A stretch of DNA of 64,000 nt, taken from contig NZ_WBIQ01000001.1 of NCBI RefSeq assembly GCF_009749405.1, positions 310,001-374,000 of the forward strand, read 5' to 3'. Position 1 is the first letter of the stretch. Every line of letters begins with the position of its first letter. The translations under genes were made by a program, and so were the position numbers. The DNA comes from Agromyces lapidis (GTDB lineage: Bacteria > Actinomycetota > Actinomycetes > Actinomycetales > Microbacteriaceae). Under the pieces are notes generated by a model, which had not been told where the DNA came from, ran no database searches, and worked only from the letters and a program-made list of their open reading frames with translations. Positions 1 to 64,000 of this stretch are shown here, piece after piece.

Positions 1-882
1 CGCCCCCGGCTCCTCGGGGTTCGGGAAGGAGACCGTCGGGAATGCGGCGTCGGGCGCGATCTGCGCCTCGACGAGCGCGGGGGCGTCGAATCCGGCGGTC
101 TCGAGCACGCGCGCCGCGGTCTCCCAGCCGACGCCGTGCATCGCCGTGTAGACGACGCGGGGCTGCGCCGCTGGGGCGCCGGGTGCGGCGCTCTCGGCGG
201 TCAGGCGCACGTACTCGTCGACGACCTCCTCGCCGGCGGTCTCGAACGAGGCGCGTGGCAGGGCGGGCACGGTCGCGGTCGACGCGACGTGCAGGATGTG
301 CGCGGCGATCTCGGCGTCGGCGGGGGCGACGATCTGCGAACCGTGGTGCTCGCCGCCGAGGTACACCTTGTAGCCGTTGTCGTTCGGCGGGTTGTGCGAG
401 GCGGTCACCATGATGCCCGCAGAAGTGTCGAAGTGGCGCACGGCGAAGGCCAGCACGGGGGTCGGCAGCAGGCGCGGAAGCAGGATGGCGCGGACGCCCG
501 CGCCCGCCATCAGCTCGGCCGAGTCGCGCGCGAAGACCGCCGAGTTCTTGCGCCCGTCGTAGCCGATGACCACCGACGGCGTCGTACCCGGCTCGGCATG
601 CTCGAGCAGGTACGCGGCGAGCCCGGCCGCCGCCTGTGCGACGAGCACCCGGTTCATGCGGTTCGGGCCCGCGGCGATCTCGCCGCGGAGCCCGGCGGTG
701 CCGAAGGCGAGGCGCGAGTCGAAGCGGTCGGCGAGGTCGGCGGATGCCTCGGCGTCGCCGCCGCGCACGGATTCGACGATCGAGGCGAGCTCCTCGCGGG
801 TCTCGGGGTCGGGGTCCTGGGCGATCCAGGCCTCGGCGAGGGCGACGCGCTCGGCGTCGCGGGCATCGGGTTCGTGCGACAT
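1..882 (-). CDS. Phospho-sugar mutase (phosphoglucomutase/phosphomannomutase), N-terminal half, truncated by window edge
   Basis: Alpha-D-phosphohexomutase, which interconverts hexose or pentose 1- and 6(5)-phosphates in the cytosol. The first 294 residues are present, against roughly 560 for the family, so domains 1-2 are here and the rest lies left of position 1. The phosphoserine loop TASHNPP sits near residue 160 and is followed by NDNGYKVY; GYDGRK lies upstream. The start is the ATG at 882. It lies 26 nt behind the purine nucleoside phosphorylase gene on the same strand, so the two probably form a nucleoside-salvage operon in which the mutase handles the ribose-1-phosphate released by phosphorolysis. 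Substrate preference cannot be read from this fragment. Confidence 0.9.
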   Translation of the reverse strand, partial: MSHEPDARDAERVALAEAWIAQDPDPETREELASIVESVRGGDAEASADLADRFDSRLAFGTAGLRGEIAAGPNRMNRVLVAQAAAGLAAYLLEHAEPGTTPSVVIGYDGRKNSAVFARDSAELMAGAGVRAILLPRLLPTPVLAFAVRHFDTSAGIMVTASHNPPNDNGYKVYLGGEHHGSQIVAPADAEIAAHILHVASTATVPALPRASFETAGEEVVDEYVRLTAESAAPGAPAAQPRVVYTAMHGVGWETAARVLETAGFDAPALVEAQIAPDAAFPTVSFPNPEEPGA

Positions 883-908
883 CCCTCGGTCCTTCCTGCG
901 GCCGGCGC

Positions 909-1736
909 TCAGAGCGCGGCGACGATCTTCGCGAGCAGTGCGCTGATCACGGGCTCGGCGGCCTGGCCGGCCTCGATCACCTCGGCGTGGCTCAGCGGGG
1001 TCTGCTGGATGCCGGCGGCGAGGTTCGTGATGAGCGACATGCCGAGCACCTCCATGCCGGCCTGACGGGCGGCGATCGCCTCGAGCGCGGTCGACATGCC
1101 GACGATGTGCCCGCCGATGGTCTTCGCCATCTGCACCTCGGCGGGGGTCTCGTAGTGCGGGCCGCGGAACTGGCAGTACACGCCCTCGTCGAGCCCGGGG
1201 TCGATCGAGTGCGCGAGGTCGCGCAGCCGCTGCGAGTACAGGTCGGTGAGGTCGACGAAGGTCGCGCCCTCGAGCGGCGAGTCGGCCGTGAGGTTGATGT
1301 GGTCGCTGATCAGCACGGGAGTGCCGGGCGTCCAGTGCTCCTTGATGCCGCCGGCGCCGTTCGTGAGGATCATCGTCGTCGCGCCCGCGGCGGCCGCGGT
1401 GCGCACCGAGTGCACGACCCGGCGCACGCCGTGGCCCTCGTAGTAGTGGGTGCGCGCGCCGATCACGAGCGCGCGCTTGCCCGAGGGCAGCAGCACGGAG
1501 CGCAGGGTGCCCACGTGGCCCTCGAGCGCGGGCTTCGAGAATCCCGGCACGTCGGTCGCGGCGAGCGTGTGGGTCGTCTCGCCGATGAGCTCGGCGGCGC
1601 GGCCCCAGCCGCTGCCGAGCGTCAGTGCGACGTCGTGGCGGGGGACGCCGGTGAGCTCGGCGATCTTCGCGGCGGCGGCGGCCGCCACCTCGAAGGGGTC
1701 GGCGGTGGGGTCGTCCAGCGGGTTCGCATCGTGCAT
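909..1736 (-). CDS. punA: Purine-nucleoside phosphorylase, trimeric type
   Basis: Cleaves purine (deoxy)nucleosides with phosphate to the free base and (deoxy)ribose-1-phosphate. The 275 residues match the trimeric family in length. Motifs seen: LTLGSGWG near residue 40, the phosphate-binding ARTHYYEGH, TNGAGGI, GPHYETPAEVQM and GMSTALEA. The start is ATG 1736. A TAGAGT -10 box at 1748-1743 lies only 6 nt before it, so the mRNA is probably leaderless. The phosphohexomutase follows 26 nt downstream. The deoD-pmmB pairing is also known in mycobacteria. Confidence 0.93.
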   Translation of the reverse strand: MHDANPLDDPTADPFEVAAAAAAKIAELTGVPRHDVALTLGSGWGRAAELIGETTHTLAATDVPGFSKPALEGHVGTLRSVLLPSGKRALVIGARTHYYEGHGVRRVVHSVRTAAAAGATTMILTNGAGGIKEHWTPGTPVLISDHINLTADSPLEGATFVDLTDLYSQRLRDLAHSIDPGLDEGVYCQFRGPHYETPAEVQMAKTIGGHIVGMSTALEAIAARQAGMEVLGMSLITNLAAGIQQTPLSHAEVIEAGQAAEPVISALLAKIVAAL

Positions 1737-1742
1737 GCCACC

Positions 1743-1748
1743 ACTCTA
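1743..1748 (-). promoter_or_regulatory. -10 box of the punA operon
   Basis: TAGAGT read on the minus strand, 6 nt before the ATG. This fits a leaderless start. No convincing -35 hexamer is visible. Confidence 0.5.
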
Positions 1749-1820
1749 GAACGCGTCGGATGCTTCGGCACGAGGCTGCTCATGTGCTGGCCGCGCCCGT
1801 GAAACTGGCAGAATGTGAGC

Positions 1821-3251
1821 ATGTCCTACGAGTTCGAGCGCACGCAACGGATCGCCGTCCTCGGAGGAGGCCCCGGCGGGTACGAGGCCGCCCTCGCCGC
1901 CGCGCAGCTCGGCGCCGAGGTCACCCTGATCGAACGTGCCGGCGTCGGCGGTTCGGCGGTGCTCACCGATGTGGTCCCTTCGAAGTCGCTCATCGCGACC
2001 GCCGAGGCGTCGAACGCCGTGAAGGAGGCCGCCGATCTCGGCGTGCAGTTCTACGCCAAGGGCGACTCCGAGAAGGCCGTGAAGCCGAACGTCGCGATCA
2101 ACCTCGCCGCCGTGAACAAGCGGCTCCTCGGCCTCGCGGCGCAGCAGTCCGAGGACATGCGCTCGAACCTCATCGATGCGGGCGTCCACCTCGTGCACGG
2201 CGAGGGTCGCCTCGACGGCCCGAACGCCGTCATCGTCGCGACCGCGAAGGGCGGCACTGACTTCGACCGGATCGAGGCCGACACGCTCGTGCTCTCGGTC
2301 GGCGCGACCCCCCGCGTGCTGCCGACCGCCGTCCCCGACGGCGAACGCATCCTCACGTGGACCCAGCTGTACTCGCTCCAGCAGGTGCCCGAGCACCTCA
2401 TCGTCGTCGGCTCGGGCGTCACCGGTGCCGAGTTCGCCTCGGCATACCGCGCGCTCGGCGCCAAGGTCACCCTCATCTCGAGCCGCGACCAGGTGCTTCC
2501 GGGCGAAGACGCGGACGCGGCATCCGTGATCGAGAAGGTCTTCAAGCGCAACGGCATGAAGGTGCTCAACAAGTCGCGCGCCGAGTCCGTCGTGCGCGAC
2601 GGCGACTCCGTCGTCGCGACGCTCAGCGACGGCCGCGAGGTACGGGGCTCGCACTGCCTGATGGCCGTCGGTTCGGTGCCGAACACCCGCGACATCGGCC
2701 TCGAGCAGGCCGGTGTGCAGCTGGCGGAGTCGGGCCACATCCGGGTGAACCGGGTCGCACGCACCTCGATCCCGAACATCTACGCGGCGGGCGACTGCAC
2801 GACCTTCATGCCGCTCGCCTCGGTCGCCTCGATGCAGGGACGCACGGCCGTGTTCCACGCGATGGGCGATATCGTGAACCCGCCCGAGAACCGCAACATC
2901 ACCTCGAACATCTTCACGCAGCCCGAGATCGCGACGGTCGGGTGGACGCAGAAGGAGATCGAGGAGGGCGTCGTGCCGGGCGTCGTCTACAAGCTCCCGC
3001 TCTCGTCGAACCCGCGCGCGAAGATGATGGGCATCCGCGAGGGCTTCGTGAAACTCTTCGCCTCGAGCGGCTCGGGGTCGATCATCGGCGGCGTCATCGT
3101 CGCGCCGAAGGCCTCCGAGCTCATCTTCCCGCTCGCGCTCGCGGTCGAGCACCGGCTCACGGTCGACCAGTTCGCCGAGGCGTTCCCGGTGTATCCGTCG
3201 CTCAGCGGCTCGCTGACGGATGCCGCGAGGGCCATGCACGTCGTACGCTGA
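1821..3251 (+). CDS. lpdA: NAD(P)H:quinone dehydrogenase-like flavoprotein disulfide reductase homologue, LpdA type
   Basis: Two-dinucleotide-binding flavoprotein of the pyridine nucleotide-disulfide reductase family (476 residues). The FAD-binding GGGPGGYEAA lies at the N-terminus, the NAD(P)-binding VVGSGVTGAEFAS near residue 200, and the second FAD motif YAAGDC near residue 320, followed by the dimerisation domain. The redox-active CxxxxC expected after the first glycine motif is absent: the segment reads GVGGSAVLTDVVPSKS. The protein therefore cannot act as a classical lipoamide dehydrogenase. M. tuberculosis LpdA (Rv3303c) likewise lacks the cysteine pair and is an NAD(P)H:quinone reductase, so that role is inferred here. 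ATG 1821 is preferred over GTG 1815. It is divergent from punA. Confidence 0.85.
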   Translation: MSYEFERTQRIAVLGGGPGGYEAALAAAQLGAEVTLIERAGVGGSAVLTDVVPSKSLIATAEASNAVKEAADLGVQFYAKGDSEKAVKPNVAINLAAVNKRLLGLAAQQSEDMRSNLIDAGVHLVHGEGRLDGPNAVIVATAKGGTDFDRIEADTLVLSVGATPRVLPTAVPDGERILTWTQLYSLQQVPEHLIVVGSGVTGAEFASAYRALGAKVTLISSRDQVLPGEDADAASVIEKVFKRNGMKVLNKSRAESVVRDGDSVVATLSDGREVRGSHCLMAVGSVPNTRDIGLEQAGVQLAESGHIRVNRVARTSIPNIYAAGDCTTFMPLASVASMQGRTAVFHAMGDIVNPPENRNITSNIFTQPEIATVGWTQKEIEEGVVPGVVYKLPLSSNPRAKMMGIREGFVKLFASSGSGSIIGGVIVAPKASELIFPLALAVEHRLTVDQFAEAFPVYPSLSGSLTDAARAMHVVR

Positions 3252-3296
3252 GGTGATCGAGTGCCGCGGGGGCGGTGCCGAACCCAGGGGGTCGCG

Positions 3297-4796
<1,500 letters not shown>

Positions 4797-4807
4797 CCGA
4801 GCAAGGC

Positions 4808-4824
4808 TGTCAACAGCGTTGACA
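4808..4824 (+). promoter_or_regulatory. Perfect 17-nt palindrome overlapping a -35 box
   Basis: TGTCAAC-AGC-GTTGACA is an uninterrupted inverted repeat with a 3-nt centre. Its right arm supplies a consensus -35 TTGACA (4819-4824), with a candidate -10 TAGTCT at 4843-4848 (18-nt spacer). A dimeric repressor sitting here would block the promoter of the amine oxidase gene. The regulator is unknown. Confidence 0.55.
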
Positions 4825-4925
4825 ACTCCGTTTCCGGATCGATAGTCTCCGAGGAATCGGGTCGGTCGCATCGAGGAGCGCCGTGACCACCCCCACCGGT
4901 GACGATGAGGTTCCAGGAGGCGGCG

Positions 4926-6362
4926 ATGTCCCATGCGCGCGAGACCGACACGATGACGGAGACCGAAGGCGGGGGAGTGCGCCCCACGCGGCGCGCAGTG
5001 CTCGGCCTGGGTGCGGCGGGCGCCGCGTCGCTCGTGCTGACCGCCGGCGTCCTTCCGCCGGATCCCGTGACCGGGTCCGACCACCGGATGTGGGACGCGA
5101 TCGTGCTCGGCGCCGGTGCATCCGGCCTGGGCGCGGCGCGCACCCTCGCCGACGCGGGCCGACGCGTGCTCCTGCTCGAGGCGCGCGACCGCATCGGCGG
5201 GCGCATGTGGACCGACCGCACGAGCATGTCGATCCCGGTCGAACGCGGCGCCGAACTCGTGCACGGCAGCCGCGCCTCGACGTGGGAGCTCATCGACGCA
5301 GAAGGCATCGCGACGCGGCGCCAGCAGTCGATCTGGGGACGGCTCGCACCCGGGACCCCCTGGCTCGACGGGTCGACGTACGCCTCGCTGAAGTTCCCGC
5401 TCGGCGCCCCGGCCGCGCCGCTGCCCGACCCCGAGCCCGGCGAGACGGCATCGGCCTGGCTCACGAGGGCGGGGATCCCGCGCGAGAACTACCCGATCCT
5501 GCTCGCCGCGATCGAGGTCGACTCCGAGCAGTTCGACGTGCTGCCCGCCGAGTGGGTCGTCGACACGGTCGCGTGGGCGATCGCCGAGCAGGACGTTCCG
5601 GCGTCGACGCCGTTCGAGGAGCCCTACGACGACCACCGCGTCATCGGCGGTTACGACCAGGTGCTGCGCCCGCTCGCCGCAGGGCTGCCGATCCGCCTCG
5701 GCACGCGGGTGCACACCGTCGAGCACCGCGCGGGCAGGGTCGACGTGCACACGAGCCGGGGCAGCTACCAGGCGAAGACCCTCGTCGTCGCCCTGCCCGG
5801 CGGTGTACTGAAGCACGGCGACGTGACCTTCGACCCGCCGCTCCCGGCCGACCGGCGGGACGGCTTCCAGGAGATCGAGTACCTGCCGGTGTTCAAGGGC
5901 ATCCTCGAGTTCGCCGCGCCGGTGCTGCCGGAGGACCACGCGGTGCCGCGCGCGTGGGACGTGATGACGACCTTCTCGACGCAGCCGCCGAGCCTCTGGA
6001 ACGCCTCCATCGGCACACCCGGGTACTCCGGCGAGATCGCCGTCGCCTGGGCGACCGGCGGGGTCGCGCAGGAGCTGCTCGACCTGCCTGAGCCCGATCG
6101 ACTCGCGGCCGCGCTCGACAACGTGCGGACCGCCGTGGGCGACGGCGGCCTCCAGCCCGTCCACGCCTCGACGTACGACTGGTCGGAGGACGAGTTCGCC
6201 CGGGGCGCCTACCCGGGCCCGTTCTCGCGTCGCACGGGCCTCAACGGACCGATCGCCGACACGGTCTTCTGGGCCGGCATGGTCACGAGCACGATCCACT
6301 CCTCGCGCAACTCGGGCATCACGGCCGCAAGGCAGGCGCTCGCCGCGCTCGCTGCGCGCTGA
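4926..6362 (+). CDS. Flavin monoamine oxidase family protein, Tat-exported
   Basis: FAD-dependent amine oxidase (478 residues) that would oxidise an amine to an imine/aldehyde, giving H2O2. The N-terminus carries a twin-arginine signal (PTRRAVLGLGAAGAASLVL, residues ~19-38), so the folded flavoprotein is probably exported. The FAD motif VLGAGASGLGAARTLADAG begins near residue 60, followed by EARDRIGGRMWTD. The C-terminal flavin-binding segment reads FWAGMVTSTIHSSRNSGI. The start is ATG 4926 with AGGAGG 7 nt upstream; an ATG at 4899 lacks such a site. A palindromic operator-like promoter lies ~100 nt upstream. The substrate is unknown. Confidence 0.85.
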   Translation: MSHARETDTMTETEGGGVRPTRRAVLGLGAAGAASLVLTAGVLPPDPVTGSDHRMWDAIVLGAGASGLGAARTLADAGRRVLLLEARDRIGGRMWTDRTSMSIPVERGAELVHGSRASTWELIDAEGIATRRQQSIWGRLAPGTPWLDGSTYASLKFPLGAPAAPLPDPEPGETASAWLTRAGIPRENYPILLAAIEVDSEQFDVLPAEWVVDTVAWAIAEQDVPASTPFEEPYDDHRVIGGYDQVLRPLAAGLPIRLGTRVHTVEHRAGRVDVHTSRGSYQAKTLVVALPGGVLKHGDVTFDPPLPADRRDGFQEIEYLPVFKGILEFAAPVLPEDHAVPRAWDVMTTFSTQPPSLWNASIGTPGYSGEIAVAWATGGVAQELLDLPEPDRLAAALDNVRTAVGDGGLQPVHASTYDWSEDEFARGAYPGPFSRRTGLNGPIADTVFWAGMVTSTIHSSRNSGITAARQALAALAAR

Positions 6363-6395
6363 ACGGGCCGAACCCGCGCAGGCCACGGAACGACG

Positions 6396-6438
6396 GAACG
6401 GGGCGACGCGAGCGATGATCGCTCGCGACGCCCCGTTC
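6396..6438. terminator. Bidirectional hairpin terminator
   Basis: A 19-bp stem with one mismatch (gaacggggcg.. paired with ..cgccccgttc) and a 5-nt loop ATGAT, between the convergent amine oxidase and carboxylase genes. The stem is very stable. No clear U-tract is present, as is common in high-GC actinobacteria. Confidence 0.75.
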
Positions 6439-6449
6439 GGCGGTCGGCG

Positions 6450-8222
6450 TCAGGCGTCGGCGATCGAGAGCAGCAGGTGCCCGCTCGAGACGGTCGCGCC
6501 GGCTTCGGCGTTCACCGCGCCGATCACGCCGTCCTTGTGGGCGACGATCGGCTGCTCCATCTTCATGGCCTCGAGCACGAGCACGAGATCGCCCTTGACG
6601 ACCTTGTCGCCCTCGGCGACGGCGACCTTCACGACCGTCGCCTGCATCGGCGCCTTCACGGCGTCGCCGGTGCCGGTGTCGACGGCGTGCGATCCGGTGC
6701 GCCGGCGCGGCGCGGGGCCGGCGGTGCGCGATGAGGCGGATGCTCCGCCCGCGAGCCGCTTCGGAAGGCTGACCTCGATGCGGCGCCCGGCGACCTCGAC
6801 GACGACGTTCGTGCGCGCTGCCGGGCCGGTGGTCTCCTCGAGCTCGCCCGACCACGGCTCGAGCCGGTTGTCGTACTCGGTCTCGATCCAGCGCGTGTAG
6901 ATCGAGAACGGTGCATCGCCCTCGGGCGCGAACGCGGGGTTGTTCACGATGTCGCGATGGAAGGGCAGCACGGTCGGAAGCCCGGCGACCTCGAACTCGT
7001 CGAGGGCGCGGCGGGCGCGCGAGAGCGCCTCTTCGCGGTCCTTGCCGGTGACGATGAGCTTCGCGAGCAGCGAGTCGAACGCGCCCGAGATCTCGTCGCC
7101 GCTCGTCACGCCCGAATCGACGCGGATGCCGGGGCCGCCCGGGAAGCGGAGCTGGTGGATCGGGCCCGGTGCGGGGAGGAAGCCCCGGCCCGGGTCCTCG
7201 CCGTTGATGCGGAACTCGATCGAGTGGCCGACCGTTTCGGGGTCGGCGTAGTCGAGCACGCCGCCCTCGGCGAGACGGAACTGCTCGCGCACGAGGTCGA
7301 GGCCGGTGACCTCCTCGGAGACGGGGTGCTCGACCTGGAGGCGCGTGTTCACCTCGAGGAAGGAGACCGTGCCGTCCTGGCCGATGAGGAACTCGCAGGT
7401 GCCGGCACCGACGTAGCCGACCTCCTTGAGGATCGCCTTCGACGATTCGTACAGCGCCGAGCGCTGCGCCTCGCTGAGGAACGGCGCCGGCGCCTCCTCG
7501 ACGAGCTTCTGGTGGCGGCGCTGCAGCGAGCAGTCGCGGGTCGAGACGACGACGACGTTGCCGTGCTGGTCGGCGAGGCACTGGGTCTCGACGTGGCGCG
7601 GCTTGTCGAGGTACTTCTCGACGAAGCACTCGCCGCGGCCGAACGCGGCGACCGCCTCGCGGGTGGCCGAGTCGAAGAGTTCGGGCACCTCCTCGCGGGT
7701 GCGGGCGACCTTGAGGCCGCGGCCGCCGCCGCCGAAGGCGGCCTTGATCGCCACGGGCAGGCCGTGGACGTCGACGAACTCGAGCACTTCCGAGGCATCC
7801 GCGACGGGGTTGAGGGTGCCGGGCGCGAGCGGGGCGCCGACCTTCTCGGCCACGTGCCGTGCGGAGACCTTGTCGCCGAGACGCTCGATCGCCTCGGGCG
7901 AGGGGCCGATCCAGATCAGGCCTGCATCGATGACGGCGCGCGCGAAGTCGGGGTTCTCGGCGAGGAAGCCGTAGCCGGGGTGCACGGCGTCGGCGCCCGA
8001 GCGGCGGGCGACCGAGAGGATCTTGTCGATGACGAGGTAGGTCTCGGCGCTCGTGGTGCCGTCGAGGGCGTACGCCTCGTCGGCGAGTCGCACGTGGCGG
8101 GCGTCGCGGTCCTGGTCGGCGTAGACGGCGACAGAGCCGATGCCGGCGTCGCGAGCGGCGCGGATCACGCGGACGGCGATCTCTCCACGGTTGGCGATGA
8201 GGACCTTGGTGATACGCGGCAT
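6450..8222 (-). CDS. Acyl-CoA carboxylase alpha subunit: biotin carboxylase + biotin carboxyl carrier (AccA3/AccBC type)
   Basis: Carboxylates its own biotin with ATP and bicarbonate for acyl-CoA carboxylation (fatty acid or branched-chain precursor supply). 590 residues: biotin carboxylase N-domain starting [19 protein letters not shown]-grasp with the glycine-rich loop [12 protein letters not shown] near residue 165; biotin carboxylase C-domain to ~450; linker; BCCP domain with biotinylated lysine in EAMKMEQ near residue 555. ATG 8222 is chosen because the MPRITKV start matches the family; the longer frame adds 32 unrelated residues. Its partners, the beta and epsilon subunits and the biotin ligase, lie 6-8 kb away (13.8-16.7 kb). 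Confidence 0.93.
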
Positions 8223-8230
8223 AGTTCCCA

Positions 8231-8236
8231 AGCCTA
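8231..8236 (-). promoter_or_regulatory. -10 box of the acyl-CoA carboxylase alpha gene
   Basis: TAGGCT on the minus strand, 8 nt before ATG 8222. The mRNA would have a leader of about 0-2 nt. Confidence 0.4.
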
Positions 8237-8314
8237 TTGCGCACGGCGGCCCTGACTTTGGGCGACCTCCACAAAATGAATGGATGTCTCTTGCGGCAGA
8301 CGACAATCGCGGGG

Positions 8315-8968
8315 TCACCCCGCGGCGGCACCGCCCCGGTTCCAGAGCGAGGTCCAGTCGACGCCGAGCTCGCGCACGAGGTCGCGCAGCGTGGAGAGCG
8401 ACAGCCCGACGACCGTCGATGGGTCGCCCTCGACGCGGCGGATGAACGGACCGCCGAGACTGTCGACGGTGAACGCGCCGGCGACGAGCAGCGGCTCGCC
8501 GGTCGCGATGTACGCGTCGATCTCGGCTTCGTCGAGGGCCGCGAAGCGCACCGTCGCCATGTCGGCCCGGCCGACCGCGCCGCGCACCTCGCCGCCGCGG
8601 TGGTCGATCAGCCAGTGCCCCGACCAGAGGTCGCCGTGGCCGCCGTTCTGGGCGAGCCAGCGCGTCTTCGCCACGTCGGGCGTGTGCGGCTTGCCGTGGA
8701 TCGACCCGCCGGTGAGGAACGCCGAATCGCCGCCGAGGATGAGCCCGTCGATCTCGTCGCCGCCGGGTCTGGCGCCGATGAGCGCCTCGGCCTTGGCCCG
8801 GGCGAGCAGCTGCACCATCTCAGGGGCCTCGAGCCGGCCCGAGACCGCCTCGTGTGCCGCCACCGCCGCCGCCTCGTCGACGCCCGGTGCAACGGCGATC
8901 GGTTCGATGCCGGCTGCACGCAGGGTCTGGAGGCGTGCCGGAGAGGTCGAGGCGAGATAGAGGCGCAT
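8315..8968 (-). CDS. maf: Maf-family nucleotide pyrophosphatase
   Basis: House-cleaning NTP pyrophosphatase of the Maf/HAM1-like superfamily, acting on non-canonical or dTTP/UTP-type nucleotides (217 residues). The N-terminal [17 protein letters not shown] is the Maf signature (phosphate-binding S-x-R loop), ILGGDSAF carries the catalytic Asp, and [19 protein letters not shown] closes the fold. The start ATG 8968 lies a few bases after a GGATGGGG stretch. It is upstream of, and on the same strand as, the acyl-CoA carboxylase alpha gene, with 92 nt between them that contain the latter's putative promoter. Confidence 0.9.
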
Positions 8969-9014
8969 CACCCCATCCTGCACGCACCCAGGGCGGCTGT
9001 GGAATGCTCGAAGC

Positions 9015-10376
9015 ATGGTGAATCCCGATCGTCGACGCCGCAGCTCCGCGCGCCGTCCCGCCCGTGCGCAGGGCGCCGCACCCCGCCCGGCCCGCCCCGC
9101 ACCCGCCGAGCCGCGGCTCGACGGCCCCGTGCTCGAACTCGACGTCGAACGGATCGCCCACGGCGGCGTCGCCGTCGCCCGCCACGAGGGGCGGGTCGTC
9201 TTCGTCGCCGACGCCATCCCGGGCGAGCGGGTGCGCGCCCGGGTCACCGACACCGGCAAGGCCAAGTTCTGGCGCGCAGAGACCCTCGAGGTGCTCGACG
9301 CCTCGCCCGATCGGCGTGAGCACCCCTGGGCCGAGGCCGGGGTCGACCGCGCCCCCGAGCACCGTGCGGGCGGCGCCGAGTTCGGTCACATCGCCATGTC
9401 GCGCCAGCGCGCGCTGAAGGCCGAGGTGCTCGTCGACGCGCTCGCTCGCTTCGGCGGCGTCGAGCGGGCCGTCGAGGTCGAGGCCGTCGATCCGGCGCTC
9501 GCGCCCGGCGCCGACCCCGAGCTCGGCACCGGATGGCGCACCCGGCTCCGGCTGCAGGTCGACGCCGAGGGCCGCGTCGGCCCGTACGCGGCACGCAGCC
9601 ACCGGGTCGTGCCCGTGGCATCCGTGCCGCTCGCCGTGCCCGAGCTCGCCCCGCTCGCCCCCGTCGACGAGCGCTTCGCCGGCGCCCGGTCGGTCGACCT
9701 CGTCGCCCCCTCGCTCGGCAACCCGTGGGTCGTCGTCGACACCGGCGAGGCGACGCGGGGCGGTCGCACCCAGCGCATCGAGGAGCAGGTCGGCGACCGC
9801 GTCTTCCGGCTCGACCGCGGGGGCTTCTGGCAGGTGCACCGCGGTGCGGCCGCGACCCTGAGCGCCGCCGTGCAAGACCTTGTGCACGACGAGCTCTTCG
9901 ATCCGCGCGCCGCGAACCACGACCTCTACGGCGGCGTGGGCCTGCTCGCCGCCGCGATCGGCGATCGATTCGGCGACACGGTGCGCATCACCTCCGTCGA
10001 GTCCGACGCGCGCGCCACCGAGCACGCGGGCACGAACCTCGCCGACTGGGTCGGAGCGCGTGCGGTCACCGGCCGGGTCGATCGCTATCTCGACGAGCTC
10101 GCCGCCGCCGCGAGCCCCTCCGAGCGCGAGCGGCTGCGTGCCGCGACCATCGTGCTCGACCCGCCGCGCTCGGGCGCCGGTCGCCAGGTCGTCGAACGTC
10201 TGGCCGCCCTCGCCCCGCGGCAACTCGTCTACGTCGCGTGCGACCCGGTCGCACTCGCCCGCGACGTCGGCATCTTCGCCGAGCACGGCTACCGGCTCGA
10301 CGCCGTCCGGGCCTTCGACCTCTTTCCGAACACCCATCATGTCGAGGCGGTCGCGCGTCTGACCGCTATCGTGTGA
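9015..10376 (+). CDS. TRAM-domain class I SAM-dependent RNA (uracil-5) methyltransferase family protein
   Basis: TrmA/RlmC/RlmD-type enzyme expected to methylate C5 of a uridine in rRNA or tRNA (453 residues). A basic, low-complexity N-terminus (1-35) leads into a TRAM domain (LELDVERIAHGG...GERVRARV), then the Rossmann methyltransferase with DPPRSGAG and the catalytic cysteine in YVACDPVALARD; PNTHHVEAVA closes the protein. The [4Fe-4S] cysteines that RlmD-type members carry after the TRAM domain are missing: the corresponding stretch (around HPWAEAG...AGGAEFGHI) has none. It is divergent from maf. The target nucleotide cannot be deduced. Confidence 0.87.
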   Translation: MVNPDRRRRSSARRPARAQGAAPRPARPAPAEPRLDGPVLELDVERIAHGGVAVARHEGRVVFVADAIPGERVRARVTDTGKAKFWRAETLEVLDASPDRREHPWAEAGVDRAPEHRAGGAEFGHIAMSRQRALKAEVLVDALARFGGVERAVEVEAVDPALAPGADPELGTGWRTRLRLQVDAEGRVGPYAARSHRVVPVASVPLAVPELAPLAPVDERFAGARSVDLVAPSLGNPWVVVDTGEATRGGRTQRIEEQVGDRVFRLDRGGFWQVHRGAAATLSAAVQDLVHDELFDPRAANHDLYGGVGLLAAAIGDRFGDTVRITSVESDARATEHAGTNLADWVGARAVTGRVDRYLDELAAAASPSERERLRAATIVLDPPRSGAGRQVVERLAALAPRQLVYVACDPVALARDVGIFAEHGYRLDAVRAFDLFPNTHHVEAVARLTAIV

Positions 10377-10393
10377 TTCGGGAAGGGGGGCCT

Positions 10394-11083
10394 GTGACGG
10401 ACGACGTGCAGACGACGAAGGCCGTGGCGACAGTCGCGATCGTCGACGACCACGAAGCGGTGCGCCTCGGCCTGCGCGCGGCGTGCGAGGCCGCGGGCTA
10501 CGAGGTCATGGCCGACGCGGCCGACGTGGCCGAACTGCTGCCGGTGATCGAGGCGCGGCGGTGCGACGTGGTCGTGCTCGACCTCTCGCTCGGCGACGGC
10601 ACCACCGTGACCGAGAACGTGCGCGCGGTGCTCGCGACCGGCAGTGCGGTGCTCGTGCACAGCATCGCCGACCGCGTCGCGGCGGTGCGCGAATCGCTCG
10701 CCGCGGGCGCAGCGGGCGTGATCCCGAAGGCCTCGCCGATGTCCGCCGTGATCGGCGCGATCGCGACGGTCGCAGGCGGCGGGGTGCTCACGAACGTCGA
10801 ATGGGCGAGCGCGATCGAAGCCGACCGCGAGTTCGCGAAGGCGCAGCTCGGGCGGCGCGAGCGCGACGTCCTGCATCTCTACGCCTCCGGGCTCCCGTTG
10901 AAGGCGGTCGCGATGCAGCTCGGCATCGCCCACTCCACGGCGCGCGAGTACCTCGACCGGATCCGGGCGAAGTACGTCGAGATCGGCCGCCCGGCGCCGA
11001 CGAAGGTCGACCTGCTGCGGCGCGCCGTCGAAGACGGCATCCTCCCGGGTCTCGACGCCGAGAGCGGAGATGGCCGCCGCTGA
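10394..11083 (+). CDS. LuxR/NarL-family response regulator
   Basis: Two-component response regulator of 229 residues. The receiver domain (VAIVDDHEAVRLGL, phospho-acceptor Asp in VVVLDLSLGDG near residue 58) is followed by a C-terminal LuxR-type HTH (LGRRERDVLHLYASGLPLKA, then AMQLGIAHSTAREYLDRI). GTG 10394 is the start, preceded by a GGAAGGGGGG ribosome site; an upstream -10 TATCGT overlaps the end of the methyltransferase gene. The sensor kinase gene begins 14 nt before this stop, so the pair is translationally coupled. Target genes are unknown. Confidence 0.88.
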   Translation: MTDDVQTTKAVATVAIVDDHEAVRLGLRAACEAAGYEVMADAADVAELLPVIEARRCDVVVLDLSLGDGTTVTENVRAVLATGSAVLVHSIADRVAAVRESLAAGAAGVIPKASPMSAVIGAIATVAGGGVLTNVEWASAIEADREFAKAQLGRRERDVLHLYASGLPLKAVAMQLGIAHSTAREYLDRIRAKYVEIGRPAPTKVDLLRRAVEDGILPGLDAESGDGRR

Positions 11084-12357
11084 ATGGCGGGTGCCCCGCC
11101 TTCCGCAGCGCAAGCCCGCGGTGACGCGTGCGCAGATCGAGACGATCGTCGCACGCGCGCTCGGCGTCGTGGGGCTCGTCTTCGGGGCGCAGTCGCTGCC
11201 GCTCGCGCTCGACCAGGCTGACGCCCTCGGCGTCGGCGCGGGCGCGGCGCTCATGGCGGCGCTGTTCGGCGGGATCGCCGCGCTCGCCGTCGCCACGGTC
11301 GCGAAGGTCGCCGTGCGCGCCGCGTGTCTCGTCTTCGCCGGGTTCTACGTCGCAGGGCTGGCGATCTGGCCGCTGCTCGTCAGCGACCCCGCTGCGCTCG
11401 ACGGCGCGGCGCCCTGGCTGTACTACCTGTGCACCGTCGCCACGACCTGCGCCGCAGTGGCGCTCCCGCCGGTCTGGGCGGCCGCCTACACCTTCATCGT
11501 GCCCGCCATGTACGGCGTCATCCGCTTGACCCCGTCGGGAGGTCAGGCGCCGCCCCTGCTCGCGGTGCTCGACGCGCTCTACGCGGTCGTGCTCGGCGTC
11601 GTCGTGCTCGCGATCATCACGATGCTGCGCGAGGCCGCCTCGGCGGTCGACGCCGCCCAGGAGGCCGCGCTCGAACGCTACGACCTCGTCGCTCGGCAGC
11701 ACGCGACCGAGACGGAGCGCGTCAAGGTCGACGCGCTCGTGCACGACAGCGTGCTGACGACCCTGCTCTCGGCGGCATCGGCGAGGAGCGAGGGCGAAGA
11801 ACGGCTCGCGGCCAGGATGGCGAGGGACGCCCTGCACCGGCTCGACGAGGCCGGGGCGAGCGGCCCGCGCGCCTTCGATCGGGTCGGGCTGTCGGTGCTC
11901 GTGCGACGCCTCCGCGCCGCCCTGACGACGTTCAACACGAACTTCGCGGTCAGGGTCGTGAACGCCGGTGGCGTCGAACTGCCGGTCGAGGTCGTCGACG
12001 CGCTCTACACGGCGTCGGTGCAGGCGATGGTCAACAGCGTGCAGCACGCGGAGGAGCCGGGGCGACGTGCCCGGCGCGAGATCCGGATCAGGGGAGTGCG
12101 CGCGGGGGGGCTGCGTCATCGAGATCGCCGACAACGGCGTCGGATTCGATCCGGGCCGTGTGCCGAGCGAGCGGCTGGGGCTCCGCGTCTCGATCGAGGA
12201 GCGGATCGCGAACGTCGGCGGCAACTCGGAGATCGCCTCACGGCCCGGCCACGGCACGACCGTGACGCTCGCGTGGCCGGCCGGTGCGCTCGGCGGCGAC
12301 CCCGGGGCGTTCGGTGGGGCGTCGGGCGTGGCGCCTGCGGCGGGAGGCGACGCATGA
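11070..12357 (+). pseudogene. Membrane sensor histidine kinase (HisKA_3/HATPase type) interrupted by a +1 frameshift
   Basis: Partner kinase of the preceding response regulator. Residues 1-190 hold about six membrane segments; a dimerisation helix carries the phospho-accepting His in ALVHDSVLTTLL, and the N-box is QAMVNSVQHA. After a run of seven G at 12104-12110 the reading frame is lost. The rest of the HATPase domain (CVIEIADNGVGFDPG, then ASRPGHGTTVTLAW) continues in another frame to TGA 12357. Removing one G restores a continuous kinase of about 428 residues whose stop overlaps the next ATG (ATGA). As written, the 5' frame instead runs on into the next gene. Sequencing error, phase variation or true inactivation are all possible. 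Confidence 0.8.
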
Positions 12358-13376
12358 TCACCATCCCGCGGTGGCTCCTCCTCGTGCTCGGCGCGCTCTT
12401 CTCCGCCTACCACGTCGTCCTCGGCGTCTACTCGCTCGAAGTGCCCGATTCGCCGTGGCCGACCGTGGTCGCGCTCGTGCTGTACACCGCGGCGACGGTC
12501 GCGAGCCTCTGGCCGGCCCGCCGGGTGCGGATGCCCGATTGGCTCGCCGCCTTCGACCTGGCGGTGAGCATCGTGCTGCCCCTCCTCGTCACGAGCCAGC
12601 TCGACCCGTCCGCGGACAACGGCTACGCGACCTGGTACGTCGCGGCGGTCGGCACGCTCATGACGATCGCCGCCGCCCGACGCCGACTGGTCACGGCCTG
12701 GGTCGGCGTCATCGCGCTCGCCGTGCAGACCGCGCTGTGGGCGGGTCCGCTCGCGCTCGGCTCGCTCGGGGTCATCGGCAGTCTCGTCTGGGTCGCGATC
12801 GCCCATATGCTCACGAGTGCCCTCACGAACGCCGGCCGCGAGACGCGACGGTACGCGCAGGCCGAGCGGGAGGCCGCCGCGTGGCAGGCGGCGCAGGACG
12901 CCCACCTCTTCGAGGGGCGGATGCGGCTCGCGCACACGAACCGCGTCGCCGCGCCGATGCTGCGCCGCATCGCCGACCGCGACGGTCGGCTCGACGAGCG
13001 GCAGCGGGCGGAGTGCCGGCTGCTCGAGGCGACGATCCGCGACGAGATCCGCGGGCGGATGCTGCTCACCGACGTCGTGCGCGCCGAGGTGCAGCGGGCC
13101 CGTCAGCGCGGGGTGATCGTCACCCTGCTCGACGAGGGCGGGATCGACGATCTCGACGAGGCCGCGCGCGACCGGGTGCTCTCCCGGCTCGCCGAGGCCA
13201 TCGCGGCGTCGACCGCCGACCGCCTGATCGCGCGCACGGCGGCGGAGGGCTCTCCCACCGCGGTCACCGTCGTCGGGCTCGTCGGTGCCGTGGACGACGA
13301 GGGCGCGGCGTCCGGCGACACCGAGGACCTCGAGGTCGAGCTGTGGCTCGAGATCCCGCGCGCGCTCGGGGCGTGA
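12354..13376 (+). CDS. Histidine-kinase-like membrane protein, probably lacking a functional catalytic domain
   Basis: 340 residues. The N-terminal half has about five to six membrane helices resembling the sensor domain of the preceding kinase. The cytosolic half starts with a helix RLAHTNRVAAPMLRRI that looks like a degenerate phospho-His region, but no N-box or G-box (DxGxG) of an ATPase domain is visible. ATG 12354 overlaps the kinase stop by 4 nt, so the three genes form one coupled operon. It may modulate the kinase. I recognise no named family. Confidence 0.65.
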   Translation: MITIPRWLLLVLGALFSAYHVVLGVYSLEVPDSPWPTVVALVLYTAATVASLWPARRVRMPDWLAAFDLAVSIVLPLLVTSQLDPSADNGYATWYVAAVGTLMTIAAARRRLVTAWVGVIALAVQTALWAGPLALGSLGVIGSLVWVAIAHMLTSALTNAGRETRRYAQAEREAAAWQAAQDAHLFEGRMRLAHTNRVAAPMLRRIADRDGRLDERQRAECRLLEATIRDEIRGRMLLTDVVRAEVQRARQRGVIVTLLDEGGIDDLDEAARDRVLSRLAEAIAASTADRLIARTAAEGSPTAVTVVGLVGAVDDEGAASGDTEDLEVELWLEIPRALGA

Positions 13377-13831
13377 GGTTTCGGACGAGGGTCTCGAGCA
13401 GCGGGAGCGAACGGCGCGCGGATGCGCGAACGCCGGGCATGAGGAAGGGGGACCGATCCCCGACCGGTCCCCCTTCAAGCCCGAGCCACGGCGACAACCC
13501 GAATATCGCCCTGGCTCGCCCCCAACAGTCACCGGTTACCCGACCGATGACAGTGGCGACTCCTGTGGAGCCTGCAAGATCAATACTGCTCGTTCGAGCA
13601 CGGTCCGCATAGTCAGCATTTCGGGGGACATCCGTGTCCCCCACGTGATCGACCCGCGCCAGTGGCGGCGCGAGCGGCCGTCCCGAGCGTGTTCGTTCTC
13701 AGCGAAACGGGGGACAGCGACGCAGCGCACCACAGCGCGCGGCGGTGCCGGGCCGCGGCAGGGCAGCGCACCGCGGTGCCGTGCACCGCAGGGGCAGCAC
13801 ACCTCAGGCGGTGCGCCTCAGGCGGTGCGCC
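13377..13831. other. Intergenic region between convergent genes; hairpins and short tandem repeats
   Basis: 455 nt without a supportable gene. It holds a terminator-like hairpin at 13445-13475, a second small perfect hairpin (GGGGGACA/TGTCCCCC, 4-nt loop) at 13623-13642, and at 13801-13830 two tandem copies of a 14-nt unit (ggcggtgcgcctca). An 88-codon minus-strand frame (13802-13536) has no recognisable domain and is not called. Confidence 0.5.
13445..13475 (+). terminator. Hairpin terminator of the two-component operon
   Basis: Perfect 11-bp stem (aagggggaccg / cggtccccctt) with a 9-nt loop, 69 nt after the last stop codon of the operon. Confidence 0.6.
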
Positions 13832-14101
13832 TCAACGGAGCGAGGCGACCCAGCGGCCCGGGCCCACCTCGACGGGCCTGCGGATCGCGCCGCCGCTGCG
13901 CACCCACGCGTTGCGGCCAGGCGCGACCTCGTCGGCCTCGGGCACCTCGGCATCGGCGGCGGCGAGGAGGACCGCGGTGACCGCGGCGGTCTCCTCGTCG
14001 CTCACCGAACGGGAGAGGATGCGCAGCTCGGCTGCGCGCGGGTCGCCTGAGGCGCCCTCGGCGGCCACCTCGGGAACGCGGGATTCGTCGTGTGCAGACA
14101 T
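13832..14101 (-). CDS. accE: Acyl-CoA carboxylase epsilon subunit
   Basis: Small (89-residue) actinobacterial subunit that stabilises the alpha-beta complex of acyl/propionyl-CoA carboxylase. The acidic N-terminus (1-25) is followed by the conserved region LRILSRSVSDEETAAV and the C-terminal W-x-R...RPVEVGPGRWVASLR typical of the family. It lies 10 nt after the beta subunit stop and is surely co-transcribed with it. Confidence 0.88.
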   Translation of the reverse strand: MSAHDESRVPEVAAEGASGDPRAAELRILSRSVSDEETAAVTAVLLAAADAEVPEADEVAPGRNAWVRSGGAIRRPVEVGPGRWVASLR

Positions 14102-14111
14102 GGTCGCCGCC

Positions 14112-15710
14112 CTACAGCGGGATGTTCCCGTGCTTCTTCGCGGGCAGGCTCGCCCGCTTGGTGCGCAGCGCCCGCAGCGCCTTCACGACGGCGACGCGGG
14201 TCGCCGCGGGCTCGATGACGCCGTCGAGCTCGCCGCGCTCGGCCGCGAGGAACGGCGAGGCCACGTTGTACGTGTATTCGTTCGCGAGCTTCGTGCGCAC
14301 GGCCGCGACGTCCTCGCCCGCCTCCTCGGCGCGCTTGATCTCGCCGCGGTAGAGGATGTTCACGGCGCCCTGGCCACCCATCACCGCGATCTCGGCCGTC
14401 GGCCACGCGAGGTTGATGTCGGCGCCGAGCTGCTTCGAGCCCATCACGATGTACGCGCCGCCGTAGGCCTTGCGGGTGATGACGGTGACGAGCGGCACCG
14501 TCGCCTCGGCGTAGGCGTACAGCAGCTTCGCGCCGCGGCGGATCACGCCCGTCCACTCCTGGTCGGTGCCGGGCAGGTAGCCGGGCACGTCGACGAGGGT
14601 GAGGATCGGGATGGAGAACGCGTCGCAGAAGCGCACGAACCGCGACGCCTTCTCGCCTGCGGCGATGTTCAGCGTGCCCGCCATCTGCGAGGGCTGGTTC
14701 GCGATGATGCCGACCGTGCGTCCCTCGACGCGGGCGAAGCCGACGACGATGTTCGGGGCGTAGAGCGGCTGCACCTCGAGGAAGTCGCCGTGGTCGACGA
14801 TGCCCTCGATGACGGTGTGCATGTCGTACGGCTGGTTCGGGGAGTCGGGGATGACCGTGTTCAGACGCTTGTCGTCGTCGGTGATCTCGAGCTCGACCTC
14901 GGCGTCGTACACCGGGGCATCCGTCATGTTGTTGTCGGGAAGGAACGAGACGAGCGTGCGCGCGTAGTCGAGCGCATCGGACTCGTCGCTCGCGAGGTAG
15001 TGCGCCACTCCCGAGACCGTGTTGTGGGTGAGCGCGCCGCCGAGCTCCTCCATGCCGACGTCCTCGCCGGTGACCGTCTTGATGACGTCGGGGCCGGTGA
15101 CGAACATCTGGCTCGTCTTGTCGACCATGATCACGAAGTCGGTGAGCGCGGGGGAGTAGACCGCGCCGCCCGCGGCCGGGCCGCAGATGATCGAGATCTG
15201 GGGGATCACGCCCGAGGCCTGCGTGTTGCGGCGGAAGATCTCGCCGTACTTGCCGAGCGCGACGACGCCCTCCTGGATGCGGGCGCCGCCCGAGTCGAGG
15301 ATGCCGATGATCGGCACGCCGGTCTTCAGCGCGAGCTCCATGACCTTGATGATCTTCTCGCCGGCGACCTCGCCGAGCGAGCCGCCGAAGATCGTGAAGT
15401 CCTGCGAGTACACGGCGACCTGCCGACCGTGGATCGTGCCGGTGCCCGTGACGACGGCGTCGCCGTAGGGGCGCTTCGCGTCCATGCCGAAGGCGTGCGT
15501 GCGGTGGCGCACGAACTCGTCGAGCTCGACGAAGGAGCCCGGGTCGAGCAGCTCGGCGATGCGCTCGCGCGCCGTCATCTTGCCCTTGGCATGCTGCTTC
15601 TCGATCGCCGCCTCACCCGATGCGGTCACCGCTTCGTGGTAGCGCAGCTTGAGGTCGGCCAGCTTGCCGGCGGTGGTGGAGAGGTCGGGGCCGTCAGTCG
15701 CTTCGGTCAC
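14112..15710 (-). CDS. accD: Acyl-CoA/propionyl-CoA carboxylase beta subunit (carboxyltransferase)
   Basis: Transfers CO2 from carboxybiotin to acyl-CoA. 532 residues with the two crotonase-like halves: N-terminal [17 protein letters not shown], oxyanion loops [10 protein letters not shown] and [16 protein letters not shown], and C-terminal [13 protein letters not shown] and [14 protein letters not shown]. Two upstream in-frame codons are possible (TTG-type at 15734, GTG at 15719). GTG 15710 is chosen because a TAGAGT -10 box lies exactly 7 nt before it, implying a leaderless mRNA. It is divergent from birA, and the shared 110-nt region carries direct repeats. The exact chain-length specificity is not deducible. 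Confidence 0.92.
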
Positions 15711-15717
15711 GCCGTTC

Positions 15718-15723
15718 ACTCTA
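15718..15723 (-). promoter_or_regulatory. -10 box of the accD-accE operon
   Basis: TAGAGT on the minus strand, 7 nt before GTG 15710. This spacing decides the start codon. Confidence 0.5.
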
Positions 15724-15736
15724 CCGGCGAGCATCC

Positions 15737-15804
15737 GGCCGACTTCGTTGATGGTTTCCTACAAATCCATCCGCGAGTTGGCCGACTTCGTACAAAGCCG
15801 TCCG
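15737..15804. repeat. Paired direct repeats in the accD-birA divergent promoter region
   Basis: GGCCGACTTCGT occurs at 15737-15748 and 15780-15791. A second element, TACAAAKCCRTCCG, occurs at 15760-15773 and 15791-15804 (12 of 14 identical), 31 nt apart, about three helical turns. The first pair falls where the two divergent -35 regions should lie. It is a candidate operator for joint control of carboxylase and biotin ligase. Confidence 0.5.
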
Positions 15805-15808
15805 TGGC

Positions 15809-15814
15809 TAGGGT
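15809..15814 (+). promoter_or_regulatory. -10 box of birA
   Basis: TAGGGT, 7 nt before ATG 15822, consistent with a leaderless start. Confidence 0.5.
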
Positions 15815-15821
15815 GGTCGGC

Positions 15822-16697
15822 ATGGAATGGGAGCGATCGCGCGCGGCGGTGCCGCGCTTCGAGTTCCTCGCCGAGGCGGGGTCGACGAACGACGAGCTGC
15901 GCGAGGCGGCCACCGGTGCGGATGCCTCGGGCTGGCCCCACGGCGCGGTGATCGCGACCGACAACCAGACGAGGGGCCGCGGCCGGCTCGGCCGCACCTG
16001 GCTCGCCCCCACCGGCAAGACCCTCGCGATCTCGATGCTGCTCCGACCCGAGCTGCCGGGCGGCCTGCCGTTCCCCGCGTCGGGCTACGGCTGGATCCCG
16101 CTCATCGCCGGCGCCGCGATGACCGAGGCCGTGCGGGGCGCCGTCGACACGGCCGCCGCCGTCCGCGCGGCGGCCGACCCCGAGCACGACGACGACGATC
16201 GGAGCGGCGTCGTCGACGTCGAGCTCAAGTGGCCGAACGACGTGCTCGTCTCGGGCTACAAGATCTGCGGCATCCTCTCGGAGCTGCTGCAGGCGCCCGA
16301 GGGCGACGCCCCCGGCGCGGTCGTCGTCGGCGCCGGGCTCAACCTCACCCTCGACGAGCACGACCTGCCGACCCTCACCTCGACCTCGCTGCTGCTCGCC
16401 ACCGGGGTGCGCCCCGACGGCGACGCGGTGCTCGCCGACTACCTCACGCGGTTCCTCGGCATCTTCGACGACTTCTGCGCCGCAGGCGCCGACCCCGTGG
16501 CATCCGGGGTCGACCGCCGGGTCGCCGCGCTCTGCGGCACCCTCGGCGGCGAGGTTCGCGTCGAGCTGCCCGGCGACCGCGAACTGCTCGGGCGTGCCGA
16601 ACGGCTCGACGCCGACGGCCGGCTCGTCGTCATCGATCGGGAGAACGGCGAACCCTGGTCTGTCGCCGCGGGCGACGTGACCCACCTGCGGTATTAA
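15822..16697 (+). CDS. birA: Biotin--[acetyl-CoA-carboxylase] ligase, monofunctional
   Basis: Attaches biotin via biotinyl-AMP to the carrier lysine of acyl-CoA (and pyruvate) carboxylases. 291 residues with no N-terminal HTH, so it is the non-regulatory actinobacterial form. Motifs: AGSTNDELR, biotin/ATP loop GRGRLGRTW near residue 55, KWPNDVLVSGYKICGIL near residue 140, and a C-terminal SH3-like domain. It lies opposite the carboxylase beta/epsilon genes whose product complex it activates. ATG 15822 is positioned 7 nt behind a -10 box. Confidence 0.93.
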   Translation: MEWERSRAAVPRFEFLAEAGSTNDELREAATGADASGWPHGAVIATDNQTRGRGRLGRTWLAPTGKTLAISMLLRPELPGGLPFPASGYGWIPLIAGAAMTEAVRGAVDTAAAVRAAADPEHDDDDRSGVVDVELKWPNDVLVSGYKICGILSELLQAPEGDAPGAVVVGAGLNLTLDEHDLPTLTSTSLLLATGVRPDGDAVLADYLTRFLGIFDDFCAAGADPVASGVDRRVAALCGTLGGEVRVELPGDRELLGRAERLDADGRLVVIDRENGEPWSVAAGDVTHLRY

Positions 16698-16704
16698 TGG
16701 GCGT

Positions 16705-17262
16705 ATGACGAGAGCCGACGCGTCTGCCGCCGCGCCGACCGCCCCGCCGGCGGAGCGCGTGGTCGCGCGCCTGCGACGGCACGCTCGCGTGCTGATCCTG
16801 CCCGTGATCCTGCTCGTCGCGGTCGCCGCGGGCGCCGGGTACGCGGTGGGGTTCGTGAGCGAGCTCTGGCAACTGCTCGCCCTCCTCGGGGGCGCGCTCC
16901 TCGTCGTGGTGCTCGGCTGCCTGCTGCCGTACCTGTCGTGGCTCACCGGCCGCACGACCATCACGACGCGGCGCATCATCATGCGCCGCGGCGTCTTCGT
17001 GCGCGTGCGCAACGAGGTCGCCCACGCCCGGATCCGCGAGGTGAGCGTCCGCAAGACGCCGGGGCAGAGCATGTTCGGCTCCGGGGACGTGCGCATCGAC
17101 GTCGGCCAGGAGCATCCCGTCGTCCTCCGCGACCTTCCCAAGCCGCAGCTCGTGCAGGGCGCGCTCCACGAACTCATGGAGTCCGTGCAGGGGGCCGCGA
17201 TGCGCGGGCCCGTCGCCGCGACCATGCTCGACGGCGACACGGTCGCGTGGGGCGGACGCTGA
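16705..17262 (+). CDS. Bacterial PH-domain (bPH_2/YdbS-like) membrane protein
   Basis: 185 residues. Two hydrophobic segments (VLILPVILLVAVAAGAGYAV and the next one starting near residue 53) are followed by a bPH domain with TTITTRRIIMRRGVFVR and RIREVSVRKTPGQSMFGSGDV. It starts 7 nt after birA and is probably co-transcribed. A homologue sits next to birA in mycobacteria (Rv3278c). The molecular role is not established; it is predicted to be a cytoplasmic membrane protein. Confidence 0.8.
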   Translation: MTRADASAAAPTAPPAERVVARLRRHARVLILPVILLVAVAAGAGYAVGFVSELWQLLALLGGALLVVVLGCLLPYLSWLTGRTTITTRRIIMRRGVFVRVRNEVAHARIREVSVRKTPGQSMFGSGDVRIDVGQEHPVVLRDLPKPQLVQGALHELMESVQGAAMRGPVAATMLDGDTVAWGGR

Positions 17263-17312
17263 CCGGAACGGACGCCGAGCCCGACCCGGCCGCGGAACCC
17301 CGCCGGAGCGCG

Positions 17313-17318
17313 TAAAGT
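17313..17318 (+). promoter_or_regulatory. -10 box of the DarT-like gene
   Basis: TAAAGT overlapping a TTG codon at 17318. The transcript would begin near 17325, which excludes that TTG as a start and points to TTG 17375. Confidence 0.45.
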
Positions 17319-17374
17319 TGTCCGTCGGTTCTCGCACGCCCCCGAGTGCGAGCCGCGCGACGAGAGGTTCCCCT

Positions 17375-18238
17375 TTGGGCGACGAATGCATCCACGGTTT
17401 CGATGACGGCCTCTGCGCCACGTGCTTCCCCCCGAAGGAGCCCGAGCAGAAGCCCACGGCGACCGCACCGGTCCGCGGTTCGACTCGCGGCAGCGCCCGG
17501 ACGGCGACCGCCTCCACGCGCACCGCCTCCTCGGGTGCCGGCCGCGCAGCGCCGACGCTCACGGGCCGGCCGCTGACGGCGCCCCCCGTCGAGGTCGGCA
17601 CCATCCGCATCTACCACGTCACCCACCTCGACAACCTCGGCCGCATCCTCGGCGCAGGGGCGATCCTCTCCGACGCGGGCGGGGCGAACCCCGTCGTCGA
17701 CGTCGCGGCCCCCGCCGTCCGCGAGTTCCGCAGGCAGCAGTCGGTCCCCGGTGTCGACGCGACCCTCGCCGACTACGTGCCCTTCCTGCTCACGCCCGAT
17801 GCGCTCGTCTGGGACGCCGTGCGCACCGCCAGCCCCGACCCGCGCCTCCGCGACGACGCCGTGCTCCGGCCCGCGGCCGACCACGTCATCCTCGTCGGCT
17901 CCGTCGCCGCGGCCCGCGGGGCGCTCACCGAGCCCGGCGCCGTCCTCGTCAGCGACACCGACGCCGCGCTCCCCGGCGCCGAGCTCGCGATCGAGTGGGC
18001 CGACGTCGAGCGACTGCTGCGCCGCCTCGTGCACGCCGACGAGACCACCCGCCTCCGCACGGCCGAGTTCCTCGCCCGCGGCGAGGTGCCGCTCGAGCGC
18101 ATCGCGCTCATCGCCGTCGGCAACGACAAGGTGCGCGACCGGGTGCGGGCCGCGCTCGCCGCGGTCGGCGTCCGTGCGAAGGTCGCGGTCTATCCGCCGT
18201 GGTTCCAGCCGGCCGAGCTCGAGCTCGACGGCGACTGA
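17375..18238 (+). CDS. DUF4433/DarT-like protein (putative DNA ADP-ribosyltransferase) with N-terminal zinc-knuckle-like motif
   Basis: 287 residues. The central part resembles the DUF4433/DarT family, whose characterised members ADP-ribosylate thymidine in DNA: IYHVTHLDNLGRILGAGAI, then YVPFLLTPDALVW, and a later AEFLARGEVPLERI that matches the region holding the family's catalytic Glu. Unlike DarT toxins it has an N-terminal C-x-H-x6-C-x2-C motif (residues 5-17, possible zinc site) and a Thr/Ala/Arg-rich linker (~22-65). No DarG-type macrodomain antitoxin gene is adjacent. The start is TTG 17375 behind a GAGAGG site. Whether it is an active transferase is uncertain. Confidence 0.65.
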   Translation: MGDECIHGFDDGLCATCFPPKEPEQKPTATAPVRGSTRGSARTATASTRTASSGAGRAAPTLTGRPLTAPPVEVGTIRIYHVTHLDNLGRILGAGAILSDAGGANPVVDVAAPAVREFRRQQSVPGVDATLADYVPFLLTPDALVWDAVRTASPDPRLRDDAVLRPAADHVILVGSVAAARGALTEPGAVLVSDTDAALPGAELAIEWADVERLLRRLVHADETTRLRTAEFLARGEVPLERIALIAVGNDKVRDRVRAALAAVGVRAKVAVYPPWFQPAELELDGD

Positions 18239-18241
18239 CCC

Positions 18242-18892
18242 CTACGGCCGGCCCGCCTTCGTCGAGGGGCCGGGCTCGCGCGACCGCGCGACCGCGTCGG
18301 GCTCGGGGGCGGATGCCTCGGGGGTGGGGCCTGCGGCGTCGTCGGGCGCCGGGGCATCCGGCTCTTCGAAGAGGGTGCGCTGGGCCTCCTCCACGCGCGC
18401 GAGCGTCGACAGGCCGTCGGAGCGGTGGTGCCCGAACACCCAGTACCGGTACAGCAGGAAGCGGAACGCCGTGCCGAGACCCAGGCCGACGACGTTGGTG
18501 GCGATGTTGTCGGCGAGGAGCGTGGTGTAGCCGAGCAGGTGGTGGCTGATCCACAGGCAGGCGAGCGAGATCGCCATGCCGCCGAGCGAGACGACCGCGT
18601 ACTCGGCGAACTCGCGCACGTAGTTGCGGCGCCGGTGCCTGCGGAAGGTCCAGTACCGGTTGCCGAGCCAGTTGAACACGATCGCGACGCTCGTCGAGAT
18701 CGTCTTCGCGCCGATCGCCGACTGGGCCCACGTGTCGTCGCCCGCGAGCCCGAGCCGCAGGGCGTTGAAGAGCACGACGTCGATGACGAGGCCGATGAGG
18801 CCGACGACACCGAACTTCACCGCGTAGGCGAGGAGCCCGTGCCACAGGCGGGCGACGGCCTCGGTGAGGCGAGCGGGTGCATCGGTGGACAC
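18242..18892 (-). CDS. GtrA family membrane protein
   Basis: Four-helix membrane protein of the GtrA/DPMS_TM type, thought to help move polyprenyl-linked sugars or build wall polysaccharides. 216 residues: helices near 25-45, 60-80, 95-115 and 130-150 with FNWLGNRYWTF and RFLLYRYWVFG motifs, then a disordered acidic/Pro-rich tail of about 60 residues. GTG 18892 is preferred over GTG 18898 because a TAGGAT box (18904-18899) directly abuts the latter. Its stop lies 3 nt from the convergent DarT-like gene; it is divergent from purK, as in mycobacteria. Confidence 0.85.
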   Translation of the reverse strand: MSTDAPARLTEAVARLWHGLLAYAVKFGVVGLIGLVIDVVLFNALRLGLAGDDTWAQSAIGAKTISTSVAIVFNWLGNRYWTFRRHRRRNYVREFAEYAVVSLGGMAISLACLWISHHLLGYTTLLADNIATNVVGLGLGTAFRFLLYRYWVFGHHRSDGLSTLARVEEAQRTLFEEPDAPAPDDAAGPTPEASAPEPDAVARSREPGPSTKAGRP

Positions 18893-18898
18893 CGACAC

Positions 18899-18904
18899 AT
18901 CCTA
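18899..18904 (-). promoter_or_regulatory. -10 box of the gtrA-like gene
   Basis: TAGGAT on the minus strand, 6 nt before GTG 18892. A TAGACT at 18916-18921 on the plus strand is the candidate -10 for purK. Confidence 0.4.
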
Positions 18905-18961
18905 TTCCTCGCCGCCTAGACTGGACTGGGCGTCGTTCGGGCGCAGACGACGGCGAATGGA

Positions 18962-20101
18962 GTGCACGGGGTGCGGGTCGGAGTGATCGGTGGCGGACAG
19001 CTGGCCCGGATGATGATTCCTGCGGCGATCGAACTCGGGGTCGACCTCCGGGTGCTCGCCGAGCAGAGCGGCATGTCGGCCGAGATCGCCGCGGAGCGGG
19101 TCGGCGACTACACCGACACCGCGACGGTGCTCGAGTTCGCGAAGACCGTCGACGTCGTCACCTTCGACCACGAGCACGTCCCCCAGGACGTGCTCCGCGC
19201 CATGGTCGACGCCGGCATCGCGGTGCATCCCGGCCCCGACGCGCTGGCCGTCGCGCAGGACAAGCTTGTCATGCGGCAGCGCCTCTCGGAGCTCGGCCTC
19301 CCGGTGCCCGACTGGGCGCGCGTCGAGACCGCCGAAGAACTCGACGCGTTCATCTCCGAGCACGGCGGTGCCGCGGTCGTGAAGACGCCGCGCGGCGGGT
19401 ACGACGGCAAGGGCGTCCGAGTCGTGCACAGCGCGGCCGAGGTCGCCGAGTGGTTCGCGACGATCGTCGAGGACGGTCGTCAGGGCGCGCTGCTCGTCGA
19501 GGAGCTCGTCGACTTCCGCCGTGAGCTGGCGCAGCTCGTCGCCCGCCGCCCGAGCGGTGAGATCGCGGCCTGGCCCGTCGTCGAGACCCTGCAGGTCGGC
19601 GGTGTCTGCAGCGAGGTGATCGCGCCCGCACCCCGCTCGGCCGGACGTCTCGCCGACGTCGCCGCCGAGGTCGCGATCACGATCGCAGAGGGGCTCGGCG
19701 TCACCGGTGTGCTCGCGGTCGAGCTCTTCGAGACCACCGACGACCGCATCCTCGTGAACGAACTCGCGATGCGCCCGCACAACAGCGGCCACTGGTCGAT
19801 GGACGGGTCGACGACGGGCCAGTTCGAGCAGCACCTGCGCGCGGTGCTCGACCTGCCGCTCGGCGCCACCGGTAGCCACGGCGACTGGTCGGTCATGGTC
19901 AACGTGCTCGGCGGACCGGCCGAGGGCGCGCTGACCGACCGCTACGCCGAGGCGCTCGCCGGCCACCCCACGGTCAAGGTGCACAACTACGGCAAGGCGC
20001 CCCGACCGGGGCGCAAGATCGGTCACGTGACGGCGACGGGCGATGATCTCGACTCGGTCGTGTACGAGGCCCGCGCGGCTGCGGCGTTCTTCCAGGACTG
20101 A
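18962..20101 (+). CDS. purK: 5-(carboxyamino)imidazole ribonucleotide synthase
   Basis: ATP-grasp enzyme that forms N5-CAIR from AIR, ATP and bicarbonate in purine synthesis. 379 residues: N-terminal VGVIGGGQLARMM, the family signature TFDHEHVP, ATP-grasp loops VVKTPRGGYDGKGV and VEELVDFRRELA, and metal-binding NELAMRPHNSGHWS. GTG 18962 is taken as the start; the DHEHV and QLARMM motifs are at normal distances. purE follows after 90 nt with its own promoter. Confidence 0.95.
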   Translation: MHGVRVGVIGGGQLARMMIPAAIELGVDLRVLAEQSGMSAEIAAERVGDYTDTATVLEFAKTVDVVTFDHEHVPQDVLRAMVDAGIAVHPGPDALAVAQDKLVMRQRLSELGLPVPDWARVETAEELDAFISEHGGAAVVKTPRGGYDGKGVRVVHSAAEVAEWFATIVEDGRQGALLVEELVDFRRELAQLVARRPSGEIAAWPVVETLQVGGVCSEVIAPAPRSAGRLADVAAEVAITIAEGLGVTGVLAVELFETTDDRILVNELAMRPHNSGHWSMDGSTTGQFEQHLRAVLDLPLGATGSHGDWSVMVNVLGGPAEGALTDRYAEALAGHPTVKVHNYGKAPRPGRKIGHVTATGDDLDSVVYEARAAAAFFQD

Positions 20102-20178
20102 GCCTGCGGGCTCGGCACCGGGCACCGGACGACGCCGGCGTCGCGGTGTCGTTGCGGACATCTCCCAGCACCCGGCCG

Positions 20179-20184
20179 TACACT
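20179..20184 (+). promoter_or_regulatory. -10 box of purE
   Basis: TACACT, 7 nt before GTG 20192; leaderless arrangement. Confidence 0.5.
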
Positions 20185-20191
20185 CGATCAA

Positions 20192-20698
20192 GTGACTGAG
20201 ACGAACACCAGCCCCCTCGTCGGCGTCGTGATGGGTTCCGATTCCGACTGGACCGTCATGAGCGAGGCCTCCGCAGTGCTCGACGAGTTCGGCATCGCCC
20301 ACGAGGTCGAGGTCGTCTCGGCGCACCGCACGCCCGAGAAGATGATCGCCTACGGCAAGCAGGCGGCCGCTCGCGGCCTCAAGGTCATCATCGCCGGCGC
20401 CGGCGGCGCCGCGCACCTGCCCGGCATGCTCGCCTCGGTCACGACCCTGCCCGTCATCGGCGTGCCGGTGCCGCTCGCGAAGCTCGACGGACTCGACTCG
20501 CTGCTCTCGATCGTGCAGATGCCCGGCGGCATCCCCGTTGCGACCATGGCGATCGGCGGTGCGAAGAACGCCGGCCTCTACGCCGCGCGCGTGCTCGGGG
20601 CATCCGACCCCGCGATCGCCGAAGCCCTCGACCGGTACGCACGCGACCTCGCCGCCCTCGTCGAGGAGAAGAACGAGCGGTTGAAGCAGTCGCGATGA
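20192..20698 (+). CDS. purE: N5-carboxyaminoimidazole ribonucleotide mutase
   Basis: Converts N5-CAIR to CAIR, the step after PurK. 168 residues with class I PurE motifs: [10 protein letters not shown] near residue 14, [20 protein letters not shown] and [20 protein letters not shown]. The GTG start is fixed by the -10 box 7 nt upstream. Its TGA overlaps the ATG of the LCP gene by 4 nt. Confidence 0.95.
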
Positions 20699-22068
20699 GC
20701 CTCGCAGCAAGCCCCATCCGCTACCCGGATGTCGCCTCGCGCACCGTGATGACCCGTCGCGGCTGGTGGCTCGTCGTGCTCAACTTCCTCATCCCCGGTG
20801 CGCCGCAGGTGCTCGCGGGCAACCGGCGGCTCGGGCGCTTCGGGCTCGGGGCGACCCTCGTGCTCTGGGTGCTCGCCGTGCTCGCCCTGCTCGCGTGGCT
20901 GTTCTGGCGCACCGCGCTGTTCACGATCGCCTCGACGCCCTGGACGCTGTGGCTCGTCGCCCTCGTGCTCGCGTTCTACGCCGTGCTGTGGGTGGTGCTG
21001 ACGCTCGACACGCTGCGGCTCGTGCGGATCGTGAAGACCGCACCGTCGGCGCGCGGTTGGATCGCGGGGCTCACGACGGTCGTCATGGTGCTGGTCTCGG
21101 GCACGGCGGCCTACGGGGCCTACCTCGCCACGACGACCGGCGGCGTGATCTCGTCGATGTTCATCGCCGGCCCGACCGAGCCGCCCGACGAGAACGGGCG
21201 CTACAACATCCTGCTGCTCGGCGGCGACTCCGGCCCCGACCGCGAGGGCATGCGCCCCGACAGCATGTCGATCGTCTCGATCGACGCCGACACCGGCGCG
21301 GCCGTCACGATCGGCCTGCCGCGCGACCTCGAGTACTTCCCGTTCTCAGAGGGATCGCCGCTCGCCGAGGTCTACCCCGAGGGCTACGGCGCGATCGACG
21401 GCTGCGAGGTCGACGTCTGCCAGCTGAACTCGGTGTACACCGAGGTCGAGCTGAAGAGCCCCGAGATGTACCCGAACGCCGTCGCCGAAGGGTCCGAGCC
21501 CGGCATCGAGGGCGTGCGCGACGCGGCCGAGGGCATCACGGGCCTCGACATCCAGTACTACGCGCTCATCGACATGCAGGGCTTCGAGGCCCTCATCAAC
21601 GCGCTCGGCGGGGTCGACATCGACGTCGAGACCCGCATCCCGATCGGTGGCGATGAGGACAACAACGGCGTCGACGGCTGGATCGAGCCCGGCCAGCAGC
21701 ACCTCAACGGCTACCACGCGCTCTGGTACGGCCGTGCACGCTACGGCGTCGCCGGCGGTGACTACGAGCGGATGGCCCGCCAGCGCGTCCTGCAGGAGGC
21801 GATCCTGCGGCAGTTCACGCCCACCAACGTGCTCGCGAAGTTCCAGGAGGTCGCCTCGGCCGGCGCCGAGACCGTGAAGACCGACGTGCCGCAGTCGATG
21901 CTCGGCTACTTCGTCGGCCTCGCGATGAAGACGAAGGAGCTGCCGATGGGGCACGTCGAGCTGACGCCCGACAACGGCATCGACCCGACCGACCCCGACT
22001 ACGAGTACATCCGCCAGCTCGTCGCCGAGGCGATCGCTCCTCCGGCGACGGAGGAACCGGCCGAGTAG
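20695..22068 (+). CDS. LCP (LytR-CpsA-Psr) family glycopolymer transferase
   Basis: Attaches undecaprenyl-linked wall polymers to peptidoglycan on the outer membrane face. 457 residues: four N-terminal hydrophobic segments (residues ~22-45, 53-72, 79-103, 117-142) instead of the usual single one, then an extracellular LCP domain with [33 protein letters not shown] and the C-terminal [13 protein letters not shown]. It is translationally coupled to purE (ATGA overlap). It stands at the edge of the glycopolymer locus and is the obvious candidate to ligate one of its products. Confidence 0.88.
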
Positions 22069-22114
22069 CCGCACGCGGCGGCTCATGCGGACGCGGTTGC
22101 CGTTGTCGTCGTGG

Positions 22115-22135
22115 CTGCGGCGTCCGTCGCCGCAG
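22115..22135. terminator. Hairpin between convergent LCP and glycosyltransferase genes
   Basis: Perfect 8-bp stem CTGCGGCG/CGCCGCAG with loop tccgt in the 76-nt gap between the two stop codons. Confidence 0.5.
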
Positions 22136-22144
22136 GCGGTCGGC

Positions 22145-23284
22145 TCAGAGGTCGGCGTGCAGCTGCCAGACGCGCTCGGCCGAGTCCCGCCAGGTGAAGG
22201 CCTGCGCGCGGTCGGTGCCGGCGATCGAGAGGCGATCGGCGAGCTCGGAGTCCTCGACGACCGCGGTGATCGCCGCCGCGAGGCGTTCAGCGTAGCCCGT
22301 TCCGCCGCCGACGGCGACGGAACGGCCCGCCTCGGCCGCGACCTCGACGTACGCGGGGGCATCGGAATGGATGACGGGGACGCCCAGGCTGAACGCCTCG
22401 ATGAGCGAGGTGCCCGAGCCCTCGTCGTGGCTCGGCGCGACGAACGCGGTGGCGCCCGAGAGCACCGTCGCGAGGTCGGCGGGGTCGTCGAGCTCGAGCG
22501 CCCGCACCCGGCCGCGAGCGATCCCGGCCTCCTCGGCGACCGCGGCCAGATGCAGCTCGCCCCAGTTCTCGGGACCGAGCACGATGATCGGGAGGTCGGG
22601 GGAGTCGGCGCGCCCGAGCGCCTCGAGCAGGTCGACGACGCCGTTGCGCGGATCGAGCGTTCCCGCCGTGACGAGGTAGTCGCGGGGGAGCGCGAAGCGC
22701 GCCGCGCGGTCGGCGGCGTCGCGCGGGAGCTTCAGGCCGAGACGCGGTGCGGTGCCGATGACCCGCACGCGGTCGCCGAAGTCGGCGACCATCGCGAGCC
22801 GCTCGGCGAGGGCGTGGGTCGGCACCACGATGGCGTCGGCGTGCTTGCGCGCGCGCTTCATCATGGCCTTGTTCCACGCGACGGTCGTCGCCGTGAGCGA
22901 CTCGGGGTGGGTCCACGCGAGGAGGTCGTGCACGGTGGCGACCGTCTGGTCGACCCCGGCCGAGGCGTCGTGACGGCGCAGCGGCGCGAACAGGCTCGGT
23001 GCGTGGATCATGCCGCCGCCGGGCGAGGTCGTGAGGCCGAACTGCCACGCGGCGACCAGCTCGCGTCGTGCGAGGCTCGACTTGTAGAGCCCCGACAGGC
23101 CCGGAAAGCGTTCGAGCAGCAGCTCGTAGTCGCTCGGCAGCGACGACGAGACCACGCCCTCGACCTCGCACCCCGGAGGGGCCGTGTCGATGAGCGCGGC
23201 AGTGATCGCGTTGGTGTAGCGGCCGAGCGCGCCCGGTACGGGTGCGACCACCTGGTCGACGATCATCCGAAGCGTCGTGGGCAT
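22145..23284 (-). CDS. Glycosyltransferase family 4/1 (GT-B)
   Basis: Cytosolic GT-B glycosyltransferase of 379 residues. The N-terminal Rossmann half has VDQVVAPVPGALGRYTNAI; the C-terminal half shows the donor-binding site VAPSHDEGSGTSLIEAFSLG (glutamates of the EX7E-type motif) and GVPVIHSDAPAYVEV. ATG 23284 is preceded closely by AAGGAGGGG, which decides it over an upstream codon at 23317. It is divergent from the GlfT1-like gene. The sugar is unknown; a role in the adjoining wall polymer is inferred. Confidence 0.82.
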   Translation of the reverse strand: MPTTLRMIVDQVVAPVPGALGRYTNAITAALIDTAPPGCEVEGVVSSSLPSDYELLLERFPGLSGLYKSSLARRELVAAWQFGLTTSPGGGMIHAPSLFAPLRRHDASAGVDQTVATVHDLLAWTHPESLTATTVAWNKAMMKRARKHADAIVVPTHALAERLAMVADFGDRVRVIGTAPRLGLKLPRDAADRAARFALPRDYLVTAGTLDPRNGVVDLLEALGRADSPDLPIIVLGPENWGELHLAAVAEEAGIARGRVRALELDDPADLATVLSGATAFVAPSHDEGSGTSLIEAFSLGVPVIHSDAPAYVEVAAEAGRSVAVGGGTGYAERLAAAITAVVEDSELADRLSIAGTDRAQAFTWRDSAERVWQLHADL

Positions 23285-23450
23285 GCCCCTCCTTCGAGTG
23301 TCGTACGGTCGAATCACCCAATCTATCGCCAGCTCCCCGAGAATCGGGCGTGAGCCCCGGTCTGTGGAAAGCTCGAAGCCGCGGACAGGGCAAGATAGTG
23401 GGGAGCCTTCCCGAGAGTCCGGGACGCATTCCCGAGATCAGCGAGAGTCG

Positions 23451-24401
23451 ATGAGTCCGTCACCTGTGCCACCGCGCGTCGTCGCCGTCGTCGTCGCCTA
23501 CAACCGGGCCGAGCTCCTCGCCGAGGTGCTCGACGCACTCGCCGCCCAGCGCGTCGCACTCGCGAAGGTCGTCGTCGTCGACAACGCCTCCACGGATGCC
23601 TCGGCCGAGGTGGCACGTGCCGCGGGCGACCTCGTCGACCTCGTCAGCCTGCCGCGCAACACGGGCGGCGCCGGCGGCTTCGCCGCGGGCATGGCGGTCG
23701 CCATCGCCGACCACGAGCCCGACTGGCTCTGGCTCATGGACGACGACACCGTGCCGACGGAGGGCGCACTGGCCGAACTCCTGGCCGCCGTCGAGGGCAC
23801 CGACCACGTCGTCGCCGGCTCCCGCGTCGTCTGGCACGACGGCACCGAGCACCCGATGAACACCCCCCGCGAGAAGCCCTTCGTCGGCAAGGACGAGCGC
23901 GTCGCCGCGGCGCGCCGCGGTGGCATCCCGATTCGCAGCACCTCGTTCGTCTCGATGCTCGTGCGTGCCGACGTGGTGCGCGAGATCGGTCTGCCCATCG
24001 CCGACTACTTCATCTGGAACGACGACTTCGAGTACTCGACGCGGGCCCTGCGCGGGCGCCGCGGACTGCACGTGCCCGCCTCCGTCGTCGTGCACAAGAC
24101 GAAGGTGCTCGGAGCGACCGACGCCGACCCGGGGCCGCGCTTCTACTACGAGGTGCGCAACAAGCTGTGGATGTTCCGGCGCTCGCAGAGCCTCGGCCCG
24201 TTCGAGAAGGCGGTGTACGGCGCGTCGAGCGTGCGCCGCTGGATCCGTACCTTCGTTCGCTCCGCCGATCGCACCGTGCTCCGCGACGGCTGGCGCCGCG
24301 GCTACCGCGACGGCACCCGCACCCGGCCGCGGCCGAACGCGATGGCCCTCGAGGGTCTCGGCCGTGCGAGCGATGCCGTGGCACAGGTGGAGCCTGCATG
24401 A
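23451..24401 (+). CDS. GT2 glycosyltransferase, GlfT1-like (putative galactofuranosyltransferase)
   Basis: 316-residue GT-A enzyme. It begins VVAVVVAYNRAELLAEVLDA; VVVDNASTDAS, LPRNTGGAGGFAAGM and the metal-binding LMDDDTVP follow, with IWNDDFEYSTRA near residue 185 and RFYYEVRNKLWMF near 230. The RNxGGAGGF and RN-K patterns recall mycobacterial GlfT1 and rhamnosyl/galactofuranosyl GT2 enzymes, which would fit the UDP-galactopyranose mutase and GlfT2-like genes at 49-52 kb. The substrate is inferred from those motifs only. ATG 23451 has a weak GAGAG site. The next gene overlaps by 4 nt. Confidence 0.75.
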   Translation: MSPSPVPPRVVAVVVAYNRAELLAEVLDALAAQRVALAKVVVVDNASTDASAEVARAAGDLVDLVSLPRNTGGAGGFAAGMAVAIADHEPDWLWLMDDDTVPTEGALAELLAAVEGTDHVVAGSRVVWHDGTEHPMNTPREKPFVGKDERVAAARRGGIPIRSTSFVSMLVRADVVREIGLPIADYFIWNDDFEYSTRALRGRRGLHVPASVVVHKTKVLGATDADPGPRFYYEVRNKLWMFRRSQSLGPFEKAVYGASSVRRWIRTFVRSADRTVLRDGWRRGYRDGTRTRPRPNAMALEGLGRASDAVAQVEPA

Positions 24402-25228
24402 GCGCGGACTTCTCGCTGCTCATGCCCGTCTACCGCGGCGACGACGCCGCGCACTTCGCCAAGGCCTTCACCTCGAGCGTCGGCGAGCAGACCATCAAGC
24501 CGTCGCAGGTCGTCCTCGTGCAGGACGGCCCGGTCGACGAGGAGCTCGCCGCGGCGATCGACCGCGTCGTCGACGCGAGCCCCGTGCCCGTCACGCGGCA
24601 CGTCATCGATGAGAACGTCGGGCTCGCCCGTGCGCTCGACCTCGGGCTCACCCTGTGCGAGCACGAGATCGTCGCGCGCATCGACGCCGACGACATCTCG
24701 CTGCCCGAGCGCTTCGCACGTCAGCTCCCGGTCGTCGAGGGCGGCGTCGACCTGCTCGGCACCGGCATGTTCGAGTTCCTCGACGACGGCGGCGCCATCG
24801 TCGGCCGACGCACCCCGCGCACCGGGCACGACGAGATCGCCCGCTACGCGCGCTTCCACGACCCGTTCAGCCACCCCACGGTCATGTACCGACGCAGCGC
24901 CGTCGAGCGGGCGGGCGGGTACCAGCCGCTCGGGCTGATGGAGGACTACTGGCTGTTCGCGAGGATGATCGACGCCGGGGCATCCGTCGAGAACCTCGTC
25001 GAACCGCTCGTGATGTACCGCGTCGGCGCGGGCGCCTACGCCCGCCGCGGTGGGAAGGCGCAGTGGCGCAGCGAGCTGCAGCTGCAGCGGGCGCTGCGCC
25101 GGATCCGCTTCACGAGCCGGTGGGAGTACCTGCGCAACGTGACCGTACGCGGGGTGTACCGCTTCGTGCCCGAAGGGGTGCGGAAGGTCGCGTACCGCAA
25201 GCTGATCGCAGGCGGCCACTCGAGCTGA
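24398..25228 (+). CDS. GT2 family glycosyltransferase
   Basis: 276-residue GT-A glycosyltransferase acting at the inner membrane face. FSLLMPVYRGDDAAHF starts the nucleotide-binding fold; VLVQDGPVDEEL, RIDADDISLPERF (metal-binding D-x-D) and GGYQPLGLMEDYWLFARM (catalytic region) follow. The ATG overlaps the previous stop (ATGA), so it is co-translated with the GlfT1-like gene. The family resembles rhamnosyl- or mannosyl-transferases of capsule loci; specificity is not deducible. Confidence 0.83.
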   Translation: MSADFSLLMPVYRGDDAAHFAKAFTSSVGEQTIKPSQVVLVQDGPVDEELAAAIDRVVDASPVPVTRHVIDENVGLARALDLGLTLCEHEIVARIDADDISLPERFARQLPVVEGGVDLLGTGMFEFLDDGGAIVGRRTPRTGHDEIARYARFHDPFSHPTVMYRRSAVERAGGYQPLGLMEDYWLFARMIDAGASVENLVEPLVMYRVGAGAYARRGGKAQWRSELQLQRALRRIRFTSRWEYLRNVTVRGVYRFVPEGVRKVAYRKLIAGGHSS

Positions 25229-25338
25229 CCCGTCGTGATGGCCCCTCGGCCGACGCGCGCGAGATCTCCGGATCACCCGTTCCCGGGCTCGGGTCGATAG
25301 CATGGGCGCAGCCGGAGTTCGGGGGGGCAGGCGTTCGG

Positions 25339-27894
25339 ATGGTGCGTACAGGGCGGAAGTCGCGGATTCTCGCGGTGATCACGGCGATGGTTCTCGCCGT
25401 CGGACTCGCGACAGCCGATGGCATCGCGAATGAGGAGCCGGCGACGGCGGCGGTGGGTTCCGCGTTCAATCCGGGGATGATCATCACCGACGCGGTCTTC
25501 TACGACAGTTCGACGATGACGGTGGCGCAGATCCAGTCGTTCCTGAATGCGCGGGTGCCGTCCTGCCGCTCGGGGTACGTGTGTCTGAAGAGCTTCCGGC
25601 AGACGACGACGTCGCAGCCGGCGCGGAGCGAAGGCTGCTCTGCGTACGCCGGTCAGGCGAACGAGTCTGCCGCCCTCATCATCTACAAGGTGTCCCGCGC
25701 GTGCGGGATCAATCCGCAGAGCCTGCTCGTCCTGCTCGAGAAGGAGCAGGGGCTGGTGACCGACACCTGGCCGACATCACGGCAGTATCGGTCTGCGACC
25801 GGCTACGGATGCCCCGACACGGCCGATTGCGACGCCAACTACTACGGCTTCTTCAATCAGGTGTACCACGCGGCATGGCAGTTCAAGAAGTATCGCGCCC
25901 GCCCGACGATCCGCGCGTACCAGGCCGGGCGCTACAACACGATCCAGTGGCATCCGAACGCCGCCTGCGGCACCTCGCAGGTGTACATCCAGAACCAGGC
26001 GACCGCAGGCCTCTACCTGTACACGCCCTACCGGCCGAACGCCGCGGCGCTGCAGAATCTCTACGGGTCGGGCGACGCCTGCTCGAGCTACGGCAATCGC
26101 AACTTCTGGCGGATGTTCACCGACTGGTTCGGGTCGACCGGAGCGTACGCCGTCGATCCCAATCTGGTTTCACTCTTCAACTCGACCGGTGGGGCGACCG
26201 GAATACTGGGCCTGGCGACGGACAAGCCCGTACGTTACAGCGACGGCGGCGTGGGGCAGGAGTTCCAGCGCGGGTGGGCCTACTGGCACTCGACGACCGG
26301 GGCATTCCGAACGGCGAGCACGATCGGGAAGTCGTACATCACTCTGAAGGGTCCGACCGGTGTCCTCGGGTACCCGCTCGCGAACCCGAAGAGCGAGCCG
26401 CTGTCGGGTACGAGCCAGAGGTTCCAGAAAGGTTCGCTCTACTACTCGCGCTCGACGGGGATCCATATCGTCTCCGGCAAGATCCTCACCTCGTACGTCA
26501 CCCTCAAGGGTCCGGCGGGCGTGCTCGGCTTCCCCGTTTACAGTGCGATCGCCGGTCCGAACGGCGGATTCGGCCAGCAGTTCCAGAAGGGCTGGCTGTA
26601 CACCTCGCCGACCACGAGCATCCACCGCGTGTCCGGTCCGATCGCGACCTCGTACCAGGCGCTCAAGGGTCCGGCGGGGATCCTCGGCTACCCGATCGCC
26701 GCGCAGAAGGGCGCCGGCAACGGGTGGGTCAGCCAGGCCTTCGAGAAGGGCGTGCTGTACTACTCGCCGACCGGCGGCATCCACTATGTCCTGACGAAGA
26801 TGCAGGCGGGCTACGCGATCGCCGGTGGGATCACAGGAGCCCTCGGCGCGCCCGTGGATAGCACCAAGACCTTTGGCAACGGCCTCGGCCAGCAGTTCCA
26901 GAAGGGCTGGCTGTACTGGGGGCCCGAGACGGGCTTCGTGCGCAGCTCGGGCGTGATCGCGAAATCTTACGCCACCCTGAAAGGGCCGTCGGGACTGCTC
27001 GGGTTCCCGGTGTCGGCGCCGAAGACGGCGGCGACCGGTTGGACGAGTCAGACCTTCCAACGGGGGCTTCTCTACTACTCCTCCTCGCACGGCATCCACT
27101 ACGTGCTCAACGCGATGAATACGGCGTACGTCAAGGCGGGCGGACTGACCGGGAAGTACGGCGTTCCGATCGACAGCACGAAGTCCTATGCCGATGGCGG
27201 ATTCGGCCAACGGTTCAGCAAGGCGACGGTCTTCGTGTCCCCGAACGGGGTCGGGACGACGACCGGGGTGCTCGGAAGATCGCATTGGACGCTCGGCGGT
27301 GGCGGGGGTGTACTGGGGTACCCGACCGCGGTGCAGAAAGCGGAGCCCGGCAGCGGCCTCAGCCAGCAGTTCACCGGTGGCGGCCTGTACTACTCGCCGA
27401 AGCACAGCATCCACTACGTCCGCAGCGCGCTCAACACCGAGTATCTGCGCCGCGGCGGGGTGAGCGGTTCGCTCGGTCATCCCCTCGGCAGCACCGTCGT
27501 GTACAAGGGCGGATTCGGTCAGCGGTTCGTGAACGGTTGGCTCTACTCGTCGAACGCGACAGGGTTCCAGACGACCGCGGGTGCCATCGCGACCTCGTAC
27601 ACCGCCCTCGGCGGGCCCAATGGGGTGCTCGGCTACCCGGTCGGTCCGCAGCGGGGCGAGCCAGGTGGCGGGGTGAGCCAGGAGTTCCAGAACGGATGGC
27701 TGATCTGGTCGCCGGCCTCGGGGATCGATCGAATCGCCCGACCGATCGGCGAGTACTACTTCCAGAACGGCGGAACGGACGCCTTCGGGTATCCGAAGGA
27801 CAGCACCGTCGCCAAGACCGGCGGGGTGCTCGAGCAGGAGTTCACGAAGGTCAGGCTCCGTTGGACGAGCGCCGGCGGTGTCGTGAAATTCTGA
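25339..27894 (+). CDS. Secreted LGFP-repeat protein with N-terminal lysozyme-like domain
   Basis: 851 residues, exported: a Sec signal (RILAVITAMVLAVGLATADG) with cleavage probably near residue 38. Residues ~40-260 form a cysteine-rich domain whose SRACGINPQSLLVLLEKEQGL looks like the helix and catalytic-Glu region of lysozyme-like transglycosylases (inference). Residues ~270-851 hold eleven LGFP-type repeats of about 53 residues, with cores such as VLGYPLANPK, VLGFPVYSAI and ILGYPIAAQK, alternating with GQQFQKGWLYxS. LGFP repeats occur in wall-associated actinobacterial proteins. ATG 25339 lies ~36 nt after a TAGCAT box. It stands alone in the operon order and may anchor or remodel the wall polymer. 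Confidence 0.83.
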   Translation: MVRTGRKSRILAVITAMVLAVGLATADGIANEEPATAAVGSAFNPGMIITDAVFYDSSTMTVAQIQSFLNARVPSCRSGYVCLKSFRQTTTSQPARSEGCSAYAGQANESAALIIYKVSRACGINPQSLLVLLEKEQGLVTDTWPTSRQYRSATGYGCPDTADCDANYYGFFNQVYHAAWQFKKYRARPTIRAYQAGRYNTIQWHPNAACGTSQVYIQNQATAGLYLYTPYRPNAAALQNLYGSGDACSSYGNRNFWRMFTDWFGSTGAYAVDPNLVSLFNSTGGATGILGLATDKPVRYSDGGVGQEFQRGWAYWHSTTGAFRTASTIGKSYITLKGPTGVLGYPLANPKSEPLSGTSQRFQKGSLYYSRSTGIHIVSGKILTSYVTLKGPAGVLGFPVYSAIAGPNGGFGQQFQKGWLYTSPTTSIHRVSGPIATSYQALKGPAGILGYPIAAQKGAGNGWVSQAFEKGVLYYSPTGGIHYVLTKMQAGYAIAGGITGALGAPVDSTKTFGNGLGQQFQKGWLYWGPETGFVRSSGVIAKSYATLKGPSGLLGFPVSAPKTAATGWTSQTFQRGLLYYSSSHGIHYVLNAMNTAYVKAGGLTGKYGVPIDSTKSYADGGFGQRFSKATVFVSPNGVGTTTGVLGRSHWTLGGGGGVLGYPTAVQKAEPGSGLSQQFTGGGLYYSPKHSIHYVRSALNTEYLRRGGVSGSLGHPLGSTVVYKGGFGQRFVNGWLYSSNATGFQTTAGAIATSYTALGGPNGVLGYPVGPQRGEPGGGVSQEFQNGWLIWSPASGIDRIARPIGEYYFQNGGTDAFGYPKDSTVAKTGGVLEQEFTKVRLRWTSAGGVVKF

Positions 27895-27897
27895 TGC

Positions 27898-27925
27898 CGC
27901 GGGGCTCGGTCAGGTGCGCCCCGCG
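27898..27925 (+). terminator. Hairpin after the LGFP-repeat gene
   Basis: 8-bp stem CGCGGGGC/GCCCCGCG with a 12-nt loop, just after the TGA. Confidence 0.45.
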
Positions 27926-27958
27926 CGAGGACTGCGGTCGTGGATGCCCGCCCGCAAC

Positions 27959-27964
27959 TAAGAT
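27959..27964 (+). promoter_or_regulatory. -10 box of the glycosyltransferase at 27972
   Basis: TAAGAT, 7 nt before GTG 27972; leaderless arrangement. Confidence 0.5.
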
Positions 27965-27971
27965 GTCCTGA

Positions 27972-29114
27972 GTGTCCAGACCCCGCATCCTCTGCATCTC
28001 GTTCTCGCACTTCCTCGCCGATTCGCGAGTGCTGCGACAGCTTCGGGTGCTCGAGCGCTACGGCGATGTGACGACGATCGGGTACGGCGACGCGCCCCCT
28101 GGCGTCGTCGAGCACCTCGAGATCCCCGCGGCCCTGCCATCACTGCCGCAGACGGTCGGCGGCGTCGCGAAGCTCGGTCTTCGCGCCTACCGCTCGGTGG
28201 AATTCGACGCCCCCGCCGTGAGTCGTGCCATCGAGCTCATCGGCGATCGCCGGTTCGACCTCGTCGTGGCCAACGAGGCACGCGCCCTGCCGCTGGCTCA
28301 CCGAGTCGCCGCGGGAGCCCCCGTCTGGGGCGACATGCACGAGTGGGCGCCCCAGGAGCGGACGCATGTACTGTCGTGGCGTCTGCTCGTCGCGCCGTTC
28401 ATGACCTGGGTCTGTCGTGAGTACCTGCCGCGGACCGATGCCGTATCGACGATCAACGGCTCGATCGCCGAGCTCTACGACCGGGAGTTCGGCGTGAGTT
28501 CGCGCATCGTGCGGAACGCGATCGATCTGCAGCCGCTCACACCGACTCCGGTCGCCCCCGACCGCATTCGGCTCGTCCACTCGGGCGGCGCCGTCCCCGG
28601 CCGAAGCATCGAGACACTCATCGAGGCGACCAAGCGCCTCGATGAGCGGTTCACGCTCGACCTGTACCTCGTCAAGGCGCGCGGCTCGGATGCCTACTGG
28701 CAGTCGCTCGTCGACGCGGCGGCGACGAGCGATCGCATCAACGTGCACGACCCCGTCGCCCCGGCTGAGCTCCCTCGTGTGCTCAACGCCTACGACGTGG
28801 GGGTGTTCGTGCTGCCGCCCCGCACCACGAACCACCGTCTGATGCTGCCGAACAAGTTCTTCGACATGGTGCAGGCGAGGCTCGCGCTCGTCTTCTCGAC
28901 GGCGGTCGAGACCGACGCACTCATCGAGCGCTACGAACTCGGCCGCATCTCACCGGGCTTCGGCGTCGAGGAACTCGTCGAAACCCTGCGCTCGCTCACT
29001 CCCGAAGCGGTCACGGGCTACAAGGCGAACGCGGATGTCGCGGCCGGGTCCCTCAATTCCGCGCAGGACGAGCGGGTCGAGGCGGAGATCATCGAGTCGC
29101 TGCTCGGACGCTGA
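27972..29114 (+). CDS. GT-B glycosyltransferase
   Basis: 380 residues, predicted cytosolic. The N-terminal ILCISFSHFLADSRVLRQLRV is a typical GT-B start; a GDMHEW segment near residue 121 and IRLVHSGGAVPGRSIETLIEA open the donor-binding domain, followed by VLNAYDVGVFVLPP and a C-terminal NKFFDMVQARLALVFS that replaces the usual E-x7-E motif. It belongs to the GT4-like group of wall polysaccharide enzymes. GTG start set by the -10 box. It converges with the GT gene at 29145 across only 30 nt. Confidence 0.75.
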   Translation: MSRPRILCISFSHFLADSRVLRQLRVLERYGDVTTIGYGDAPPGVVEHLEIPAALPSLPQTVGGVAKLGLRAYRSVEFDAPAVSRAIELIGDRRFDLVVANEARALPLAHRVAAGAPVWGDMHEWAPQERTHVLSWRLLVAPFMTWVCREYLPRTDAVSTINGSIAELYDREFGVSSRIVRNAIDLQPLTPTPVAPDRIRLVHSGGAVPGRSIETLIEATKRLDERFTLDLYLVKARGSDAYWQSLVDAAATSDRINVHDPVAPAELPRVLNAYDVGVFVLPPRTTNHRLMLPNKFFDMVQARLALVFSTAVETDALIERYELGRISPGFGVEELVETLRSLTPEAVTGYKANADVAAGSLNSAQDERVEAEIIESLLGR

Positions 29115-29144
29115 GCGTCCCAGCGGTGCCTCCACGAACCGCGC

Positions 29145-30254
29145 TCAGGCGCCGACGTCGTGGTAGTGCGCGGCGAGCTCGTTCGCGCTGACGGCGAGAC
29201 TGCGCGAGCCGACCACGAATGCACGCGCCGCCTCGCTCATTCGGCGCCGCGCAACGGGCTCGAGGTCGATCAGCGAACGGAGCGCGTCCCCGAGCCCGCG
29301 GATGTCTCCGTCGTCGACGAGGAGGCCGGTCGTCCCGTCGACGAGCATCTCGGGCGTTCCACCGTTCCGGTATGCGACGACGGGGGTGCCGCAGGCTTGC
29401 GCCTCGAGCAGCACGAGGCCCGCGGCCTCGCGCCAGCCGGGCATGCGCCGCGTCGGGAGGGCGAGCGCGGAGGCTCCGCGCAGGAGGTCTCGAATCTCCG
29501 ATCGGTCGCGCGGACCGAGGAACTCGATGTGCGGTGCCGAGGTTGCCTGCAGGCCGGGGCGCATGGGCCCATCGCCCACGACGATCAGTCGGTGCTCGCG
29601 CGTGCGGCCGAGTTCGGTCGAGGCCTGCACGAGGTGATCGATCCCCTTGTGCTCGGCGACCGCGCCGACGAATACGATCACCGGCTTCGAGTCGGAACCG
29701 GGCTCCGATGCCGGCGTGAAGTAGTCGGAATCGATGCCCTGATAGTGCACCTCGGTGCGGGCCGCGGGGAATCCGCCGCGCACCGCCTCGCCGGCGAGGT
29801 ACTCGCTCACCGCGAGGATGCGCGCGCTCGTCGCACCTGCGCGTGCGCAATTGCGTCGATTCCACCACCCGAGTGCCCCGCCGCCGTTGCGCGAGGCCGC
29901 GAAGACGTCGGCGCCGTGGAGCGTCGTGATCATCGGGATGCGGTCGCGGACGGCGGCGCCCACGGCGGGGGTGGACCAGGTCGCGAAGTGCTGGTGGATC
30001 ACGTTCGGTCGGTACTGTCGGATCCGCCGCGTCATCACCGACTGGAACGCGGGGATCAGGTACTCGCGCGCGCGGAACGAAAGACCGCGGAGCGGGACGG
30101 CGTCGACCACCGGGAGGTCGACCGTCTCGTCCACGATCTCCGCGATCATGGTGAAGATCCGGAAATCGAACTCCTGCGCCAGACGCATGGCGTGGTCGAC
30201 CGCGAAGTAGGTCGGCGGAACCCTCAGCGTGTTCTTCGTAATCGCGATGCGCAT
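29145..30254 (-). CDS. GT4 family glycosyltransferase
   Basis: 369-residue GT-B enzyme with a clear GT4 C-terminal domain: VFVGAVAEHKGIDHLVQA, VVGDGPMRPGL and the donor site AAGLVLLEAQACGTPVVAYR (E-x7-G-type motif). The acceptor domain has HQHFATWSTPAV and TTLHGADVF. The start ATG 30254 has an AGAAGG stretch 16-17 nt upstream, a loose ribosome site. It lies 55 nt behind the DUF6541-type gene on the same strand and may share its transcript. The sugar is unknown. Confidence 0.85.
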   Translation of the reverse strand: MRIAITKNTLRVPPTYFAVDHAMRLAQEFDFRIFTMIAEIVDETVDLPVVDAVPLRGLSFRAREYLIPAFQSVMTRRIRQYRPNVIHQHFATWSTPAVGAAVRDRIPMITTLHGADVFAASRNGGGALGWWNRRNCARAGATSARILAVSEYLAGEAVRGGFPAARTEVHYQGIDSDYFTPASEPGSDSKPVIVFVGAVAEHKGIDHLVQASTELGRTREHRLIVVGDGPMRPGLQATSAPHIEFLGPRDRSEIRDLLRGASALALPTRRMPGWREAAGLVLLEAQACGTPVVAYRNGGTPEMLVDGTTGLLVDDGDIRGLGDALRSLIDLEPVARRRMSEAARAFVVGSRSLAVSANELAAHYHDVGA

Positions 30255-30309
30255 GACGGCGGGCGTGCCTTCTTCTCTCTCGATGGGGATGCCGGACGAC
30301 CGGGTCGGC

Positions 30310-32256
30310 TCAGCAGCCCGTCACCTCGTACAGTTTCGCGTCGCCGCGTTCGGCGATCAACGTCAGGGTGTCCGAGCCGGACACGTTCGTGATGCCGGGG
30401 AACTCCTCGGCGCGCAGGTCTTCGGCGAAGATGTACCGCTCGCCGAAGTCCAGGACGTGCGTGACCCCGAGGTCGTGGGCCGCGGCGCACGCTTCGGGCG
30501 TACCGTCGGAGAGTCCCTCCGCCAGTGCCCAGTAGGCGTCGGGATAGGCCCCACCGACGTGCGGGAACAGGGTGCGACGGCCCGTGTAGGCGTACACGAG
30601 CGAACTCCCGTTCCAGGGGTTGCCGGCGATGACCGCATTCTCGGGTACCAGCTGGGGGAGTTGTTCGAGGAGGGCGACCTCATCGGCGGAGAGCATCGCG
30701 CTGCGGTCGTCGAGGTGGTAGCGCGCCGCGATGAAACGGCCGCTGTCGATGACGGTCGAGGTGAACGGCACGCTGATCGCGAGCAGGCCCACGATGATCA
30801 TCGTCGCAATCGCGGGCAGGGCGGGGGCTCGCCGCGTCCGGCTGCGGCCGAGGCGGATCCCTCCGGCAAGCCACCGGGCGATGCGCACCGTGCCGAGCGC
30901 GGCGAGCGGGATCGCGAGGATGGGGGTGAGCGCGGCGAGCCGGTAGGAGTCGTTGTACCAGACGCCGGTGATCGCCGTGCGAAGCGGGCCCGCGGGCCAG
31001 CCGATCGCTACGGCGTACAGGAGGACGCTCAGCAGGTACGCCGCGACAGCCCAGCGCAGTCGCGGCCGCCGGAGGGCGACGACGATTCCGATGACCATGA
31101 GGGCGCTCACGACCCACGCATACGAGAGGTCGATCGGGCTGTTCGTGAGTGCCTCGCGGACCGCCGCCGGGAAGCTCCGGCTCGGCAGCCAGGCGTTGTC
31201 GGTGGTCGTCGTCCGAGAGAATGCGAACGCCTCGACGGCGAAGAGCGCGATCGCCGCGATCGCCGAGAGCGCCGCGACGCGGATCCTCCGCTGGGGCGAG
31301 GCGCGCCGGACGAGACGAACGGCCGCGGAGACGACGAGCGGGATGGTGAGGACGAAGAGGCTGAACAACGCGTTCGGGTGCGCGAGCGTCATGCCGCCGA
31401 TGACCCAGGCAGCGGTGAGCGCCAGGGCGATCGATCGCATGCCGAGCATCGATCGCTGCTGGACGAGTGCCGCGAGCAGGGCCAGTGCGAGCGGGAGGAT
31501 GCTCACCGCGAGCAGATTCGGATAGAGCACGCCGAACCACAACAGCATTGCGGGAAATGCCCCGAACACGGCGCTCAGGCCGCCGACGAGTACGGCATGG
31601 AACGGCGCACGGCCGAACAGCACCCGCGCGAGGAACACGCAGGCGACGGTCCAGACGACGGACGCCACCACGAGGGCGACGGCGTTCGTCGCCACCGGGA
31701 CGGAGGCACCGGTCAGTTGGACGACGAGCGCGACGATCGCATGCCACAGCGTCGGATAGAAGGTCGTGGCCCGCCCCGGGGTGGTCATCGTCATCGCCGT
31801 CGGCGAGGCGTTGCCGGTGTCGAGGATCCACTCGACGGCGTTCAGATGGAAGACCGTGTCGTAGGTCTGCGCCGGGTGACCGGGATCTCCGATCTGCGGG
31901 GCGATGAACAGCAGTGCGAGTGCGGAGCCCAGCAGGACGGCTGACAGCTGGAAGAGGAATGGGCGGCCCCACTCGTTCCGCCCTCGGGGGTCGGGCGGGA
32001 TCGTCAGTCGACGGCGCAGCGTGAGTACGGCGACGGCCACGATGAGGGAGAGTCCGAGCGGCGCGGCCAGGGTCCACGACAGCCCGACCTTCGGTGCGAG
32101 GAACGCCGAGAGGCCGATCGAAGCGATCGACGAACCGATGGCGACGCCGACGAATGCGATGCCACGGAGCCGGAGGGCCGCGGAGATCGGAGCGCCGATC
32201 CCGATGAGGAGTGCGACGACGGTCGCGAAGACCGGGACGAATTCGAGCCAGGTCAT
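30310..32256 (-). CDS. DUF6541-type polytopic membrane protein
   Basis: 648 residues with about 12-14 membrane helices and a soluble C-terminal part (from ~530). The segment YDTVFHLNAVEWILDTG after the third or fourth helix, and NDSYRLAALTPILAIPLAALG later, match the layout of actinobacterial DUF6541 proteins, which resemble GT-C glycosyltransferases using polyprenyl-phosphate sugars. That activity is inference. ATG 32256 is preferred to TTG 32268; neither has a strong ribosome site. It sits between glycosyltransferase genes on the same strand. Confidence 0.72.
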   Translation of the reverse strand: MTWLEFVPVFATVVALLIGIGAPISAALRLRGIAFVGVAIGSSIASIGLSAFLAPKVGLSWTLAAPLGLSLIVAVAVLTLRRRLTIPPDPRGRNEWGRPFLFQLSAVLLGSALALLFIAPQIGDPGHPAQTYDTVFHLNAVEWILDTGNASPTAMTMTTPGRATTFYPTLWHAIVALVVQLTGASVPVATNAVALVVASVVWTVACVFLARVLFGRAPFHAVLVGGLSAVFGAFPAMLLWFGVLYPNLLAVSILPLALALLAALVQQRSMLGMRSIALALTAAWVIGGMTLAHPNALFSLFVLTIPLVVSAAVRLVRRASPQRRIRVAALSAIAAIALFAVEAFAFSRTTTTDNAWLPSRSFPAAVREALTNSPIDLSYAWVVSALMVIGIVVALRRPRLRWAVAAYLLSVLLYAVAIGWPAGPLRTAITGVWYNDSYRLAALTPILAIPLAALGTVRIARWLAGGIRLGRSRTRRAPALPAIATMIIVGLLAISVPFTSTVIDSGRFIAARYHLDDRSAMLSADEVALLEQLPQLVPENAVIAGNPWNGSSLVYAYTGRRTLFPHVGGAYPDAYWALAEGLSDGTPEACAAAHDLGVTHVLDFGERYIFAEDLRAEEFPGITNVSGSDTLTLIAERGDAKLYEVTGC

Positions 32257-32409
32257 CCGGGTGATCAAGCTGCGAGGTCGGAATCGGCGAACATACCGCA
32301 GGGCGATCGGTCGAGACCTCGATCGCGCGAGGGGTCGAAGGTCACGTGCTCGGCTCCAATTCTGAGGGACGGTCCATCGTACTCGACACGTCGCGGGCGA
32401 TCCCGGGTG

Positions 32410-33612
32410 TCAGCCGAGTGGTCGGAGCACCGCGTCGGCTGCGGAATCACCGACGGCTCGAAGCGACGCGTTGCCATCGATCCAGACGGCTCGATCACGC
32501 CGCTTCGTCGCCGCGCGGTCGGTCCCGTGCTCGGTCAGCAGTTCGATCATGGCCGCGGCGACGGACTCCGGGGTGAACGAGGAGTGGATGCCGAGCCCGT
32601 GCTCTCGTACGAGCGCGCCGCCGCTGCTGCCATCGGATCCCGCGAAGACGACCGGAGTGCCGCACGCCGCTGCGGCGTACGTCTTGGTCGGGCGAGCGAA
32701 GTCGTACCCGAGCCCGGGTGCGATGCTCACGAGTGCGCCGACCGCCCCGCGGATCCACTCGGCAGATCGTTCCGGGGCGACGACGCCACCGAATGTGATG
32801 GCCTCGGGTGCCGTCGTCGAGGCCAGTTCGCGCAGGTGCGCTTCGGCCGACCCCTGGCCGAAGAAACGGAGCCGAACATCAGGGAAGCGCTCGCGAACGA
32901 GGGGGAGGGCGCGGATGAACACCTCGGCTCCCTGCCACTCCGACATCGTTCCGGTGTAGACGAAGTAGGGCGCGTCGTCGTCCGCGACCGGCCCGTCGGG
33001 GGTGAAGACGTCGGTGTCGATGCCGTTGCCGACCGTGGCGATGCGCTCGGGAGCGACGCCGAACCGGATGATCCGCTCGGTGACCTCATCGGAGATCGAC
33101 AGCACCGTCGCAGCGTGTCGCATCGTCAGTCCCTCGAGCCCGCGGATGATCGAGATCACGAACCGCGGTGCACCGATCGCCGCGACTCCGTCCGTCCAGA
33201 TGTCGGCGGCGTAGTACGCGTAGGGGCGCCGTCGCAGCGCACTGATCGCCGCGACGATGATGCCGGTGGTCGGCGGCGCCTCGGCGATGGCCAGGTCGTA
33301 CCGCGCCCCGATCAGCCGGAACACCAGCGGAATGTCGAAGCTCAGGTACTGGACGTACCCGCGCACGTTCCCGCCGGAATCGCGAAGGACCGGGAAGCGC
33401 GAGACCTCGAGGCCGGGTTCTTCCGCGACGAATTGCGGGGCGGTCTTCGGGGGCGTCGTGGTCAGGACTCGAACCGTCGCCGACCGTGCGAGCAACGACC
33501 GGGTCAGCGCGCGCAGCCGGAATGCGCCCGCGCTGACCTCGGGAGCGAAGAGTCTGGTCGCAAGGACGACCCGTGGGGCGGCGCGGTTCTTCGGAGCCCG
33601 TGCGGGGCTCAC
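32410..33612 (-). CDS. GT-B glycosyltransferase (GT4-like)
   Basis: 400 residues. The N-terminus RVVLATRLFAPEVSAGAFRL is the WcaI/GT4 type; YYAADIWTDGVAAIG, NGIDTDVFTPDG, FVYTGTMSEWQGAEVFI and the donor-site region PTKTYAAAACGTPVVFAG follow. GTG 33612 overlaps the acetyltransferase stop (GTGA), so it is the last gene of a four-gene minus-strand operon (35373 to 32410). It is a likely deacetylase-unrelated, sugar-adding enzyme; the substrate is probably the acetamido-uronic acid made by its neighbours, by context only. Confidence 0.8.
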   Translation of the reverse strand: MSPARAPKNRAAPRVVLATRLFAPEVSAGAFRLRALTRSLLARSATVRVLTTTPPKTAPQFVAEEPGLEVSRFPVLRDSGGNVRGYVQYLSFDIPLVFRLIGARYDLAIAEAPPTTGIIVAAISALRRRPYAYYAADIWTDGVAAIGAPRFVISIIRGLEGLTMRHAATVLSISDEVTERIIRFGVAPERIATVGNGIDTDVFTPDGPVADDDAPYFVYTGTMSEWQGAEVFIRALPLVRERFPDVRLRFFGQGSAEAHLRELASTTAPEAITFGGVVAPERSAEWIRGAVGALVSIAPGLGYDFARPTKTYAAAACGTPVVFAGSDGSSGGALVREHGLGIHSSFTPESVAAAMIELLTEHGTDRAATKRRDRAVWIDGNASLRAVGDSAADAVLRPLG

Positions 33613-34202
33613 TCGACGGCCTCGCGGAGTTCGCCGTTCGACTCGGAGTAGCGAGCGCCGGTCTGGGGGCACACCCAGATGCCGTCACCGGCCTGCTCGA
33701 GCGGGACGCCTGCCCGGCCGACCCAACGGATCCTGCGCGCGGGAACACCCGCGACGAGCGCGAAAGCGGGAACGTCCTTCGTGACGACGGCTCCTGCGGC
33801 GACCGTGGCCCACGCCCCGATCGTCACCGGTGCGATGCAGACGGCGCGTGCGCCGATGGATGCGCCGCGCTCGATCGTCACGCCTACGGGCTCCCAGTCG
33901 GCCGCGGTCTTGATCGATCCGTCGGGCGCGATCGCCCGAGGATAGGTGTCGTTCGTGAGGACCGCAGCGGGGCCGACGAACACGCCGTCCGCGAGGATCG
34001 CAGGTTCGTAGATCAACGCGTAGTTCTGGATCTTGCAGTCGTCGCCGAGGTGAACACCGGAGCCGATGTAGGCGCCGCGCCCGACGATGCACCGCTTGCC
34101 GATGTCCGCGCCTTCGCGCACCTGCGCGAGGTGCCAGATCTTCGTGTCTTCGCCGATGCGTGCGTCGACGGAGACGTCTGCGCTCTCCGCGATAGTTGCC
34201 AC
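33609..34202 (-). CDS. Left-handed beta-helix N-acetyltransferase, WbpD/WlbB-like
   Basis: 197 residues of hexapeptide repeats (IGEDTKIWHLAQVREGADIG, CIVGRGAYIGSGVHLG, VTIERGASIGARAVC). The pattern KIWHFxQVxEGAxIG and the NDTYPRA loop are typical of enzymes that acetylate the 3-amino group of UDP-GlcNAc3NA (WbpD). A C-terminal tail holds WVCPQTGARY. GTG 34202 has an AAGGAG site 7 nt upstream. The aminotransferase and 3-dehydrogenase it would serve lie at 36.7-38.8 kb. Acetyl-CoA is the expected donor. Confidence 0.82.
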   Translation of the reverse strand: MATIAESADVSVDARIGEDTKIWHLAQVREGADIGKRCIVGRGAYIGSGVHLGDDCKIQNYALIYEPAILADGVFVGPAAVLTNDTYPRAIAPDGSIKTAADWEPVGVTIERGASIGARAVCIAPVTIGAWATVAAGAVVTKDVPAFALVAGVPARRIRWVGRAGVPLEQAGDGIWVCPQTGARYSESNGELREAVE

Positions 34203-34252
34203 GGTGGACTCCTTCTTGCTCAGGCGGGGATCGGCCCGGGCGCTTCGGTGCC

Positions 34253-34639
34253 TCAGGCCCGGGCGTCGGGGCGGTCGCGCTTGGGATCGGTCCGCTCCTC
34301 GAGCCGCTCCAAGCGTACCTTCTGGAGCGCGGACTCCTCGGCCAGCGTCCGTGTCTTGTCCTCGAGGTCGGTCAGCTCCGCGCTGTGCTGGAGGTTGACC
34401 AAGAAGAGCAGGACGATCGAGACGAAGAAGGCGAGGTTGCTCGGGACGCCGACACCGAGGACGGCTGCGAGCCAGGCGACACTGGCGGGGAAGACCGCGC
34501 CGATGAGGGCGAGGGTCGCGGCCAGGATCCACCAGATGGCGTGGCGTTCACGGAGGCGTCGGCGTCGGAGGAGTTCGATCACCGACACGAGGGCGATCAC
34601 TGCGGCCCCGATGGAGAGGAGGTAGGTCATCGTGCTCAT
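34253..34639 (-). CDS. DUF2304 domain-containing membrane protein
   Basis: 128 residues. Three hydrophobic helices (residues ~4-22, 33-54 and 66-84) are followed by a charged coiled-coil tail (SAELTDLEDKTRTLAEESALQKVRLERLEER). ATG 34639 overlaps the stop of the upstream GT2 gene (ATGA). DUF2304 proteins are regularly paired with a DPM1-like GT2 enzyme and probably act as its membrane partner (inference from pairing). Confidence 0.83.
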   Translation of the reverse strand: MSTMTYLLSIGAAVIALVSVIELLRRRRLRERHAIWWILAATLALIGAVFPASVAWLAAVLGVGVPSNLAFFVSIVLLFLVNLQHSAELTDLEDKTRTLAEESALQKVRLERLEERTDPKRDRPDARA

Positions 34640-35373
34640 TGCGCGACCTCGGTTCTCGGGAGCGCGACCTTCGGGCGGATCATCGCGAAGACGAGCGCCA
34701 TTCCCGCACGCGCCAGGTATGCGGCGGCCTTCACCGGGTGGTGGGACGGCACGCCGCCTTGACGGTCGCGCATCGCCACCGGCATCTGACGGATCCGCAG
34801 GCCCGCCCGTGCCGCGATGACCAGCGCCTCGACGGTGTCCCCGAGGTACTCGGCCGGGTAGGTCGCCGCGAACAGGGCGACCGCCCGGGGGCCGCACGCC
34901 TTGAAACCGCTCGTCGCATCGGTGAGCGTCGTGTCGGCGATGCCGCCGATGACCGAGGCGAGCACCTTCATCGCCCATCGCCGGGGTCCGCGGGCGGTGT
35001 ACGTGCCGACGCCGGCGAATCGGGCACCGATCGCGATGTCGGCCGCCTCGAGTTCGGCGACCAGACGCGGCACGTCTCGAGGATCGTGCTGACCGTCTGC
35101 ATCGACCTGCACGACCGCCGTGTAGCCGTTCCGCTGCGCGTACCGGAAGCCAGCACGCATGGCTCCGCCGACACCGAGGTTGAACGGGAGGTCGACGACG
35201 GCGACTCCACGACCGTGGGCGACTGCGACCGTGGCATCGCTCGAACCGTCGTTCACGACGAGGCAGTCGATCGTCGGCAGCGCCTCCGAGATCTCGTCGA
35301 GCACGGGGCCAAGAGCCTGCTCCTCGTTGAATGCTGGCAGCACGATGAGCGGGCGCAGCGGAGTCGAGGGCAT
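34636..35373 (-). CDS. GT2 glycosyltransferase, polyprenyl-phosphate sugar synthase-like
   Basis: 245 residues, DPM1/DPG-synthase-like GT-A: VLPAFNEEQALGPVLDEI, VVNDGSSDATVAVAHGRG, LPFNLGVGGAMRAGFRYA, QVDADGQHDPRDVPRL (metal-binding DxD) and SGFKACGPRAVALFA. Such enzymes transfer a sugar from a nucleotide to polyprenyl phosphate. ATG 35373 is preceded by TAGTAT with a 7-nt gap. First gene of the operon with DUF2304, acetyltransferase and GT genes; divergent from the epimerase gene. Confidence 0.85.
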   Translation of the reverse strand: MPSTPLRPLIVLPAFNEEQALGPVLDEISEALPTIDCLVVNDGSSDATVAVAHGRGVAVVDLPFNLGVGGAMRAGFRYAQRNGYTAVVQVDADGQHDPRDVPRLVAELEAADIAIGARFAGVGTYTARGPRRWAMKVLASVIGGIADTTLTDATSGFKACGPRAVALFAATYPAEYLGDTVEALVIAARAGLRIRQMPVAMRDRQGGVPSHHPVKAAAYLARAGMALVFAMIRPKVALPRTEVAQ

Positions 35374-35380
35374 GACGGTG

Positions 35381-35386
35381 ATACTA
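35381..35386 (-). promoter_or_regulatory. -10 box of the GT2-DUF2304-acetyltransferase operon
   Basis: TAGTAT on the minus strand, 7 nt before ATG 35373. Confidence 0.5.
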
Positions 35387-35426
35387 GCAATCGAACCCCG
35401 CCGAAGACGCCCGGCGAGTGCTCGTC

Positions 35427-35432
35427 TACGAT
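35427..35432 (+). promoter_or_regulatory. -10 box of the UDP-HexNAc 2-epimerase gene
   Basis: TACGAT, 6 nt before GTG 35439; the divergent pair shares a 65-nt region. Confidence 0.5.
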
Positions 35433-35438
35433 CGATGT

Positions 35439-36509
35439 GTGAAGGTTCTCAGTGTCGTCGGCGCCCGCCCGCAGTTCGTCAAGCTCGCCCCGATCGCCCG
35501 GGCGGCCGATGCCGCCGGGGTCGAGCACGTCATCGTCCACACCGGTCAGCACTACGACCCGATGCTGTCGGACGTCTTCTTCGACGACCTCCGCATTCCC
35601 GCGCCGGACGTGCACCTCGGGGTCGGGTCCGGCAGCCATGGGGTGCAGACGGGCGCGATGCTCGGTGCGCTCGACGCCGTCCTGAGCGAGCACGACCCCG
35701 ATTGGGTGCTCGTGTACGGCGACACCAACTCCACACTGGCTGCGGCCGTGAGTGCGGTGAAGCTGCACTATCCGGTCGCGCATCTCGAGGCAGGGTTGCG
35801 GTCGTTCAACCGGCGGATGCCCGAGGAGCACAACCGCGTGCTCACCGATCACGCGGCCGATCTCTGCCTCGCGCCGACGCGCGTGGCGCTCGAACACCTC
35901 GCAGCTGAGGGCCTCTCCGAGCGATCGGTGGTGGTCGGCGATGTCATGACCGATGTCCTGCTGGGTGTCCGCGACGCGGTCACCGACGAATTCCCGCAAC
36001 TGCTGCTCGACGCAGGCCTTCGGGAGCATGGGTACTACCTCGCCACCATCCACCGTGCCGAGAACACGGACGACCCGGCCAGGCTGCGCTCGATCGTCGA
36101 GAGTCTCTCCGGCCTCGACCGCCCGGTGCTGATCGTGGCGCATCCGCGACTCGTCGCGAAGGCGGCCGAGCACGGCATCGACCTCTCGACGGGCACGCTC
36201 GTGCCTCACCGCCCGCTGCGGTACCCCGAACTCGTCTCGGTCGCACTTCGCAGCGCAGGCGTGGTGACCGATTCCGGCGGTCTGCAGAAGGAGGCCTTCC
36301 TGCTCGGGGTCCCGTGCACGACTGTGAGGAGCGAGACCGAATGGGTCGAGACGGTCGAACTCGGTTGGAACGTCCTGGCCGAGACGCACGAAGCGATCGC
36401 GCGTGCTGTTCAGCGACCGATGCCGGCGCCCACCGACGCACAGCCGTATGGTGACGGTCGAGCCGCCGAGCGGGTGATCGAGGTGCTGCTCGAGGGCGCG
36501 CGCGCCTGA
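35439..36509 (+). CDS. Non-hydrolysing UDP-HexNAc 2-epimerase (WecB/WbpI family)
   Basis: 356 residues. Motifs of the family: VVGARPQFVKLAPI, HTGQHYDPMLSDVFF, VYGDTNSTLAAAVSA, HLEAGLRSFNRRMPEEHNR, IHRAENTDDPARL and the C-terminal SGGLQKEAFLLGVPC. It inverts C2 of UDP-GlcNAc or, in WbpI, of UDP-2,3-diacetamido-glucuronic acid. Neighbouring WbpB/E/D-like genes favour the WbpI role, but the sequence alone does not separate the two. GTG 35439 follows a -10 box by 6 nt. Confidence 0.88.
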   Translation: MKVLSVVGARPQFVKLAPIARAADAAGVEHVIVHTGQHYDPMLSDVFFDDLRIPAPDVHLGVGSGSHGVQTGAMLGALDAVLSEHDPDWVLVYGDTNSTLAAAVSAVKLHYPVAHLEAGLRSFNRRMPEEHNRVLTDHAADLCLAPTRVALEHLAAEGLSERSVVVGDVMTDVLLGVRDAVTDEFPQLLLDAGLREHGYYLATIHRAENTDDPARLRSIVESLSGLDRPVLIVAHPRLVAKAAEHGIDLSTGTLVPHRPLRYPELVSVALRSAGVVTDSGGLQKEAFLLGVPCTTVRSETEWVETVELGWNVLAETHEAIARAVQRPMPAPTDAQPYGDGRAAERVIEVLLEGARA

Positions 36510-36604
36510 GCCGAAGCGGTGGGGCGTCCCTGAGGGCTTGCAGCCGCCGGCGTCGCACTGAGCCGGGAGTCGACCGCAGCAGCAGCGCGGAAGTTCGGAG
36601 ACGC

Positions 36605-36610
36605 TAGGAT
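36605..36610 (+). promoter_or_regulatory. -10 box of the 36.7-43.5 kb operon
   Basis: TAGGAT with a ~47-nt 5' leader carrying a GGAAGG ribosome site before GTG 36664. The leader also contains ATG AAG TGG AAG GTG GTC GCG TGA (36644-36667), whose stop overlaps the GTG start. Confidence 0.4.
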
Positions 36611-36663
36611 TGGCGGACGTCTCTTGTGCCATCGGGCAGAATCATGAAGTGGAAGGTGGTCGC

Positions 36664-37767
36664 GTGAGCGGTCCAGAATTCATCCCTGCGGCGAAGCCGA
36701 TCATCGGCGATGAGGAACGTGCTGCGGTCGATGCGGTGCTCCGTTCCGGCATGGTCGCTCAGGGGCCCGAAGTCGCCGCGTTCGAGCGCGAGTTCTCCGA
36801 GGTGCTGCTCGACGGCCGGGCCTCAGTCGCCGTCAACTCCGGCACCTCCGGGCTGCATCTCGGACTGCTCGCCGCCGGCGTCGGCCCGGGCGACGAAGTG
36901 ATCGTGCCTTCGTTCACGTTCGCCGCGACCGCCAACTCCGTCGCCCTGACCGGAGCGACCCCGGTGTTCGCTGACATCGAGCCCGAGAACTTCGGCCTCG
37001 ATGTGGCGTCGGTCGAATCGCTCATCACCGAGCGGACCGCCGGCATCATGCCGGTCCACCTCTACGGGCACCCGGCGAACGTCCTCGCGCTCGGTGAACT
37101 CGCGGAACGGCGCGGGGTGAAGCTCTTCGAAGACGCCGCCCAGGCTCATGGGGCCTCGGTCGATGGCCGGCGTGTCGGCACCTTCGGCGCTTTCGCCATG
37201 TTCAGCCTGTATCCGACGAAGAACATGACATCCGGCGAGGGCGGTATGGTCTCGACCGGCGACGCCGCCGTCGAGCGCCGGCTCCGACTGCTCCGCAACC
37301 AGGGCATGGAGCGCCAGTACGAGAACGAGGTCGTCGGATTCAACGCGCGCATGACCGACATCCACGCTGCGATCGGTCGTGTCCAGCTCACGAAGGTGGA
37401 TGCCTGGACTCGTGCCCGTCAGGAGAACGCGGCGTTCTTCGACGCTCACCTCCGAGGGGTCGTCGTACCGCCGGTGGCGCCCGGCGCCGTGCACGTCTAC
37501 CACCAGTACACGATCCGCGTGCTCGACGATCGCGACGGCTTCGTGAAGGCGCTGAATGACGAGTACCAGATCGGAAGCGGGGTCTACTACCCGATCCCGA
37601 ACCACCGCCTTCCCTCCCTCGCGCACTATGCTCCGGGACTCGAACTGCCCGAGACCGAGAAGGCCGCGCTCGAAGTCGTCTCGTTGCCGGTGCACCCATC
37701 GCTGACCCAGGACGACCTGGATCGCATCGTCACGGCCGTGAACACGCTCGCGGGGGCGGGCGCCTGA
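36664..37767 (+). CDS. DegT/DnrJ/EryC1/StrS aminotransferase, WbpE-like
   Basis: PLP-dependent sugar aminotransferase of 367 residues, expected to aminate C3 of a UDP-3-keto-GlcNAcA-type sugar. Motifs: NSGTSGLHLGLLAAGV, DEVIVPSFTFAATANSV, EDAAQAHGA and the PLP lysine in SLYPTKNMTSGEGG near residue 185; the C-terminal YYPIPNHRLP is also typical. GTG 36664 has a GGAAGG site. First gene of an operon; the dehydrogenase follows with a 1-nt overlap, as in wbp-type clusters. Confidence 0.87.
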   Translation: MSGPEFIPAAKPIIGDEERAAVDAVLRSGMVAQGPEVAAFEREFSEVLLDGRASVAVNSGTSGLHLGLLAAGVGPGDEVIVPSFTFAATANSVALTGATPVFADIEPENFGLDVASVESLITERTAGIMPVHLYGHPANVLALGELAERRGVKLFEDAAQAHGASVDGRRVGTFGAFAMFSLYPTKNMTSGEGGMVSTGDAAVERRLRLLRNQGMERQYENEVVGFNARMTDIHAAIGRVQLTKVDAWTRARQENAAFFDAHLRGVVVPPVAPGAVHVYHQYTIRVLDDRDGFVKALNDEYQIGSGVYYPIPNHRLPSLAHYAPGLELPETEKAALEVVSLPVHPSLTQDDLDRIVTAVNTLAGAGA

Positions 37768-38753
37768 TGGGCGAACTGCGCGCAGGCCTGCTCGGAGTCG
37801 GCATGATGGGTCGGCACCACGCGCGGGTGATGCGCGAACTCGACGGCGTCGAGCTGGTGGCGATCGCCGATCCCGCTGGGGATCCGCACGGCGTCGCCGG
37901 CCCACTCGAGGTGCTGCCGGACATCGACGCGCTCATCGAGGCCGGCATCGACATCGCGGTCGTCGCGGTACCCACGCGGTTCCACGAGGATGCCGCGCTC
38001 AAGCTCGCGGCGGCAGGCGTCCATGCCCTCGTGGAGAAGCCCATCGCCGAGTCGGTCGAGGCCGGAGCGCGCATGGTGGAGGCATTCCGACAGGCCGGGC
38101 TCGTGGGGGCGGTCGGGCACATCGAGCGTTTCAACCCGGCCCTGCAGGAGCTGCGCCACCGCCTCGAGGCCGGCGAGCTCGGAGCCGTCTATCAGATCCA
38201 GACGCGCCGTCAGGGACCGTTCCCCTCGCGGATCGCGGATGTCGGGGTCGCGAAGGACCTCGCCTCGCATGATGTCGATCTCACGGCCTGGGTCGCGCAG
38301 AGCGAGTATGAGTCGGTGTTCGCGCAGACCACCTTCAAGAGCGGGCGCGAGCACGAGGACATGATCGCGATCACCGGGCGTCTGACGTCCGGGACGATCG
38401 TGAATCATCTCGTGAACTGGCTCAGCCCGATGAAGGAACGAGTCACGGTCGTGACGGGGGAGCGGGGGGCGTTCGTCGCGGACACCTCGACCGGTGACCT
38501 CACGTTCTACGCCAACGGCACGATCCCCCTCGAATGGGAGTCGGTCACCGCGTTCCGCGGCGTATCCGAGGGTGATGTGACGCGATATGCCTTCCCCAAG
38601 CGCGAACCGCTGAGGATCGAGCACGAGGCGTTCCGCGACGCCGTACTCGGCAAGCCGAGCGACGTCGTGACGATGGAACAGGCGCTTCGGACGCTCGCCG
38701 TCGTGGAGGCGGCGCTCGAGAGCGCGCGCGAGGGCAAGGTCCTGCAGCCCTAG
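37767..38753 (+). CDS. Gfo/Idh/MocA oxidoreductase, WbpB-like sugar 3-dehydrogenase
   Basis: 328 residues. The N-terminal Rossmann motif is GLLGVGMMGRHHARVM, the catalytic-lysine motif HALVEKPIAES lies near residue 90, and GHIERFNPALQEL is followed by a beta-sheet domain. In the Wbp pathway it oxidises C3 of UDP-GlcNAcA with NAD+. Its tight coupling to the aminotransferase supports this, but related enzymes act on other sugars. The ATG overlaps the previous stop by 1 nt (TGATG). Confidence 0.85.
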   Translation: MGELRAGLLGVGMMGRHHARVMRELDGVELVAIADPAGDPHGVAGPLEVLPDIDALIEAGIDIAVVAVPTRFHEDAALKLAAAGVHALVEKPIAESVEAGARMVEAFRQAGLVGAVGHIERFNPALQELRHRLEAGELGAVYQIQTRRQGPFPSRIADVGVAKDLASHDVDLTAWVAQSEYESVFAQTTFKSGREHEDMIAITGRLTSGTIVNHLVNWLSPMKERVTVVTGERGAFVADTSTGDLTFYANGTIPLEWESVTAFRGVSEGDVTRYAFPKREPLRIEHEAFRDAVLGKPSDVVTMEQALRTLAVVEAALESAREGKVLQP

Positions 38754-38757
38754 CATC

Positions 38758-40536
38758 ATGAAGCAAATCGCTCGCACCCTCCGGCGGCTCCTGCCGTTCC
38801 TGCCGCACTCAGCGCGTCGGTTCCTCCTCATCTTCTCGCTGATCTCCGCAGGTCTCGCCGTCATCGACGTCGTGGCGCTGATGCTCCTCGCACTGACCCT
38901 CGCCGCGGTGATCTCCGGCGAGCCGCTGTCGCTGCCGATCATCGGCCAGATCGGCGAGGACCAGGTCTTGTGGCTCGTCCTCGTCCTCGCCCTGATCGTC
39001 ATCGGCAAGTCGGCCGCCAACGTGTGGCTCCAGTGGATCGCGACGCGACGGTTCGCGTCGTACGAACTCGCGATCGGCCAGGAACTCTTCGGCGCGTACA
39101 TCCGCGCCTCGTGGACCGATCGGCTCTCGCGCAACAGCGCCCAGATCGTGGCGATGACCGACAGCGGCATCGCCAACGTCGTCGCGGGATTCCTCCTCCC
39201 GCTCACGACGCTGCTGGGCCTCCTGGTGACATCCGTCGGAGTGGTCGGCGTGATCGTGTTCGCCCAGCCCGTGACGGCGCTCGTCACGGTCGTCTACCTG
39301 GGCGGTATCGCGATGCTGCAGTACGTCGTGCTCAGCGGCAAGACGAGACAGGCGGCGCGGGTCGCACGCGACTCGTCCTTGCGCGTTGCCGCGCTCATCT
39401 CGGGGATGGTCGCGTCCCTGAAGGAGATCACGCTGCGCGACAAGGCCGACGAGGTCAGCGAGGTCGTACGCAGGAATCGGGCCCAGACCGCCCAGGCCCG
39501 CGCGAACGCGAGCTTCCTCTCCGCGGTTCCGCGGTTCATCTTCGACGCGGCGATCATCGGCGGCTTCCTCATCGTGGGCGGCGCCGCCTTCCTCTTCGGC
39601 GGACGGGAGGAGGCCATCGCGGCCATCGCGTTGTTCGGTATCGCGGGATTCAGGCTCGTCCCCTCGCTCACCGGGTTCCAGGCCGTCATCACCCGGACGA
39701 TGACCTCCGTCCCGTATGTCGATGCCGTGGTCGCGGACGTCGAGGCGTCGGCGAAGTTCCGCGCCGATCGCGAGGTGCTCGGCAAGGAGCCGCTGCCCGG
39801 ACAGCCGAAGGTGCTCGAGCTGACCGACGTGGCCTTCACCTTCCCGGGTAGCGACGTACCCGCCGTTCGCGACGTCGACCTGAGCGTGCCGATGGGGTCG
39901 AGCATCGGCATCGCGGGCGCCTCGGGCGCCGGGAAGTCCACGCTCATCGACCTGCTGCTCGGCCTGCTGACGCCGACCGCGGGGCAGATCCGTATCGACG
40001 GGCTGCCGCTCGAAGAGGTGATGGACGCGTGGCGCAAGCACGTGGCGTTCGTCCCCCAGGAGGTGACCCTCTTCGACGGCACGATCGCGCAGAACATCGC
40101 CCTCACCTGGGGCGACGAGGTCGACCTGGCCAGAGTGGAGCAGGCCGCCCGCCGCGCCCAGCTGTGGAGCGTCATCGAGCAGCGAGCGAACGGACTGAAC
40201 GAACGGGTCGGAGAACGTGGTCTCGCCCTCTCCGGCGGTCAGCGGCAGCGACTCGGGATCGCACGCGCCCTGTACACGGATCCGCTCGTGCTCGTCCTGG
40301 ACGAGGCGACGAGCGCCCTCGACACCAAGACCGAATCCGACGTCGCCGCGGCGATCCGCGATCTCCGTGGCGACGTCACCGTGATCGCGGTCGCGCATCG
40401 GCTCAGCACGATCCGCGAGTCGGACATCGTCATGTTCATGAAGGACGGGACAGTCGAGGCTCAGGGCGACTTCACCTCGGTCGTGGCGCAGAGCCCGGAG
40501 TTCGCGGCTCAGGCGAAGCTGGCCGGGCTCGCATGA
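38758..40536 (+). CDS. ABC exporter half-transporter, PglK/MsbA type (lipid-linked glycan flippase)
   Basis: 592 residues, fused permease and ATPase; works as a homodimer in the cytoplasmic membrane. Six helices span ~20-310. The nucleotide-binding domain has Walker A GASGAGKST near residue 390, Q-loop FVPQEVTL, signature LSGGQRQRLGIA, Walker B LVLVLDEA and H-loop AVAHRLST. Its position inside the glycan operon, 4 nt after the dehydrogenase gene, suggests it flips a lipid-linked oligosaccharide like PglK. The substrate is inferred. Confidence 0.85.
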   Translation: MKQIARTLRRLLPFLPHSARRFLLIFSLISAGLAVIDVVALMLLALTLAAVISGEPLSLPIIGQIGEDQVLWLVLVLALIVIGKSAANVWLQWIATRRFASYELAIGQELFGAYIRASWTDRLSRNSAQIVAMTDSGIANVVAGFLLPLTTLLGLLVTSVGVVGVIVFAQPVTALVTVVYLGGIAMLQYVVLSGKTRQAARVARDSSLRVAALISGMVASLKEITLRDKADEVSEVVRRNRAQTAQARANASFLSAVPRFIFDAAIIGGFLIVGGAAFLFGGREEAIAAIALFGIAGFRLVPSLTGFQAVITRTMTSVPYVDAVVADVEASAKFRADREVLGKEPLPGQPKVLELTDVAFTFPGSDVPAVRDVDLSVPMGSSIGIAGASGAGKSTLIDLLLGLLTPTAGQIRIDGLPLEEVMDAWRKHVAFVPQEVTLFDGTIAQNIALTWGDEVDLARVEQAARRAQLWSVIEQRANGLNERVGERGLALSGGQRQRLGIARALYTDPLVLVLDEATSALDTKTESDVAAAIRDLRGDVTVIAVAHRLSTIRESDIVMFMKDGTVEAQGDFTSVVAQSPEFAAQAKLAGLA

Positions 40537-41738
40537 CCGGCGTGCTGAGAGATCTCACGCGGAAAGCGGGTATCGCCTACCGGCTCGCAGTCGGGTCGCT
40601 GCCCGATCGGATCTCCCGGTGGCTCCGGCCGCCATCGCGCCGGTACTCGCTCGCGGAGGTCCCGGCTCCGGTGACCGCGCCCGCGGGCGATGTCCGACTG
40701 TACGTCGCGCCGGCGAACTTCGCCGCCCAGGGCTACCAGTGGGCGCGTTCCGCCGAGCGCCTCCAGGGAGTCGGCGCGGTCAACATGCAGTACCGCACGC
40801 GCAGCGACTTCGGCTTCCCTGCCGACTACTCCGTCTCCGAGAGAGTGTTCACCTCGTCGGGCGACTGGGGCCGGCGACAGCGGGACGCGGTGGCGGCACA
40901 ATTCACCCACGTGCTCATCGAAGCGGAACGTCCGCTCTTCGGCCTCGCATTCCAGGGATTCGTCGAACGCGAGGCGAACTGGCTACTCGAGCGCGGCCTC
41001 GCGGTCGGCTTGGCGAGCCTCGGAACGGATCTCCGTCTGCCGAGCCGCCACGCTCAGGTCGACGAGTGGTCGCCGTTCCGCGACGCCGACCAGGACTGGA
41101 TCCGCACACTCGAGGCCCGCGCGCTGAGGAATCGGGAGATCTTCGCCCGACTCGACGTGCCCTCCTTCGTGGCGACGCCGGAGCTCCTCCTGGATTGGCC
41201 GGCGGCGTCGTGGCTCCCGATCGTGGTCGACCCGACCGAGTGGAGGACCGATCGCGAGGCGCTGTCCGGCGAGACGCCGGTCGTTCTGCACGCCCCGACG
41301 AACCCGGCGGTCAAAGGGACGGCGCTCATCGAGCCGACCGTGAATCGACTCGCGGCGGAGAAGGTGCTGGATTATCAGCGGATCGTCAAGGTTCCTGCCG
41401 GCGAGATGCCCGCACGATACTCGAGCGCCGATGTCGTGCTCGACCAGTTCACACTGGGAATCTATGCGACGACCTCCATCGAGGCGATGGCGGCGGGTCG
41501 ACTGGTCATCGCGCATCTCCATGATCAGGTCCGGGACCACATCCAGCAGGTGAGCGGATGCGAGGTGCCGGTCGTCGAGGCGACCCCGGCCACGCTCGAG
41601 GAGGTCCTTCGGGATATCACGGCGCACCCGGAGAAGTATCGGCCGATCGCGAACGCCGGTCCGGCCTACGTCGAGGCGGTCCACAACGGCGCGCTGTCCG
41701 CGCGCGTGCTGGCTCCGTTCCTGGGGCGGACGCCGTGA
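40533..41738 (+). CDS. Glycosyltransferase-like protein (GT-B fold)
   Basis: 401 residues. No strong family match by eye, but the layout is GT-B: an N-terminal half with YVAPANFAAQGYQWARSAER and a C-terminal half with VVLHAPTNPAVKGTALIEP, KVPAGEMPARYSSADVVLDQ and TTSIEAMAAGRLVIAHLHD (donor-site-like E). Similar proteins with a HAPTNPxxKGT segment occur in capsule clusters. ATG overlaps the ABC stop and GTG of the next gene overlaps its stop, so all are translationally coupled. Confidence 0.65.
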   Translation: MTGVLRDLTRKAGIAYRLAVGSLPDRISRWLRPPSRRYSLAEVPAPVTAPAGDVRLYVAPANFAAQGYQWARSAERLQGVGAVNMQYRTRSDFGFPADYSVSERVFTSSGDWGRRQRDAVAAQFTHVLIEAERPLFGLAFQGFVEREANWLLERGLAVGLASLGTDLRLPSRHAQVDEWSPFRDADQDWIRTLEARALRNREIFARLDVPSFVATPELLLDWPAASWLPIVVDPTEWRTDREALSGETPVVLHAPTNPAVKGTALIEPTVNRLAAEKVLDYQRIVKVPAGEMPARYSSADVVLDQFTLGIYATTSIEAMAAGRLVIAHLHDQVRDHIQQVSGCEVPVVEATPATLEEVLRDITAHPEKYRPIANAGPAYVEAVHNGALSARVLAPFLGRTP

Positions 41739-43054
41739 GCGGGCGCCACCTGCTCCTCACCGCATGGGCGTTCGCGCCGGCCAGGACCAGCGGCGTGTAT
41801 CGCGCCATCGGACTGGCGAACGCATTCGCCTCGCGCGGGTGGGACGTCACGGTCCTCACTGCACCCGAGAAGACTTTCGCCGATGAGGGCGTCATCGACG
41901 CTTCCCTGTCCGAGCAGATCCATGACCGAGTGCGCACGGTGCACGTGCCGTTCTCCTCGGGCCTGTACGCGAGCGATGTCGCGGAGTGGTCGCGGACCCA
42001 AGCCCGATTCCCTGAACTCTGGGGCGCCGTGCGTGGGCTGCCCTTCCCGGAGGCCGGCTTCGGCGGTTGGCGTCGCGCCCTGGCCCGCGCCGCTGACAGA
42101 GTGCACCGCACCACGCGCGTCGACCTCACGCTCGGAACTGCGAGCCCTTCCGTCGACTTCATTCCCGGCTGGCACCTGAAGCGCCGACACGGTGTGCCGA
42201 ACATCATGGACTACCGCGACGCCTGGACGATCGACGTGTTCACGGGTGGGCGCAACCCACGGGCCACTCGGCGCTCCGAGCAGTGGGAGTCTCGGCTCAT
42301 CGATTCCGCGGATCAGGTCTGGTTCGTGAACGAGCCGATCCGGGGATGGCACGCGGCCAAGTACCCACTGGCGGCCGACCGGATGCGTGTGGTCTCCAAT
42401 GGGTTCGACGTGGTCGACGGGCAGTCGCCGGCGGTGCCGATGGTCGATCACGTGCCGGGGCGCCCGCTGACCTTCGGCTACCTCGGAACGATCAACCACG
42501 GGCAGTTCCCGACAGAGGCGCTGCTTGCGGGCTGGACGCGCGCACGTGAACGATCGACCGAACTGGCGGGAGCCAGGCTCGTGCTTCGGGGATACCTCGG
42601 GCGGACGGGCATCGCCGACGAGCACCTGGAGGACTTCCTGCGCCGCGGCGCCGCGGTCGGCATCGCCTACGAGGGGCCGGTCGCGAAGGCCCAGATCCAA
42701 GACGTCTACGCGACGTTCGATGCCCTCGTACTCGCGCTCGCGAGTGGGCCAGGGGTGACCAGCGGCAAGGTCTTCGAGTTCGCGGCGACGGGGCTTCCGG
42801 TCGTCTCGGTCCATGATCCCTCGAGCGCGGCCTCGGCCGTCATGGAGGGCTCCCCGGTGTGGTCGCCGACGGCCTCGATGGGCCCCGACGACATCGCCGA
42901 TGCGCTCATCGTCGGCGCCGAGCGTGCTCGCACGCAGACGGCGCAATCCCGAGCCGAGGCGATCTCGTGGGGTGCGCAGTGGGAACGCGGGCACCAGCTC
43001 CAATCCGCGGTGGACGGTGCCGAGCGACTGCTCGCCACGGGAGGCGGGCGCTGA
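41735..43054 (+). CDS. GT-B glycosyltransferase, first copy of a duplicated cassette
   Basis: 439 residues. The N-terminal HLLLTAWAFAPARTSGVYRA and VTVLTAPEKTF begin the acceptor domain; DFIPGWHLKRRHGVPNIMDYRDAW, WFVNEPIRGWHAAKYP and the donor region SGKVFEFAATGLPVVSVHDP follow. It is a paralogue of the protein at 46256-47614, sharing these segments in the same order. GTG 41735 overlaps the previous stop (GTGA), and the next gene starts on its stop codon (TGATG). The sugar is unknown. Confidence 0.8.
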   Translation: MSGRHLLLTAWAFAPARTSGVYRAIGLANAFASRGWDVTVLTAPEKTFADEGVIDASLSEQIHDRVRTVHVPFSSGLYASDVAEWSRTQARFPELWGAVRGLPFPEAGFGGWRRALARAADRVHRTTRVDLTLGTASPSVDFIPGWHLKRRHGVPNIMDYRDAWTIDVFTGGRNPRATRRSEQWESRLIDSADQVWFVNEPIRGWHAAKYPLAADRMRVVSNGFDVVDGQSPAVPMVDHVPGRPLTFGYLGTINHGQFPTEALLAGWTRARERSTELAGARLVLRGYLGRTGIADEHLEDFLRRGAAVGIAYEGPVAKAQIQDVYATFDALVLALASGPGVTSGKVFEFAATGLPVVSVHDPSSAASAVMEGSPVWSPTASMGPDDIADALIVGAERARTQTAQSRAEAISWGAQWERGHQLQSAVDGAERLLATGGGR

Positions 43055-43476
43055 TGGACATCGTCGTACTCGCGCCGAGCGGACGCTATTCCGCCGATGC
43101 GCTGCCCGGGCTGGCCGAGACCGACCGTGTGACCGTGGTCAGCTGGGTGGGGGCACCTGCGGTCGAAGCGGACGAGGTGCTCGAGCTGAGGCAGTCCCCT
43201 CGATCAGCGAGGGTGGTCGCGGTGCTCTCGCGCAGCCTGGCGGGCCGAATGCTCGTCCGGGTGCTGCCGCTCGACGGCGGCGCGCGATTCTGGCGGGCAT
43301 CGGTCGCAGCGGGAGAAGTGGCACGGAGGATCGGCGAAGCGGACCTGATCATCGCGGCGGAGCGCGACGGCGGATTCGCCGCCTGGAAGTGGATGCGGAA
43401 CACCTCGCGCACGGGCGCGCCGCCGGCCGTCGTGCGTGGCTACGCCGCGGCGCGGGCGCGGATCTCCCGTCGGTGA
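43054..43476 (+). CDS. Small protein of unknown family, first copy of the cassette
   Basis: 140 residues, no signal peptide or membrane helix. The N-terminus MDIVVLAPSG is beta-strand-like, the middle has RVLPLDGGARFWRA, and the best conserved part is EADLIIAAERDGGFAAWKWMR. A homologue (45825-46259) sits in the same place behind the paralogous glycosyltransferase, which suggests joint action with that enzyme. It shares a 1-nt overlap with the glycosyltransferase gene. I recognise no named domain; a truncated nucleotide-binding fold is only a guess. Confidence 0.7.
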   Translation: MDIVVLAPSGRYSADALPGLAETDRVTVVSWVGAPAVEADEVLELRQSPRSARVVAVLSRSLAGRMLVRVLPLDGGARFWRASVAAGEVARRIGEADLIIAAERDGGFAAWKWMRNTSRTGAPPAVVRGYAAARARISRR

Positions 43477-43550
43477 ACGGAAGCGACCTGCATCGAGCGT
43501 CGTTCGCGATCGATCGGGCGCAGGCGTCGGTGCGCCCGTGAAGGCTCGGA

Positions 43551-43556
43551 TAGGAT
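43551..43556 (+). promoter_or_regulatory. -10 box upstream of the CapD-like gene
   Basis: TAGGAT, 6 nt before a GTG at 43563 that opens a nine-codon frame. Confidence 0.45.
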
Positions 43557-43562
43557 CGGGGA

Positions 43563-43592
43563 GTGAAAATGCGGTTGGAACGGGTGCGATGA
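43563..43592 (+). CDS. Nine-codon leaderless mini-ORF overlapping the capD-like start
   Basis: GTG 43563 lies 6 nt after a TAGGAT box and would be the 5' end of the mRNA. It encodes MKMRLERVR and stops at a TGA overlapping the ATG of the next gene (ATGA). Coupling of the downstream gene to translation of this peptide is inferred. A second case occurs at 61348. Confidence 0.35.
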   Translation: MKMRLERVR

Positions 43593-44971
43593 GACGGGTA
43601 CTGGTCGTCGGGTACGGCACCGCCGGCATCGGCATCGCCGATGATGCCGCGGCCCACGGCGACGAGGTCGTCGGGTTTCTCGACGATGCGAAGCAGGGCC
43701 CACGGGTACTCGGGCGGCTTGCCGAGGTCAACCGTGTCGTCCGTGAGCACGCCGTCGACTCGGTGTACTTCGCGATTCCGACGGTCGACGCTGCGAAGCT
43801 GCGCGAGTTCCTCGCCGGGCTCGAGCAGACGGGCCTGCAGCTGTCCATGCTCCCTCGGACCTACGAGACGATCAGTCGTGAGACGGTCAGTGTCAACGAC
43901 CTGACCGACGTGGACGTCCTGCAACTGGTCGGTCGAGAGCCGGTCAAGCACGACATGCTCGACGCGCGACAGATGGTCGAGGGTCGCAGGGTCCTGGTGA
44001 CCGGGGCGGCCGGTTCGATCGGTTCCCGGCTCGTGGAGCACCTGCTCAACCTCGGTGTCGGAGCCGTGATCGCGCTCGACTGGTGGGAGACCGGCCTGTT
44101 CCACCTCGCGAACCGGCTGCACGACGAGCGGCTGAACGTCGTCGTCGCCGACGTCAAGAACGTGCGCCGTCTGGAGCGGATCTTCGACGCGCATCGACCG
44201 GAACTCGTCTTTCATGCCGCGGCGTACAAGCACGTGCCGCTCATGGAGGAGAATCCCGCCGAGGCGATCGCCAACAATGCGCTCGGGGCCGAGAACGTCC
44301 TGCGTCAGGCGATCGCCTCCGGGGCGAGCCACGCCGTCTACGTCTCCACCGACAAGGCCGTTCGCCCCGCCAACGTCATGGGGTCGACGAAACGGCTGGG
44401 TGAACTCCTCCTCGGCGACCTCGCGCGCGACTCCGGCTCGACCAAGCTGACGGCCGTCCGATTCGGGAACGTGCTCCAGAGCAACGGGAGCGTGATGGAG
44501 ACCTTCCGCCGGCAGATCGAGCAGGGCGGTCCGCTCACGGTCACCCATCCCGAGGTCACGCGCTTCTTCATGACGATCGACGAAGCCGCGCATCTCATCA
44601 TCCAGTCCGCCCTGTTGGGCTCGAACGGCGACATCTGCGTCCTCGACATGGGTGAGCCCGTACGGGTCATGGATCTCGCGGAGAGCCTGGTGAAGGCGAC
44701 GGCGCCGCACATCGAGATCAAGGTCACGCAGCTTCGTCCTGGTGAGAAGCTGTACGAGGAGTTGACGTACAACCCCGAACTCGCGACGAGCACGGCCAAC
44801 AGCAAGGTGTTCATCCTCCAGGTGGAGAACGAGATGGATGTCCCGGTCGCCGAGATCCGCGGCACGCTCGACCGCGTACGAATTGGCGAGCTGTCCGACG
44901 ACGATGCACGTGCCGCCCTCGTGGACATGGGCTTCAAGATCGATCCTCGGGTATCCCCGGGAAGCTCGTGA
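43589..44971 (+). CDS. UDP-HexNAc 4,6-dehydratase, CapD/WbpM family, lacking the membrane domain
   Basis: 460 residues. A CoA-binding-like N-domain (RRVLVVGYGTAGIGIADD) precedes the SDR domain: VTGAAGSIGSRLVEHLL near residue 140, AAAYKHVPLMEENPAEA, YVSTDKAVRPANVMGSTK (Met in place of the SDR Tyr, as in WbpM/PglF) and LRPGEKLYEEL. Usual long members have four N-terminal helices (~600 residues); these are absent. It makes a 4-keto-6-deoxy-UDP-HexNAc. The reductase-like gene follows with a 4-nt overlap. Confidence 0.86.
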   Translation: MRRVLVVGYGTAGIGIADDAAAHGDEVVGFLDDAKQGPRVLGRLAEVNRVVREHAVDSVYFAIPTVDAAKLREFLAGLEQTGLQLSMLPRTYETISRETVSVNDLTDVDVLQLVGREPVKHDMLDARQMVEGRRVLVTGAAGSIGSRLVEHLLNLGVGAVIALDWWETGLFHLANRLHDERLNVVVADVKNVRRLERIFDAHRPELVFHAAAYKHVPLMEENPAEAIANNALGAENVLRQAIASGASHAVYVSTDKAVRPANVMGSTKRLGELLLGDLARDSGSTKLTAVRFGNVLQSNGSVMETFRRQIEQGGPLTVTHPEVTRFFMTIDEAAHLIIQSALLGSNGDICVLDMGEPVRVMDLAESLVKATAPHIEIKVTQLRPGEKLYEELTYNPELATSTANSKVFILQVENEMDVPVAEIRGTLDRVRIGELSDDDARAALVDMGFKIDPRVSPGSS

Positions 44972-45828
44972 CTTCGGCTCGCACGATCCTCGTGACGGGA
45001 GGGCGAGGTCGTCTCGGGCGGTTGCTCGTCGAGGATCTCCGCGCGGCGGGGCCCGAGGTGGTCTCGCTCGGCCGTTCTCGGCACGACGCAGACCATCCCG
45101 ACGACGTCGTCGTCGACCTGCGGGACTCGGATGCGGTGGCGGACATCACGCGGCGGTCCGCGCCTGAGGTGATCGTGCATCTGGCATCGGTCTTGCGGGG
45201 TGGCGAGCTGGCCGCGGACAACCGGCTCATCGACTCGGCAGTCGCCGGCGCCGCGCGCGAAGCCCGCACACGGCGGATCGTGCACATCTCGTCGGGCGCC
45301 GTCTACGGAACGTCCGCCACCGAGGCACGTCGCGAGGACTCGGCGCTCGAGGGCGACGGCCCGTATGCGAAGTCGAAGATCGCTGGAGAAGAGCTGTTTC
45401 GAACCCTCGCGGACGATCGCCCCGAAACTGCCGTGATGACGCTCCGGGTCTTCAACGTCGCAGGCCCGGCGTTCCCGGATTCACTCGTGCACAAACTCAT
45501 GCATGCCACGAGCGCGGAGCCGGTGACGGTCGTCGCTCCCGATCGTTTCGTCCGCGACTACATCCACCAGAGCGACGTGCTCGCGGTGCTCCGCGCGGCA
45601 GTCGGTGCCGAGCATGCCGGCCATCGCGTGCTCAACGTGGGTGCAGGGGCGGCGATCTCGACACGGATGCTGCTCGCCGGTCTGCAGATCGATGATGCGC
45701 GAGTCGTCGAGAAGGACGGCGGACCGAGCTTCAATTGGGCCGACATCTCGCTGTTGCTCGAGACGCTCGGCGTCGTGCCCGGTCAGGGTCCGACACGCGA
45801 CTGGGAGTCGGCGACTCGCGCGGACTAG
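44968..45828 (+). CDS. NAD-dependent epimerase/dehydratase (SDR), putative 4-ketosugar reductase
   Basis: 286 residues, extended SDR. Cofactor motif VTGGRGRLGRLLVEDL, VHLASVLRGG, catalytic HISSGAVYG and PYAKSKIAGEE, then LRVFNVAGP and a FVRDYIHQSDV substrate loop. Coupled (GTGA) to the CapD-like dehydratase, so it may reduce the 4-keto product to a 6-deoxy-HexNAc such as QuiNAc or FucNAc (inference). Its TAG stop overlaps the opposite-strand stop of the small protein gene in a shared CTAG. Confidence 0.8.
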   Translation: MTSARTILVTGGRGRLGRLLVEDLRAAGPEVVSLGRSRHDADHPDDVVVDLRDSDAVADITRRSAPEVIVHLASVLRGGELAADNRLIDSAVAGAAREARTRRIVHISSGAVYGTSATEARREDSALEGDGPYAKSKIAGEELFRTLADDRPETAVMTLRVFNVAGPAFPDSLVHKLMHATSAEPVTVVAPDRFVRDYIHQSDVLAVLRAAVGAEHAGHRVLNVGAGAAISTRMLLAGLQIDDARVVEKDGGPSFNWADISLLLETLGVVPGQGPTRDWESATRAD

Positions 45829-46259
45829 TCTCGTGCGGCGGCCAGCAGCGTCCGCGCGGCGGCGATGCCGTAGACGGCCTTCGCTTCAACGGGCGCCGAG
45901 CGTCGAACGCCCTTCCATGCGGCCAGGATGCCGTCGCGCTCGAGAGCGACGATCAGGTCGGCTTCGGCGAGTCGTGCCCGCAGCTCGCGGTCGTGACGCG
46001 CGGCGCCTGAGAAGCGCCTGCCCGGGTCGAGCGGACTCAGCCGGAGCAGGTTCCGTCCGGCGGCGGAACCGCCGAGGGCGCGCGCCGCGCGGGCGGTGAG
46101 GGCCGACAGCGCCGGCTTCAGCACGATCGCATGCACACCGTCACGGGCATCCGGGACGGACCGGGAGACGACGGTGATCCGGTCGATCGCCGGGTCGGGC
46201 GCGAGCTGCTCGAGCGCGGAATCGACGGCACCCGAGGGGACGAAGAGCACGATGTTCAC
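45825..46259 (-). CDS. Small protein of unknown family, second copy of the cassette
   Basis: 144 residues, homologous to the protein at 43054: both begin MxIVxxxPSG, have a LSPLDPGRRF / LPLDGGARF segment and end with EADLIVALERDGILAAWK / EADLIIAAERDGGFAAWK. No transmembrane segment or signal. GTG 46259 overlaps the stop of the upstream glycosyltransferase gene (GTGA). The function is unknown; co-occurrence with the same glycosyltransferase type twice suggests a partner or regulator of it. Confidence 0.7.
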   Translation of the reverse strand: MNIVLFVPSGAVDSALEQLAPDPAIDRITVVSRSVPDARDGVHAIVLKPALSALTARAARALGGSAAGRNLLRLSPLDPGRRFSGAARHDRELRARLAEADLIVALERDGILAAWKGVRRSAPVEAKAVYGIAAARTLLAAARD

Positions 46260-47614
46260 CGAGCCGCCTCCGTCCGACGGCGATCATCGACCATCGTATG
46301 AAGCGCAGCGATCTGCGGGTCGAGTTGACGACCTCGCTGAAACTGCGTCGCCCACTCGCGCGCCGTCGCGCGCGCCTCCGGGGTCTGGTCGAGCGCGGCG
46401 TCGGCGGCGTCGATCAGGGCGTCGGCGATCGTCGACGGTTCGAGGTCGGCGACCGGGTACCACGCGGCCGCGTCGCGCAGCACGTCGCTGGCCGCGTTGC
46501 CGGGGTCGTGCACCGAGACGATGGGGAGACCGGTGGCGGCATACTCGTACACCTTGCCGCTCGTCACGTAGCGCCCGGTTCCGAGGACCAGGAGCAGCGC
46601 GTCGAATCGCGTGTACACGGCTCCGACCTCCTTCTTGGCGACGGCCCCGTGGTAGGTGATGCCATTCTCCGCGAAGGTGCTCATCTGCCGCGCGATCGCC
46701 TCGTTCGGTATGCCGGCGTGATTCAGGTGGCCCCAGAGCTCGACGCGCGATGCGGCGAGGAGCGGCGACCGGGTCCGAGCGAGGCGCCACCCGGCGACGA
46801 GTCGATCGACCGGGACGGCGGCGGACATCGTTCCGACGTAGCCGAACACGAGTCCCTGATCGGACGGCATCCGATCGGTCGGTTCGGGAGGGCTGTCGTA
46901 GCCGTTCGCGACGACGTGGAATCGGTCGGCCCGTGCCGGATAGAGATCGGCGTGCCATCGCAGGATCGGCTCGTTGACGAACCAGACTGCGTGGGCGTTC
47001 TCGATGAGCTCGCGCTCCCAGCGGGCGACCGCGCTGCCTTCGGGGCTCAGTCGGGCGCCGCTGAAGACATCGAGCTGCCATGCATCGCGGTAATCCATCA
47101 CGTAGGGGATTCCGAAGCGCTCGTGCAGCACATGACCGGGGATGAAGTCGACGTGGGGATTCGCCGAGCCGAGGACGAGGTCGACGGGATGGCCATCATG
47201 GACCTCGAGCGCGGCCGACTCCAGCGCCGAACGCCAGCCCCCGTACGTGCGTTCGGGGAACGACTTCCTCTCCCGACGCGAGCTGAGGACGTTCCACAGC
47301 TCGGGCGCCGTAGCGCGCGAACGCGGCCACCGGCGCAGGTCGCTCTCGAACGCCGCGGAGTGGAACGGGACCCGGACGATCTCGATCGAAGGGTCGACGG
47401 TGCGTTCGAGGGACTCGTCGATGCCCGTCGACATGGTGAACGTCTCGCGGGGAGCGGCGAGGACCGTGACGTCCCAGCCTGCCGCGGCGAACGCGTTCGC
47501 GGTGGCCCAGGTGCGGTAGACGCCACCGCCGCGGCTCGGAGGGAATCCCCATGCGACGTACAGCAGATGGGGCCGGGTCTCGGCCGGAGCCGGAGTCGGC
47601 GTCGGAGCAATCAC
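46256..47614 (-). CDS. GT-B glycosyltransferase, second copy of the cassette
   Basis: 452 residues, paralogue of the protein at 41735: LLYVAWGFPPSRGGGVYRTW, VTVLAAPRETF, NPHVDFIPGHVLHERFGIP, WFVNEPILRWHADLYP, and the donor site SGKVYEYAATGLPIVSVHDP. GTG 47614 is taken because of a GGGAGG site 9 nt upstream; TTG 47650 abuts a TACACT -10-like box and would lie upstream of the transcript. The Pro/Thr-rich N-terminus (~20 residues) is variable. Confidence 0.8.
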   Translation of the reverse strand: MIAPTPTPAPAETRPHLLYVAWGFPPSRGGGVYRTWATANAFAAAGWDVTVLAAPRETFTMSTGIDESLERTVDPSIEIVRVPFHSAAFESDLRRWPRSRATAPELWNVLSSRRERKSFPERTYGGWRSALESAALEVHDGHPVDLVLGSANPHVDFIPGHVLHERFGIPYVMDYRDAWQLDVFSGARLSPEGSAVARWERELIENAHAVWFVNEPILRWHADLYPARADRFHVVANGYDSPPEPTDRMPSDQGLVFGYVGTMSAAVPVDRLVAGWRLARTRSPLLAASRVELWGHLNHAGIPNEAIARQMSTFAENGITYHGAVAKKEVGAVYTRFDALLLVLGTGRYVTSGKVYEYAATGLPIVSVHDPGNAASDVLRDAAAWYPVADLEPSTIADALIDAADAALDQTPEARATAREWATQFQRGRQLDPQIAALHTMVDDRRRTEAAR

Positions 47615-47738
47615 GCTGCGGCGCCTCCCAATCGTCGATGTCCTCGTCAAGTGTACTCGGTCGCCGGAGGCGCTCTGGGCGGGGCGGCGGACGTCGCTCA
47701 GCCCAGAGCTCGGTGACGTGGTGCCCCGTTCATCGACT

Positions 47739-47744
47739 TAGGAT
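47739..47744 (+). promoter_or_regulatory. -10 box of the nucleotide-sugar dehydrogenase operon
   Basis: TAGGAT, 7 nt before ATG 47752. Confidence 0.5.
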
Positions 47745-47751
47745 GATATCC

Positions 47752-50201
<2,450 letters not shown>

Positions 50202-50211
50202 CCCGCGTCAC

Positions 50212-50251
50212 GAGAACGGCCCCGGGGCGGATGCCTCGGGGCCGTTCTCGT
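50212..50251. terminator. Bidirectional hairpin terminator
   Basis: 17-bp stem (cgagaacggccccgggg with its partner cctcggggccgttctcg, one mismatch) and a 6-nt loop cggatg, between the convergent glf and GlfT2-like genes. Confidence 0.75.
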
Positions 50252-50263
50252 CTCGTCGGTGGG

Positions 50264-52186
50264 CTACTTCTTGGTCGTGAAGTGGGGCGCCCACTGCTCG
50301 GGGGCGGTGATCTCGGGCAGCGCGGCACGGTACTCGCGGGCGAGTTCGGGCCAGCGTCGCTTGAGCTCGCGGTGCAGGCGCCGGCTCTCGCCCAGGAGGC
50401 GGCGGAACGTCTTCGGGTCGCGGGTGTAGCGCACCTTGCCCGAGCCGTCGGCGGTGGAGACGAGGGCACTGTCGAAATGCGGCAGGCGGAACCACGTGCC
50501 GTCGCGCTTGGAGAGCTCGACCTGTGGTTCGGCGACGTTCTTCGACGCGGGGCTCGTGAACCACTGCCGAGCGGTCATCTGCAGCGTGAACAGGATGAGC
50601 GACACCCCTCGCGGTCCCTTGGGACCGATCGTGCCGGTCGGCACCGGGTAGACCCGCTTGCCCTCGACGGTCCTCGGGATCTCCGATTCGTGGCGCAGCA
50701 CGGTCTTCTCGGGGAAGTCGGCCGCAGCGGCCCGGAGCTCGCTCAGGATGGTCGGCATGCCCTGCTGCATGTGCGCGGGGCCGGAGAGGATGTCGCGCAG
50801 CGCGCGGTGGCGGAGCGTCACGGGGTAGTACTGCATCGAGAGGAGGTGCTTGAGGTCCCAGCGTTCGCTGTCGCGCGCGAGGAGTCCGCCGTTCGGGAAC
50901 GGTGAATGCAGCAGCGCGGCGACGATGCGGTTGCGGGCGTGGAAGTACGCCTGCCAGTCGATCGAGTCGTCTTTGTCGAGCCAGGAGACGTGCCAGAGCG
51001 CCATGCCGGGCAGGCTCACCGTCTGGTAGCCGGCATCGCGGGCGCGGAGGCAGTACTCCGCGTCGTCCCACTTGATGAACGCCGGCAGCGAGAGTCCGAT
51101 CGCGCGAATGATCTCGGTGGGGATGAGGCAGAACCACCAGCCGTTGTAGTCGGCGTCCATGCGGGAGTGCATCCAGCTGGTCTGGCGAAGGTTCGAGAAA
51201 CGGAAGTCGTGCGGCACCTCGTCGTGCGGCTGCTGGTGCCAGACGAACGGCTTGAGGTCGACCGTCTCGGCGAAGGCGTGCAGCACCGGTCGGTTGAGCA
51301 GGTCGAACATGTGGCCGCCGACGATGACCGGGCGGGTCGCGTGGCGCGAGAACCGCACCGCCCGCGCGATGCTCTCGGGCTCGATGGTGACGTCGTCGTC
51401 GAGCAGGATGAGGAAGTCGCTCGACCCGGCGTCGAGCGTCTCCGACATCGATCGGGCGAACCCGCCGGAGCCGCCGAGGTTCGGCTGCTCGATCATGGTG
51501 AGCGCATCGCCCAGCCGTTCGGCGACGGCGGCGAAGCCGGGCTCGTCGACCACGCGCTGGTTGCCCTGATCGACGATGTAGATGCGGTCGATGATCTCGC
51601 GCACCGCGTCGTCGCCCGCGAGCGCTTCGAGGGTGCCGACGCAGTAGTCGGGCTTGTTGAAGGTGGTGGTGCCGATGGAGGCGCCACCCGAACGCAACTC
51701 GGGGGCATCGGTCAGCCACCGTCCGTCGGCGACGACGACGTCGGTGTCGCTGGCGACGATGTCGAACCAGTACCAGCCACCGTCGCCGAAGGTGGTGACG
51801 GGCAGGTCGATCTCGTGCCGGACCGTGCCGGAGAACGGTTCGGCGGCGACCCGCTGAGGGACGCCCTGCGCGGTCGAGCGGTAGACGAGCAGGTTGCCCT
51901 CACCGCTCGTCTCGACCGAGAGCCGGACTCGCTCGACGTTGGTCCACTGCTGCCAGTACGAGGCGGGGAAGGCGTTGAAGTAGCTCGCGAAAGAGACGCG
52001 CTCGCCCGCGCCGACGCGGAACCGGTCACGATCGAGGATGTCGTCGAGGTGGCTGCGATCGCTCACCCTGACCTCGCGGTCGCCCACCTTCGCCCAGACA
52101 TCGGCGTCGACGTACAGTGAGATGACATCGGGGTCGGCATCCTGAGGGAAGACGACGCGCTGGATCTCGTTCCAGGTCAGGCTCAC
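50264..52186 (-). CDS. GlfT2-like galactofuranan glycosyltransferase (GT2)
   Basis: 640 residues, the length of mycobacterial GlfT2. The N-terminal beta-rich domain (1-~170) precedes the GT-A domain (TTTFNKPDYCVGTLEALAGD; IYIVDQGNQRVVDE; EQPNLGGSGGFARSM); the metal site is LILLDDDVTIEPES and the acceptor/catalytic site KWDDAEYCLRARDAG with WHVSW further on; a helical C-terminal region follows. It would add Galf from UDP-Galf. GTG 52186. It converges with glf through a strong terminator. Linkage type unknown. Confidence 0.85.
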   Translation of the reverse strand: MSLTWNEIQRVVFPQDADPDVISLYVDADVWAKVGDREVRVSDRSHLDDILDRDRFRVGAGERVSFASYFNAFPASYWQQWTNVERVRLSVETSGEGNLLVYRSTAQGVPQRVAAEPFSGTVRHEIDLPVTTFGDGGWYWFDIVASDTDVVVADGRWLTDAPELRSGGASIGTTTFNKPDYCVGTLEALAGDDAVREIIDRIYIVDQGNQRVVDEPGFAAVAERLGDALTMIEQPNLGGSGGFARSMSETLDAGSSDFLILLDDDVTIEPESIARAVRFSRHATRPVIVGGHMFDLLNRPVLHAFAETVDLKPFVWHQQPHDEVPHDFRFSNLRQTSWMHSRMDADYNGWWFCLIPTEIIRAIGLSLPAFIKWDDAEYCLRARDAGYQTVSLPGMALWHVSWLDKDDSIDWQAYFHARNRIVAALLHSPFPNGGLLARDSERWDLKHLLSMQYYPVTLRHRALRDILSGPAHMQQGMPTILSELRAAAADFPEKTVLRHESEIPRTVEGKRVYPVPTGTIGPKGPRGVSLILFTLQMTARQWFTSPASKNVAEPQVELSKRDGTWFRLPHFDSALVSTADGSGKVRYTRDPKTFRRLLGESRRLHRELKRRWPELAREYRAALPEITAPEQWAPHFTTKK

Positions 52187-52240
52187 GCTGCAATACTCCG
52201 GGGTTCGTGGTGATTCGCGCCGAGGCCTCTGCGCGCGCGA

Positions 52241-53470
52241 CTACGAGCCTACTGGCTCGGATCTGCGAATTCTGGGAAAGAGCGTTGCGAGCTGGACCCC
52301 GAGCACGCACAGTTCGGCGGTCGCTAGACCCCAGGCGACGCCGGGGGCGCCGATCCAGAGCAGGAGCGGGTACATCAGCAGCGTTCCGACGATCGCGCCG
52401 ACGACCGTCGACGTCGCGAGCGCCTTCGTGAGACCGAACGCCGTCAGGCAGGCGAACCCGGTGAGCTGCGAGGCGAGGATGGCGGCGAGGTTCACCGCCA
52501 TGGGCACGGCCAGCGCGACGGGGATGGTGAGCGTCGCGCCCGAGAGGATCTCGCCGATCCACGGCCCTGCCACGCCGTACACGATTCCGCCGAGTGCGCC
52601 GAGTGCGAGCGCGATGAGCGTGACTCGGCGCGCTCGTGCTGCCTGCACCTCGGGCAGCGGGCTCGGCACCCAGCCCTGGGCGACCTGCACGACCGGGCGG
52701 GTGGAGTACAGTGCCAGCCGCACGATGCGTTCGGCGAGTGCGTAGACGGCCGTCGCCTGGGGCAGGAAGAGATCGATGAGCACGATCGGCACGTTGACGT
52801 AGACCGACGCGGTCGCGGACATCACGACCGGGCTGGCCTGGCCTGCCAGATTCCGCGTGGCACGGATGGGGGAGAGCCCGAAGCGCCAGCCGGGGTAGCG
52901 GGCGAGGATGTTCCAGCTGGCATAGACCGCGGAGACCACGACACCCGCCAGCTGCAGCACGGCGAACGCGATCACATCGCCGGTCGCGATCAGTACGGCA
53001 GCGCCGACGACCGTGCCGGCGATCCGCGGGAGCGTGTCGATGAGCAGGAATCGGATGGGGCTCGACTCGCCGACGTAGAACCAGCCGGCGCCGAGGGCGA
53101 CGAGCACGCCGCTCGCGACGGTGAGGGCGGTGAGCAGAGCGTCGTGACCCACGACGAGCAGCGCGATCGCGATGGCGACGGGGAGGATCACGAGACAGAG
53201 CCAGACTCTGCTGAGGAGCGAGTCGAAGAAGTAGGCACCACGATCCTCGGCCGGGCGGCTCGCGATCTCGGTCGGGCCGATGACGCCCCAGCCGTACACC
53301 GCGAACACGTAGGCGAATCCGGAGACCGCCTGGGCGACCGCGATCGTCGCCCAGGCATCCGAACCGGCCGCCACGATGATGGCCGGAATGATCGCGAGGC
53401 TCACGATGCCGCTGATCGCGACGGAGAGTCCGTAGCCGCCCGCGAAGCGCATCGCAGTCTTGGTCTTCAC
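52241..53470 (-). CDS. Oligosaccharide flippase, PST/Wzx-like (MOP superfamily)
   Basis: 409 residues with about twelve membrane helices; FAGGYGLSVAISGIVSLAIIP starts TM1, and ASVYVNVPIVLIDLFLPQATAVYALAER is the typical helix 7-8 region of polysaccharide exporters of the RfbX/Wzx family. It would flip lipid-linked repeat units. GTG 53470 has a GGAGG site. It lies 54 nt upstream of the GlfT2-like gene and is probably co-transcribed. Confidence 0.83.
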   Translation of the reverse strand: MKTKTAMRFAGGYGLSVAISGIVSLAIIPAIIVAAGSDAWATIAVAQAVSGFAYVFAVYGWGVIGPTEIASRPAEDRGAYFFDSLLSRVWLCLVILPVAIAIALLVVGHDALLTALTVASGVLVALGAGWFYVGESSPIRFLLIDTLPRIAGTVVGAAVLIATGDVIAFAVLQLAGVVVSAVYASWNILARYPGWRFGLSPIRATRNLAGQASPVVMSATASVYVNVPIVLIDLFLPQATAVYALAERIVRLALYSTRPVVQVAQGWVPSPLPEVQAARARRVTLIALALGALGGIVYGVAGPWIGEILSGATLTIPVALAVPMAVNLAAILASQLTGFACLTAFGLTKALATSTVVGAIVGTLLMYPLLLWIGAPGVAWGLATAELCVLGVQLATLFPRIRRSEPVGS

Positions 53471-53603
53471 GCGCCGACGACCTCCATCGGGTTCGGGTTC
53501 AGGGTGTGGGCGCTCGCCGGTCGGGTGGGCGTTCCCGACATTCTCCCCTAGTTCCGGGCGCCGGCGGTACCCGATTGATCGGGAGCGAGCCCCGTCCTTC
53601 GCA

Positions 53604-53609
53604 TAGACT
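53604..53609 (+). promoter_or_regulatory. -10 box of the LicD-methyltransferase gene
   Basis: TAGACT with a ~42-nt leader carrying GAAGGA before GTG 53659. Confidence 0.4.
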
Positions 53610-53658
53610 CGTGGAATCCCCTGAGCAACCATCCGCCGACCCGAAGGATTTCCGCTTC

Positions 53659-55206
53659 GTGACTGTACTCCGGCGCCGTGTGTCGCGTGCAGCGATACGG
53701 GCAGGGCGACGAGGCCTGTATGTCCGCTTCGATGCTCCGGCGATCGGTCGATCGGTCGACGTGGAGATCGAGGGCCGTCGGATGTGGACGACGAGCATCC
53801 CCGAGGCGAACGGCCGCACTGCGTTCGTGCCGTGGCCGAACGCATTGCAGATGCATCTTTCCGGCGCCGGCGCGATCGTGCTGCGAGCCCCGCACAACGG
53901 GATCGCGCTCGCGGAGGGCCGCTTCGAGTGGCCGACCCGACCGGCGGTCGTCGGTCTGGACGAGCTCGCCCAGTCGGGGCAGGTCGTCGACAAGTGGGGC
54001 AAGCTGACCGACGCTCCGTCGGATGAACTGCATCGCCGGCTCATCGAGGGCATGCGGGCGGTCTTCGACGACCTCGCCGCGCTCGGCTACACCGCTGCGG
54101 TCACGGGGGGAACGCTGCTGGGTGCAGTCCGCGAGGGGCGCATCCTCGCGCACGACGACGACATCGACCTGCTCGTCTACCTCGGCGAGCTCGCCCCGCC
54201 CGATGTATCGATCGCTTCGTACGCACTCGAGCGGAGCATCCGCGAGCGTGGGCACGAGGTCATCCGCCACAGCGATGCGCACCTCCAGATCATGTTCGAG
54301 GAGCCGGTCGACCAAGGGCTTCCCGCACCTGACGTGCACGTCGACCTCTTCCTCGGGTTCCACGACCGAGGCGTGTACAGCCAACCCATCGCGGTGCGCG
54401 GAACGTTCGACACGGCGTTGCTGCTGCCGCTCACCGAGGTGCACCTCGAGGGGGTGGCAGTGCCGTCGGTCGCCGATGGAGATGCCTGGCTCGCGCTCTG
54501 CTACGGCGAGAACTGGCGCACCCCCGATCCGAACTTCCGCTTCCGAACGCCGTCGGCGACACGGCGGCGGTTCGAGAACTGGTTCGGCGTGTACGACCTC
54601 AACCGAGACTTCTGGGAGCGGCACATCCGGCTCGGCCGCACCCGGCACTGGTATCGCGATGCGACCAGGATGCTTGCCGAGACCGAACAGGGCGATCGGG
54701 TGATCGACCTGGGCTGTGGAGACGGCGCGCTCGCCCAGGCGCTCGCTGCGGAGGGGCGGGAGGTCCTCGCCGTCGACTTCTCGCGGACCGCGGTCGCCGC
54801 CGCGTCCGCACGCGCAGGAGTCACGGCGTTCAGGCTGAACCTCGCCGATCGACGCGCGGTGCTCGGCTTCATCGCCGATGAACTGCGACACGGCGGGCGA
54901 CGCCACTTCCTGCTCTCGGATGTGCTGGCCTCCCTGACGCATGAGACCCGTGCGAACACCTTCCTGCTGCTCCGGGCGCTGCTCGACGACCGCTCGGTCG
55001 CGCTCGCCTCGTTCGCCCAGAACCCGTCGTTGGTCTACGACCATCACCGGCCCGATACCTGGCATCTCCCGCTGAAATGGCTGCGTGACGAGGCGGCGAA
55101 GGAGGGGCTTTCGATCGAGCTGGTCGCCCGAGCGATACGCCCGTCGTCGTCGGGGCCGAGGTCGGTCGCGACCGTGAGGATCCACACTATGAAGGGACCG
55201 CGATGA
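53659..55206 (+). CDS. LicD-type phosphotransferase fused to a SAM-dependent methyltransferase domain
   Basis: 515 residues, two domains. Residues ~115-300 have the LicD core TGGTLLGAVREGRILAHDDD with the conserved metal-binding aspartates IDLLV after it; LicD enzymes attach phosphocholine or polyol phosphate to glycans. Residues ~345-510 form a class I methyltransferase with VIDLGCGDGALAQALAAEG. The N-terminal ~110 residues are a beta-rich extension. GTG 53659 is behind a GAAGGA site. Fusion of these activities is unusual; I infer a modified phosphoryl substituent on the wall polymer. Target unknown. Confidence 0.75.
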   Translation: MTVLRRRVSRAAIRAGRRGLYVRFDAPAIGRSVDVEIEGRRMWTTSIPEANGRTAFVPWPNALQMHLSGAGAIVLRAPHNGIALAEGRFEWPTRPAVVGLDELAQSGQVVDKWGKLTDAPSDELHRRLIEGMRAVFDDLAALGYTAAVTGGTLLGAVREGRILAHDDDIDLLVYLGELAPPDVSIASYALERSIRERGHEVIRHSDAHLQIMFEEPVDQGLPAPDVHVDLFLGFHDRGVYSQPIAVRGTFDTALLLPLTEVHLEGVAVPSVADGDAWLALCYGENWRTPDPNFRFRTPSATRRRFENWFGVYDLNRDFWERHIRLGRTRHWYRDATRMLAETEQGDRVIDLGCGDGALAQALAAEGREVLAVDFSRTAVAAASARAGVTAFRLNLADRRAVLGFIADELRHGGRRHFLLSDVLASLTHETRANTFLLLRALLDDRSVALASFAQNPSLVYDHHRPDTWHLPLKWLRDEAAKEGLSIELVARAIRPSSSGPRSVATVRIHTMKGPR

Positions 55207-55225
55207 CGGTCCGGGAGGAGGCGTC

Positions 55226-55471
55226 GTGAACCGGTTCGAGGCGGCACTGCGCAAGTTGAGGCGCCGCGGAGCGGGGATCCCCGAATCCGTGGAGATCACG
55301 CGGCTGAAGTCCGAGATCGAGCGGCTCCGTGCTGAGGTGGACGAACTGCGCACCGACTCGCGACGCATCGCCGAGCTCTATGATCTCGTGTTCGAGCGGC
55401 TGGCCGACCCCTCGACGAAGCCCGGACGTCCCGGCGGTCGAGGAACGAAGTCGCCGCCGAAGGCGGAGTAG
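55226..55471 (+). CDS. Small coiled-coil protein (possible DUF6752 type)
   Basis: 81 residues. A basic N-terminus (MNRFEAALRKLRRRG) leads into a coiled coil (ITRLKSEIERLRAEVDELRT) and a Gly/Pro/Lys-rich tail. GTG 55226 follows a GGGAGGAGG site by 4-5 nt. It lies 19 nt after the LicD-methyltransferase gene, so it is probably in the same transcript. Such short coiled-coil proteins occur in actinobacterial wall loci; assignment to DUF6752 is from memory only. Confidence 0.6.
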   Translation: MNRFEAALRKLRRRGAGIPESVEITRLKSEIERLRAEVDELRTDSRRIAELYDLVFERLADPSTKPGRPGGRGTKSPPKAE

Positions 55472-55491
55472 CGCGAGTGTCCTGACGCACC

Positions 55492-56886
55492 TCAGCGTTT
55501 CGCCGCGGCCACCTGCACATCGACGATCTGACCAGTCAGGTCGGAGTCGAGCACACGCAGCGCCACCGCCGCCACGTGATCGGGATCGAGCAGGGTATGC
55601 GTCGGCTCGTCGCCGAATGCCTTCGTGCGCATCGGGGTGCGGGTGCGCTGCGGGTTCAGGCAGTTGACCCGCACGCCCGCCTCGGACCACTCGTCGGCGA
55701 GGGCCTGCGTGAGGTTGACCACGCCCGCCTTCGTCGCGGAGTACATGCTGTAGCCCGCTCGACCGCGAGTGTAGGAGCTCGAGGTGAAGAGCAGGAGCTG
55801 GCCGCGTGACTGCTCGAGGTGCGGGTAGGCCTCCTGGGCGATCTTCGCCGGGGCGAGCAGGTTCGTCTCCAGTGTGTTGCGAAGACGCTTCTTCGACGTG
55901 TCGGTCAGATTCGCGATCGAGAGCACCCCTGCGGTGATGACGACGTAGTCGATCGGGCCTTCTGCGGAGGCCTCGGCGAGCGCCCGGCGGACCTGCTTGC
56001 GGGAGGTGACGTCGGTGCCCGTCTCCGAGCGGCTGAACGCGTGCACGCGCGCACCGGCTCGTTCCGCCTGCTCGACGATGCTCGCACCGATCCCGTAGCT
56101 CGCACCGAAGACGACGATCGACTTGCCCGCCAGGTCGAGCTGCACCGCGCCGTCGGCACTGTGCGCGGTCAGCGACGTCGTCTGCAGCTGGAAGATCTTG
56201 TCGGCGATGTGGATGTCGAGCGGTTCGGTGATCTTCATGTTCTCGGCCGTGCCGGGAACGACCTTGATCGGCACCTCGGGCAGGTACTTGAAGATCACGC
56301 CGCAGTCGTCGGTCGCGGCAAACTCGGAGTCGTCCGCGGCGAGCTCGTAGGCCCGACGAATGACCGAGAGCCGGAAGGCTTGAGGGGTCTGGCCGCGGCG
56401 CAGCCGAGAGCGCGGCGGGATGCCGGTGATGATCGAACGCTCATCGACCTCGATGATGGTGTCGGCCGAGGGGATGGCGGTGTCGACGGCGTCGTACTCG
56501 TCGAGTGCCGCGACGCAGTCCTCGATGATGCGGTCGTCGAGGAACGGGCGCACCGCGTCGTGGAAGAGCACCTTTGGGTCGGCATCGTCGGGGAGAGCGG
56601 CGAGGGCGAGCCGCGTGGTGGCGTTGCGGGTCTCACCGCCCGGCAGCACGGCGGTGAGCTTGGTGAACCGTGGGTCGAGCTTGAGATGATCGAGTTCGTG
56701 GATCGAGCCGGCGTTCATCATGACGAGCACCTCGTCGATGAGCGGGCTCGCCTCGAGCGCCTCGAGGGTGTGCTCGACGATTGCCTTACCGGCGATTCGA
56801 ATGAGCTGCTTGGGCATGCCGAGCCCGACGCGGACGCCGATGCCGCCGGCGAGGATGACCGCAACGGTCTGGGAGGACGGGGTCAT
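55492..56886 (-). CDS. Bifunctional CDP-ribitol synthase (IspD-like cytidylyltransferase + SDR ribulose-5-phosphate reductase), Bcs1/Acs1 type
   Basis: 464 residues. N-terminal cytidylyltransferase (1-~230): VILAGGIGVRVGLGMPKQLI, FHDAVRPFLDD, RRGQTPQAFR. C-terminal SDR (~245-464): VVFGASYGIGASIVEQAER and active-site YSMYSATKAG. This order and length match Haemophilus Bcs1, which reduces ribulose 5-phosphate and makes CDP-ribitol; a related tandem set is TarI/TarJ of Gram-positives. CDP-ribitol would feed a ribitol-phosphate polymer. The ATG overlaps the Wzt stop, so it is the third gene of the exporter operon. Confidence 0.8.
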   Translation of the reverse strand: MTPSSQTVAVILAGGIGVRVGLGMPKQLIRIAGKAIVEHTLEALEASPLIDEVLVMMNAGSIHELDHLKLDPRFTKLTAVLPGGETRNATTRLALAALPDDADPKVLFHDAVRPFLDDRIIEDCVAALDEYDAVDTAIPSADTIIEVDERSIITGIPPRSRLRRGQTPQAFRLSVIRRAYELAADDSEFAATDDCGVIFKYLPEVPIKVVPGTAENMKITEPLDIHIADKIFQLQTTSLTAHSADGAVQLDLAGKSIVVFGASYGIGASIVEQAERAGARVHAFSRSETGTDVTSRKQVRRALAEASAEGPIDYVVITAGVLSIANLTDTSKKRLRNTLETNLLAPAKIAQEAYPHLEQSRGQLLLFTSSSYTRGRAGYSMYSATKAGVVNLTQALADEWSEAGVRVNCLNPQRTRTPMRTKAFGDEPTHTLLDPDHVAAVALRVLDSDLTGQIVDVQVAAAKR

Positions 56887-57632
56887 CGGGTGGAGGCCTT
56901 CAGCGTCGTGATCGCATCGCCGATCGCCCCGTCGAACACCATCTCGCCCCGCCGGAGCACGATGCCCCTGCTGCAGAGATCGGACACCATCCCGAGGTCG
57001 TGACTCACGATGAAGAGCGTTTTGCCGGCTGCGACGATCTCACGGATCTTCGTCTTGCACTTCTCGCGGAACGGCGCATCGCCGACCGCGAGCACTTCGT
57101 CGACGAGGAGGATGTCGAGTTCGGTATGAATGGCGACCGAGAACGCGAGGCGCACGAACATGCCGGACGAGTAGTGCTTCACCTCCGTGTCGATGAACTC
57201 GCCGATCTCGCTGAACTCCACGATCTCGTCGAAGCGGGCGTCGATCTCGTCCTTCGACATGCCCAGGATGGCCGCGTTCAGGTAGACGTTCTCACGTCCC
57301 GAGAGGTCGGGATGGAAACCGGCCCCGACTTCGATGAGTCCCGCGACGCGTCCGCGAGTCAGGATTCGACCCGCGTCGGGGCGGAGTACGCCCGAGACGA
57401 GCTTGAGGAGGGTCGATTTTCCAGAACCGTTGTAGCCGAGCAGGGCGATCGCCTCGGAGTCGCCGACCGTGATGTCGATGCCGTTGAGCGCCTGGAATGA
57501 CGTCGAGGTCTTCTTGCGCCTGATCCAGGCGACGAAGGTCTCCTTGAACGACTGCGTGTGCCGCAGGGTGTAGGTCTTCCGAACACCCTCGACGATGATT
57601 CGCGGCGGATTGAGCTCAGAGGTCTTGGGCAA
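56883..57632 (-). CDS. wzt: ABC transporter ATPase, Wzt/TagH family
   Basis: 249 residues. Walker A GYNGSGKST near residue 72, signature YSSGM near residue 170 (RLAFSVA follows), Walker B ILLVDEVLAVGD, H-loop IVSHDLGM. GVGAGFHPDLSGRENVYLN-type text (VGAGFHPDLSGRENVYL) is specific to polysaccharide/teichoic exporters. No long C-terminal carbohydrate-binding domain, as in TagH and Rv3781. TTG 57632 is chosen because GGAGGG lies before it; it overlaps the permease gene by 17 nt. Confidence 0.88.
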   Translation of the reverse strand: MPKTSELNPPRIIVEGVRKTYTLRHTQSFKETFVAWIRRKKTSTSFQALNGIDITVGDSEAIALLGYNGSGKSTLLKLVSGVLRPDAGRILTRGRVAGLIEVGAGFHPDLSGRENVYLNAAILGMSKDEIDARFDEIVEFSEIGEFIDTEVKHYSSGMFVRLAFSVAIHTELDILLVDEVLAVGDAPFREKCKTKIREIVAAGKTLFIVSHDLGMVSDLCSRGIVLRRGEMVFDGAIGDAITTLKASTR

Positions 57633-58485
57633 AGCGACCCTCCAACTTTCGGAAGACGAACTGGCCGATGAGCAGCACGACGAGTGCGACGACGACCGAG
57701 ATGCCGGCGAAGAACCAGAGATGCTCGGGTCGTTCGGCCGCCTCACTCGTCGTGGGGAACCAGAACGCCGAGTGGAAGAGTTCCACCGCCGAGGTGAGCG
57801 GGTTGAGCATGTACAGGTCGAAGGCCCAGGTCGGCAGCTTGTCCCGCACCATCGTGAACGAGTACAGCACCGGGGAGGTCCAGGTCGCGAACATGAGGAT
57901 GAGCTCGACCAGGTTCTGCGAGTCGCGGTAGGAGACGTTGATGGAGCCGAAGAGCAGCCCGAGTCCGGTGGCGATCAGGAGGACGATGAAGATGGCGAGC
58001 AACGCTCCGGCGAGCTGCACGAAGGTCGGCACCCAGCCGAAGATCAGGCACACCACGATCAGGATGCTGAGCTGCGGAAGGAAGTGGACGAACGCGATGA
58101 AGACGTCGGCGATGGGGAACAACTCGCGCGGAAGATAGATCTTCTTCACCAGCGCCTTGTTGTTGACGATCGACTTCGTTGCATTGCCGAACGCCTCGTT
58201 GAAGAGGTTGACGACCACGATCCCCGAGAACAGGTAGATCGGGAACGCCTCGATCCCTCGCGAGAGATCGAGGAAGACTCCCATCACGACGTAGTAGATG
58301 AAGAATTGCGCCGTCGGCTTGACGTACGACCAAGCCCAGCCCAGCACGGAGCCGTGGTAGCGCGTCAGGATCCCCTTACGCACGAGGAGGCGCAGGAGGT
58401 ATCCGTAGCTGAACACGTCGAGGATCCCACGTCCGGATCCGGGTACGGAGAACGCCGAGAGGTCGACGGAATCGGGCTTGGACAT
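57616..58485 (-). CDS. wzm: ABC transporter permease, Wzm/TagG family
   Basis: 289 residues, six helices. The N-terminal LLRLLVRKGILTRYHGSVLGWAWS and YKDSQN-like SYRDSQNLVELILMFATW, plus the NPLTSAVELFHSAFW C-terminal loop, are typical of polysaccharide ABC-2 permeases. ATG 58485 is preceded by TACAAT with a 7-nt gap. It exports an undecaprenyl-linked polymer together with Wzt. Gene order Wzm-Wzt-CDP-ribitol synthase suggests a ribitol-containing cargo; mycobacterial galactan uses the same transporter type. Confidence 0.88.
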   Translation of the reverse strand: MSKPDSVDLSAFSVPGSGRGILDVFSYGYLLRLLVRKGILTRYHGSVLGWAWSYVKPTAQFFIYYVVMGVFLDLSRGIEAFPIYLFSGIVVVNLFNEAFGNATKSIVNNKALVKKIYLPRELFPIADVFIAFVHFLPQLSILIVVCLIFGWVPTFVQLAGALLAIFIVLLIATGLGLLFGSINVSYRDSQNLVELILMFATWTSPVLYSFTMVRDKLPTWAFDLYMLNPLTSAVELFHSAFWFPTTSEAAERPEHLWFFAGISVVVALVVLLIGQFVFRKLEGRFAQDL

Positions 58486-58492
58486 CCTCACG

Positions 58493-58498
58493 ATTGTA
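58493..58498 (-). promoter_or_regulatory. -10 box of the wzm-wzt operon
   Basis: TACAAT on the minus strand (one mismatch from TATAAT), 7 nt before ATG 58485. Confidence 0.55.
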
Positions 58499-58541
58499 TG
58501 CGCCCGTGCGGCGGCCGGAAGCGCGGATACGCAGCACGCGC

Positions 58542-59819
58542 TCAGCTTCGCTTGAGCGCGTCCCGCCAACTCATGTCACGGGCCGCCTTCACTGCGCAGA
58601 TCACCACGAGCATCCACCCGCCCTCGTAGAGGGCGAAGCTCTCGGCCGCGCTCGTCACCGCGACCGCGACCAGCACGAGGGCGGGCCACAGGTAGACGAC
58701 GCTGCGCCGGTTCGACGCGAGGAGCCACGCGCGTACGAGCGCGACGCCGATGAGGGCCGCGAAGGCGAAAGCCCCGATCACGCCGACCTGGAAGTACGCG
58801 TCGAGGTACGCGTTGAGCGCCGACTCGTGCGGCCGGCCGGCGCCGGCCTCGAGCCAGGTGTAGGGCGGGGCGTCGGGCCACCGGCCCACCCAGCCCCAGC
58901 CCTGCAGCGGGTTGAGGCTCAGGTAGCGCGAGAGCTCGCGCCAGAGGTCGAGGCGCACGTCGAACTCGCCACGGGCGTCGAGCAGTTCGATGATGCGGAT
59001 CCGCAGGATCCATCCGGTGATGAGCGCCGCCGCCCCGGTGACGAGCAGTGCGAGCTGCCATCGCCAACGGCTCACCCCGGGCACCCGCCGCAGACCGTAG
59101 AGCGCCGCGAGCGCCACGAGGGCCGCGCCGAGCGCGATCCAGGCCGTCGGCGAGCCGGACAGCACGATGGAACCGAGTGCGAGGGCGACCGAGCCGATCG
59201 CGCGGCCGCGCGAGATGATGTGCATCCGCCACTCGACGATGAAGGTGATGAACCCGATGAGTGCGACGAAGCCGAGCATGTTGCGCGAGCCGAAGATGCC
59301 TTGGATCGGGCCGAGCGCGGCAAGGTCGCCCTGGATGCCGAGGAACGGGATCGGCGAGTCGATGAGGATGCCGGCGAGCAGTTCGAGCGCGAGCGAGACG
59401 CCGAGGAGCAGCCGGAAGGTGTCACCGAAGGCGCGCACGATCTGGATGGTGTCGCGCATGAGCGCGACGTAGATGCCGAGGACCGCGAAGGCGACGAGGT
59501 ACACGACCCGCGCCGCCGAGGCGCCGGGCGTCGTGCTCCAGAGCACCGAGGCGGCGCACCACCCGACGAAGACGAGGATCGTCAACGGCAGGATGCCGTA
59601 CCACTCGATCGCGCGCCAGCGCGTGACGAGCGACGCCGCGCAGAGCACGAGCAGCCCGGCGAGCGCCGCGAGCAGCCCGGGCCAGCCGATGAGGGCGCGG
59701 ATCGCGTGCGTGCTGAACGCCAACCCGATGGCGATGAGCGAGATCGCCTGCGCGAATCGTGCCGAACCCACGAACTCGCGGATCATCTCGGCGCGCGCCG
59801 GCGCCCCGCCCGACGTCAT
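58542..59819 (-). CDS. O-antigen ligase family membrane protein (Wzy_C), downstream copy
   Basis: 425 residues, about eleven helices. The large external loop carries NPLQGWGWVGRWPDAPP and RPHESALNAYLDAYFQVGV, the Wzy/WaaL C-terminal signature (conserved His). Members polymerise or ligate lipid-linked oligosaccharides. ATG 59819 overlaps the stop of the related upstream gene (ATGA). It belongs to the same transcript as the 59816 gene. Confidence 0.82.
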   Translation of the reverse strand: MTSGGAPARAEMIREFVGSARFAQAISLIAIGLAFSTHAIRALIGWPGLLAALAGLLVLCAASLVTRWRAIEWYGILPLTILVFVGWCAASVLWSTTPGASAARVVYLVAFAVLGIYVALMRDTIQIVRAFGDTFRLLLGVSLALELLAGILIDSPIPFLGIQGDLAALGPIQGIFGSRNMLGFVALIGFITFIVEWRMHIISRGRAIGSVALALGSIVLSGSPTAWIALGAALVALAALYGLRRVPGVSRWRWQLALLVTGAAALITGWILRIRIIELLDARGEFDVRLDLWRELSRYLSLNPLQGWGWVGRWPDAPPYTWLEAGAGRPHESALNAYLDAYFQVGVIGAFAFAALIGVALVRAWLLASNRRSVVYLWPALVLVAVAVTSAAESFALYEGGWMLVVICAVKAARDMSWRDALKRS

Positions 59820-61189
59820 CGCGCCCCGTCGCGCACGCTCTGCGCGTCGAGTCCGCCGAAACGCTTCGCCCGCGGTGCGGCGGGCAGGGGCTCGTGCTCC
59901 CACTGGCGCCGCTTCGTCGCCCAGGCGATCGCGATCAGCAGCACCCAGCCGCTCTCGACGAGGATGCGGCTCTCGGCGAGGCTCTGGCCGATGAGCGCCA
60001 CGAGCACGAGCAGGGGGAGGAGCGCGGCGGGGGAGTACGGGATCGGTCGGCCCGAGACATCCATGGGTCGGTCGACGGCGAGGAACCACGAGCGCCACAG
60101 CGCCCCGATCACGATGGCGGCGAAGGCGATGAGCCCGATGAGCCCGAGCTGCATCCACACGTCGAGCCATGCGTTGTGCGCCTGCAGGTAGACGACGCCC
60201 TTGCGGACGGCGAGATCGCTGAACGGCTCGACGAAGGGGTTCCAGTAGCCGACCCATCCCCAGCCCGCGATCGGGCGTTCGCCGATCATGCCGATCACGG
60301 ACTCCCAGATGTCGAGACGGCCGGTCAGGTCTTCACCTTTGCCGAAGAGCTCGAGCAACCGGTTCCAGAACACGGCGAGCAGGGTGACGGATGCCACGAG
60401 CGCGCCGCCGGCCGCCCAGTACACCCCGCGACGGCGCTCGGGGCCCATTCGGCGCGCCCAGAGCGCGAAGCCGAGGGCGACGAGCACGACGACGGCCACG
60501 AGGATGACGGTGGCCGACCGGGTGAGGGCGAAGACCGCACCGGCGACGACGAGCCAGAAGATGCCGCTCACCCGTCGCATCGTGCCCGCCGCGAGCATCG
60601 TTCCGAAGACGATGAGGCCGAAGAGCGCGGTCATCGCGAGGAGGTTGCGGCTGGCCACGATGCCCTCGATCGGGCCGCCGTCGAAGAGCAGCGCCCGCGA
60701 CCAGTAGAAGGCCATCGGGATCTTTTCGGCGTTCGGATCGAAGTCGGGGAAGTTCGGCAGCAGCGGTTCGCGGAGGAACGCCGCGACCCAGAATTCGAAG
60801 AGCAGCGAGAGCGCGAGCACCCACTTGATCGCGGCGCCCAGCGAGCGGACGATTTCGGACCAGGACAGGCTCAGCGCGAGGGAGACGGCGACGAAGGTCG
60901 TGACGAGCGTCAGCGCGACCCCGAGCGCCGAAGCGCCGGGGTACAACGACCACGCGATCGACAGCGTCGCGAACACGAGGAACACGAGCGTCGACTTCGG
61001 CACCCGGCGCCAGGTCCACCTCGGTCTCGTCGCGACGACGAGCCAGATCGCGCCGACGAGCACGAGACCGGCGACGATGCCGAACCCCCACCAGCCGAGG
61101 AGGTTGCGCCAGAACTGGCCCGCGAGCAACGTGAACAGCGCGAACGTCGCGTACGCGCCGATGAGCGCGTTGCGCCGTGCGGGACTCAT
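59816..61189 (-). CDS. O-antigen ligase family membrane protein (Wzy_C), upstream copy
   Basis: 457 residues with about eleven helices; paralogous to the neighbour, with RPIAGWGWVGYWNPF and QAHNAWLDVWMQLGLIGL in the conserved loop. ATG 61189 is 7 nt from TACGCT. It probably polymerises or ligates repeat units at the outer face. Two such proteins side by side may act on two polymers or in sequence. Confidence 0.82.
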   Translation of the reverse strand: MSPARRNALIGAYATFALFTLLAGQFWRNLLGWWGFGIVAGLVLVGAIWLVVATRPRWTWRRVPKSTLVFLVFATLSIAWSLYPGASALGVALTLVTTFVAVSLALSLSWSEIVRSLGAAIKWVLALSLLFEFWVAAFLREPLLPNFPDFDPNAEKIPMAFYWSRALLFDGGPIEGIVASRNLLAMTALFGLIVFGTMLAAGTMRRVSGIFWLVVAGAVFALTRSATVILVAVVVLVALGFALWARRMGPERRRGVYWAAGGALVASVTLLAVFWNRLLELFGKGEDLTGRLDIWESVIGMIGERPIAGWGWVGYWNPFVEPFSDLAVRKGVVYLQAHNAWLDVWMQLGLIGLIAFAAIVIGALWRSWFLAVDRPMDVSGRPIPYSPAALLPLLVLVALIGQSLAESRILVESGWVLLIAIAWATKRRQWEHEPLPAAPRAKRFGGLDAQSVRDGAR

Positions 61190-61196
61190 GGGGTAA

Positions 61197-61202
61197 AGCG
61201 TA
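61197..61202 (-). promoter_or_regulatory. -10 box of the O-antigen ligase pair
   Basis: TACGCT on the minus strand, 7 nt before ATG 61189. Confidence 0.5.
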
Positions 61203-61335
61203 GCGCCGCACCCCGGTCGCCAAGTACCCGTCGCGAAACACCCTGCTGTATCGGGGGCCTTCCGGTGTTCTGCACTCCCGATCGCACCTCTGGTTCGTCC
61301 GCACGATGCGACAGCGGTAACGCAGGGGTGACGCA

Positions 61336-61341
61336 TATGCT
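61336..61341 (+). promoter_or_regulatory. -10 box upstream of the GT2 gene at 61371
   Basis: TATGCT, 6 nt before ATG 61348, which begins an eight-codon frame. Confidence 0.45.
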
Positions 61342-61347
61342 GTGGAG

Positions 61348-61374
61348 ATGCCCATCGATTGTCCGCGCGAATGA
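61348..61374 (+). CDS. Eight-codon leaderless mini-ORF overlapping the GT2 start
   Basis: ATG 61348 is at the predicted 5' end of the mRNA and encodes MPIDCPRE, ending in a TGA that overlaps ATG 61371 (ATGA). Same design as 43563. Whether it is translated is unproven. Confidence 0.35.
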   Translation: MPIDCPRE

Positions 61375-62996
61375 CGGTCGTCGGGAGGATCGGTCGGATC
61401 ATTCGCGCCAGCGGATCTCGCCTGGCCCGGTGTATCCGGCCGACGGAACCGCTCGTCAGCGTCGTCGTCCCGGTGTACAACGTCGAGGCGTACCTTGCGA
61501 GCACGATCGACTCCGTGCTCGATCAGCGACTCGTCGACTTCGAGTTGATTCTGGTCGACGACGGTTCGACTGATCGCTCGAGGCGGATCGCATTGAGGAA
61601 GGCTCTCGGAGACCCGCGCGTTCGACGGATCAGCCAGCGGAACGCCGGCCCGGGCCCGGCTCGTGAACTTGGCATCCGAATTGCACGAGGGAAGTATCTC
61701 GCCTTTCTCGACTCGGACGACCTGTTGCCGCCCGACGCGTTGGGAGCGCTCGTCGACAGCGCGGAGAAGACCGGATCGGAGATTGCGGTCGGTGCCTTCC
61801 GCCGGTTCGACGGCGCACGAGTGTGGGTTCCTGAGTGGGTCGGCGAGCTGCACGGTGGGCCCACGCTCCGAACCACGCTTGATGCGACACCGAAGCTGCT
61901 GAGAAACAACTACCCGTGTGGGAAGCTCTTCCGGCGGGACTTCTGGTCGGCCCAGCGCCTCGGGTTTCTCGACGGCGTCATCTACGAAGACCAACCATTG
62001 ATCGCACTGATGTTCGCGCGGGCCTCGTCGATCGACGTCCTCGACACGATCACTTACGACTACCGTGCCCGCCAGGATCGGTCGTCGATCAGTCAAAGGC
62101 CCGAGGAACTGCGGGATCTTCGAGATCGCGTGGCGGCGTGGCGTCGCTCATTGGACTCGCTGCGCCGCGAGGGGGTCGGAGAGGCCGTGCTCGCCGCGTG
62201 GTACTGGACGCTCTACGCCACCCACTTCCATTGGTATCTCGACAACGATGCGATCGACGATGACGAGTACTGGTCGATCCTCCGAGCAGCGCTGCTCACG
62301 GTCGAGGAGCACGAGCCCGACGACGCCCGCGCAGAGGTCGCCGCGGAGCGTCGCGCGGCACTCTCGCTTCTCGCCTCAGGGCGGCAGGAAGAGCTGCTCC
62401 AGTTCCGGGCATCTGGCGCATACCGCTGTCCGTCCGATTACTTCGTCGGCGCCGATGCGTCGGGGGTCGAATACGGATTCGTCGTCGATGTGCCGCTGAC
62501 CGAGCGGACCACGGCTCCTCCCGCGGCGCGTGTCCAGCACCTCGTCGAGCGAGGGGAGTTCGACAACGAGGCATCAGCGACCGAGCTTCGACTCAGTGGG
62601 TTCGCACGGATCCGCGGCGTACCCGACACCGTGGGCGTCTCCGTGCGAATCGAGTTGATCGGTCGCCGCACCGGAGCAGCTGCAACGGTTTTCGAACAGC
62701 CCGCCGAAGGCGGAAGATTCGACTTCACCGTCGGCCTGGGCCCGTTGGCCGATGACACGTACGAGTTCTCGGCCACGGTCGAGGTGAATCACCTGCGGAG
62801 TCAGGTGAGTCTCGGGCATCCTGCCGAGTGGCTCGCGGCCGACGGAATGGTCGCACACGGCGCGGATCGCCAGTACAGACTTGAGCGCGACCCAAACCCG
62901 CACGTACCGCTCCGACTCACGGTCGTTGGGCTCATGCCTCCGGAACGAAGGGTTCGGAGGCCACCTGGAACGGAACCGCGCGACCCGCAGCGATGA
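61371..62996 (+). CDS. GT2 glycosyltransferase with C-terminal beta-rich domain
   Basis: 541 residues. GT-A domain (~1-230): VSVVVPVYNVEAYLASTIDS, LILVDDGSTDRSRRI, FLDSDDLLPPDALGALVDS (metal DxD), and YEDQPLIALM with the catalytic Asp. The C-terminal ~300 residues are not similar to other proteins here; residues ~370-530 look beta-rich and may bind the acceptor polymer, as in teichoic acid glycosyltransferases (inference). ATG 61371 is coupled to the mini-ORF. Its last 65 nt overlap the opposite-strand TagF-like gene. Confidence 0.82.
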   Translation: MTVVGRIGRIIRASGSRLARCIRPTEPLVSVVVPVYNVEAYLASTIDSVLDQRLVDFELILVDDGSTDRSRRIALRKALGDPRVRRISQRNAGPGPARELGIRIARGKYLAFLDSDDLLPPDALGALVDSAEKTGSEIAVGAFRRFDGARVWVPEWVGELHGGPTLRTTLDATPKLLRNNYPCGKLFRRDFWSAQRLGFLDGVIYEDQPLIALMFARASSIDVLDTITYDYRARQDRSSISQRPEELRDLRDRVAAWRRSLDSLRREGVGEAVLAAWYWTLYATHFHWYLDNDAIDDDEYWSILRAALLTVEEHEPDDARAEVAAERRAALSLLASGRQEELLQFRASGAYRCPSDYFVGADASGVEYGFVVDVPLTERTTAPPAARVQHLVERGEFDNEASATELRLSGFARIRGVPDTVGVSVRIELIGRRTGAAATVFEQPAEGGRFDFTVGLGPLADDTYEFSATVEVNHLRSQVSLGHPAEWLAADGMVAHGADRQYRLERDPNPHVPLRLTVVGLMPPERRVRRPPGTEPRDPQR

Positions 62997-64000
62997 TCGC
63001 CTCGTAGACCCGTTCACTGTTCCGCCCGTCGCGATGTGGGAACGCCGCTCGCGTCCGTTCGACGTACTTCGCATCGTTTCCTTCGAGCAGTTCGCGAAGA
63101 TGCTCGATCGTCGATGCAGCCTCGAACGTCACTGGCCCGAATCCGTCGCGGGAGTAGTCGAAGTACCCGCGCCGCTCGGTGTGCTCCGCCCAGTAGCGCT
63201 CATCGTCGAACTGGAAGTACACGCTCGGTCGCCCGAGGAGGGCGAGGTTGAAGGCGATCGACGAGTAGTCGGTGATCATCGCGCACGAACGCGCGACAAC
63301 CTCCTGGATGTCGAGCCCGCCGTACTGAAGGACCTCGATTTCGTTCGGGAGGTCGAATTCGGGAAGGTAGTGGCTGAGGTTCGGATGCGGGAGGAACACC
63401 AGCCGGCGATCGTGCTGTCGAGCGAGCTCGAGGAGCGTGGGGTCGGTGAGCAATGAACGCCACGCGCGCGCGAATTCGCTGTCCATGAATCCCGAGAAAT
63501 GCCCGTGCCGCTGCGAACGGACCTCGAGCGACCCAGCGAGGTACTTCCGCCACGTCGGGGCGATCAGGATGTCCCGAACCGTGTCCGGGCGGACTTCGGC
63601 GCTCTTGCGGAGGAGGGCATCGAACCGTGGCATCCCGGTGAGACGAACCTCACGGGTCGAGAAACGGTACGGTCCCTCTCCGCTGAGGTAGCGGTACTCG
63701 GCAGGAGTCGAGGCCACGATGGTATCGATCGGTTTGGGGTTCAGCCACGTCGAGAGGTCGCCCTTGATGACGCCGTGCTGCAGGAAGGTGAAGCGCCAGC
63801 GCGGGCGTCCGTACCGCCTGCCGAACGGATTGACGATCGGGGCATCTGCGTGGCTCGATACGAGCTCGGCGGCCATGATCATCAACAGGCGATACTGGCG
63901 GCTGCCGTACGCCACCAATCTGAACCCGTCTGCGCGAAGGCGTTGCCAGTCAGGGGAGTCCTTGCTGAGCATGAACCACGCATTGACCTCGGGTCGATTC
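62932..64000 (-). CDS. CDP-glycerol/ribitol glycerophosphotransferase family (TagF/TarL-like), C-terminal part, truncated by window edge
   Basis: The 356 visible residues are the C-terminal domain of a teichoic acid polymerase: FTFLQHGVIKGDLSTWLNPKP, TGMPRFDALL, ILIAPTWRKYL, VFLPHPNLSHYLPEF and ITDYSSIAFNLALLGRPSVY (H/R and DYSS phosphate-binding motifs). The open frame continues past 64000. It transfers glycerol- or ribitol-phosphate from the CDP-polyol, and fits the CDP-ribitol synthase at 55.5-56.9 kb. Convergent overlap with the GT2 gene. Confidence 0.85.
   Translation of the reverse strand, partial: NRPEVNAWFMLSKDSPDWQRLRADGFRLVAYGSRQYRLLMIMAAELVSSHADAPIVNPFGRRYGRPRWRFTFLQHGVIKGDLSTWLNPKPIDTIVASTPAEYRYLSGEGPYRFSTREVRLTGMPRFDALLRKSAEVRPDTVRDILIAPTWRKYLAGSLEVRSQRHGHFSGFMDSEFARAWRSLLTDPTLLELARQHDRRLVFLPHPNLSHYLPEFDLPNEIEVLQYGGLDIQEVVARSCAMITDYSSIAFNLALLGRPSVYFQFDDERYWAEHTERRGYFDYSRDGFGPVTFEAASTIEHLRELLEGNDAKYVERTRAAFPHRDGRNSERVYEAIIAAGRAVPFQVASEPFVPEA

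Follow-up and report, generated by a model that had tools for sequence, protein, structure and literature searches.

A GT4-type glycosyltransferase and a probable stand-alone half-glycosyltransferase encoded as overlapping gene pairs in Agromyces lapidis and other actinobacteria

Overlapping genes, sequence comparisons and predicted structures suggest that a complete GT4-type glycosyltransferase (GT) and a small protein resembling half of such an enzyme work as one complex that builds the cell-surface sugar coat in a number of actinobacteria. Glycosyltransferases of the GT4 type are very common, and most studies treat them as single proteins. Two GT–small-protein cassettes were analysed in a 64,000-nucleotide stretch of Agromyces lapidis DNA (contig NZ_WBIQ01000001.1, positions 310,001 to 374,000; hereafter the window), from a host genome of 3.80 Mb in 15 contigs. 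An earlier note on this DNA had described the two pairs, and all four reading frames were found open at the positions in Table 1. The GT-A stop codon and the small-A ATG have one base in common (TGATG), and the GT-B stop codon overlaps the small-B GTG by four bases (GTGA). The paralogy claimed for both partners was likewise confirmed: the alignment of GT-A with GT-B spans 427 residues (E 1e-117), small-A and small-B are 41% identical over 123 residues (E 4e-16), and the core EADLI-x-A-x-ERDG...AAWK read in the small proteins is present in both.

Table 1. Genes of the two cassettes and their neighbours, in window coordinates
Feature	Position	Strand	Remarks
GT-like protein, 401 aa	40533..41738	+	sub-threshold PF13524; stop overlaps GT-A start by 4 bases
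GT-A, GT4-type glycosyltransferase, 439 aa	41735..43054	+	open ORF; Pfam PF13439, PF13692 (the latter just below cut-off); 48% identity with GT-B
small-A, 140 aa, probably a free-standing protein related to the GT4 N-terminal half	43054..43476	+	
CapD-like polysaccharide biosynthesis protein (PF02719)	43586..44971	+	between the two cassettes
NAD-dependent epimerase/dehydratase (SDR)	44968..45828	+	between the two cassettes
small-B, 144 aa, probably a free-standing protein related to the GT4 N-terminal half	45825..46259	-	
GT-B, complete GT4-type glycosyltransferase, 452 aa	46256..47614	-	Pfam and predicted GT-B fold
UDP-sugar dehydrogenase (UDPG_MGDP_dh domains)	47716..49053	+	Pfam scan
UDP-galactopyranose mutase-like (UGM-like) protein	49050..50201	+	named by eye from sequence
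Galactofuranosyltransferase GlfT2 family	50264..52186	-	PF17994, PF19320

Judged by sequence, GT-A and GT-B are GT4-type glycosyltransferases with predicted activity. Both exceeded the cut-off of 28.5 bits for the N-terminal domain PF13439 (Glyco_transf_4-type; 46.2 bits for GT-A and 38.6 for GT-B), while for the C-terminal domain PF13692 (Glyco_trans_1_4; cut-off 27) GT-B scored just above (27.3) and GT-A just below (24.7). The model of GT-B showed a two-domain GT-B fold (pLDDT 81, pTM 0.82), and its closest solved folds were MshA (best PDB match, E 2.4e-16) and other GT-B enzymes. In addition, E357 was invariant across the 12 rows of the GT alignment and lies inside a GKVxE motif, whose glutamate we take to be that of the GT4 catalytic domain; GT4 enzymes are retaining. 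MshA-type GT4 enzymes thus resemble GT-A and GT-B in their Pfam domains and GT-B also in predicted fold, and to our knowledge MshA needs no partner of the small-protein kind. Residues 88–124 of GT-B were predicted with low confidence despite strongly conserved residues; this candidate binding region may become ordered when acceptor or partner binds.

The identity of the small protein was less direct. Neither small-A nor small-B had a convincing match to any Pfam or NCBIfam family, and PDB sequence searches gave nothing convincing. The Pfam Glyco_transf_4 profile matched neither of them, and 4 of 50 family members at E ≤ 0.1 (best 1.1e-3). The small-B model (pLDDT 90.2, pTM 0.85) showed an alpha/beta Rossmann-like fold. 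On the basis of predicted fold and profile comparisons, the small protein is probably a free-standing protein distantly related to the GT4 N-terminal half. The statement that it cannot be placed in a family was therefore partly resolved, as it still lacks a convincing family match and has gained a probable remote kinship with the GT4 N-domain. A copy of its own partner's N-terminal half was ruled out, as the two show no similarity.

Two other accounts of the small protein bear on these comparisons. Since a Rossmann-like fold is common to many enzymes, and the Foldseek rows included non-GT enzymes, the small protein might be a small enzyme in its own right, with a sugar or lipid intermediate of the same pathway as its substrate, and merely co-transcribed with the GT. 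We regard this as very improbable: it had a convincing match to no enzyme family, no polar residue was invariant among the 50 members, the ERD core was replaced in many of them, and overlaps of stop and start codons cluster at the junction with the GT (see below). Its likeness to half a GT would also fit a decaying, functionless remnant of a former GT gene, which is hardly credible given the dN/dS ratios of 0.22 and 0.32 for the small proteins and a reading frame kept open beside the GT in many genera. With ratios of 0.14–0.15 for GT-A and GT-B (all four against orthologues in genome G032), dN/dS ranged from 0.14 to 0.32, well below 1, so all four cassette genes look to be under purifying selection. 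In the 50-member alignment (A4) start codons were chosen by rule, which inflates the conservation of M1. In five small proteins (L088, L089, L091, L093 and L094), an acidic low-complexity segment precedes the conserved C-terminal part.

Gene arrangement was examined in 66 sequences, the window and 65 loci, which together held the 50 small proteins; these loci had been found by the small protein (L012–L016, L027–L030), by both proteins (L136–L143) or by the GT (L088–L135). In 47 of 50 cases a GT was encoded on the same strand as the small protein and no more than 700 bp away; the small protein came after the GT 45 times and before it twice. In the GT-selected loci alone (L088–L135), 27 of 58 GT rows had an adjacent small protein. 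The association of the pair was further supported at the junctions, where an in-frame start codon overlapped the stop codon in 42 of 47 pairs; in L014 and L016 the gene order is reversed and a four-base overlap is kept. At other junctions, counted leniently, overlap was found in 6 of 45 cases at the downstream end of the pair (second gene and its successor) and in 12 of 47 at the upstream end (first gene and its predecessor). Among GTs without the small protein, 13 of 31 overlapped some ORF of at least 100 aa. Two further genomes also have two pairs each: in G754 (L090) they face one another, the arrangement of the window, and in G707 (L112) both are on one strand.

Fusions and further overlapping genes raise the question of a second GT. 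A 711-aa protein of L127 has the small domain at its N-terminus and also a GT C-domain; its gene overlaps the upstream GT by four bases. A similar fusion, read from the sequence, occurs in L126. Furthermore, several of the GTs that lack a small protein share an overlap with the next gene downstream, whose 350–617 aa product is GT-like by eye, and in the window a GT-like gene overlaps GT-A upstream. The small protein could accordingly be an adaptor joining two GTs of the pathway, the GT4 enzyme and a second one, rather than a subunit of one enzyme that stabilises it or handles its acceptor. We consider this unlikely, since the small protein itself adjoins the GT in nearly every case and was fused in L126 and L127 only, the L126 fusion is encoded on the opposite strand, 3.4 kb away from the GT, and the one downstream protein that was scanned (529 aa, L131) had no Pfam match. 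The L126 GT overlaps by four bases a gene for a 553-aa protein that, by eye, is like the L127 fusion in its linker and GT portion but has no small domain. Two 930-aa ORFs (L110, 9900–12692; L113, 4021–6813) comprise this GT and about 480 further residues, and in both loci the small protein is encoded on the opposite strand, 1.6–1.7 kb away from the nearest GT.

Genome surveys supported, at the level of sequence matches, a tie between the small protein and this GT type across genera. In the genus sample of 60 genomes, the GT was present in six at E ≤ 1e-40. A small-B search of 60 relatives matched seven, namely the same six and G029, a weak match (E 3.9e-4) that was set aside; the ORFs of its region (L017) read as unrelated housekeeping genes, and the G029 genome has no GT at 1e-40. 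Among 398 genomes of the family sample, ten had the GT (E ≤ 1e-50) and the same ten a credible small protein; the small-protein profile matched 13 in all, and the three without such a GT (G145, G155 and G352; E 8.5e-5 to 3.4e-4) were set aside, having no GT match in their loci. In the order sample of 347 genomes, the GT was present in 37 (E ≤ 1e-35) and the 50-member small-protein profile matched 29, of which 26 strongly (E ≤ 1e-15). All 26 fell among the 37 GT genomes; the three weak matches lay outside them (G495, G611 and G719) and were set aside, as was a weak third match in the A. lapidis genome itself (at C12, E 6.8e-4). Genomes with a credible small protein thus all had the GT in both samples, which overlap (the A. 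lapidis genome and some family genomes are in both), and homologues were not mostly found apart from this GT type, as far as the profiles reach: A2 and A4 were built from GT-near members or their look-alikes, so far-diverged free members could be missed. First-look candidates were scored in part per genome (small-protein profile, 10 in the family and 11 in the order sample; GT, 4 in both of these and 5 in the phylum sample). Within the order sample, at least 15 genus codes had the pair. In the phylum sample the GT was found in 3 of 346 genomes, A. lapidis included, and plasmids gave no GT match at 1e-30.

The earlier note had inferred that the small protein is needed for the GT. Its pairing with the GT in many genera agrees with this, but for the GT family as a whole the claim was too strong. 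Eleven of the 37 GT-bearing genomes of the order sample had no credible small-protein match. Ten belong to family code f20 and one (G052) to f17, and the latter, counted as GT-only, has a far-diverged candidate about 1.3 kb past the GT (L119). In addition, 31 of the 78 GT rows in the tree (4 of 82 GT matches with split frames were dropped) lacked an adjacent detected small protein, so the small protein is not universally required by the GT family. The label "small protein adjacent" changed five times on this tree. An f20 clade of seven GTs without the small protein is nested among clades that have it, which suggests that the small protein was lost or strongly diverged there. Further groups that lack it branch off deeper in the tree. 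In L101 and L123, both counted among the 31 rows without it, the GT is followed by far-diverged members (hhalign probability 92 for the set L101, L119 and L123), and the N-terminal region of large f20 proteins matched the small protein with a probability of only 4.6, though above all 60 shuffles. By eye, f20 loci with no small protein have look-alikes of the GT-like protein at 40533–41738, with its motif APANFAAQG, next to the GT, and in some downstream f20 proteins this motif follows an extra N-terminal region of about 150 residues.

The GT tree also bears on the origin of the two cassettes. The closest relative of GT-A was one G032 copy, followed by the G754 copy; that of GT-B was the second G032 copy, followed by copies from Microbacterium. 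Because the two GTs sit in different old subclades, the sequences indicate that the window cassettes are paralogues that diverged long ago and have their relatives in other species and genera. The "inverted duplicate" of the earlier note thus stands as paralogy; a recent inverted duplication in place was ruled out by the tree, and retention of both copies after duplication in place was not borne out, as each cassette has separate relatives. By the same sequence evidence, the arrangement reflects two pairs that were brought together or maintained next to each other, and not the inversion of a single pair. At the DNA level, inverted repeats between 41500 and 47900 comprised 13 short patches (24–71 nt, 70–79% complementary), the five longest of which pair homologous cassette genes with one another.

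GT and small-protein distances were correlated (r 0.70, reached in 0 of 2000 permutations), and the correlation fell to 0.34 (again 0 of 2000) when close GT pairs were removed; shared ancestry accounts for part of it. When the A. lapidis genome and G032 were excluded, own pairing was better than swapped pairing in the window (1.31 vs. 1.11) and in L090 (1.38 vs. 0.88), but not in L112 (1.33 vs. 1.40). In L090 the nearest relative by GT differs from the nearest by small protein.

Several known systems offer parallels, as far as the available portions of the sources describe them. In the GtfA/GtfB O-GlcNAc transferase of serine-rich-repeat adhesins, one protein is the GT and the other a chaperone contacting the acceptor, and the complex is tied to DUF1975, a domain common to both (PMC6973325). 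Two proteins would likewise be involved here, although the partner has only about 140 aa. The Pfam matches listed for GT-A and GT-B up to E 10, a range in which HMMER filters drop most matches above 0.1, did not include DUF1975. In Alg13/Alg14 and bacterial EpsE/EpsF, a free-standing N-terminal half joins another subunit (PMC4973528); there the partner is a C-terminal half alone, from a MurG-like parent, whereas here it is a complete two-domain GT4-type protein, unlike the partner in a split transferase. EryCIII is a GT that needs a separate activator and stabiliser, EryCII (PMC3391682), which is a P450 homologue, whereas the small protein resembles a GT half. GtfB, EryCII and Alg14 are known partners of the same general kind, each different in make-up. 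The EryCII precedent, together with the overlapping genes, also suits a dedicated folding chaperone or stabiliser of the GT with no part in catalysis or acceptor choice, yet EryCII activates EryCIII as well as stabilising it (PMC3391682). The likely GT-half kinship suggests a more specific role, and some GT clades do without the small protein; we find a pure chaperone quite unlikely. Among the literature matches listed, judged by title and start of abstract and with subscription journals mostly outside their scope, no paper dealt with such a pair, and the available part of a paper on actinobacterial EPS clusters (PMC13390465) held nothing on one.

We therefore favour, as reasonably probable, a non-catalytic half-GT subunit that binds a complete GT4 partner and either stabilises it or helps to handle the acceptor, a complex that we infer. 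Each cassette would encode a two-subunit glycosyltransferase. The large subunit would be the complete GT4-type enzyme and presumably the catalytic one; the small subunit, by predicted fold and remote homology, would be a lone GT-B-type N-terminal half without the nucleotide-sugar-binding C-terminal half, so it could not alone be a standard GT-B catalyst and has presumably lost catalysis. Gene overlap would couple the synthesis of both proteins at near-equal levels, and the two would bind each other in a stoichiometry that we likewise infer. Within the complex, the small subunit would most likely stabilise the GT and help to hold or select the acceptor, the least certain step. A UDP-sugar dehydrogenase, a CapD-like protein, a GlfT2-family protein and the UGM-like protein named by eye are encoded nearby, which points to a surface glycan with galactofuranose, and the acceptor would be the growing cell-surface glycan of this galactofuran-type locus. 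At the cassette boundary, the 3′ ends of the SDR gene and small-B, on opposite strands, overlap by four bases (45825–45828).

A bolder extension, which we hold as possible though doubtful, is that stand-alone GT4 N-half proteins form an unnamed family in Actinomycetota whose members are obligate, fast-evolving partners of complete GT4 enzymes and set their acceptor specificity, with glycan diversity arising by exchange of half-enzymes. If the GT and the small protein do form one enzyme, assays of such GTs without the half-enzyme partner would miss a subunit. The pair would offer a simple system for testing how proteins divide the choice of acceptor, and a family of unannotated small proteins would gain a testable role.
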